Assembly: GCA_017652805.1 (NCBI GenBank)
Contig: JAGCAH010000030.1
Span: forward strand, 1 to 36,042
Origin: Thermoguttaceae bacterium
Lineage (GTDB): Bacteria > Planctomycetota > Planctomycetia > Pirellulales > Thermoguttaceae
Direction of reading: 5' to 3'
DNA length: 36,042 nucleotides
Within the stretch, counting starts at the first letter, position 1; each line of letters opens with the position of its first letter. The notes below the pieces were generated by a model. That model saw only the letters and a program-made list of their open reading frames with translations. It had not been told where the DNA came from and did no database searches. Both the position numbers and the translations under genes were made by a program. This document shows positions 1 to 36,042 of this stretch, in pieces.

Positions 1-360
1 ATCGCCGAACGCCTTCTCGTCCTGAAAATGGGAGATGACGTCCGAAAGGAAGATCACCGTCGGCGGCGCGCCTTCTAGGATTTTCTGGTCCGGAATCCAC
101 TTCTCGATCCGTTTGGTCTCCTCTTTCGAGGGAGCCTTTCCGGCGGCGGAAGAACCGCTCTCGAGAGCCTCGTGCGAACCTCCGTCAGATTCCGCGGTTT
201 CGCCCCCGGCGGACAAAGCGGTGTCGTTCTCGCCGGAGGGCGCGGCGGCCGGTGATTCATCGGCCCGAAAAACAGAAGAGCCGAAGGGGAAGTTACCCGC
301 GAGAAGAGTGCAGAACAGTAACGCGCAAATCGCGCCCGCCAAACCGATTTTCTTAGGCAA
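1..360 (-). CDS. Na+/phosphate cotransporter-like protein, N-terminal part (cut by window edge)
   Basis: Read from a TTG start at 360, the frame stays open for 120 codons to the window edge. It begins MPKKIGLAGAICALL, a signal-peptide-like segment, followed by an Ala/Ser/Glu/Gly-rich linker and then KRIEKWIPDQKILEGAPPTV. The neighbouring gene at 550-2685 has nearly the same N-terminus (MPKKISLAGAFCALL) and the same IEKWIPDQKILEGAPPTV block, so this is its tandem paralogue. The transport domain itself lies outside the window, so the Na/Pi-cotransporter assignment rests on the paralogue. The linker is longer here than in the paralogue. The TTG start is supported by a GGGAGAG ribosome-binding site about 8 bases upstream that both copies share, and by the conserved MPKKI start. 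It has its own promoter (420-447). Confidence 0.8.
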   Translation of the reverse strand, partial: MPKKIGLAGAICALLFCTLLAGNFPFGSSVFRADESPAAAPSGENDTALSAGGETAESDGGSHEALESGSSAAGKAPSKEETKRIEKWIPDQKILEGAPPTVIFLSDVISHFQDEKAFGD

Positions 361-393
361 GATTGACTCTCCCAACTACTGGGGGGAACAAAG

Positions 394-413
394 GGTAAGA
401 AATAATTCTTACC
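394..413 (-). promoter_or_regulatory. Perfect palindrome at predicted +1 of the partial Na/Pi transporter gene
   Basis: The sequence forms 8-bp perfect arms (GGTAAGAA / TTCTTACC) around a 4-base loop. It starts about 7 bases after the predicted -10 box, so it would be the first 20 bases of the mRNA or an operator over the start site. The other copy of the leader keeps the same hairpin at the same place (2720-2738). Confidence 0.6.
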
Positions 414-419
414 AACCCT

Positions 420-447
420 ATTTTCCGATTTCGGGTCTGTTTGTCAA
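420..447 (-). promoter_or_regulatory. Sigma-70-type promoter of the partial Na/Pi transporter gene
   Basis: On the minus strand TTGACA (442-447), a 16-base spacer and GAAAAT (420-425). The -35 and spacer match the second copy at 2745-2772 almost base for base. The -10 is weaker here than the GATAAT of the other copy. Confidence 0.6.
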
Positions 448-549
448 CCCACCGCGCCGCCGTATGATCTCCGAATGAAGGGAAAAAAGCGGAGCGGACA
501 AGGGAAAAAACAGTGTTCATTCCTGAAAAAATATCCTTTGGTCTTATCG

Positions 550-2685
550 TCATTTCGCAGCGCAGAAGACTTCGGCAATATTCTGAAGATGCTCCCAGAT
601 CCGCCGATAAAGCGTCAGCTGCGAATTAACCGCAACAATCAGGAGCTGATCATAGTGTTCCTGTTCCACCTCCGTCATAAAGACGCTTCGAAGATCTTTA
701 ACCTCGGCCGTCAGTCTCCGACACGTCGAATAGACCTGCTCCAAAAAATACCGCGCTTTCACTCGGTTGCCGTAGGCGCGGTTAATCTCCCTGAACAGAA
801 CCAACGTCTCCTGATCAAGGCGTTGAAATCGTTTTTTGACGAAGGCCGGCATTTCGACACGGTCGTTTTTCAGTTTCAGATCCGATTTGAGGAGCGAGAT
901 GAAACAATCGCTCACCGACTCAATCTCATCGGCGATACGGATCTGCTGCCGCGCCTCCTGAGCCGAATCGGCCGTCGGGTTCATCGAAAAGACCTTCGAA
1001 CAGAAGCGGATAATTTCGTCCTGAACGCGGTCGAGCGCCTCCTCTTCGCGAAACGACTGCTGTATCCCCTTCTCGTTGTCGAGCGCCCCCTGCACCTGTC
1101 GAAAGACCGCCTCGCCCAAATCGCAGCATCGCTGCCCCATCTGCTCGACGATGAGGCGCGATTTCAAAACTGCAATCAGACTCGATTCGATAAAACGCGG
1201 GTCGAGTCCCGTTACCGAGGACTGACCGGTGTTTTCCCGCTCGGGAATGACGCGTATCAGGAATCGGGCAAGAATTTTGGTAAAGGGGAGAAAGAGCAGC
1301 GCGTTGGTAATGTTAAAGAGAGAATGAGCCAGTGGGATTCCGAACGGAATCAGCTGGAGTTTCAACACGTGCGCCGTCTGTTCGACCAACGGAATGAAAA
1401 CAGGACGGAAGATTGAAAGAATCCAGCAGACACCCAAGACATTAAAGATAGCATGAAACGCCGCAGCCCGTTTGGCGCTGGTCGACGAGCCGATCGACGC
1501 AATCAGCGCGGTTGAGGTCGTCCCGATATTTTCCCCTAAGATGAATGCCACGGCAGTTGAAAAATCGTCGATCGCGCCAATCATCGACAGCGACATCACA
1601 ATACCGATGGCGGCGGCCGAAGACTGAATCAGAGCAGTCAGCATACACCCGACCAGAACACACTTAAGAACTCCCAAAAACGAGTCGGCTGAAAACGTCT
1701 GAAGAAACGCCGAAAACTCGGGGAGCTCCTTCATAGAAAGGAAGCCCTGTCCCATCAGCTTCAGACCGAAAAAGAGAAGTCCCAACCCCATCAACGCCGT
1801 CGCGACATTCTTCACCCGCTCTCTTTTGGAGAAAAGAAGGAAGAAAGCGCTGATCCCCGTCAGCGGGAGCGAATACGCCGAAATATTGAGCGTCAGAATC
1901 CAGCTTGTTATCGTCGTGCCGATATTCGCCCCCAGAATAACCCCGACTGCCTGCGAAAGGGAAATGATCTGACTGTTGACAAAGCCGATCGTCATCACGG
2001 TTGTCACCGAACTCGACTGCAAAAGAACCGTAATGAAAATCCCGGTCGCAAACGCGAAAACGCGATGATCGGTGAACAACGCGATCATGCGGCGGAGGGA
2101 CGGACCGGCAAGACGCTGGGTCCCCTCCGAAAGGTATTTCATCCCGTAGATGAAGATTCCGATTCCGGCAATAACGGTCAGCCCCATCATCCAGAACTTC
2201 GGTCTCCAGACCTCAACGCTGAAACTGTCGTAAACCTGCCGACCCTCATAGTCGAACTCAAGCATAATGCTTGTCGTGTCGGCACGGGTTCCGTTCCAGA
2301 GGAGGCGGAGCTCTTCCCCGTCGATCACAGGGGTCACCACATCGGCTTTGGTGTTCTGAACAACACGAATCTGAACCCGATCCGGGTCAATCGGTTCTTC
2401 CCGGCTGAACGCGTCTTCATCTTGAAAATGAGCAATCACTTCAGAGAGGGAAATCACCGTGGGAGGGGCGCCCTCCAAAATCTTCTGATCCGGAATCCAC
2501 TTCTCGATTCGTATGATCTTCTCTTGAGATTCCTCGTCCAAAGGAGTTTGAACGCGTTCGCTCGGATCGGCTGCCGCCGGATCATCGGCCAAAAGAGGAG
2601 GAAAGCGGGACGGGATCATTCCCGCGGCAAGAAGAAAAATCAGTAATGCGCAAAACGCGCCCGCCAAACTGATTTTTTTAGGCAA
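550..2685 (-). CDS. Na+/phosphate cotransporter family protein with PhoU-like C-terminal domain
   Basis: Likely an inner-membrane sodium-coupled phosphate importer of the NptA/YjbB (Na/Pi-cotransporter II-related) family, 711 aa. Seen: signal-like segment (1-34); extracytoplasmic region (35-160); membrane domain from about 165 with the two inverted Na/Pi repeats marked by QSSS (223-226) and QSSA (354-357), each followed by GANIGTT (252-258) or GENIGTT (384-390); and a helical PhoU-like tail (about 510-705). The extra N-terminal domain before the first membrane helix is longer than in simple NptA proteins. The start is TTG at 2685, chosen for the GGGAGAG site about 8 bases upstream and for identity of MPKKI with the adjacent paralogue. 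The gene is preceded by its own promoter and followed, 100-190 bases on, by the promoter of the paralogue. The family is clear. Phosphate as substrate is inferred from the family. Confidence 0.9.
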   Translation of the reverse strand: MPKKISLAGAFCALLIFLLAAGMIPSRFPPLLADDPAAADPSERVQTPLDEESQEKIIRIEKWIPDQKILEGAPPTVISLSEVIAHFQDEDAFSREEPIDPDRVQIRVVQNTKADVVTPVIDGEELRLLWNGTRADTTSIMLEFDYEGRQVYDSFSVEVWRPKFWMMGLTVIAGIGIFIYGMKYLSEGTQRLAGPSLRRMIALFTDHRVFAFATGIFITVLLQSSSVTTVMTIGFVNSQIISLSQAVGVILGANIGTTITSWILTLNISAYSLPLTGISAFFLLFSKRERVKNVATALMGLGLLFFGLKLMGQGFLSMKELPEFSAFLQTFSADSFLGVLKCVLVGCMLTALIQSSAAAIGIVMSLSMIGAIDDFSTAVAFILGENIGTTSTALIASIGSSTSAKRAAAFHAIFNVLGVCWILSIFRPVFIPLVEQTAHVLKLQLIPFGIPLAHSLFNITNALLFLPFTKILARFLIRVIPERENTGQSSVTGLDPRFIESSLIAVLKSRLIVEQMGQRCCDLGEAVFRQVQGALDNEKGIQQSFREEEALDRVQDEIIRFCSKVFSMNPTADSAQEARQQIRIADEIESVSDCFISLLKSDLKLKNDRVEMPAFVKKRFQRLDQETLVLFREINRAYGNRVKARYFLEQVYSTCRRLTAEVKDLRSVFMTEVEQEHYDQLLIVAVNSQLTLYRRIWEHLQNIAEVFCAAK

Positions 2686-2719
2686 GCCTGACTCTCCCGA
2701 CTATAGGGGGGAAACAAAA

Positions 2720-2738
2720 GGCAAGAAAAAATCTTACC
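2720..2738 (-). promoter_or_regulatory. Hairpin at predicted +1 of the Na/Pi transporter gene
   Basis: GGTAAGA / TCTTGCC arms with a 5-base loop, read on the minus strand. One pair is a G-U wobble where the copy at 394-413 has a Watson-Crick pair, so the stem is kept although the sequence differs. It begins about 7 bases after the -10 box. Confidence 0.55.
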
Positions 2739-2744
2739 TGCCCC

Positions 2745-2772
2745 ATTATCCGATTTCGGGTCTGTTTGTCAA
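2745..2772 (-). promoter_or_regulatory. Sigma-70-type promoter of the Na/Pi transporter gene
   Basis: TTGACA (2767-2772), 16-base spacer, GATAAT (2745-2750) on the minus strand. It lies about 60 bases before the TTG start and is duplicated at 420-447. Confidence 0.7.
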
Positions 2773-2873
2773 CCCCCGCGCGCCCGGGCGAGGAGGGGAA
2801 ATGCAAGTCGGGGAAGGTAAAGAGGGCGTCCGATTCGGTAAAAATTTCTCCCCCGTCGACATTTCGACGAAGA

Positions 2874-2913
2874 AAAAAAACGAAAAAAGGCGCGGGGTAG
2901 TCATCCCCGCGCC
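2874..2913 (-). terminator. Rho-independent terminator of the phosphofructokinase gene
   Basis: Perfect 9-bp stem GGCGCGGGG / CCCCGCGCC (2905-2913 with 2889-2897), 7-base loop, then T6 and a second T8 run on the minus strand. It lies 30 bases after the stop of the gene at 2944-4224. Confidence 0.9.
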
Positions 2914-2943
2914 GCGAATGATTCCGCCCGCGCCCGAACCGAC

Positions 2944-4224
2944 TCAGCGGTCCGCCTCGGGCGTATAGGGAGCGAGTTTCTTTTCGGCGTAGATCGGCGC
3001 GAAGCGGGTCATTCGCTGAATTCCGTTTTCCATCGGAAGCGTAAGCATCTCCTGACCGATCAGCGGCTTGGCATACCGCAGGAAATCGTCGGTCACGTCG
3101 TTCCCTTCGGGAGTGATCCACGCCTTCGGGAAGGTTCGTTCACTGTTGGCGACTTCTTTGAGCGGAACTTTGTCATACCGAACGTTGTACACGGCGCCAG
3201 GCTCGCGGAGGATCGTCGACATGTAACCGGACTGATCGGTCGCCGCCAGCTCGACCGCCTTCTGCCCGAGCGCGTACGCCTCGTCCAGATCGACGATCGA
3301 CGCGTACGCCATCGAATGGCGCTGGTCCGTACCCGCCACGTTGCAGCGCGCCGCTCCCTTGGCAGCGAGGCCTTTCCCGTTCAGGTAATTGACGATCGTC
3401 TGCGCCACGGTTATCTTGCTCGCTCCGAAATGCGTATGTCCGAACGAGTCTTTCACCGCTCCGACGTCGCCGACGTTAAACCCTTCGCTGACAACGACCA
3501 CCGCGCGCCCCGCCTCTTTGACTTTGGCGTTCACCTGATCGGCGAGCTCTTCAAGCGAGACGGGCGACTCGGCCATGTAGATCAGAAGGGGCATTTCGCG
3601 GTTCGGATCGGCCAGACGCGCCGCCGCCGGAATGAACCCGATTTTCCGCCCCATCGCCTGCAGAACAAGAACCGGGTCGGCGGGCGACGAACCGTTGTTC
3701 TCCTGGTCGGCATACTGCACGGTATGCGCCCAGTATTTCGCGGTCGAGCCGTAACCGGGAGTGTGATCGACCAGTTTAAACTCGGAATCCCCGACGTCGT
3801 TGTCGATCGTCTTCGGAACGCCGACCGCGCGCAGTTCAAGCCCTTCGGCCTTCGCCAGTTCGGCGATCTTGTGCGCGGTATCCATCGAGTCGTTTCCGCC
3901 GTTATAGAGGAAATAGCCGACGTGGTGCGCTTTAAAGACATCGATCACGCGCCGAAAATCTTCTTTCTGATGCGACTTGAGCTTGTAGCGGCACGTCCCG
4001 ATCGATCCGGCGACCGGTGTATAGCGCAACAGAGCGATTTCTTCTTCCGACTGAACCGAAAGGTCGAGGAGCTCCTCCTTCAAAACCCCTTCGATCCCGT
4101 GACAGGCGCCGTAGACTTTTCCGATCGCGCCGAACGAACGGGCCGCGTCGATCACGCCGCGCAGACTTGAATTGATCACGCAGGTCGGTCCGCCGCTCTG
4201 CGCGATAACCAGATTCTCGGCCAT
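2944..4224 (-). CDS. 6-phosphofructokinase, probably pyrophosphate-dependent
   Basis: Phosphorylates fructose 6-phosphate to the 1,6-bisphosphate in glycolysis. 426 aa. Seen: the PFK phosphate-donor loop near the N-terminus (IAQSGGPTCVINSSLRG), GGND at 109-112, PKTIDND at 137-143, GYGSTAK near 157 and AMGRKIGFI near 190. Known for the family: ATP enzymes carry GGDG and PGTIDND, whereas an acidic or amide residue after GGD/GGN and Lys in PKTIDND go with pyrophosphate use. The PPi assignment is therefore inferred from these two positions, and the enzyme could be reversible. The ATG at 4224 has an AAAGGA site about 9 bases upstream. A promoter (4279-4306) and a terminator (2874-2913) suggest a single-gene transcript. 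Confidence 0.9.
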   Translation of the reverse strand: MAENLVIAQSGGPTCVINSSLRGVIDAARSFGAIGKVYGACHGIEGVLKEELLDLSVQSEEEIALLRYTPVAGSIGTCRYKLKSHQKEDFRRVIDVFKAHHVGYFLYNGGNDSMDTAHKIAELAKAEGLELRAVGVPKTIDNDVGDSEFKLVDHTPGYGSTAKYWAHTVQYADQENNGSSPADPVLVLQAMGRKIGFIPAAARLADPNREMPLLIYMAESPVSLEELADQVNAKVKEAGRAVVVVSEGFNVGDVGAVKDSFGHTHFGASKITVAQTIVNYLNGKGLAAKGAARCNVAGTDQRHSMAYASIVDLDEAYALGQKAVELAATDQSGYMSTILREPGAVYNVRYDKVPLKEVANSERTFPKAWITPEGNDVTDDFLRYAKPLIGQEMLTLPMENGIQRMTRFAPIYAEKKLAPYTPEADR

Positions 4225-4278
4225 CGTTAAGATTCCTTTGTGTTAAGCTGTGAATCATTCCCCCTTTTCAACCGGTAT

Positions 4279-4306
4279 ATTCTACCTGTTTTCCTCTGTT
4301 TTTCAA
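4279..4306 (-). promoter_or_regulatory. Promoter of the phosphofructokinase gene
   Basis: Minus strand TTGAAA (4301-4306), 16-base spacer, TAGAAT (4279-4284), about 55 bases before the ATG. Confidence 0.55.
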
Positions 4307-4446
4307 GTTCGTCCCTCCATTCGGTAAAACTTTTCCCGCTTCTTCTCGACATTATTTCCGCGTCCATTTATACTGGAAGCGTCGGCGTCAAAAACCTCTC
4401 CGGACGGTTTTCCTTTCGGTTTTCAACCGGAATGACCGAAAATACC

Positions 4447-4452
4447 TATAAT
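4447..4452 (+). promoter_or_regulatory. -10 box (TATAAT) of the zinc-ribbon/GYF gene
   Basis: A consensus TATAAT lies 33 bases before the ATG at 4486. No good -35 is visible at 16-18 bases. A start site near 4459 would exclude the longer frame that opens at 4240. Confidence 0.4.
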
Positions 4453-4485
4453 GCCAATGATCACCGTAAATTCGGAGTCTATCAG

Positions 4486-5178
4486 ATGGGAATTCGCTGC
4501 TACTGCCCTCATGGACATAAACTGAACGTCAAAGCCGAACAGGCGGGAAAGATCGGGATCTGCCCCAAATGCCGGGTTCGATTCCAGATTCCGCTCGAAA
4601 GTACGCGCCAGTCCCATTCGAAGAAATCCAAAGACGCTCCTTCCCCCGCCCCGTCTGCGTCGGCACAAGGAGCCGCCCCCCGCGTTCCGTCCTCACCGGC
4701 GTCGGCCGACGCCGCCGTTTGGTACATCCTGGGAGGGGACGGCCGCCAATACGGTCCGGTCAAACGGAGTGTGATCGGAGAGTGGATCGCCGAACACCGC
4801 GTCGTTGCCGGAACGATCGTCTGGACCGACGGCACGCCGCAAAAAGAGGCACGCGAGGTCTTCCCCGAACTGCTGACCACCGTCCCGTCCCCCGCCGTGC
4901 CGGCCGACGCCGCCGTTCCGACCGATGAGCTCGACGCCCTTCGCCGCGCCGCGCGCGACTCGCAAAAGAACGCGCTTCAGAAACGGGCCGGACTGAACCG
5001 GAAGAAGAAATCCCGCCGCGATCTTTTCATCGTTATCGCCCTGTCGGTCGTCATCCTCATTCTTCTGGGAATTCTGATCTTGCTGTTAATCGGCGGCTCC
5101 GAGGAGCCGGAATCCGTCCAACCCACCGTCGAACGGCCCGCCGCCTCGGCTCCCGCCGAACCGCCGGCCTCCGAATAA
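4486..5178 (+). CDS. Zinc-ribbon, GYF-like domain and C-terminal membrane anchor protein
   Basis: 230 aa, function unknown. Seen: an N-terminal zinc-binding knuckle with Cys 5, 7, 26 and 29 and His 9/11 in CYCPHGHKLNV and GICPKC; an Ala/Pro/Ser linker (50-77); a GYF_2-like module from WYILGGDGRQYGPV (79-92) to about 130; a basic stretch (NRKKKSRRDL); one membrane helix (180-204); and a Pro/Glu-rich tail. With this topology the zinc and GYF parts would face the cytoplasm. Proteins combining these modules are common in planctomycetes, which supports the host assignment. The ATG at 4486 has GGAG 8 bases upstream and lies just after a TATAAT box. The frame extends back to 4240, but the added residues look unlike a protein N-terminus. 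The gene is convergent with groEL. Confidence 0.8.
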   Translation: MGIRCYCPHGHKLNVKAEQAGKIGICPKCRVRFQIPLESTRQSHSKKSKDAPSPAPSASAQGAAPRVPSSPASADAAVWYILGGDGRQYGPVKRSVIGEWIAEHRVVAGTIVWTDGTPQKEAREVFPELLTTVPSPAVPADAAVPTDELDALRRAARDSQKNALQKRAGLNRKKKSRRDLFIVIALSVVILILLGILILLLIGGSEEPESVQPTVERPAASAPAEPPASE

Positions 5179-5204
5179 ATCTTCAAACCATTCGAACCCA
5201 AAAC

Positions 5205-5247
5205 GCCGCACGGCCCGGAGAGGAATTCCCCCTCCGGGCCGTGCGGC
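5205..5247. terminator. Long hairpin between convergent genes (bidirectional terminator)
   Basis: Two perfect 16-bp arms (5205-5220 and 5232-5247, core CACGGCCCGGAG) around an 11-base loop. It sits 26 bases after one stop codon and 19 bases before the other. The T-runs on both sides are weak, so termination strength is uncertain. Confidence 0.7.
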
Positions 5248-5266
5248 TGTTCGACGTCAGCGCCTA

Positions 5267-6889
<1,623 letters not shown>

Positions 6890-6936
6890 TTACACTCCTC
6901 ACATTTCTACTGAATATCTCGTTGATTTGGTTTCGC

Positions 6937-7269
6937 TTATTTGATCACGGCAAGGATGTCGGACTCGCGCATCAGAAGGTACTCGTCGTCGCCGAACTTG
7001 AATTCTTCCCCGGCATAGGAGAGGAAAAGAACGCGATCCCCCTCTTTGACCGTGAACGAGCTACGCGTCCCGTCGTCGAGAAGACGGCCGTCTCCCAAGC
7101 TGACAACCACGCCGCGCGCGGGTTTATCCTTCGCCGAATCGGGGAGGAAAATCCCTCCGGCGGTCTTCTCTTCAGATTCGTCGCGGCGAACCACCACGCG
7201 GTCGCCCAAAGGCTGAAGTTTCATTCCACAAGAACATCCACAAGCCGTATCCGACTTTTTTTTCGCCAT
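6937..7269 (-). CDS. groS: Co-chaperonin GroES with Cys-rich N-terminal extension
   Basis: Caps the GroEL chamber, 110 aa. The conserved GroES fold starts at MKLQPLGDRVVVRRD (from residue 16) and continues through GGIFLPDSAKDKPARGVVVS, GDRVLFLSYAG and YLLMRESDILAVI. In front of it are 15 extra residues, MAKKKSDTACGCSCG, with three cysteines. This longer start is preferred because GAGGAG lies 8 bases before the ATG at 7269, while the inner Met has no ribosome-binding site. The role of the Cys cluster is unknown; metal or redox binding is only a guess. It is the first gene of the groES-groEL operon. Confidence 0.95.
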   Translation of the reverse strand: MAKKKSDTACGCSCGMKLQPLGDRVVVRRDESEEKTAGGIFLPDSAKDKPARGVVVSLGDGRLLDDGTRSSFTVKEGDRVLFLSYAGEEFKFGDDEYLLMRESDILAVIK

Positions 7270-7397
7270 CTGATCAACTCCTCAAACTAAACGTTTCTCA
7301 CTTGCGGCCGGATGACAGTTTTGTCCCGACCGAACCGTATCAACTCTACCTGTTGCAAAATTCGTGCCAAAGCGGCCCGCCCGCCCCCGTGAAAAGG

Positions 7398-7425
7398 GAT
7401 GAGCCTTATTTTACGGGCTCATTAT
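7398..7425 (-). promoter_or_regulatory. groES promoter -10 (TATAAT) overlapped by an inverted repeat
   Basis: The minus strand has a consensus TATAAT (7420-7425) about 150 bases before groES. ATGAGCC and GGCTCAT form a perfect 7-bp inverted repeat (7398-7404 and 7415-7421) with a 10-base loop, covering the -10 edge to about +22. No convincing -35 is at 16-18 bases; a TTGACA exists at 7460-7465 but too far away. I see no CIRCE sequence between 7270 and 7598. The repeat is a candidate repressor site. Confidence 0.5.
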
Positions 7426-7538
7426 ATCCGATTCCGAAAAAAGAGGAAGGGAATCGGGATTGTCAAAATGGCAGTCTCCCCTGTTAAAGGGAGGCGAATC
7501 ATAAAATTTTTCCCCGAATCGTCCGATAGAAAAAAGGG

Positions 7539-7567
7539 GCGGCCTCCCGCGCGGGGGGCCGCTTTTT
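7539..7567 (+). terminator. GC-rich hairpin with flanking T-runs, upstream of the 7599 gene
   Basis: A stem of about 10 bp (7539-7548 with 7553-7562, one G-T pair) is followed by T5 on the plus strand. Six A residues before it would give T6 on the minus strand, so it could terminate in both directions. It lies only 31 bases before the ATG at 7599, an odd place for a terminator. An attenuator or the end of a short transcript are alternatives. Confidence 0.55.
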
Positions 7568-7598
7568 CATCCCTTAGCCTTCAGATTCCCCGATTCCG

Positions 7599-8174
7599 AT
7601 GAGCACTCCCACCGCCTCCGCCGAACATCTCGGATTCCTCTCCGTCTCGGAAACCTCGTCTCAGGGGTTCCTGGGGGGGCTTCTGATCCTGAACCGGAGC
7701 GGGCATCCGATTGAATTTCACTGTACCGTCCCGGTTCACGCCAATCGGGCGCAGGAGATTCTCTACGGCGAGACGCTCGGCTCGTTCCTCTGCGCGCAGC
7801 AGATCGCCCCTTCCCTCTACAAACATAAAAAGACTCCCGTCGCCGCGGTGATCACCGACGCTCCCCTTCTCCTTTCGTTCGCTCAGACCCTCGACGTGCC
7901 GCTGCTTCTCCTTCTCGATCCGATGCCGGCGGGGATCCGAACCGCTCTTCCGGGAACGATTTCCCCCCGGCTCGATGAAATCTGCGCCATCGGACGAACC
8001 GACCCGGCAGGGTGGCAGGAGGCCGAAGACGAGGGGATCCGCTATATGCTCCGCGCCGACGAGTCAAAATCGCGCGCCGCGCAAATCCTCCGTCCTTTCC
8101 GAAAGCTGATCGATCTGACCGAACCGTTCGACCGAATCTACCTGGCGATCAAAGAGTCGCAGAAAGGCGCGTAA
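7599..8174 (+). CDS. Uncharacterised 191-aa protein coupled to the SNF2 helicase gene
   Basis: I do not recognise the family. The protein is soluble-looking, with alternating hydrophobic strands (GFLGGLLILNRSGHPIEFHC, VAAVITDAPLLLSFA, VPLLLLLDPMPAGI) that suggest an alpha/beta fold, and it ends in a charged helical stretch. It has no signal peptide and no membrane helix. The stop TAA overlaps the next ATG (TAATG at 8172-8176), so translation is coupled to the helicase and a shared task is likely. The ATG at 7599 has no visible Shine-Dalgarno site, an in-frame TAG lies 8 codons upstream, and the next in-frame ATG is far inside. The start is therefore probably right but weakly initiated or leaderless. 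Codon use fits neighbouring genes. Confidence 0.75.
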   Translation: MSTPTASAEHLGFLSVSETSSQGFLGGLLILNRSGHPIEFHCTVPVHANRAQEILYGETLGSFLCAQQIAPSLYKHKKTPVAAVITDAPLLLSFAQTLDVPLLLLLDPMPAGIRTALPGTISPRLDEICAIGRTDPAGWQEAEDEGIRYMLRADESKSRAAQILRPFRKLIDLTEPFDRIYLAIKESQKGA

Positions 8175-9961
8175 TGAGCGCATCCTCAGCCGGTGAGCCC
8201 GTTTCGATCTTCACCTGGAACCGCGCCGCCGCGCCCCCGCAGGTCGTTACGCCGCTGGGAGATAATTTCGACGAGATGCCGCCGGTGGCGGTCCGTTCGA
8301 TCCATCATCCCGAAAAGGAAACCGAAAAGAGAACGATCCGTTCGATCCGAATGGAGTCTCCGCACGAAGTCACGGTTCGTGAATTCTTTTTCTCCCCCCA
8401 GCCTTCCCGCGCCGAACCGGGCAAGCGGACTTCAAAACCAAGCGCGCCCCACGGCGCCCCGGCGGCGGAATCGGATCGACCGGAATTTGAGCATCTCGAA
8501 AAGGTCACCCGCCTGAAAGTCCCGGCCGACGCAATCAAAATCGAGGACCGTCTTCACTACATTCTCGCCCCTCCCCTCGAAACCCTCTTAAAGAGCGAGT
8601 CGCTCGAACTCCCCTTCGCGCCGTTCGCCTATCAGAAGCAGGGAATTTCATTTCTATACAGCTCCCACTTCGCCATTCTCGCCGACCAAATGGGTCTGGG
8701 CAAGACGATGCAGGCGATCGTTACGGTTCGGCTCCTTCTCAAAAGCGGCGAATGCCGGCGGGTTCTCCTGGTCTGTCCCAAGCCGCTCGTGCCGAACTGG
8801 AAACGGGAACTCGCCCTCTGGGCGCCGGAGATCGGGGTCGAGGTGATTGAGGGAAAATCGTCGCGCCGCAAGTGGCTCTGGGAACTTTCCGACGTTCCGG
8901 TTCGGATCGCCAACTACGAGCTCCTCCAACGGGACCGCGAGTTTTTCGATACCCCCGAGTTTCGGAAAGAACGCTGTTTCGATCTGGTCATTCTCGACGA
9001 GTCGCAGCGAATCAAGAACCGGCACAGCACCACGTTCGAGGCCGCTGCGGCCATCCCCCGCGTTCGGAACTGGGCGCTGACCGGCACTCCAATCGAAAAT
9101 TCCTCCGAAGACCTGGTCAGTATTTTCGAATTCCTCTCTCCCGGCTACCTCAAGAGCGGTCTGACGCCGAGCCATATGCGCGACATCGTCGGTGAACATA
9201 TCCTCCGTCGGCAGAAGAAAGACGTGTTAAAAGATCTCCCCCCGATCCTGATTCGCGACGCGCTGATCGACCTGGACGGGGAACAGGGAGAAAGTTACCG
9301 CGTCGCCGCCGAAGAGGGGGAGATTCGTTTGAACCAGCTCGGCGACTCGATCACGATGACCCATGCGTTTGAACTGGTGCTCCGGCTCAAACAGATCTGC
9401 AACTTCGATCCGGTCACCGGTGAGAGCGCCAAATTCGAACGTCTCGCCGCCGACATCGACGAAGTCGCGCAGAACGGGCAGAAGGCGATCGTCTTCAGTC
9501 AATGGGTCGCCACGATCGACCGGCTTCGCGGACTCCTGAAAGAATACCGCCCGGCGGAGTACCACGGAAAGATCCCGACCGCGAGGCGGGAAGAGGAAAT
9601 CCGCCGCTTTCGCGACGATCCCGACTGCAGCGTCATCTTGATGAGTTACGGCGCCGGGAGCGTCGGTCTGAACCTCCAATTCGCCGAGTATGTCTTCCTG
9701 TTCGACCGCTGGTGGAACCCGGCGGTCGAAGATCAGGCAATCAACCGTGCGCACCGGATCGGCGCCGCCGGGCCTGTCACCGTGACCCGCTTCCTCTGTC
9801 TGAACACGATTGAAGAGAAGATTGATAAAATCCTCGAAGAGAAACGCCTGCTGGCCGAAACCGTCCTTTCGGGAGCGCGCGGGATTGAGCCTTCGCTCGG
9901 CCTGACCCAGGAAGACATCTTCGGGCTTTTCAACATCAAGGTCGCAAAACGAAAGCCGTAG
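8174..9961 (+). CDS. SNF2-family (DEAD-like) DNA-dependent ATPase/helicase
   Basis: 595 aa, bacterial SNF2/RapA-like ATPase that would translocate on double-stranded DNA and remodel bound proteins. Seen: a poorly conserved N-terminal 140 residues, then motif I DQMGLGKTMQAI (Walker A near 175-178), motif Ia LLVCPKPLVPNW, motif II DESQ (275-278) in LVILDESQRIKN, motif III ALTGTPIENS (301-310), motif IV KAIVFSQW, motif V SYGAGSVGLNLQ, and motif VI NRAHRIG (524-530) after WWNPAVEDQAI. DESQ replaces the more usual DEAH, and the Gln that usually follows RAHRIG is Ala here. No SWIM zinc finger is visible, so it is a short version of the family. The ATG at 8174 overlaps the stop of the upstream gene. 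A frame open back to 8012 lies inside that gene and is not preferred. Confidence 0.93.
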   Translation: MSASSAGEPVSIFTWNRAAAPPQVVTPLGDNFDEMPPVAVRSIHHPEKETEKRTIRSIRMESPHEVTVREFFFSPQPSRAEPGKRTSKPSAPHGAPAAESDRPEFEHLEKVTRLKVPADAIKIEDRLHYILAPPLETLLKSESLELPFAPFAYQKQGISFLYSSHFAILADQMGLGKTMQAIVTVRLLLKSGECRRVLLVCPKPLVPNWKRELALWAPEIGVEVIEGKSSRRKWLWELSDVPVRIANYELLQRDREFFDTPEFRKERCFDLVILDESQRIKNRHSTTFEAAAAIPRVRNWALTGTPIENSSEDLVSIFEFLSPGYLKSGLTPSHMRDIVGEHILRRQKKDVLKDLPPILIRDALIDLDGEQGESYRVAAEEGEIRLNQLGDSITMTHAFELVLRLKQICNFDPVTGESAKFERLAADIDEVAQNGQKAIVFSQWVATIDRLRGLLKEYRPAEYHGKIPTARREEEIRRFRDDPDCSVILMSYGAGSVGLNLQFAEYVFLFDRWWNPAVEDQAINRAHRIGAAGPVTVTRFLCLNTIEEKIDKILEEKRLLAETVLSGARGIEPSLGLTQEDIFGLFNIKVAKRKP

Positions 9962-9964
9962 GCC

Positions 9965-10084
9965 TCAGGCGGCGCTCGGGCGGGCGTCAGGAAAGAAAAC
10001 CTTGTCCGCATCAAGATCCGCAGGGAGCCCGTTGACCACGGTATACAAATACTCTGCGCGGCAATTGATGTATTCGGTTTTCAT
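9965..10084 (-). CDS. Possible small protein (39 aa), doubtful
   Basis: ATG at 10084 opens MKTEYINCRAEYLYTVVNGL and runs to a stop at 9965, just after the SNF2 stop on the other strand. The composition looks protein-like and a promoter-like site lies about 140 bases upstream on the same strand. There is no ribosome-binding site at a normal distance, and I recognise no family. It could equally be part of a non-coding transcript or chance. Confidence 0.2.
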   Translation of the reverse strand: MKTEYINCRAEYLYTVVNGLPADLDADKVFFPDARPSAA

Positions 10085-10183
10085 TTGACAAAGAACCCTT
10101 CGCAACCCGGTCCGTTGATCCGCGTTTTTTCGAGCGTTCTTTTCTTTCTCAGCGGGTTTTGCATTAAAAGAAAGGTTCCGCCC

Positions 10184-10213
10184 TCTGAAATGAAACGCGT
10201 TTATCATTTCAGA
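10184..10213. repeat. 30-base inverted repeat with an inner palindrome
   Basis: TCTGAAATGA and TCATTTCAGA are perfect 10-bp arms around a 10-base centre that contains AAACGCGTTT. Read on the minus strand it begins about 9 bases after the -10 of the promoter-like site at 10222-10249. No T-run follows, so it looks more like an operator or a 5' hairpin than a terminator. Confidence 0.5.
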
Positions 10214-10221
10214 CGGGGTAG

Positions 10222-10249
10222 ATTGTATGTCAGTTTCGATTGTCATCAA
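10222..10249 (-). promoter_or_regulatory. Promoter-like site in the SNF2/sigma gap
   Basis: Minus strand TTGATG (10244-10249), 16-base spacer, TACAAT (10222-10227). It points away from the sigma gene toward the gap, where only a doubtful small ORF is found. Confidence 0.35.
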
Positions 10250-10535
10250 GAGGGAGAAACCAATAATACAACGAAAATTCAAGCAAATTATCGACGAACG
10301 CCGTGAAGAAAGAATTTGCAAAAGCGTCGGACGCTTATCATAAAAGCGCTTTTCGCTGGACGAGCGTCATCCGAGCGTCTCTTTCGTTTTGACGGCTCTT
10401 CACCGGACAGACGTTAAATCCTTTCGGGCGTTCGGGAACCGATTCCCCGGTCTGATTCGGGAAAAAGCTCCCGGTCTTTTCAAGATCAGAACCGCCGATC
10501 GAAAGAAACACGGCGGCGTAAAGTGCGAACAGACT

Positions 10536-12095
10536 CTAATCTTCGTACCCGATGAGATACTGGCTGACATTCGGCATCTTGAGCTTCTTGATCGCCTTGT
10601 TTTCAATCTGACGAACCCGCTCGCGCGAGACCTGAAAGATCTTCCCGACGTCTTCGAGGGTATACTGATGACCGTCCCCCACGCCATACCGGAGACGGAT
10701 CACTTCCCGTTCGCGGTACCCGAGTTTTCGCAGCGCCTCGTTGATCCGGTGGCGGCGGTCGTTGAATTCTGCGCTGTCGACCGGATTTTCGGCGTTCGTG
10801 TCGGGGAACAGATCGCCGCAGGTGCTGTCCTCATTGTTGCCGACCGGACGGTCGAAGCTGATGGTGGGATGGTCGACCTGCTCAATCTGGCGGACTTCGT
10901 CGACCGACATCCCGACGGCAAGCGCGGTCTCTTCGACCGTCGGCTGTCGGCCGGTCTTCTGCTGTAAATCGGATTTCACCCGGCGAACCTTGGCGGTCGT
11001 TTCGGCCATGTGAACCGGAACGCGGACCGTTCGGCTCTGGTCGGAGAGCGCGCGCGAAATCGCCTGACGGATCCACCAGGTGGCGTAGGTACAGAACTTG
11101 TTCCCGCGGCGGTATTCGAACTTTTCGACCGCGCGCATCAGGCCGCCGTTCCCTTCCTGAATCAGGTCCAAAAAGGGAAGTCCGCGGTGTCGGTACTTCT
11201 TCGCGATTGAGACAACCAGGCGCAGATTTCCCTCGGAGAGATGTCTTTTCGCCTCGCAATACTCGTCATAGGAGCGCGAAAGAGTACGCACACGATGACG
11301 CAGACTCACGGGCGTCTCGCGGGTGAGACGGAGAATATTCCGAAATTCCAGAAGAAGATCGGCGCGTTTCCTTTCGGGAAGGGAACCCCGTTCTCCACCG
11401 AAGAGGAGCGTGTGAAGCTCGTCGATCCGGCAGCTGAAAGATTTCAGCGTTTCGGCCATCTCTTCGATCAGTTTCATCTGAAGACCGAGTTCGTCGATCA
11501 GACGCGCGCCGCGTCGGCTCCGCCGCACAAAATCGTCCCACGCCCGCTTTTTTTCCTCCGCTCCGTGTCGGCGGCTGGTCGCGATTTGATAATCGCGTTT
11601 GTTCTCGCCGAGGATTTTGTCAAGGGTCGAGATATTCGCCAGAAGACGCATCCGCGCGTCCTCTTTGGAACACCCCCAGTCGCTCACCCTGACGACTTTG
11701 TCGGACAACTTTTCTTCCGAGGCCACGCGGCGAAGAAGGTTCGTAAAATTGTTCAGGACGTAGCCCGACTCCAGCGTCACGAGACGGAACTTCCGACGAG
11801 ACTGGTCGATCCGCCGGCTGTGCCGGATTTCCTCTTCGCGCGCCAGGAGGGGAATCGCCCCGATCTGAGCCAGATAGACCTTAACGGGATCGCCGTCCGC
11901 CGGGGCGGACGAATCATCTTCGGCCGCGATCAATTCGAGCGAGGCAGCGTCGTCAGCAAGCAGAGCGTCCCCGCCCGCCGCGTCCCCCTCTTCGTTTTCC
12001 GAATCATAGGGGAGCGGACCATCGGAGATACCGCGATCCTCGTCGCCGTATCCGAAGCGGTCGTCTTCTTCCTGATAATACTCAGAGCTCACCAA
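10536..12095 (-). CDS. RpoD-like sigma-70 factor, paralogue A
   Basis: Promoter-recognition subunit of RNA polymerase, 519 aa. Seen: acidic N-terminus (1-67), region 1.2 [16 protein letters not shown] (69-84), a long non-conserved helical stretch (about 100-280), region 2 from [17 protein letters not shown] with the DNA-melting/-10 segment [12 protein letters not shown] (336-347), region 3 (about 362-440), and region 4.2 helix-turn-helix [20 protein letters not shown] (479-498). It aligns without gaps over its whole length to the next gene upstream (12359-13918). The segment [16 protein letters not shown] has Gly where most primary sigmas have Ile or Ala. The start is TTG at 12095, or GTG one codon later; the TTG gives the same length as the paralogue. 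A promoter is at 12186-12214. It could be a second vegetative sigma or an alternative one with overlapping specificity. Confidence 0.93.
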
Positions 12096-12185
12096 AGCTG
12101 TCTTCTCAACTTCCTTACAAACCGAAACGGATCAGAGTCCCTCTCGACTAAAGGGAAGGCTGATCCGGTCAGAATATTACTGCTT

Positions 12186-12214
12186 ATCTTATCGCGATTC
12201 GCCGGAATTGGCAA
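12186..12214 (-). promoter_or_regulatory. Promoter of sigma factor paralogue A
   Basis: Minus strand TTGCCA (12209-12214), 17-base spacer, TAAGAT (12186-12191), about 90 bases before the start codon. Confidence 0.5.
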
Positions 12215-12322
12215 CATCACCCGCCGTTCCTTTTTGTGGAAATCCTCTCTCACAAATCAGAACCCGCCGAAAAAGTTTTAGAAGAAAAATAGAAGGGCGA
12301 AAAACCGCGGAGGGACCGATCC

Positions 12323-12346
12323 GGGGTCGTCCGCTCGGCCGACCCC
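12323..12346 (-). terminator. Possible terminator hairpin after sigma paralogue B
   Basis: GGGGTCG / CGACCCC arms around a 10-base loop, 12 bases after the stop codon at 12359. No T-run follows directly (a T5 comes about 20 bases later), so it may only be a weak terminator or a 3' stabilising hairpin. Confidence 0.35.
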
Positions 12347-12358
12347 TTCGGTAAAAAC

Positions 12359-13918
12359 TCAGTCGATAAAGCCGACAAGCCTCTGGCTCCGCATCGGCTG
12401 CTGGAGCTTTTTGAGCGCTTTCGCCTCAATCTGACGAATGCGCTCGCGCGTGACGCGGAAGATGTGGCCAACCTCTTCGAGTGTGTAGCTGTAGCCGTCC
12501 CCCAAACCGTAACGCAGACGGATAATCTCGCGCTCGCGATAACCAAGCGATTTGAGGGCACCCTGGATCTCGCGCCGGAGCGCTTCCTGGGAAGCGCCGA
12601 GCGCCGGGGACTCGGCGGCACCGTCGGGGAGCAGATCGCCGAAATGGCTGTCTTCGCTGTTACCGACCGGCCGGTCAAGACTGATCGGATAGCGGTTCAT
12701 CGCCTCAATGCGGCGGACCTCGTCGGCCGACATGTCGGCGTCGCGGGCAACCTCTTCGAGCGTCGGCTCGCGGCCGGTCCGCTGGGTCAGCTCGCGTTTG
12801 ACGTTCCGGGTTTTGGTCAGCGTCTCGACCATGTGAACCGGAATACGGATCGTCCGGCTCTGATCGGCGACCGCGCGCGAAATCGCCTGACGAATCCACC
12901 AGGTGGCGTAGGTGCAGAACTTGAACCCGCGGCGGTATTCGAATTTGTCGACCGCGCGCATCAGGCCCGCGTTCCCTTCCTGAATCAGGTCGAGGAAACT
13001 CAGGCCGCGGTTGCGGTACTTCTTTGCGATCGAAACGACCAGACGCAAATTCCCTTCGGAAAGCCCCTGTTTCGCTTCCTGATACTTTTCAAAAATCGAG
13101 CGTAGGGAACGGACGCGGTTACGCAGACTCGTCGGAGACTCCTGAGTGGTACGGAGAATGTTCCGGAACTCTTCGGCCCAATGCGCCCGTTCATGAAGAG
13201 GACGGCCGGCGGCTTTATGCTCGGCGATCCAGTTCTGGAGTTCGTCGACACGCGCACTGAACTTTTCGAGCGTCTCGATCATCCCCTCAATCCGCTGCGT
13301 ACGAAGGCCGAGCTCCTCGACCAGACGGACGCCGCGGCGGCGGCGGACACCGAGATTGTGCCATGCCTGAACGCGTTCTTTCTTCGAACGGCGTCGGCTG
13401 GTGGCGACGCGGTAGTCGCGCTGGTTCTGACGAAGGATCGCGTCGAGCGTCATCAGGTTGCTTCGGAAGCGAGCCTGGATCTGACGCTTTTCAAAATCGC
13501 CGTCGCTGACCTGAATGTTGCGGTCAAAAGGAAGTTCCCCGGACGCGATCCGATGAAGGATCTGCGTAGCCGTTCTCAACACGTAGTCGCATTCGAGCAA
13601 CTTGGTGCGAAACTTACGGCGCATCCGTTCGATCTGCTTGGCAAGCATGACCTCGCGCTGACGCGTCAGAAGAGGGATCTCCCCCATTTGGGTCAGATAC
13701 ATACGGACCGGATCGAAAGACTCGCCGGAACCGGTGTCAAGATCGGAATATTCATAACTGCCGTCATCTTCTTCGGCGGCAACACTTTCGATCTCGTCGT
13801 TTTCTTCGTCATCGTCGTCGTCGATGCCCAAAGAAACGCCGTCAATCAGGTCTTCGCTGTCATCGTCGCGAAACCCGTAATCGTCGTCTTGTTCCTGAAA
13901 TGAATCAGAATCGAACAA
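12359..13918 (-). CDS. RpoD-like sigma-70 factor, paralogue B
   Basis: 519 aa with the chosen start. Seen: very acidic N-terminus ([14 protein letters not shown]), region 1.2 [16 protein letters not shown] starting at residue 69, region 2 with [19 protein letters not shown] and [19 protein letters not shown], region 3, and region 4.2 [20 protein letters not shown]. The frame opens at a GTG at 13933, but GGAGG lies 8 bases before the TTG at 13918. That start makes the protein exactly as long as paralogue A, with Gln8, Glu9, Asp11, Asp12 and Gly15 in register. The promoter (14026-14054) is strong and is preceded by operator-like repeats. Its closer match to the primary-sigma consensus ([12 protein letters not shown]) suggests that this copy may be the housekeeping one; that is inference. 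Confidence 0.94.
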
Positions 13919-14025
13919 AGTCAATACCTCCACTGTTTACAGAGTAAACATAACCTATTCGGCTGTGATCTTACGCCGACCCCCGCCGCCGGACCGGACA
14001 GTAACAGCCGAGGCTCCCTCTAACT

Positions 14026-14054
14026 ATTATTATCCGAAGCAAGGCTATTGTCAA
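14026..14054 (-). promoter_or_regulatory. Promoter of sigma factor paralogue B
   Basis: Minus strand TTGACA (14049-14054), 17-base spacer, AATAAT (14026-14031). It lies about 110 bases before the TTG start, leaving a sizeable 5' leader. Confidence 0.7.
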
Positions 14055-14056
14055 AG

Positions 14057-14091
14057 AAAATCGGCCCGATTGTAACGATTGTACCGATTTT
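14057..14091. promoter_or_regulatory. Inverted repeat with tandem repeats just upstream of the sigma promoter
   Basis: AAAATCGG (14057-14064) and CCGATTTT (14084-14091) form 8-bp arms. Between and overlapping them the plus strand has CGATTGTAA and CGATTGTAC, a 9-base tandem repeat. The element lies directly behind the -35 box, as an activator site would. Confidence 0.45.
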
Positions 14092-14350
14092 GACGGAAAA
14101 AACAACAACCTTGCGGAGTTTCCCCCGAAAAAACTGAAGATTCTGTCTTTTCGCATCTTGACAGAACAACCTGTCTTATCAACAGCGGGGGAGGCGGGTC
14201 TGTTCTAAGTATCTATACGCAAACCACAGCCGATAGCTCGGCTATCAGTCTACTTTTCGGAAAAAAACCCCGCTCTTTTTCTTTTTTTTTCATCAAACGG
14301 AATATTCAATACTTGGGCTTTCGGAATCAAGTTCCGCGTCAAAGGGATTC

Positions 14351-14385
14351 CGATCGGTCGCGGACAGAAAGGCTGCGTCCGATCG
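14351..14385. repeat. Strong imperfect hairpin of unknown role
   Basis: CGATCGGTCGC and GCGTCCGATCG pair over 11 positions with one T-T mismatch, around a 13-base loop. It has no T-run next to it and lies just beyond the terminator at 14397-14427. Confidence 0.45.
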
Positions 14386-14396
14386 ATGTTTGCCCT

Positions 14397-14427
14397 AAAA
14401 AACGGAGGAAATCGGCTTAGATTTCCT
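14397..14427 (-). terminator. Rho-independent terminator reading leftward
   Basis: On the minus strand AGGAAATC, loop TAAGCC, GATTTCCT, then CCG and T6. The stem is a perfect 8 bp. It ends a minus-strand transcript coming from 14417-16560. The TAA in its loop is the stop codon of the doubtful ORF 14417-14650. Confidence 0.75.
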
Positions 14428-14650
14428 GAAGAGTATGACTTTGACGCCCCTTCGTCTTTGTCCCGCGAATCCGCCCGCTCTTTCCTCGTCTTAAACGGGC
14501 GGTCTCTTCCTGTGTGGCAACGCCGCCGCCCGAACCACCGCGCAATTTGAGGATCTCGCTCCCGCAGCGACCGAGCGCGTTTGGGATTTCGCGGCGGGAC
14601 GCAGTCCGCTCGATCTTCCGGTGTTTGGCCGCGCTGTCACAAAGGGTCAA
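14417..14650 (-). CDS. Possible small basic protein (77 aa), doubtful
   Basis: The frame ends in the loop of the terminator at 14397-14427, as short genes often do, and its codons (many GCG, CTC, ATC, GAG, CGC) resemble those of neighbouring genes. The product would be Arg/Lys-rich (KIERTASRREIPNAL, then LRGGSGGGVATQEETARLRR). However, the only start is a TTG without a ribosome-binding site, and the frame is open further upstream without ATG or GTG. I recognise no family. It may instead be the 3' untranslated region of the gene at 14771-15493. Confidence 0.3.
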   Translation of the reverse strand: MTLCDSAAKHRKIERTASRREIPNALGRCGSEILKLRGGSGGGVATQEETARLRRGKSGRIRGTKTKGRQSHTLQEI

Positions 14651-14770
14651 CAGGTCGTTGAAGAAAGCTATCCAACAACAGCGGGCAAAAAGGAAAGCCG
14701 CGGAATCCGATACGATCCGGAGAGAAGGAAAAGCCCCTCCGGGCGGGCGGATCCGCCGCAGAGAAAAGAT

Positions 14771-15493
14771 TCACTCCAGCGGCGGGGGATTTCCGTCATT
14801 TCGGTTTCCCGAGGTGATCTTCCGGGCAAACCGTTCGGAAATCAGACGAAACGCCTCTTCCTGGGCGCTAAATTTGACTTCGGACGTTTTCATTTCAGAT
14901 CGAAGCCAATCGACCAGAGCGCCGTTAAAATTACACGCCATCGCGTTTTCGAAAAGATCAACCATTTCGGGAAGTTCGATATCAAGAGACGAGGATCCGT
15001 CTTCGAGACGCGTGATATGAAGCGCTTTAACGATGTTTTGCGTCTCTTTCCCCTCAACCCCTTTGAGTGTCACCACATCAATCCGTAGACCCGCGCCGTT
15101 GGGGGTCTCGAGCCATTGGTCGAGCGACTTGCCGCCGAAAGTGATATCGAGCGTCGAAAGGCACTGCTGCTCGTTCCGCACGTCCGGTTTCGTCTCGATG
15201 ACGTAGATCGAATCGAGCTTATCGCCGCAGAAATCGGCGAGGTCTCGAAGGAAATCGTCAATCCGAAAGACAAAGAGCGCGCTGCTCTGGTTCCCCAGGC
15301 GGAGAACCAACGTCTGAAGACCCCTTTCGACGTCCGAATCGATCAGCGCCACGTCGAGCCCGCCCAGGTATGACTGGACGCGGTCAATCGACTCGTTCGG
15401 CGCAATGCGGTTCATTCGATTCAGATGATCGAAGATCACCTCATTGACCCGACGGCTGAAAGTATCGGTTCGGCGTTTTCTTTCGACGGCCAT
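14771..15493 (-). CDS. Uncharacterised 240-aa protein
   Basis: I do not recognise it. It has no signal peptide and no membrane helix. It begins with a basic segment (MAVERKRRTDTFSRRVNEV), continues with alternating strands and helices (LGGLDVALIDSDVERGLQTL, SALFVFRIDDFLRDLADFC, DSIYVIETKPD) and ends in an acidic then Pro-rich tail. A cytoplasmic alpha/beta protein is the most that can be said. The ATG at 15493 has GGGAG about 10 bases upstream. It starts 41 bases after the stop of the FlgG-like gene on the same strand, with no terminator between, so the two are probably co-transcribed. Transcription would end at 14397. Confidence 0.75.
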   Translation of the reverse strand: MAVERKRRTDTFSRRVNEVIFDHLNRMNRIAPNESIDRVQSYLGGLDVALIDSDVERGLQTLVLRLGNQSSALFVFRIDDFLRDLADFCGDKLDSIYVIETKPDVRNEQQCLSTLDITFGGKSLDQWLETPNGAGLRIDVVTLKGVEGKETQNIVKALHITRLEDGSSSLDIELPEMVDLFENAMACNFNGALVDWLRSEMKTSEVKFSAQEEAFRLISERFARKITSGNRNDGNPPPLE

Positions 15494-15534
15494 AAACGGA
15501 TTACTCCCTGAGTAACAGTTAGCAGCGGGTTATT

Positions 15535-16560
15535 CTATTGGTTTTCCCGGTTTTCCGCAAGAGGAGATCCCGTCGCCTGTTTCAGAGAGCTCAGGAGCAG
15601 ATCAAGACGGGCGTTGGAGTTTTCGAGCGATCTCGGAGTGATCAGCGCGCGCCGTTCATGCGGAGGGTTAATGGGCGAAGCGACCCCCGACAATTCGGTC
15701 GGACGGAAAAGGACGCCGTCGTCCGACTCCAGAAACTCGGGATTGGAAAACCGGGCGAGAGGATAAGCTTCGTTCGGCGCGGCGACGGCGCCCGAATCCA
15801 GGAAATACCGCTGGCCGTTCCATTCCAAATAGAGCGACCCGCCGGGATTGGCGATAAAATTCCCGGCACGGGAATAGACAGTTTCCGCGGTTCCCTCTCT
15901 TCTCAGGATGAAGAAAACTCCGCCGTCCTCACCGAGCGCCGCGTCAAACGGCCGACCGGTAAAGAGAATTTCACCCGGCGTCATATCAAAAACGCCGCCG
16001 GTGATCAGACAGCGATACTCCCCGTCGTCGCGTCGGGCGAAAAGAAACGGGCGCCGCGCTTTCGCGCCCGGCAGCCGCTCACAGGCCAGCGCGGGGGGAA
16101 TCGCCTCTTCGAACATTTCGCGTAAATCAGCCGTCTGCCGCGTCATGAGAAAATCCGAAACAGGTTCCAATTTCTCCCTGGGATCGGTCTGGTCAAAGCG
16201 GAGTTCCGGCGCGGTTTCGGCAAGCACCTCGTCGAATGCCCGGTCGAATGACTGATAAAACGAATCGGAATTCAGGACTCCCCCGCCTCCGTCGGACGAT
16301 GGCGCGGGGTTTGCGGACGAGGGCGTTCCCGCCTTTTCATCGGAAGGAACCGCGGGCCTTTCGGCGGAAGGCTCCGTCAGATTTTCAGCGGGACGTTCCG
16401 CAGACGTCTCGGCGGCCGAAGGAGGGTCGGTTGAGATCGCCGTCCCCTCCTCGGGGAAAAACATCGGCCGGTCGGCGGGGATCAGCGCCGGGTTCGCGGC
16501 ATAGAGAAACGCCGCCGCCACAGTCTGGACAATAACAACCGACAGAACGGAATATCTCAT
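15535..16560 (-). CDS. Membrane-anchored or secreted FlgF/FlgG-like (flagellar hook-basal-body family) protein
   Basis: 341 aa. Seen: a signal-peptide-like N-terminus (MRYSVLSVVIVQTVAAAFLY), a Pro/Ser/Glu linker (40-95, with SAERPAENLTEP and SAERPAVPS as imperfect repeats), and a C-terminal part matching the flagellar rod/hook pattern: TPGEILFTGRPFDAALGEDG (194-213), VYSRAGNF (228-235), ARFSNPEFLESDDGVLFRP (269-287) and LENSNARLDLLLSSL (312-326). In FlgF/FlgG the corresponding motifs are TGNPLDLAI.GDGFF, YTRAGNF, RFANP..L...G..LF and LE.SNV. The N-terminal rod segment of true FlgG (Flg_bb_rod) is missing and is replaced by the Sec-type signal. No other flagellar gene is nearby. The similarity is strong by pattern; the role is unknown. 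Confidence 0.7.
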   Translation of the reverse strand: MRYSVLSVVIVQTVAAAFLYAANPALIPADRPMFFPEEGTAISTDPPSAAETSAERPAENLTEPSAERPAVPSDEKAGTPSSANPAPSSDGGGGVLNSDSFYQSFDRAFDEVLAETAPELRFDQTDPREKLEPVSDFLMTRQTADLREMFEEAIPPALACERLPGAKARRPFLFARRDDGEYRCLITGGVFDMTPGEILFTGRPFDAALGEDGGVFFILRREGTAETVYSRAGNFIANPGGSLYLEWNGQRYFLDSGAVAAPNEAYPLARFSNPEFLESDDGVLFRPTELSGVASPINPPHERRALITPRSLENSNARLDLLLSSLKQATGSPLAENRENQ

Positions 16561-16626
16561 GACTAACGGACTTTCACAATAACGGCGTCTAACCGAGTGT
16601 TACACTTCACACAGAAAAACAGGCTC

Positions 16627-16653
16627 AAAAAAAACGCCCCGCGAAAGGGCGTT
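16627..16653 (-). terminator. Rho-independent terminator of the trpS-thyX operon
   Basis: Minus strand AACGCCC, 7-base loop, GGGCGTT, then a T-run (T8 including the end of the stem). It lies 15 bases after the thyX stop codon. Confidence 0.85.
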
Positions 16654-16667
16654 CTGTTCGGGAAAAC

Positions 16668-17552
16668 TCACTCCGGCCGAACCAGCCCGAGCCGCCGGAG
16701 TTTGGCCAGCGCCTCGTCCCGTTCGCGGCATCGTTCGAGCCCCTTCCAGGCTTCGTCCTGCACGGCGAGGAAATCGTCGAGGGCGGCGGGTATCTTTCCC
16801 GCGGCGGCCAGCCGCTCGATCACCCCCTGTTCGAGACGCGAGAGCGAAAGCGCGCCGAATCGGTAATCGAGAAACGCCTCATACGTCACAGGGAAGAGGG
16901 GACGGACGATCTCGCGGGCGATCGTTTCGGCATAGGAACGGATCTCAAACTGAGCGTTCGACTCCATCCGGAGAGCGAGGAAGTGCAGCAGGTTGTGCAG
17001 ATCGACCTTCCAGTAAGCTTCGGTATAGGTCGAAAGGGGAAGGTCTTTCCGCGCCTGTTCACGCGCCACGCCCCGTTCAATCCGGCGCGAATAGAGATCG
17101 CGCGCCGCCTGATGAAATGCGGCTTCTTCAGCGGAGAGCTTCTCTCCCTCTTCCGGAGAGACGAACCCTTCGCTCCCCTGACGGTTCGATTTGGCCTGAA
17201 TCCGCCATCCGTCGGGGGAAGTGCAGTACGCCGAATCGATCGCGATCGAGTAGCGCGTCGAGTACTCGTTGATCGAGGCGGTTCGATGCCGAACCCACTG
17301 ACGCCACGAGTCCATCGGAACGCGAACCAGGAGCTTGACCTCGGCCATCTCGAACGGGGTCGTGTGATGATGACGCAGAAGATAGCGGATCAGCGTCCGG
17401 TCGTCGGAGACGCGTTTCGTCCCCGCGCCGTAGCTGACGCGCGCCGCCTGCACCACCGCGTCGTCGGACCCCATCCAGTCGACCAGACAGACGAAACCGT
17501 CGTCAAGAACGGGAAATTTTTTCCAGCGAAGCTGTTCGGCGATTTCGGACAT
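16668..17552 (-). CDS. thyX: Flavin-dependent thymidylate synthase ThyX
   Basis: Makes dTMP from dUMP with FAD, NADPH and methylene-tetrahydrofolate. 294 aa. The ThyX signature RHRTAS (88-93) followed by INEYSTRYS is intact, and VSYG and LLRHHHTTPFEMAEVKLLVRVP around residues 39-78 are typical of the flavin/folate-binding fold. The C-terminal 60 residues are a variable Arg/Leu/Glu-rich helical tail. The start ATG at 17552 lies 6 bases after the stop of the SIS gene, so it is the last gene of the operon and ends at the terminator 16627-16653. Confidence 0.96.
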   Translation of the reverse strand: MSEIAEQLRWKKFPVLDDGFVCLVDWMGSDDAVVQAARVSYGAGTKRVSDDRTLIRYLLRHHHTTPFEMAEVKLLVRVPMDSWRQWVRHRTASINEYSTRYSIAIDSAYCTSPDGWRIQAKSNRQGSEGFVSPEEGEKLSAEEAAFHQAARDLYSRRIERGVAREQARKDLPLSTYTEAYWKVDLHNLLHFLALRMESNAQFEIRSYAETIAREIVRPLFPVTYEAFLDYRFGALSLSRLEQGVIERLAAAGKIPAALDDFLAVQDEAWKGLERCRERDEALAKLRRLGLVRPE

Positions 17553-17558
17553 ACGCGA

Positions 17559-18575
17559 TCATCCCTCGAATTGGTTGCCGACCTTGCGGGCCCGTTCGGG
17601 TTTGTCGAGATCGATCCCCAGGGCGATCCCGATCTGAACCAGCAGGTTCCACCCGGCCATCAGCTGGAGGAACGGGTCGTAGCCGACCAGCTTAGGAAGC
17701 TTGATCGTCGGGAACGGGGTCTCTTCGTTGGCGACGGCGATCACCGTCAGTCCGGCGCGCCCTTCGATGAATTCCTTGATCTTGCCGAATTCGCTCGGGA
17801 ACGGATCAATCAGGATACACGCGTCCCCGGCGCTCATCACCTCTTCAACCCCGTGCAGAAGGTAGGTTCCCTCGAGGTAGTCGCTCTTTTTGCGGGTGAT
17901 TTCGTTCGTTTTGAGCGTCAGCTCTTCGGCCACGCCGTTGTTTCGACCGGCGAAATAGAGGAGTTTCGCTTTGGCCAGCTTTTCGATGACCGCCGGGTCG
18001 TATTCGGTCTGCATCACCTCGGCGGCCAGGTCGGCGGCCTTCTCTTTGTTTTTCGGGCATTCGCAGTCGATCAGGTTGCAGAGGATCGAGCGATAGACAA
18101 GCCCCTGTTCAATGACGCTCTTGGTCGCGGCGACGGCGTCTTCGTTGCCGCACGAAAGAACGAAGCACTCGTCGGTCACGCCGGCGAGGGTCGTTCCCTC
18201 GTGGGCGGTGATCCCGATCCGCTTATGATGACCCGCCTCGCCGAGTTTTTTCATCAGGGCGATCACCTCTTTGGTCTGCCCGCTGTTCGAAGCGCCGGCC
18301 ACGACCCAGTCGGAGAGGTTATATTCCGCGGCCTGGAAACTTCCGTCGGTCGCGACCGCGATCGGCAGGCCCCGTTTCAGAACGCCATACATGAAACTTT
18401 TCGCCGGGAAGATACGGCTCGAACCTTCGCCGGTCAGGAAAAGGCGCCCCGTCTCTTTGACGGTCTTGGCGGCAGCGGCCGTCTGACCGAAATCAAAACC
18501 GCGAATGACGTCAACGGTCTGGAGCATCTCTTTTACCAGGGCGAACCTGTTGTACTTCGAGTCGGTGAGATTCAT
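17559..18575 (-). CDS. SIS-domain sugar isomerase or deglycase-like protein
   Basis: 338 aa, two SIS (sugar isomerase) domains as in the isomerase half of GlmS, AgaS and FrlB. Seen: first SIS with LFLTGEGSSRIFPAKSF (45-61) and ASNSGQTKEVIAL (95-107); second SIS with LLYFAGRNNGVAEELTLKTN (205-224), EGTYLLHGVEEVM and SAGDACILIDP. Substrate is not visible from sequence; phosphorylated amino- or keto-sugars are the family norm. It sits directly after a PfkB sugar kinase, a pairing seen in fructoselysine-type (FrlD/FrlB) pathways, but a specific match to that pathway is only inference. The frame opens at 18641, but the ATG at 18575 has AAAGG 7 bases upstream and gives the usual length. Confidence 0.85.
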   Translation of the reverse strand: MNLTDSKYNRFALVKEMLQTVDVIRGFDFGQTAAAAKTVKETGRLFLTGEGSSRIFPAKSFMYGVLKRGLPIAVATDGSFQAAEYNLSDWVVAGASNSGQTKEVIALMKKLGEAGHHKRIGITAHEGTTLAGVTDECFVLSCGNEDAVAATKSVIEQGLVYRSILCNLIDCECPKNKEKAADLAAEVMQTEYDPAVIEKLAKAKLLYFAGRNNGVAEELTLKTNEITRKKSDYLEGTYLLHGVEEVMSAGDACILIDPFPSEFGKIKEFIEGRAGLTVIAVANEETPFPTIKLPKLVGYDPFLQLMAGWNLLVQIGIALGIDLDKPERARKVGNQFEG

Positions 18576-18646
18576 AACATACCTTTCAAAAAATTGATCC
18601 TGGAAATTCGAGTCCGGCGACGGTCCGGCCGCCGCCGACATCGTCG

Positions 18647-19600
18647 TTATCGGCTTTTAAACCCCCACTCGTTGAGCTGATCGGGAGTGACCTGCGGCAT
18701 CGCGCCCGGTTGGGAGCAGACGAAGGCGGCGTATTGAACGGCGCGCCGATGGGTCTCGACCGGATCGTCCCCGCTGAGAAATCCGTCGACGCAGACCGCC
18801 GTGAACGCGTCGCCGGCGCCGACGGTGCTCGCCACCTTGACCGGAGTACTTTCGAGCTGCGAAAGGATTCCGCTGCCGTCGAACAGAAAACTCCCCTTCA
18901 CCCCGCATGTCAGAATACAGTATTTCAGAGAATAAAAATCGATAAGTGAGTCGATGAACGCCCGCGCGCCCGACGATAGAGCGACCGTTCCCCCCGCCCC
19001 TTCGGCGAAGAACGTCTCGGTACGGAATTCCTTGTTTAGGATCCCGGCCAGGGTGATCAGCTCGTCGTCGTTCAATTTCAGGACGTTGCAGACCGAAAGG
19101 AGCGAACGGATCGTCTCTTCGGTATAGAACGGCTCGCGCAGATTCAGGTCGAGAACGCGAAGCGCCTCGTTCGGAACGCTGTTGATCAGCGAGGCGAACG
19201 AAACGCGGTTGTCTTCGCCGCGCATCGCCAGACTCCCGAAACAGATCGCGTCGACCCCCGTCGCGTAGAGGAACGCCGCACGAGAAGGCTTGATCCCGTC
19301 CCACGCCACATCTTCGATAATCCGGTACGCCGGATGCCCCATTCGGTCGAGTTCGACCTCGACGGTTCCGGTCGGTCGTTCCAGGTCGATTCCGACAAAG
19401 TCGACCGGGATATTCCGCGCGGTCAGTTCGGCGGTAATCTCGCGTCCCAGCTCGTCGTTGCCGACCTGCGAAATCACCATCACGTCAGAACCGAGCACAT
19501 GGGAGTGATAGGCGAAATTCCCGGGCGCCCCCCCGAGCTGTTTGCCGGAAGGAAGCATATCCCAAAGAATTTCGCCGAAAGCCGCGATCTGATGTGACAT
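18647..19600 (-). CDS. PfkB-family carbohydrate kinase (fructokinase-like)
   Basis: 317 aa, ribokinase/PfkB fold; phosphorylates a sugar with ATP in the cytoplasm. Seen: GEILWDMLPSGKQLGGAPGNFA (9-30) with the substrate-binding GG motif, the lid region with PTGTVEVELD, DLNLREPFY, LKLNDDEL, and the C-terminal signature TVGAGDAFTA with its catalytic Asp. The GEILWD...GGAPGN start resembles fructokinases (ScrK). Substrate not certain. It lies 30 bases after trpS and 71 bases before the SIS gene, inside one operon, so the kinase product is a likely substrate or product of the SIS enzyme. The ATG at 19600 has only a weak ribosome-binding site. Confidence 0.88.
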   Translation of the reverse strand: MSHQIAAFGEILWDMLPSGKQLGGAPGNFAYHSHVLGSDVMVISQVGNDELGREITAELTARNIPVDFVGIDLERPTGTVEVELDRMGHPAYRIIEDVAWDGIKPSRAAFLYATGVDAICFGSLAMRGEDNRVSFASLINSVPNEALRVLDLNLREPFYTEETIRSLLSVCNVLKLNDDELITLAGILNKEFRTETFFAEGAGGTVALSSGARAFIDSLIDFYSLKYCILTCGVKGSFLFDGSGILSQLESTPVKVASTVGAGDAFTAVCVDGFLSGDDPVETHRRAVQYAAFVCSQPGAMPQVTPDQLNEWGFKSR

Positions 19601-19630
19601 GGAAACGCCGTTATTAAATCTTTCTGAAAA

Positions 19631-20608
19631 TTACTTTTTCGGCACCCGGATTCCGCACGCGGTCTGGGCACGGAGAAGAACTTCCTGCCCCTTGGCGCGG
19701 GCGCGCCGCGCCCCTTCGTGAAGGATGTCGTCGACCAGGTCGGGATGACTTTCGAAATAGGCGCGCCGTTCGCGCGCCGGCGCGAAATACGCCTCGGCGG
19801 CGTCGGCCAGTTCTTTTTTGATCTGGCCGTAACCGAACCCGCCCCGGCGGTAGAGCTCCGCCATTTCGGCTTTCTGCTCGTCTGTGGCAAAAAGGGAATA
19901 GAGCTGATAGAGCGGATCGATTTCGGGATCTTTCGGCTCTTCCATCGGGCGCGAGTCGGTCTGGATCCGCATGATCTTCTTCCGCTGCGCTTTCAGTTCG
20001 GTAAAGCACTCGATCGTATTGCCGTAACTTTTCGACATCTTCTCGCCGTCGGTGCCGGGAACCTTCCCCCCGTCTTCCAGGATTTTCCCTTTCGGCAGGA
20101 CGAAGACCTCGCCGAACAAATGGTTGAAACTCCCGGCGACGTCGCGCGCCACCTCGATATGCTGCATCTGATCCTCGCCGACCGGAACCAGGTTCGAATC
20201 GTACAGGATGATATCGGCGGCCATCAGGATCGGATAGTTGAACAGACCGGCGTCGGCGGTCAGACCGCGCGCTTTTTTCTCCTTAAACGCGTGGCACCTC
20301 TCCAGAAGCCCCATCGGCGTGACGGTCAGAAGAAGCCAGGTCAGCTGCGTCACTTCAGGAATTTCAGACTGAATAAAGAGAGACGCCCGCTGAGGGTCGA
20401 GCCCCAGACCGAGCAGATCGAGCGCAGCGTCGCGGATATTCTGCCGCAGGCGTTCCGGTTCACGCACCGTGGTCAGCGCGTGGAGGTCGGCGATAAAATA
20501 GAAGGCGTTGTTCGGATCCCCCTGCATATCGACATACTGCCGAATCGCGCCGAAATAGTTACCCCAATGAAACCGGCCGGTGGGCTGAATCCCCGAAAGA
20601 ACCCTCAT
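19631..20608 (-). CDS. trpS: Tryptophanyl-tRNA synthetase
   Basis: Charges tRNA-Trp. 325 aa, class I synthetase of the short bacterial type. Seen: the HIGH-like motif in GIQPTGRFHWGNYFG (6-20), MAADIILYDSNLVPVGEDQMQHIEV split over 129-153, and KMSKS (190-194). The frame opens at 20653, but MRVLSGIQPTG is the normal start of the family and its ATG has GGAG 6 bases upstream. It is the first gene of the operon trpS-PfkB-SIS-thyX, with a near-consensus promoter at 20696-20724. Confidence 0.96.
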   Translation of the reverse strand: MRVLSGIQPTGRFHWGNYFGAIRQYVDMQGDPNNAFYFIADLHALTTVREPERLRQNIRDAALDLLGLGLDPQRASLFIQSEIPEVTQLTWLLLTVTPMGLLERCHAFKEKKARGLTADAGLFNYPILMAADIILYDSNLVPVGEDQMQHIEVARDVAGSFNHLFGEVFVLPKGKILEDGGKVPGTDGEKMSKSYGNTIECFTELKAQRKKIMRIQTDSRPMEEPKDPEIDPLYQLYSLFATDEQKAEMAELYRRGGFGYGQIKKELADAAEAYFAPARERRAYFESHPDLVDDILHEGARRARAKGQEVLLRAQTACGIRVPKK

Positions 20609-20695
20609 TACTTGCTCCGTCAATATCTTCTGCGACCGAGGCTTCGGTATCAAAACTTTTGCGACGGTCAGTTTTTCGCACGTTTGAATAACAGA

Positions 20696-20724
20696 ATTTT
20701 AAGGGAGATGAATCTTTATGTCAA
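20696..20724 (-). promoter_or_regulatory. Near-consensus promoter of trpS
   Basis: Minus strand TTGACA (20719-20724), 17-base spacer, TAAAAT (20696-20701). The -10 lies 88 bases before the trpS ATG, and the -35 is 26 bases past the acyltransferase stop. Confidence 0.8.
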
Positions 20725-20749
20725 GAGTCGGCCGTTCGGCGCGATCCGA

Positions 20750-21727
20750 TTACATGTCTTTTAAGTCCAGAATCGCATCGCGGCATCGCCTCAAAAAATC
20801 ATCCTTCGATTCGACCCGCTCCTCGTAGGACCATTTTTCTTCCTCTTTCTTCTCCGAGATGTTCTCTCCCGGCTGCGTCTGGTTCGTGGTTTCCGTTTTC
20901 TCGACGGTTTCCTTCTTCTGGATCCAGATCGGAGAGCCGAAAATCACGCGCGAGAGCATCGGAACCGGAAGAACCACCCCGCGCGGAAGGATCCGGTTCA
21001 TGTTGTCGAGATAGATCGGCACAAGTTCCAGTTCGGGGTTCTTCTTGGCCAGGTAGTAAATCCCGCTTTTGAACGGTCTGATCGTCTCGCCGTCCCCTCG
21101 TCCCCCTTCGGGGAAGATGATGATCGAATGATCGTTCCCCATCTCGGCCAGGAGCTGATTGACCTGGTTGTTCTTGATCGAGATATGCCTTCGATCGATC
21201 AAAATGGCATTGAAGACCTTCTTGGCGAGATAGCGGCGGAAAGGCCCGGCGGTCCAGTAGTCTTTCGCGGCGACCATCCGGGTTTCGCGGCGCAGGTATC
21301 CGGGAAGAACCGACCAGATCACGATCGAGTCGAGGTGACTGGTATGGTTGGCGAAGTAGATCCGCTGTTGCCGACCGAACGTCCGATCGTCGGAGATATT
21401 CTTGCCAAACGCTTTCAGAAGGAGACGGCTGACCCTTTCGAGAAACGACGAGGGTTTCGCTTCGGGCGTTTCGACCACGTTGAAACTCTCGACCTTTTCG
21501 ATCCGCTCGACACTTCGCGAATCGCCGGACAGGCCGACAACCGTGGCTCCGCTGAGGAACTTTGCCGTCAGGATAATCGCCGTACGCCAGAAAACCACCA
21601 AAAAGGCGGAAAACCAGCCCGAGACAACGGCGCACGCCTTACGCAAAGCTCGCGCGACCGCCGCTATAAACCGGCCGATCGCGCGAAAGAAGTTGATCGT
21701 CTTGCGATAGAGCCCTTTGACCGTCAT
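20750..21727 (-). CDS. PlsC-like phospholipid acyltransferase
   Basis: 325 aa; probably transfers an acyl chain to lysophosphatidic acid or a related lipid at the inner membrane. Seen: basic amphipathic N-terminus, a membrane segment (about 36-64), acyltransferase block I NHTSHLD (127-133, the H-x4-D catalytic pair), block III FPEGGR (205-210) followed by GDGETIRPFKSGIYYLA, and a C-terminal charged tail (ISEKKEEEKWSYEERVESK). The stretch between the helix and block I (65-120) is unlike common PlsC. It starts 4 bases after the stop of the NtrC-like regulator gene, so it is translationally linked to it. The exact lipid substrate cannot be told. Confidence 0.87.
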   Translation of the reverse strand: MTVKGLYRKTINFFRAIGRFIAAVARALRKACAVVSGWFSAFLVVFWRTAIILTAKFLSGATVVGLSGDSRSVERIEKVESFNVVETPEAKPSSFLERVSRLLLKAFGKNISDDRTFGRQQRIYFANHTSHLDSIVIWSVLPGYLRRETRMVAAKDYWTAGPFRRYLAKKVFNAILIDRRHISIKNNQVNQLLAEMGNDHSIIIFPEGGRGDGETIRPFKSGIYYLAKKNPELELVPIYLDNMNRILPRGVVLPVPMLSRVIFGSPIWIQKKETVEKTETTNQTQPGENISEKKEEEKWSYEERVESKDDFLRRCRDAILDLKDM

Positions 21728-21731
21728 CGCC

Positions 21732-23174
21732 CTAACCCGTCTTTTTCGCCATATCCTGTAATTGATTCAGTTTATTATAGAGGGTTTTCAGACTGATGCC
21801 AAGCTCCTCCGCCGCTTTCGCCTTATTCCCGCCGTTTCGGCGCAGAGCGCTGACGATCGCTTCATTTTCAAGGTCACGAAGAGTCTTGCCCGAATCGAAC
21901 GCCATCAGTTCGTCGGCGTCCTCGTCGGAGGCGGCGATCGCCTTGGCCGACGCCGCCCGGCTCGTTTTCGAAAGGGGAACCGCGGGTTTTTCGAGAAACT
22001 GATGCGGGAGCGCCTCCGGACCGGCCGGAAACCGTTCGGTCAGAATCAGCGCGTGTTCGACGACGTTCGCCAGCTGACGAATATTCCCGGGCCAGTCGAA
22101 CTGACGAAGGAGCTCGAACGCTTCGGGGGTGAAAATGTCGTCGATCGATTTAAGACCCGCGCCTTTCTTGTAGCGGCTCGTCAAATGGACGATCAGCTCG
22201 GGAAGATCTTCGAGCCGCTGACGCAGCGGCGGGAGTTGTATTTCAAACGTATTGATTCGGAACCAGAGGTCCTGACGGAACCCCCCCTGGGCGACCATCT
22301 CTTCAAGGTTGCGGAGCGTTGCGCAGATCACACGCACGTCGCAGATGCGAGATGAGTTCTCGCCGATCCGGCGCACCTCGCCGCTTTCGAGAAACCGGAG
22401 AAGTTTCGACTGCACCCCTTTGGGAAGCTCTCCGATTTCGTCCAGGAAGAGGGTCCCCTTATCGGCCACTTCGAGGAGCCCGACGCGCTGCGAGTCGGCG
22501 CCGGTAAAACTCCCTTTTTTATGGCCGAAGAGTTCGCTTTCGATCAGGTTTTCGGGGAGCGCCCCGCAGTTGACCGCCACGAACGGCTTTTCGGCGCGGG
22601 CGCTCTTGGCGTGAACCTCGCGCGCGGCGAGTTCCTTTCCGGTTCCCGTCTCACCCAGAATCACGACCGTCGAATTGGTCGGAGCGATCTTATCAATCAA
22701 TTGGTGAACGCGTTTCATCGCGCCCGACTCGCCGACCAGACGCTGCTCGACCTCGACCCGTTCGAGCCGGGGTCTGCGGTCGGAAACCTTTTGAGTCAGT
22801 TTTTTCTCTTCGGCGATCCGGTTTAAGACGTCCTCAATCTCCGCCAGCCGGCACGGTTTGGTCAGGTAGTCGAAGATCTTTTCGCGAATCCCGGCGACGG
22901 CCGACTGGAGCGATCCTTTCCCGGTCAGAATGACCGCCTTGGCCGTCGGGTTCATGGTGTGCGCCGCCTGAATCACTTCCAAACCGCTGGCGCCCGGCAT
23001 ATCAAGATCGAGCAGAAGGACGTCGAATTCTTCTTTCTTGAGCGCTTCGATCGCCGAAAGACCGTCGGAACAGACCGTCACCGTATGTCCCATCGCGGAA
23101 ATTTCGAGGCGGATCAGCTGCTGAAGCGACTTTTCGTCGTCGGCGAAAAGAATTTTGAGACCGTCAGTGGACAT
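21732..23174 (-). CDS. NtrC-family sigma-54-dependent response regulator
   Basis: 480 aa. Seen: receiver domain (1-120) with acidic pocket ADDE, phosphoacceptor Asp56 in LLLDLDMPGASG, and Lys106 in LTKP; AAA+ sigma-54 activation domain (about 145-375) with Walker A GETGTGK (174-180), GSFTGA loop (221-226), Walker B LFLDEIGE (242-249) and the sensor segment WPGNIRQLANVVE; and a Fis-type helix-turn-helix at the C-terminus (NGGNKAKAAEELGISLKTLY). GSFTGA differs from the usual GAFTGA in one residue of the sigma-54-contacting loop. The frame opens at 23279, but the ATG at 23174 begins the receiver and has AAGGA about 12 bases upstream. Own promoter at 23306-23334; partner of the kinase upstream; coupled to the acyltransferase gene. 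Confidence 0.94.
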   Translation of the reverse strand: MSTDGLKILFADDEKSLQQLIRLEISAMGHTVTVCSDGLSAIEALKKEEFDVLLLDLDMPGASGLEVIQAAHTMNPTAKAVILTGKGSLQSAVAGIREKIFDYLTKPCRLAEIEDVLNRIAEEKKLTQKVSDRRPRLERVEVEQRLVGESGAMKRVHQLIDKIAPTNSTVVILGETGTGKELAAREVHAKSARAEKPFVAVNCGALPENLIESELFGHKKGSFTGADSQRVGLLEVADKGTLFLDEIGELPKGVQSKLLRFLESGEVRRIGENSSRICDVRVICATLRNLEEMVAQGGFRQDLWFRINTFEIQLPPLRQRLEDLPELIVHLTSRYKKGAGLKSIDDIFTPEAFELLRQFDWPGNIRQLANVVEHALILTERFPAGPEALPHQFLEKPAVPLSKTSRAASAKAIAASDEDADELMAFDSGKTLRDLENEAIVSALRRNGGNKAKAAEELGISLKTLYNKLNQLQDMAKKTG

Positions 23175-23305
23175 AAAAACGCGGATTCCTTCCAAGAGGA
23201 TACGCGGAAGCGGCCGCGCATCCTTTTCGCACTTGAATACCCGCCCTCGGCGTACCGGGAAGAATCGTCCGGCGCGCAAAAAGAAGGGGCGGAAATCACC
23301 TCTCC

Positions 23306-23334
23306 ATCATACCGAAAAAAAAGGTTATTGTCTA
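23306..23334 (-). promoter_or_regulatory. Promoter of the NtrC-like regulator gene
   Basis: Minus strand TAGACA (23329-23334), 17-base spacer, TATGAT (23306-23311), 130 bases before the chosen ATG. It allows expression independent of the kinase gene. Confidence 0.65.
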
Positions 23335-23393
23335 TGGGAAATCTTACCGCGGCGCTCTCTTTCGCCCAAATTCGCGCGCGGCGGAAGGTGTTT

Positions 23394-25004
23394 TCAACTG
23401 ACCGGCAGTTCGATTCGGAACGAAGCTCCCATCCCTTTTCCGGGACTCGACGCGTAGATGTGCCCTTTGTGTCCCAGGACGATCCGATTGGCAATCGCCA
23501 GCCCCAGACCGGTTCCGACCCCGGGATCTTTGGTCGTAAAGAACGGCTCGAAGATGTTTTCGAGCGTGGCCGGGTCGATTCCCCCGCCGTTGTCCGAAAC
23601 GACCAGAATCGCTAAATCCCGCTGACGCCGAGCCGAAATCGTCACCAGTCCGTCGTCGCCGATCGAGTCCAGCGCGTTGGTCAGCAGATTCAGGATTACC
23701 TGTTTGATCTCCTGCGGGTTCACCATCGCGTAGACCGGTCCCCCGGGGAGGATCTCGATCCGTTTATGGCGGTACCGGCTCTGGGTCAGGGCCATCTCGA
23801 CCATACTCTCGGCAATCCCGCGCAGTTCGGCGCGCGTCTTTTCCCCGCGGCCGGTCCGTGAAAAATCGAGAAGCTTTTCGGTGATTCCCTTACACCGGAA
23901 CGCCTCGTCCTGAATCATCTCGACATACTTCTGCACGACGGCCAGTTCGGCGCTGATCTGTTGGGGATCCTTCTGCCGATCGAGGAGCGCCCGAATCCGG
24001 CGGGGGAGCGACTCGGCGCTCATCGCGATCGAAGCGAGCGGGTTATTGATCTCGTGCGCCACCCCGGCGGCGAGGAACCCGACGCTCGCCAGGCGGTCGC
24101 TCCGGATCACCTCTTCGGAGCGGCGGCGGACCTGATCGTCCAGATCGTCCCGGATCCCTTCGAACCGTTCGGTCATCTGGTTGAGGGCGCCGGCCAATTC
24201 GTCGAACTCGTCGTTGGTCGCCATATCGATCCGGTAGTCGAAATCCCCCTGCGCCACGCGCCGCGATCCGGTCACGAGAGTTCGAAGCGGCCGGAAGATC
24301 CAGATATAGGCGAAATGAATCAGGAGGATCGTCAGAACGATCGACGCGGCGCTCGTCGAAATCAGTGTTACACGGATATACTTGTACTGCGAAAGGACGC
24401 GGTCCGAAAAACCGGCCAGTTCCCGATGCAGACCGCTCGGGAGGCTTTCGGTCAGGCTTTGGACCTCTCCCAGCTGACGATCGACCCTGTCGATCACCTC
24501 GTCGTCGGTGATCCAGCGGTAATGGGAGGTGACGTCGCGGATCCCGTCGAGAAGGGATCGAATCTCCTCGATCGCGCGGAGTTCCGACGAAAGAACCGAT
24601 CCCGAATCGGCGGCGTGGGGACGCTGATAGATCAGTTTTTCATACTCGTCGAGCTGCTGCCGGTAATCGGAAAGCTTTTTGAGAAAGAGGGAATACGCTT
24701 CCAGAGTCGGCTGTTTCGAGAAATCGAAAAGCTCCATCCGCCGCATCTGCTGTTCGACCCGGTTTTTGACCTGCTGTTCGGCCATGCGGGTTCCCTTGAT
24801 CTGGCTGACCTGCATCCGCAGGGCGCCGATCGACGTTCCCAGACGCGCGGCGGCGGGGAGCTCCTGCGAGCGCCGGCTGATATCGTAGACCAGACTCCGA
24901 AAATGCCGGAGGGTATAGACTTCGGTCGCGATCAACACGATCAGAAGGACAAGCACAATCGATGTCCATATCCGGATTCGGGATTTGAGCGACCAGCGTT
25001 TCAT
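23394..25004 (-). CDS. Sensor histidine kinase, partner of the NtrC-like regulator
   Basis: 536 aa, inner-membrane kinase. Seen: TM1 (10-30), extracytoplasmic helical sensor region (31-205), TM2 (212-236), HAMP (237-290), dimerisation helix with phosphoacceptor His317 in [20 protein letters not shown], and ATPase domain with N box [11 protein letters not shown] (Asn443), DNGGGID, and [11 protein letters not shown]. The NtrB/ZraS-like HEINNP box and the neighbouring NtrC-type regulator fit a sigma-54 two-component system. The signal sensed is not evident. The frame opens at 25058; the ATG at 25004 has GGAAG 9 bases upstream and directly precedes TM1. A terminator hairpin (25026-25066) lies just before it. 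Confidence 0.93.
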
Positions 25005-25025
25005 CGTAAAAATCTTCCGTCTGTC

Positions 25026-25066
25026 AAAAAAAACCGCGGTGTGTGCCGATTCTAGCACAACACCGC
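25026..25066 (-). terminator. Rho-independent terminator of the RND operon
   Basis: Minus strand arm 25055-25066 pairs with 25036-25046 (GCGGTG...CACCGC core, one bulge) around an 8-base loop and is followed, after CGG, by T8. It is 36 bases after the RND stop and only about 20 bases before the kinase ATG. Confidence 0.75.
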
Positions 25067-25078
25067 AGTTTGACTCAA
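25049..25078 (-). promoter_or_regulatory. Possible kinase-gene promoter overlapping the terminator
   Basis: Minus strand TTGAGT (25073-25078), 18-base spacer, TAGAAT (25049-25054). The -10 coincides with the loop of the terminator. The start would fall inside the right half of the hairpin, so such a transcript would escape termination. Confidence 0.35.
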
Positions 25079-25102
25079 GCCGGATTTACCGCAGCGAAAC
25101 GG

Positions 25103-28100
25103 CTATTTCTTTCTGGCGAAGAAGCCGTTCGTCGCCTCGCGCATCTTCTGGCACATCGCGTAGAAGGGGGGGATGAACGCGACGCCGACCACTCCGGCGA
25201 CCATCATTCCCCAGCCGGTCGAAATGCCGACGATATTTCGGCTGACCGCACCGGCGCCGGTGGCGAACATCAGGGGAAGAACGCCGACCACGAAACAGCC
25301 GGCGGTCATCATCACGGCCCGGTACCGATACCGCGCTCCGCGGATCGCCGCCTCGTCGATCGGAACCCCCTGTTCCCGTTCCTGTTTGGCGAACTCGACC
25401 ATCAGAATCGAGATCTTCGCCGAAAGCCCCAGAAGCATGATCAGGCTCAGCTGCGCGTAAATATCGAGCGCCATCTTATTGAACCACATCGCTCCCAACC
25501 CGCCGAGCGTGGCGAACGCGCATGAAAGGAGTACGGGAAGCGGCACGGTCCACGACTCGTATTTCGCGGCGAGGAAAAGGTACCCGAACGCCAGGGCCAA
25601 CACCATCAGGTAGAAGAGTTTTCCCTCGTTCCCTTTCTGGTGAAAACTCATATCGGTCCAGCTGATCGAGTAATCGTGCGAACCGGGATCGTTGATCGCC
25701 TCGTCGACGTGCCTGACCAGGCGGTCCATGATCGCGCCGGTACTCGCGCCGGGGACCGGGATCACCGTCACGGCGGCGTCCATCGACTGCTTGAATCGGG
25801 AGATCTTGTGCGCGCCCATCTTCGAGCGGACCCGCGCCAGCGCCGAAAGGGGAACCTCGTCTCCCGACGTGCTGGGAATCATGATCTCGTCGAGGTTCCC
25901 AAGATTCGAACGCGAATCGGCTTTCCCCTGCACTTTCACCTTAAACGAATACCCGTAAAGGTTAAAGTCGTTCACGTAATACGAGGCGATCTTCTGCTGA
26001 AGCGTCGAAAAGAGGACGCCGACTGGAACGCCGAGCGCTTCGGCCTTCTGCCGGTCGATATCGAGGTAGACTTCCGGCGTGCTGGCGTTAAACGACGAGA
26101 ACGCGTAGGCCACGTCGGGGAAGATTTCTTTATTGTTCAGGTCGGTCAAAAAACGGCCGAGCCGTTCTTCGAGGTCTTTCGGGGTATGTTCGCCGCTGAC
26201 GCAAAGCGCGAAGGTCACCCCGCCGGTCACGCCGAGTCCCATGATCGCCGGGGGCTGGAACGAGGTCAGCGTCCCGTAGGGGAGTTTCTCCCCCTGCGCC
26301 ATCACGGCATTGTTGATCGCGTCTATCTGCAGATCAGGGGTTTTCCGTTTATCCCAGTCAACCAGATCAACGATCCCCAGCCCGTAGTTTTCCCCCGCGC
26401 CGCTCACGAACGAATAGCCGGCGACGTTCGTCACCCGTTCGACTCCCGGCAGGGGGCCGACCAGATCCTGGAACGCCAGCACCGCCAGGTCGGTTCGTTT
26501 GAGCGAGGCACCGGGCGGCAGGACGATCTCGCAGAGAAGCGCGCCTTTATCCTCGTTCGGAATAAACCCGGTATTGAGTTGTTTAAAGACCGCCCAGTTC
26601 GCAAATAACAGCGCGGCCAAGACAACGATCGTCAGAAGGATTCGGCGGATAAAGACCTTCGAAACCGCAATATACCCGAGCTTGGTCGTCTCGACAAACC
26701 ACTCGAAAAAGCGGAACAGGAAAAACTTCTTCCGATTCTCCTCGTAGGGGCGGAGGACCAGCGCGCAGAGCGCCGGCGAGAGGGTCAGCGCGTTGACCGC
26801 CGAGAAGATGATCGCGATACACATCGTCAGCGAGAACTGCTTATAGATGATCCCGACGATCCCGCCGAAGAAAGAAAGGGGCGCGAAGAACGCCACCATC
26901 ACGAAGGTCGAGGCGAGGATCGCGCCGGTCGTCTGATGCATACTCTTAACGGCGGCGTCGTACGACGAAAGGTGCTCCTCCTCGATCAGACGGACCGCGT
27001 TTTCGACGACGATGATCCCGTCGTCGACCAACAGCCCGATCACCAGAATCAACCCGAACATTGTCAGCACGTTGATCGAGTAGCCCATCAGGAGCATCAC
27101 AAAGAACGTCCCCAAAAGCGAAACCGGAATGGCGACGGCGGGAATGATCGTGGCGCGCCAGTCCTGCAGGAAGACGAACGTTACCAGAACGACCAGCACG
27201 AGGGTCATGACGAGTGTTTCGGCGATTTCGCTGATACTCCGGCGAATGAACTCCGTCGGGTCGTAGCTCAGAAGATAACTGACCCCTTTCGGGAACCGCT
27301 TGGCGATCTCCTCCATTTCGGCGTTGGCGTTTTTGATCAGCGCCACGGCGTTCGCTCCGGTCTGACGATACATCCCGACCGCGATCGAATGATCACCGTT
27401 CAGATATGCGTTCGAGAAGTAATACTCGCTTCCCAGTTCCAGATCGGCGATTTCGCCAAGCGTCACCTGTCGGCCGGCGTCGTCGGTCCTCACAATGATC
27501 TCCTTGAACTGTTCGGGAGTCTTGAGCCGCCCGAGCGTATCGATCTTCAGCTGCACATAGTCGCTGGCGGTCTCGCCCCCCAGGGTACCGGCAGCGGCCT
27601 GCAGGTTCTGCGACTGAATCGCCGCCACGACCTCGTCGGTCGATATCTCCATACTCGAGAGTTTCAGCGGATCGAGCCAGACGCGCATACTGTAGTTTCG
27701 TTCGCCCAGGATTTCGGTATCGGTCATCCCGTCGATCCGCGCCAGCCGGTCGCGGACGTTCATGCGGACGTAGTTCGCCAGCTCCAGCAGGTTCAGTTCC
27801 GAACCGTCGGTGGTGAACGAGAAGATCCCGATCATATCCGACGAGCGTTTGGCGACTTTCACCCCGATCGCTCTCACTTCGGGAGGGAGTTTCGTCTCGG
27901 CACGCTGCACCGCGTTCTGAACGTTCACCTGGGCGATATCGTCGTCAGTCCCCGGCTTAAAATAAATACTCAGAGAATAGTTTCCGTTGTTGTCGCTGTC
28001 GGAACTGAAATAGATGCTGTTTTCGATCCCGTTCGCTTCCTCTTCGATCACGCTGGCGACCGTCTCGACGATCACGTCCGACGTCGCGCCCGGATAAGTC

Positions 28101-28243
28101 GCCGAGACGCGCACGCACGGCGGCGCCAATTCGGGATACTCGGCGATCGGAAGACGAAAAACACAGAGCAGACCGATGAGCGAAATCACGATCGAAACGA
28201 CAAGCGCGAGTTTCGGCCGATCAATAAATATTTTCGAAAACAT
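25103..28243 (-). CDS. RND (AcrB/HAE1-type) multidrug efflux pump
   Basis: 1046 aa, proton-driven inner-membrane transporter of a tripartite efflux system. Seen: N-terminal TM1 after MFSKIFIDRPKLALVVSIV, the porter start YPELAPPCVRVSATYPGATSD, a TM4 segment with the proton-relay pair Asp-Asp in GLLVDDGIIVVENAVRLIEEE (near residue 405, split here as two overlapping stretches), and TM10 Lys in GLSAKISILMVEFAKQ. Two large extracytoplasmic loops and 12 membrane segments fit the family. The ATG at 28243 has GAAGGA 6 bases upstream. It follows the adaptor gene by 65 bases and ends at the terminator 25026-25066. No outer-membrane channel gene is in the window. Substrates unknown; the MarR regulator suggests toxic organic compounds. 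Confidence 0.95.
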   Translation of the reverse strand: MFSKIFIDRPKLALVVSIVISLIGLLCVFRLPIAEYPELAPPCVRVSATYPGATSDVIVETVASVIEEEANGIENSIYFSSDSDNNGNYSLSIYFKPGTDDDIAQVNVQNAVQRAETKLPPEVRAIGVKVAKRSSDMIGIFSFTTDGSELNLLELANYVRMNVRDRLARIDGMTDTEILGERNYSMRVWLDPLKLSSMEISTDEVVAAIQSQNLQAAAGTLGGETASDYVQLKIDTLGRLKTPEQFKEIIVRTDDAGRQVTLGEIADLELGSEYYFSNAYLNGDHSIAVGMYRQTGANAVALIKNANAEMEEIAKRFPKGVSYLLSYDPTEFIRRSISEIAETLVMTLVLVVLVTFVFLQDWRATIIPAVAIPVSLLGTFFVMLLMGYSINVLTMFGLILVIGLLVDDGIIVVENAVRLIEEEHLSSYDAAVKSMHQTTGAILASTFVMVAFFAPLSFFGGIVGIIYKQFSLTMCIAIIFSAVNALTLSPALCALVLRPYEENRKKFFLFRFFEWFVETTKLGYIAVSKVFIRRILLTIVVLAALLFANWAVFKQLNTGFIPNEDKGALLCEIVLPPGASLKRTDLAVLAFQDLVGPLPGVERVTNVAGYSFVSGAGENYGLGIVDLVDWDKRKTPDLQIDAINNAVMAQGEKLPYGTLTSFQPPAIMGLGVTGGVTFALCVSGEHTPKDLEERLGRFLTDLNNKEIFPDVAYAFSSFNASTPEVYLDIDRQKAEALGVPVGVLFSTLQQKIASYYVNDFNLYGYSFKVKVQGKADSRSNLGNLDEIMIPSTSGDEVPLSALARVRSKMGAHKISRFKQSMDAAVTVIPVPGASTGAIMDRLVRHVDEAINDPGSHDYSISWTDMSFHQKGNEGKLFYLMVLALAFGYLFLAAKYESWTVPLPVLLSCAFATLGGLGAMWFNKMALDIYAQLSLIMLLGLSAKISILMVEFAKQEREQGVPIDEAAIRGARYRYRAVMMTAGCFVVGVLPLMFATGAGAVSRNIVGISTGWGMMVAGVVGVAFIPPFYAMCQKMREATNGFFARKK

Positions 28244-28308
28244 ACTGTTCCTTCTTACTCGGTATTCGGATAATCAAAATCGTTTTGACGTCGGGGAGAG
28301 GCGCTCCG

Positions 28309-29559
28309 TTACAGCTCGTCCTTTTCGGCGGGGATCGGATTGACCTGCTGACCGGGCTGAACCTTGTTCATCCCCTCGATCACCACCGTCTCGCCCGGTT
28401 TGATTCCGGATGTGATTTCGTAATACTTTTCGGAAAGTGCTCCGAGCCGAACCTCGCGGCGTTCGACTTTGTTCTCGCCGTCCAGCACGTAGACGAAGTT
28501 CCCGCCCCCCGCCACGGTCTGAACCGCCGAGGCGATCACCGCACAGGTCGGGTTCTCCGATTTCGGGCTCAGATAGACCGTCGCGTAACTTCCGGGAAGG
28601 AGTTTATGATCCTCGTTTTGAAGTGTCGCCCAGATCATGATCTTGTTCGTTTTCGGATCGACCTTATTGTCGATCAGGGCAATCTCCGCCTCTTCGCCGT
28701 ACATCGTCCCGTCGGCCAACTCGAGCCGTATCCGGGCGATATCGCGAATCCCCTTCTCTCCGCCGTAGGTCGTCAGGAAGAGCTGTTCGCTGATCGCGAA
28801 ACGGACGTAAATCGGCGAAATCGTCTTGATATCGACCATTTTGCCGAACTGCGGCGTCACCAGGTTGCCGGGGGTGACGGTCACCTTGCCGATCTTCCCC
28901 GAAATCGGAGCGGTGATCCGCGTATGTTCCATATCGAACGCCGCCAGATCGGCGGCCGCCTCGGCGGCGGCCAGCGCCGACTTGGCGGTTTCGAACTGCG
29001 ACTTAACCGAGGCGAGCGTCGCCTCGGCCGCCGCCAGCTGCGCGCGGGTCGCCTTGAACGCCGACTCGGTATTGTCGACGTCGTCCTGCGAGACGGCGGT
29101 GCCGCGCGCGAAAAGCTGCTTGTTCCTGTTGTACGTCGCCTCGCGGTATTCGAGGATCGAGTTCAGTTCCTCGATCCGCGCCTCCTGCTGCTTGATTGCC
29201 GCTTCGGCCTGCACAATCGCCGACTGCCGTGACGCGACCTCGGCCTCGGCGCGCTTGAGCGTCGCGGCATACTCGCGCTGTTCGATTTCAAAGAGAAGGT
29301 CTCCCGCCTCGACGAAATCCCCCTCTTTGAAGTTGATCTTTTCGATATAGCCGGTTACGCGCGGAACGATATCGACCTCTTCGACCGCCACGATCGGTCC
29401 GGGAAACCGGCGGACGTCAAGTTCGCCCATCTCCACCGAAGGGGCCGTGATCACATTCGGAACCGCGGTCGCCGGACCGCCCCCCGGCTGCGCCTGGGCG
29501 CGGAGAGCGGCCAGGATAATCAGCGTTAGCAAAAAACTTCCAATTTTCATCGACTTCAT
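28309..29559 (-). CDS. RND efflux periplasmic adaptor (AcrA-type membrane fusion protein)
   Basis: 416 aa, joins the RND pump to an outer-membrane channel. Seen: cleavable signal peptide (1-23, ending AQAQ; no lipobox Cys, unlike AcrA of enterics), lipoyl halves VDIVPRVTGYIEKINFKEGD (62-81) and TRITAPISGKIGKVTVTPGN (213-232), a long alpha-helical hairpin between them (about 98-208, Ala/Glu/Gln-rich), then the beta-barrel and membrane-proximal domains with LLPGSYATVYL. First gene of the efflux operon; divergent from marR. ATG at 29559, with a second ATG three codons later; GAGG lies 13 bases before the first, so the start is uncertain by 3 residues. Confidence 0.93.
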   Translation of the reverse strand: MKSMKIGSFLLTLIILAALRAQAQPGGGPATAVPNVITAPSVEMGELDVRRFPGPIVAVEEVDIVPRVTGYIEKINFKEGDFVEAGDLLFEIEQREYAATLKRAEAEVASRQSAIVQAEAAIKQQEARIEELNSILEYREATYNRNKQLFARGTAVSQDDVDNTESAFKATRAQLAAAEATLASVKSQFETAKSALAAAEAAADLAAFDMEHTRITAPISGKIGKVTVTPGNLVTPQFGKMVDIKTISPIYVRFAISEQLFLTTYGGEKGIRDIARIRLELADGTMYGEEAEIALIDNKVDPKTNKIMIWATLQNEDHKLLPGSYATVYLSPKSENPTCAVIASAVQTVAGGGNFVYVLDGENKVERREVRLGALSEKYYEITSGIKPGETVVIEGMNKVQPGQQVNPIPAEKDEL

Positions 29560-29607
29560 GACGTTCTCGATTTCCTCAATTCTTGGGTGGGAGAAAGATC
29601 AAGGTCC

Positions 29608-29635
29608 TTGACAGACCGGGATTTTCGACTAAATT
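29608..29635 (+). promoter_or_regulatory. Promoter of the MarR-type regulator gene
   Basis: TTGACA (29608-29613), 16-base spacer, TAAATT (29630-29635). The first operator-like repeat begins right at its downstream edge, so a bound repressor would cover the start site. Confidence 0.5.
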
Positions 29636-29683
29636 GTTTTAAGACAAAACAGTTTTAAGATAAAACAATTTTATTGTAAAACA
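29636..29683. promoter_or_regulatory. Three tandem 16-bp operator-like repeats
   Basis: GTTTTAAGACAAAACA (29636-29651), GTTTTAAGATAAAACA (29652-29667) and ATTTTATTGTAAAACA (29668-29683) follow each other without a gap. Each is an imperfect palindrome of the form KTTTTAnnnnTAAAAC, as expected for a MarR dimer site. Together they overlap both divergent promoters. Binding by the adjacent MarR protein is inferred. Confidence 0.7.
29652..29680 (-). promoter_or_regulatory. Promoter of the RND efflux operon, inside the operator repeats
   Basis: Minus strand TTTACA (29675-29680), 17-base spacer, TAAAAC (29652-29657). Both boxes are parts of the 16-bp repeats. Confidence 0.45.
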
Positions 29684-29721
29684 GTTTACTCCGGATTTGA
29701 AATTGTGGAAGGTCAACCCCG

Positions 29722-30204
29722 ATGGAAAAATCGAAAAAAATTTTTCCCGACTACGATCCCTGCTCGGCGCTCTTTATCACGGTCAACGCCCTGATCGCCT
29801 ATGGCGATGCCGTCGTCGGCGCCAAGAGAAACAAGGAGCTTCAATCCCTCTTTCCACGGCAGAAGATGGCCCTTTTTGTCATCGAGGCTTCCACGCGTCT
29901 GGTTCCGGACGGCGTTCCTCTTTCGACCGTCGCCCGCACCATCAACATCCCGCTTCCGAGCGCCTCGCAGCTGATCGAGACCCTCGTCAAGAAGAACCTG
30001 GTCAGCCGAACCACCAACCCCGAGAATCATCGCTCGGTTCGGATCACGCTGACCGAACTCGGCCGGAAGCTGACCCGCGAGATCGTCGCCGTGGTCGACG
30101 GTAAACTCCGGGAGCTCCAAGAGGGTCTTTCTCCCGCCGAGATCGCTGCGTTCGACAAAGTGATCCTCCACTGTTTCTCGCGTAAAAACGACGTCTTAAA
30201 GTAG
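29722..30204 (+). CDS. MarR-family transcriptional regulator
   Basis: 160 aa. Seen: N-terminal dimerisation helices, winged helix-turn-helix with PLSTVARTINIPLPSASQLI (78-97), recognition helix continuing to ETLVKKNLVSR, and the wing TNPENHRSVRITLTELGRKL, then C-terminal dimerisation helices. MarR proteins usually repress a neighbouring efflux operon and their own gene and let go when a small aromatic or toxic ligand binds. The divergent RND operon and the shared palindromic repeats at 29636-29683 fit this. The ATG at 29722 has GGAAGG 9 bases upstream. Confidence 0.92.
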   Translation: MEKSKKIFPDYDPCSALFITVNALIAYGDAVVGAKRNKELQSLFPRQKMALFVIEASTRLVPDGVPLSTVARTINIPLPSASQLIETLVKKNLVSRTTNPENHRSVRITLTELGRKLTREIVAVVDGKLRELQEGLSPAEIAAFDKVILHCFSRKNDVLK

Positions 30205-30225
30205 AGGCCGTCTCCGCTGTGTACG

Positions 30226-30254
30226 TTGCCTGCCCGTCATTTTTCGGTTATACT
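30226..30254 (+). promoter_or_regulatory. Promoter of the dtd-symporter transcript
   Basis: TTGCCT (30226-30231), 17-base spacer, TATACT (30249-30254), 75 bases before the dtd ATG. Confidence 0.6.
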
Positions 30255-30328
30255 TTCGAAAGGGTGTCGGCACATTCCGGCGCGGAAAGTCATCGAGGCT
30301 AACCCCGAGTTTGAAAGAGCAAGTCGTT

Positions 30329-30808
30329 ATGCGAGCGTGTATACAGCGAGTCACCCGGGCGCGGGTCGTCCTTCCCGACGAGGGGAACCGGATCAGCGGC
30401 CAGATCGAAAACGGGTTTCTGGTACTCCTGGGGGTCGGTCAGGGAGACACTTCCGACGAAGTTCGGCTCCTGACCCGCAAGATCTGTCGTCTTCGCGTCT
30501 TCGACGACCCGCAGGGGAAGATGAACCTTGATATCGCCCAGATCGGCGGCTCGATACTGGCGGTCAGTCAGTTCACCCTCTACGCCGACGCGGTTCACGG
30601 AAACCGCCCCGGTTTCACCGACGCCGCCCCGCCCGATCTGGCGCGGCGCCTCTACGACGAATTCGTCACGCACGTCCGCGCCGAATACGGGATTCCCGTC
30701 GAGACCGGCGTCTTTCAGGCGATGATGTCGGTCGAACTGGTCAACGACGGGCCGGTCACCATCTGGCTCGACACCGACGAACTCGCAAAAAAGAAAGCCG
30801 TTCGATGA
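30329..30808 (+). CDS. dtd: D-aminoacyl-tRNA deacylase
   Basis: 159 aa; hydrolyses D-amino acids (and Gly from tRNA-Ala) off mischarged tRNA. Seen: MRACIQRVTRARVV start typical of DTD, GFLVLLGVGQGDT, the catalytic-pocket motif SQFTLYAD (91-98 region), GNRPGF, and the cross-subunit Gly-cisPro motif in NDGPVTIWLDT. Full length for the family. The frame can start at a TTG at 30311, but MRACIQRV at 30329 is the conserved start. Its stop TGA overlaps the next ATG (ATGA, 30805-30808), so it is translationally coupled to the symporter gene. Confidence 0.95.
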   Translation: MRACIQRVTRARVVLPDEGNRISGQIENGFLVLLGVGQGDTSDEVRLLTRKICRLRVFDDPQGKMNLDIAQIGGSILAVSQFTLYADAVHGNRPGFTDAAPPDLARRLYDEFVTHVRAEYGIPVETGVFQAMMSVELVNDGPVTIWLDTDELAKKKAVR

Positions 30809-32121
30809 AAAAACTCCTTTCCGCCTATTTCGCCATCCCCCTCATCTGGCGGATTCTCGCCGGATTCGTGTTCGGCGTCGTCTTGGGAATCTCGGCCTCG
30901 CATCTCGAAAAAGAATATCTCGACGCCCTCCTCCCTTACATCGAGCCGTTCGGAACCCTCCTGATTTCGATGCTCAAAATGATCGTCTTCCCGATCATCT
31001 TCTTCTCGCTGATCATCGGTTCGGCGAGTCTGCCGCTGAAGAAGTCGGGCAAACTCGGATCCGCAGTTCTCCTTTGGTACTTCGTCACCTCGGTCGTTGC
31101 CGCGCTGTTCGGAACCGCGACCGCCTTTTTCCTGAATCCCGAAATGAACGGCGCGGCGGAAACCGCGGCGGGTCATCAAAGCGAACTAGCGGCAATAAAA
31201 GCGGCTCCCGCGGGGGGCGGACTCGACGCGTTTCTGGTCAACCTGTTCGCGAATCCGTTCCAGGCGCTCGCCGAAGGGCGGTTCCTGACCATCGTGATCT
31301 TTTCGATTCTTTTCGGTCTGGCGGCGCGCGTTCTTCTCGATTCCGCCCAAACGCCCGACGGGAGCAAAAAACATATCGAAGCGTTCATCGACATCTGCCG
31401 CGCGGCGGCGGCGATTTCGTTTAAGCTGATCGACTGGGTCATGGAATATTTCCCCTTCGGCGTCTTCGCCCTGAGTTTTACCAACTTCGCGCGGAACGGT
31501 TTTCTTCTGTTCGGTCCTTACCTGCGAATCGTGCTCTGCGTAATCGCGTGCGTCTCGGGAATGATCTTCATTGTCTATCCGCTGGCGCTTTTCGTCATCT
31601 GCCGACAGAATCCGTACAAAATCCTTCTGCGTCTGCGCGAACCGATCATCACCGCGTTCGTCACCCGCTCGAGCGCCGCGGCGCTCCCCATCTCGCTCCG
31701 CACCGCCGAAAAACTCGGAATCTCCTCCTCCCTTTCGAGCTTTTCCCTTCCCCTAGGCTGCACGATCAACATGGACGGCGTCTGCGTTCACCTTCCTGTC
31801 TTCGTCATCTTGGCTTCGAACATCTTCGGCGTTCCCTTCACGGCGACCCAAATGCTGATTCTTCTGGTCTCGGTCGTTTTCGCCTCGGTCGGCGCGGGGG
31901 GCGTTCCCGGAGGAAGCGTTTTTCTCCTTTTCATGGTTCTGGAAAACGCCGGGTTCAATACCGCTCAGACCGCGATGATCGTGGCGCTGGCTCTCGGAAT
32001 CAACCCGATCCTCGATATGTTCGAGACCGCCTGTAACGTCACCGGCGACAACGTCTGCACCTACATCGTCGCCAAACGGGGCGGTCTGATCGGCGAAACC
32101 CCGGCGAAGCAGGCCTCTTGA
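30805..32121 (+). CDS. Dicarboxylate/amino acid:cation symporter (DAACS, GltP/DctA family)
   Basis: 438 aa, inner-membrane Na+ or H+ symporter for glutamate, aspartate or C4-dicarboxylates. Seen: about eight membrane segments, HP1 motif TRSSAAALPISL (where the family has TSSSAATLP), TM7 PLGCTINMDG, HP2 GVPGGSVFLL, and TM8 with NPILDMFETACNVTGDN. Known for the family: Asp and Asn in the TM8 stretch hold substrate and sodium, while Arg at the position of an aromatic/Thr residue in HP1 and at TM8 determines charge preference. TM8 here has Glu-Thr-Ala-Cys where acidic-substrate carriers have Arg-Thr-Ala-Val, so the substrate may differ (for example neutral amino acids). Starts inside the dtd stop codon. 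Confidence 0.92.
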   Translation: MKKLLSAYFAIPLIWRILAGFVFGVVLGISASHLEKEYLDALLPYIEPFGTLLISMLKMIVFPIIFFSLIIGSASLPLKKSGKLGSAVLLWYFVTSVVAALFGTATAFFLNPEMNGAAETAAGHQSELAAIKAAPAGGGLDAFLVNLFANPFQALAEGRFLTIVIFSILFGLAARVLLDSAQTPDGSKKHIEAFIDICRAAAAISFKLIDWVMEYFPFGVFALSFTNFARNGFLLFGPYLRIVLCVIACVSGMIFIVYPLALFVICRQNPYKILLRLREPIITAFVTRSSAAALPISLRTAEKLGISSSLSSFSLPLGCTINMDGVCVHLPVFVILASNIFGVPFTATQMLILLVSVVFASVGAGGVPGGSVFLLFMVLENAGFNTAQTAMIVALALGINPILDMFETACNVTGDNVCTYIVAKRGGLIGETPAKQAS

Positions 32122-32146
32122 ATCGGAGAGGCGTACAAGGTAGAAT
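32118..32146 (+). promoter_or_regulatory. Promoter of the aldo/keto reductase gene
   Basis: TTGAAT (32118-32123, overlapping the symporter stop), 17-base spacer, TAGAAT (32141-32146). A small palindrome GTAGAATCTAC covers the -10. Confidence 0.5.
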
Positions 32147-32225
32147 CTACAGGGTCAAAACGGCGCGAAGAGAGCCGGTTCTTCCTCACCCGGTGCTCAA
32201 GCCCACAACCCAGAAAGGTACCCCC

Positions 32226-33080
32226 ATGGACCAGAACAGTTTTTATACGCTAGCAAACGGAGTCAAACTCCCGATTCTCGGGTTCGGCACCTGGCAGTCC
32301 CCCAACGGTGAGATCGCGACCAACGCCGTCAAGACCGCACTGGAAGTCGGTTACCGGCACATCGACACCGCCGCGGCTTACGGCAATGAAGAGAGCGTCG
32401 GCGCGGGGCTGGCGGCGAGCGGCCTGGCGCGGGAAGACGTCTTCCTGACCACCAAACTCTGGAACAAGGATCACGGCTACGACCAGACCCTTGCGGCGTT
32501 TGAAATGTCGCTTTCCCGTCTGAAGACCCGTTATCTCGACCTCTACCTCATCCACTGGCCGATCGCCTATGAACGAAGAACCGACTGGAAAGACACCCTC
32601 TTGGGAACCTGGAACGCGATGATCAAACTTTACAAAGACGGTCGAATCCGCGCCATCGGCGTTTCGAACTTCCGTCCCCACCACCTCGAACACCTGATCC
32701 GCAACACGTCGGTCGCCCCGATGGTCAACCAGATCGAGTACCACCCCGGCTTCTGGCAGAAATACGTCTGCGATTTCTGCAAAGATCTGGGGATTCAGAT
32801 TCAGGCGTGGAGCCCGATGGCGCAGGGGCGCGTCTTCAATCTTCCGCTTCTCAAAGAGCTGAGTTCCAAATACAACAAGTCGATTGCGCAGATTTGCATC
32901 CGATGGGAACTTCAAAAGGGGGTCAATCCACTCCCCAAATCGGTCACCGCCGCTCGCATCAAAGAGAACTTCAACGTCTTTGACTTCACCATTTCCGACG
33001 AAGACGTCGCCAAAATCGACGCGCTTCCCGAATCGGGCGCGACCGGCTACGATCCCGACTCGTTCATCTATCCGTCGTAA
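32226..33080 (+). CDS. Aldo/keto reductase
   Basis: 284 aa, NADPH-dependent reductase of aldehydes or ketones with an (alpha/beta)8 barrel, close in layout to the 2,5-diketo-gluconate reductase type. Seen: GFGTWQ (19-24), catalytic tetrad Asp47 and Tyr52 in HIDTAAAYGNE, Lys77 in LTTKLWNKDHG, His110 in YLIHWP; IGVSNF; and the cofactor-binding end PLPKSVTAARIKENFNVFDF. Substrate not predictable. The frame opens at 32118, but the ATG at 32226 has AAGG 7 bases upstream and starts at the usual family position. Own promoter at 32118-32146; terminator at 33108-33149. Confidence 0.93.
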   Translation: MDQNSFYTLANGVKLPILGFGTWQSPNGEIATNAVKTALEVGYRHIDTAAAYGNEESVGAGLAASGLAREDVFLTTKLWNKDHGYDQTLAAFEMSLSRLKTRYLDLYLIHWPIAYERRTDWKDTLLGTWNAMIKLYKDGRIRAIGVSNFRPHHLEHLIRNTSVAPMVNQIEYHPGFWQKYVCDFCKDLGIQIQAWSPMAQGRVFNLPLLKELSSKYNKSIAQICIRWELQKGVNPLPKSVTAARIKENFNVFDFTISDEDVAKIDALPESGATGYDPDSFIYPS

Positions 33081-33107
33081 CGATTCGGCTCTCCCCCGTT
33101 TCAACGA

Positions 33108-33149
33108 AGAACCGCTTCCCCCTTTCGGGAGAAGCGGTTCTTTTGTTTT
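33108..33149 (+). terminator. Rho-independent terminator of the aldo/keto reductase gene
   Basis: AGAACCGCTTC (33108-33118) pairs perfectly with GAAGCGGTTCT (33131-33141), extended inside by CCC/GGG, followed by TTTTGTTTT. It lies between convergent genes and may also help to end the minus-strand gene, though no T-run is on that side. Confidence 0.88.
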
Positions 33150-33167
33150 ACGACCCGCCGGAAAGAA

Positions 33168-35474
33168 TCACTTTACGTCCGGCTTCTTCCACGAGCATTT
33201 CTGCCCGCTGTTCGGGACGGTCTTCACGGCCGAATCCGACGCGCCCGAGATCGAATCGGTGCTGATGATCACCGCGTTCCACCCGTCGCTCTCTTCGGCT
33301 TCCGGTTCCGAGTCGCTGGGAGCTTCCGAAATCGGTTTGGCAACGACGATCGTCTGATCCGAGGCGCTGTCGCCGGAATCATCGGATTCCAAATCGAAGC
33401 TCAGTTCCCCGCCGGTCGAGTCGTCCGCTTTCGAAGCGGTCTCCTCGGATACGCTCGTCTTCTCTTCCGGTCCCGCCGAAGAGAGATCGTCCGAGAAGAA
33501 CAGTTCCTGCGAATCGTCGCCCGAATCGTCATTCAAACTGAAATCGACGAGGGTTTCCCCCTCGCTGAGAACAGAATTCAGCTCTTTCTCAATGTTCGTC
33601 TCGGTCTGTCCGCCGACCGCCGGAAGATCCGACTTCGATTCTGATTTCGCCACGCTCGTTTTTCTGCTCGAAGCGCTCGGGAACGGCATACTCTCGTTGC
33701 GGGACGATTTCTCTTCGCTCGACTTCACGCTCGGGCTCTTCGAAGCCGCCAGACTCGGGGTCGGCATTGAACTCTTCGAAGCCGACAGACTCGGAGCCGG
33801 CATCGCGGTCGACGATGGCGCGTTGGCGGGACGAACCTGCGGTTCGTTGACCACGGTCATCCGGGTCGGCTGATTCCGGCGCGCGAGGATCTCGGCCGGC
33901 TCGGCTTTGGCGACGTTCATCTTCGGCATCAAATAGTAGTCGACGGTGATCCCCTGGCTCCGCATCGAGGCGTGACCGGTCACCCGTTCGATATACCCGA
34001 GAAACTCTTTTTTCGTCTCTGTCGAAATCGAGGGGACTTCCTGAATCATCTCGGCGAGAACTTGCGGGTTCCGTTCCATCAGTTCGGAAATCTGGTTCAC
34101 CGAGTCGACCGTTTTCACGAAGTTCGAGTCGGCGATCTTCCCGACCATCGGCGCGAATGCTTTACCGACCAGATCGGCGCTGGCCGACGACATTCTGACG
34201 AAGGTGTCGAGCCGAGTCACAACGATCGGTTTGTTTCCGTTGGCGGCATCTTCGGTAAAGCGGTATTGCATCACGCAGAAGATATCCCCCTGGATCGGAC
34301 GGGGAGAAAGCTGACCTTCATAGACGCCGTTGCAGAGGAACGCAAGCATTTTATTGTCGTGATAAACGATTTCAATCTCGCCGCGGGTTCCCGAATTGTC
34401 TTTGAGGGTAAACCGGCCGCCGCCATTATTGGCGAGCGAGAGCTGTTTGAAACCGCCCGCTTCCCACGTGCCGACCACCACCTCGGGATGGCAGACGAGA
34501 TAATCGTAGATTTCCGGGTTGCAGTAACCGCCGGTCATCGGCAGACGGCGGTAGAACGTGTAGCTCGAGACGATCTTTTCGGCTCTTTGGCGCGCGGCGG
34601 GGGAGATGGCATTCCACGGAACCTGCGAAACAACCTCCGCGGCGCTCTCCTGAGACGTCGAAGCTTTGGAAAGCTGATCGACCGATACCGATGACGAGGC
34701 TTTTTCAGACTTTGCCATCCGCTGGGCGTCGGCGTAAACAAGTGCCGATGAAGTCTCGCCGCGGCGCGTCGGCTTCGGCTGGGGCGCCGCCTCACGAGCC
34801 TGCTGAACGGCGGCCTGCGCCTGCATCCGCTGCTGCATCAGCCACGCCTGTTGCTGTTGCTGCGGAGTCATCTGCGCATCCTGGCCGTTGTGATTGTGAT
34901 TATGCTGCGGGACCGCCGTCTGAGGGGTCTGTTGCGGTGCAAAACCCGACTTGGGTTGAGCTTGAGCCTGTTGCGGGAATCCGCTCTTCGGCCCGGAATT
35001 ATCGGGAGTACCGAAAAGCTGTTGAAAGATCGAAAGGGGGTTCTGCTGTTTGTTCCCCGCCTGCGGCTGGCGGTTAGGCTGCGTCTTAGAGCCCGCTTGG
35101 TACCCCTGGAACCCGCGTCCCTCCACGTTATTCGGGGAATAACCGGGCGCCGAACCCGGTTGATGGGTGTGCGGCGCGGCCGGATTTAATGTGGCCTGCT
35201 GGTTCTGCTTCTGCTGATACGCCTGAATCTGCTGATTGATCTGGCGCATATTCTGCTCGTAGCGGTCCTGTGCGCGCTGACGCATCTCTTTCATGGACGA
35301 CATAAACGAGTTCAGATCCCCGGCGGCGGACGAGGCGACTTTTTCGTTCTGTCGGGGAATAGTCGCCGGCTGAGCCGCGCCGATCCCGGTAAACGCCAAA
35401 AAGAGAATGGGAGCCGCACCCCAAATTGCCAGGCGGAGTGAGATCGAGAGAATTTGATCTTGACGGCGTTTCAC
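33168..35474 (-). CDS. Large exported low-complexity protein with a conserved core, function unknown
   Basis: 768 aa. Seen: an N-terminal hydrophobic signal or anchor (about 11-34), a helical Arg/Gln segment (55-90), a Gln/Asn/Pro-rich low-complexity region (90-230, with HNHNHNG and Q5), a compact core (about 285-520) containing YTFYRRLPMTGGYCNPEIYD, LVCHPEVVVGTWEAGGFKQL, VYEGQLSPRPIQGDIFC and PMVGKIADSNFVKTV, then a Ser/Lys region with PAPSLSASKS/PTPSLAASKS repeats (559-580) and a Ser/Asp/Glu-rich acidic tail. I recall the core (IYDYLxxHPEVVVxxWExxG type) as typical of planctomycete proteins of unknown function, but cannot verify this here. The start is GTG at 35474 with AAGGA 9 bases upstream. 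Probably extracytoplasmic; no enzymatic motif recognised. Confidence 0.85.
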   Translation of the reverse strand: MKRRQDQILSISLRLAIWGAAPILFLAFTGIGAAQPATIPRQNEKVASSAAGDLNSFMSSMKEMRQRAQDRYEQNMRQINQQIQAYQQKQNQQATLNPAAPHTHQPGSAPGYSPNNVEGRGFQGYQAGSKTQPNRQPQAGNKQQNPLSIFQQLFGTPDNSGPKSGFPQQAQAQPKSGFAPQQTPQTAVPQHNHNHNGQDAQMTPQQQQQAWLMQQRMQAQAAVQQAREAAPQPKPTRRGETSSALVYADAQRMAKSEKASSSVSVDQLSKASTSQESAAEVVSQVPWNAISPAARQRAEKIVSSYTFYRRLPMTGGYCNPEIYDYLVCHPEVVVGTWEAGGFKQLSLANNGGGRFTLKDNSGTRGEIEIVYHDNKMLAFLCNGVYEGQLSPRPIQGDIFCVMQYRFTEDAANGNKPIVVTRLDTFVRMSSASADLVGKAFAPMVGKIADSNFVKTVDSVNQISELMERNPQVLAEMIQEVPSISTETKKEFLGYIERVTGHASMRSQGITVDYYLMPKMNVAKAEPAEILARRNQPTRMTVVNEPQVRPANAPSSTAMPAPSLSASKSSMPTPSLAASKSPSVKSSEEKSSRNESMPFPSASSRKTSVAKSESKSDLPAVGGQTETNIEKELNSVLSEGETLVDFSLNDDSGDDSQELFFSDDLSSAGPEEKTSVSEETASKADDSTGGELSFDLESDDSGDSASDQTIVVAKPISEAPSDSEPEAEESDGWNAVIISTDSISGASDSAVKTVPNSGQKCSWKKPDVK

Positions 35475-35505
35475 GGACAGAATCCTTTCTGTTTTGTCTA
35501 TTTTT

Positions 35506-35580
35506 CCTATCCAATAGGAGAGAGTCCGAGACTCTCCGGTCTCTCTATCGATATATCGGGTGACTTTACAGAATGACTTT
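35506..35580 (-). promoter_or_regulatory. Palindrome-rich leader of the 768-aa protein gene
   Basis: Within 75 bases there are CCTAT-CCA-ATAGG (35506-35518), GAGAGTC-CGA-GACTCTC (35520-35536), the palindrome CGATATATCG (35549-35558) and a direct repeat TGACTTT (35561-35567 and 35574-35580, 13 bases apart). The AT-rich palindrome could serve as a -10 for the minus strand, but no clear -35 is seen. Confidence 0.45.
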
Positions 35581-35646
35581 TGTTAAATAGGAGAAGATTT
35601 TTGTTTTTTACCGAATTTAGCTCTATTGTCGGATGGGAGAGGGTTC

Positions 35647-35674
35647 TTGCGCCCCCGGCCGCGACGGCTACAAT
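35647..35674 (+). promoter_or_regulatory. Possible promoter of the GNAT gene
   Basis: TTGCGC (35647-35652), 16-base spacer, TACAAT (35669-35674), 49 bases before the ATG at 35724. The -35 is poor. Confidence 0.35.
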
Positions 35675-35723
35675 GGAGGGAGAATCAATCGGGAAGAAAT
35701 TTTGAACCTTCCGACCAGGTGAA

Positions 35724-36042
35724 ATGACCTTCGAAATCGTCCGTCCTCACCCCCGTTGGCTTGAACCTTATCTCGACATGTGCCGCGTCTCTTGGGGGCA
35801 TCTTCACGACAATTACATCCTCCACAACCCGGCTGACTTCTCTCGATGGAAGGAGCGGATTTTTAGCGACTACCGAAATCAGGAAGCAGGGGTCGGCCTT
35901 CCGCCGGGAATCGTCCCGTCGATCACGTTCTGGCTCATTGAGCCGGGTACCGACGGCAAAAACGACGAATGTCTCGGTGTCCTGAACCTCAGGCGCGTTC
36001 TGACCGAAAAGCTCCGTCGGTACGGCGGGAACGTCGGGATCG
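35724..36042 (+). CDS. GNAT-family acetyltransferase, N-terminal part (cut by window edge)
   Basis: 106 complete codons run to the window end without a stop. The product starts MTFEIVRPHPRWLEPYLDMC and includes PPGIVPSITFWLIEPG and CLGVLNLRRVLTEKLRRYGG, ending NVGI at the edge. This order, a GxVPxxTFWL strand, a G-x-x-N-L-R strand and then GG-x-x-G-y, matches the predicted acetyltransferases of the COG3981 type, where the following unseen part (V-R-P-S-x-R-G) binds acetyl-CoA. The substrate is unknown. The ATG has AGGTG 4-5 bases upstream. Confident in the reading frame, less so in the family because the acetyl-CoA loop is missing. Confidence 0.75.
   Translation, partial: MTFEIVRPHPRWLEPYLDMCRVSWGHLHDNYILHNPADFSRWKERIFSDYRNQEAGVGLPPGIVPSITFWLIEPGTDGKNDECLGVLNLRRVLTEKLRRYGGNVGI

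What the first reader, a model, noticed from the sequence alone, without database searches (positions are those of the whole stretch)
15535..16560. FlgF/FlgG-like protein with a Sec-type signal in place of the rod N-terminus
The signature patterns of the hook-basal-body family (TGRPFDAAL, YSRAGNF, RFSNPEFLES, LENSNARLD) are clear. The N-terminal rod helix needed for assembly is absent and replaced by a signal/anchor and a Pro/Ser/Glu linker. No other flagellar gene is near. It may be a co-opted envelope protein, or a rod-like protein exported by Sec.
Basis: partly seen in the sequence, partly recalled or inferred. Interest (0 to 1): 0.55.

Follow-up and report, generated by a model that had tools for sequence, protein, structure and literature searches.

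The report
Rod protein rerouted through Sec export
A planctomycete that seems to have lost its flagellum keeps a relative of a flagellar rod protein that now carries an ordinary secretion signal, so a flagellar building block has apparently been reused as an envelope protein.

Summary
Window 15535-16560 (minus strand, 341 aa) has a Sec-type signal, an Ala/Ser/Pro-rich linker and a divergent FlgE/F/G-type domain (TIGR03506 E=3e-12 but below its curated cut-off; solved FlgF E=5e-7; no Pfam hit). One correction: the N-terminal rod segment is probably not absent but degenerate and displaced to about residues 137-170. Orthologs occur in 4 of 6 other genomes of the genus, and beside thyX in a second genus. 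Better-preserved relatives in other planctomycetes join a Sec signal, apparent lipobox or membrane anchor to an almost intact FlgG; five of those genomes also encode ordinary FlgG. A tree suggests at least two origins. All 7 genus genomes lack detectable FlgE/F/G D1 domains yet keep FlhA, FliF and an FlhB without its C-terminal domain; the window's genome also has FliH, FliI, FliO, FliP and FliR, with FliF fused to a FliG middle domain. The protein is under purifying selection. Best reading: a rod-derived, Sec-exported envelope protein working outside a flagellar rod; its exact role is not shown. Ten full-text searches of an open-access library showed no description of it. New variant of a known kind.

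The parts
15535..16560 (-). ORF of the Sec-leadered FlgF/FlgG-like protein, 341 aa
   Evidence: orthologs in 4 of 6 other genus genomes, 51-81% identity
16495..16560 (-). N-terminal Sec-type signal (about residues 1-22; exact cleavage site not determined)
   Evidence: hydrophobic stretch kept in 5 of 5 orthologs; no signal-peptide predictor was available
16273..16494 (-). Ala/Ser/Pro/Glu-rich linker (about residues 23-96), variable in length
   Evidence: signal plus linker dN/dS about 0.31-0.49
16162..16272 (-). conserved short segment (about residues 97-133, F..F..AFDEVLAE.APEL) before the rod-like domain; a similar F..DE segment is seen by eye in two other genera
   Evidence: dN/dS about 0.08-0.18
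16012..16161 (-). degenerate N-terminal rod (D0-like) segment, about residues 134-183
   Evidence: profile alignment to FlgF from its residue 4
15661..16011 (-). FlgE/F/G D1-like domain, about residues 184-300 (TIGR03506 best stretch 191-244; TIGR02488 best stretch 267-317)
   Evidence: weak fold support
15535..15660 (-). C-terminal segment with LENSNARLD motif and a shortened C-terminal helix region, plus stop codon
16668..17552 (-). thyX, immediate upstream neighbour; same order in a second genus
   Evidence: Pfam Thy1 E=5e-49; 13 of 16 loci of genus g52, the other 3 close to a contig end
14771..15493 (-). 240-aa unknown protein, downstream neighbour, found in the same 4 other genus genomes
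21732..23279 (-). NtrC-type sigma-54 response regulator; homologs lie beside or near Sec-FlgG in G022 and G107
23394..25058 (-). HAMP histidine kinase paired with that regulator

Best explanation
The gene descends from a duplicated flagellar rod gene (FlgG-like) that gained a Sec leader and a low-complexity linker in front of its old N-terminus and lost or shortened the end of its C-terminal D0 helix. The protein is made with a signal peptide, crosses the inner membrane by Sec instead of the flagellar type III channel, and acts in the periplasm or envelope through its D1-type beta domain, not as an ordinary rod subunit. In this genus it outlived the rod and hook. Shown: homology, leader-like N-terminus, conservation, purifying selection, related Sec-leadered proteins in other genera, no detectable FlgE/F/G D1 domain in the genus. 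Inferred: Sec use, periplasmic place, loss of rod assembly. Not shown: the binding partner. My best guess is a structural or adaptor protein that binds another envelope protein through D1 and the short F..DE segment.
For: FlgE/F/G homology. Orthologs in 4 of 6 other genus genomes; gene order HK-RR-acyltransferase-trpS-pfkB-SIS-thyX-SecFlgG-240aa-sigma70 kept as far as the held DNA reaches in all 4. Degenerate relatives beside thyX in a second genus, 13 of 16 loci. Selection: core dN/dS 0.06-0.28, F..DE segment 0.08-0.18. Better-preserved relatives with Sec, lipobox-like or membrane-anchor leaders: L089, L092, L077, L035, L037, L093, L100, L107, L109, L110; all 10 relatives given to NCBIfam match FlgG or FlgEFG models, and their best TIGR02488 stretches end by position 239 of 259. 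Ordinary FlgG loci coexist in 5 of those genomes: G011, G015, G022, G046, G109. No PF22692 match in 7 of 7 genus genomes although FlhA is in 7 of 7. Tree: 15 of 16 Sec rows lie on one side of a branch (100/99.8), and one, L037, pairs with its own genome's FlgG (100/100).
Against: No signal-peptide predictor, expression or localisation data. Fold models are poor (mean pLDDT 40.6 and 49.6) and support the fold only weakly (best Z 4.0; no significant Foldseek match). Two of 7 genus genomes, G001 and G005, show no copy by the searches. Grouping of the degenerate rows on the tree may be helped by long branches. The genus MAGs are 73-91% complete.
Confidence: 0.72

Rival explanations
1. It is the rod surrogate or exit sleeve of a flagellum-derived, non-motile type III secretion machine: the genus keeps the export core, and this Sec-delivered subunit assembles on it from the periplasmic side.
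For: FlhA, FliF and FlhB in 7 of 7 genus genomes, FliH, FliI, FliO, FliP and FliR in the window's genome; FliF fused to a FliG middle domain in the two P0001-bearing genomes examined (G000, G003), FlhB cut short; this is the only FlgF/G-like protein found in the window's genome. A degenerate N-terminal segment and a C-terminal helix region remain.
Against: G001 and G005 have FlhA, FliF and FlhB and no copy; G008, G010, G017, G018, G020, G023, G026, G029, G031 and G037 have FlhA but neither a PF22692 hit nor a copy. G107 has a copy but no FlhA hit and no other PF22692 hit. G011, G015, G022, G046 and G109 carry it beside ordinary FlgG.
Confidence: 0.13
2. It is a periplasmic partner of the neighbouring histidine kinase and sigma-54 regulator, tuning an envelope stress or surface response.
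For: Homologous HK and RR genes lie directly beside Sec-FlgG in G022 and, with one TPR gene between, in G107; the window's pair aligns over its full length, sensor region included (E 2e-17 and 3e-16), and lies about 5 kb upstream.
Against: Of 27 fetched stretches screened, only those two hold both the HK and the RR; one more (L130) holds a partial, weaker RR match; flanks were often short. No convincing -24/-12 site at the gene: 7 matches in the window against 7.4 expected, the nearest (16300, 2 mismatches) being inside it on the other strand.
Confidence: 0.07
3. It is a decaying relic of a lost flagellum without function.
For: It is the least conserved protein of its gene block (66-78% identity against 73-96% for its neighbours in three close genomes), and its rod motifs are degraded.
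Against: Intact ORF in 5 of 5 genus genomes that have it, core dN/dS 0.06-0.28, and conserved relatives in 16 genomes of a second genus.
Confidence: 0.05
4. The likeness to FlgE/F/G is convergence or composition bias.
For: No Pfam hit, short aligned region, poor model.
Against: Agreement of NCBIfam, PDB profile search and profile-profile comparison and a graded series of relatives up to nearly intact FlgG.
Confidence: 0.03

Closest known systems
FlgG/FlgF rod proteins (TIGR02488, TIGR02490, TIGR03506)
   Same: D1-type domain, the TGRP.DAAL, YSRAGNF and LE.SN signatures, traces of the N-terminal segment and a C-terminal helix region
   Different: Sec leader plus linker before the domain, degenerate NLAN..GFK motif, shortened C-terminus, no rod/hook D1 domain detected in the genome, scores far under the curated cut-offs
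Sec-leadered FlgG-like proteins of other planctomycetes found here (L089, L092, L077, L035, L037, L093, L100, L107-L110)
   Same: leader or anchor, low-complexity linker, FlgG core, shortened C-terminal region
   Different: most keep the rod core almost intact; five of their genomes also have ordinary FlgG
FlgH, FlgI and FlgA, flagellar parts that use Sec (recalled, from no call)
   Same: flagellum-related proteins exported by Sec
   Different: unrelated folds; they form or help form the L and P rings and were not tested here
Partial flagellar sets in non-motile bacteria: Lysobacter enzymogenes export genes used in twitching (PMC7277350, title and abstract start seen in a search listing) and FliF, FlhA, FliI in Chlamydia pneumoniae (PMC2830194, abstract start seen)
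   Same: flagellar export genes kept without flagella
   Different: no Sec-leadered rod protein is mentioned in what I saw of them

Membership tests
FlgE/F/G flagellar axial family (TIGR03506) | significant profile match of the D1 region | tested here: met
   E=3e-12, all 5 orthologs match
FlgE/F/G flagellar axial family (TIGR03506) | score above the curated cut-off | tested here: not met
   46.9 bits against 70.25; no Pfam hit
FlgG rod protein (TIGR02488) | score above the curated cut-off | tested here: not met
   26.2 bits against 252.75
FlgE/F/G flagellar axial family (TIGR03506) | N-terminal D0 helix with NLAN..GFK motif at the very start of the protein (as seen in ordinary FlgG and FlgF) | tested here: not met
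   segment displaced to about residue 137 and degenerate
FlgE/F/G flagellar axial family (TIGR03506) | full-length C-terminal D0 helix | tested here: inconclusive
   looks shortened; best TIGR02488 stretch of P0001 ends at 222 of 259, of 10 relatives by 239
FlgE/F/G flagellar axial family (TIGR03506) | export by the flagellar type III channel without a cleaved signal | not testable with these tools
   the sequence has a Sec-like leader
FlgE/F/G flagellar axial family (TIGR03506) | encoded in a genome with the other rod and hook proteins | tested here: not met
   PF22692 in 0 of 7 genus genomes, PF06429 absent from the own genome; FlgB, FlgC, FlgD, FliE and flagellin not searched; drafts incomplete
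Solved FlgG/FlgF fold | structural match of the D1 domain | tested here: inconclusive
   all 10 rows shown are FlgG, FlgF or FlgE entries but Z<=4.0 on a pLDDT 49.6 model

The most novel reading that the evidence does not exclude
A flagellum that lost rod, hook, filament and the motor's torque domain but kept its export gate now works as a secretion machine, and it is fitted from outside with a rod subunit delivered by Sec: an axial protein assembled without travelling through the channel.
Probability: 0.12. Interest if true: 0.85.

Novelty: new variant of a known kind. Interest (0 to 1): 0.58.

Why it matters
Axial proteins are, by established knowledge, substrates of the flagellar type III channel. 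A set of rod-protein relatives with Sec or lipoprotein-like leaders, probably arisen at least twice, one lineage outliving the rod, gives a natural experiment on what a rod subunit can do outside the rod. It also points to many planctomycetes that keep flagellar export genes without a detectable rod or hook, an open question that can be tested.

Tried and rejected
Structure prediction twice with the only 4 sequences I took the rule to allow: low confidence; Foldseek gave no significant match (best E 0.4, a FlgG entry). The viral fold library was not searched. A sigma-54 promoter scan gave no more than chance. The L008 hit was dropped: it seems to lie in a frame overlapping a better ORF on the other strand. 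Many hits were ordinary FlgG or FlgF, and 6 of the 10 long-frame hits fetched were ordinary FlgG in frames open upstream. The phylum search mostly returned ordinary FlgG, so it gives no count of Sec forms. FliQ was not found with Pfam in the proteins given; small ORFs were not scanned. Considered and rejected: pseudogene, chance motif match. Single origin of all 16 Sec rows: held-together tree 39.8 log units worse, p-AU 0.045, borderline.

Literature: ten searches of the open PMC library; listings and abstract starts seen. Passages only of PMC3459982, PMC12199754, PMC7203096, PMC1586193 and PMC2754498. None of what I saw describes a Sec-leadered FlgG or an export core kept without rod in planctomycetes; most subscription papers are not held.

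Full report
What was checked. The ORF at window 15535-16560 lies on the minus strand, starts with ATG and encodes 341 aa. The window is contig C196 of a 2.68 Mb, 87% complete assembly. The nearest named relatives are three MAGs titled 'uncultured planctomycete', isolates RUG11210, RUG14216 and RUG695; that RUG stands for a rumen collection is recalled.

Homology. Pfam gives no match even at E<=10. NCBIfam gives TIGR03506 (FlgE/F/G) E=3e-12, flgF E=4.8e-8 and FlgG E=5.2e-6 for this protein, and all 5 orthologs scanned match. All are under the curated cut-offs. A profile of the 5 orthologs finds solved FlgF at 4.8e-7 and FlgE at 2.4e-6, and aligns to three planctomycete FlgF proteins at 5.8e-9. 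The FlgF alignment begins at profile position 117, about residue 137 of the protein, against FlgF residue 4. Two AlphaFold models are poor. Re-alignment of the second one to its Foldseek candidates shows only FlgG, FlgF and FlgE entries in its 10 rows, at Z 2.6-4.0, which is weak.

Conservation. Orthologs are present in 4 of 6 other genomes of the genus, at 81, 72, 71 and 51% identity, and not found in G001 and G005. The order HK-RR-acyltransferase-trpS-pfkB-SIS-thyX-SecFlgG-240aa-sigma70 is kept in all four as far as the held DNA reaches. dN/dS is 0.06-0.28 in the rod-like core, 0.08-0.18 in the short segment before it and about 0.31-0.49 in signal plus linker. Pairs with the most distant ortholog are near saturation at synonymous sites.

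A wider set. Searching the genus's family (119 genomes) with the ortholog profile gave matches in 62, a mixture of ordinary flagellar proteins and new ones. Reading the frames showed proteins with a Sec-like leader and linker before a FlgG-type domain: L089 (G011), L092 (G107), L077 (G046), L093 (G109), L069 (G064), L073, L086 and L090 (genus g52), L035 (G022) and L037 (G028, another family) with lipobox-like leaders, and L100 (G015). In a family of the same class, L107, L108 and L110 have a hydrophobic anchor and long Pro-rich linker, and L109 is similar. NCBIfam matches all 10 of those tested to FlgG or FlgEFG models; the FlgG score runs from 250 bits, just under the cut-off, down to 29 bits, and the best FlgG stretch ends by position 239 of 259 in all. 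In genus g52, tblastn found the copy in all 16 loci read, with thyX directly upstream in 13; the other 3 lie close to a contig end. This supports orthology with the window gene despite low similarity.

Tree. On 43 rows, 15 of the 16 Sec rows are on one side of a branch (100/99.8). L037 instead pairs with its own genome's FlgG, L027 (100/100). Holding all 16 together is 39.8 log units worse, p-AU 0.045. So at least two origins are likely. Some rows have long branches, and grouping of the degenerate rows is not secure.

Flagellum status. PF22692 (FlgE/F/G D1) is absent in 7 of 7 genus genomes and present in 22 of 40 relatives; in the family 69 of 119 match, 65 over the cut-off, and some of these hits are the Sec copies themselves. 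FlhA is present in 39 of those 40 and in 115 of 119, so many genomes keep FlhA with no detected rod or hook D1. In the genus FlhB stops at profile position 223-243 of 335 and FliF is divergent. In the window's genome FliF is fused to a FliG middle domain, with FliH and FliI beside it and FliO, FliP, FliR and FlhB together elsewhere. In G001, without the Sec gene, FliF and a FliG with only the middle domain detected are separate genes. The torque domain FliG_C was not detected in those proteins; that it makes torque is recalled.

Is it tied to that core? G001 and G005 have FlhA, FliF and FlhB and no copy. G008, G010, G017, G018, G020, G023, G026, G029, G031 and G037 have FlhA without a PF22692 hit and without a copy. 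G107 has a copy, no FlhA hit, and its only PF22692 hit is the copy itself. G011, G015, G022, G046 and G109 have a copy beside ordinary FlgG loci. This argues against strict dependence on either the rod or the core, within the limits of draft genomes.

Verdict. The protein is best read as a rod-derived, Sec-exported envelope protein working outside a flagellar rod. It should not be filed as FlgG or FlgF, since curated cut-offs, N-terminal position and genome context are not met. Its partner and task are unknown.

Noticed in passing
L048:8053-10164, L052:6222-10682, L053:8041-11131 (own genome contigs C199, C23, C126): A type III export core (FlhA; FliF fused to a FliG middle domain, FliH, FliI; FliO, FliP, FliR, FlhB without C-terminal domain) in a genome without detected FlgE/F/G D1 domains.
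   Followed up: partly
family and order searches: FlhA is nearly universal (115 of 119 family genomes) while PF22692 is found in 69 of 119, so rod- and hook-less export cores may be common in these planctomycetes.
   Followed up: partly
L054:3563-17350 (G037): Compact cluster FliF-FliG-FliH-FliI, FliO-FliP-FliR-FlhB and FlhA in a genome without a PF22692 hit.
   Followed up: no
G107 (L098): Sec-FlgG present although no FlhA and no other PF22692 domain was found in this 92% complete assembly; a TPR protein and an HK/RR pair lie upstream.
   Followed up: partly
L037 and L027 (G028): Apparently recent FlgG duplicate with a lipobox-like leader, pairing 100/100 with the genome's ordinary FlgG.
   Followed up: partly
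window 10536-12095 and 12359-13933, minus strand: Two adjacent complete sigma-70 factors.
   Followed up: no
window 7354-7369, minus strand: Exact match to the -24/-12 sigma-54 consensus about 470 bp upstream of a chaperonin (Cpn60) gene at 5267-6883.
   Followed up: no
window 14771-15493, minus strand: 240-aa protein of no known family that follows the Sec-FlgG gene and is found in the same 5 genomes of the genus.
   Followed up: partly
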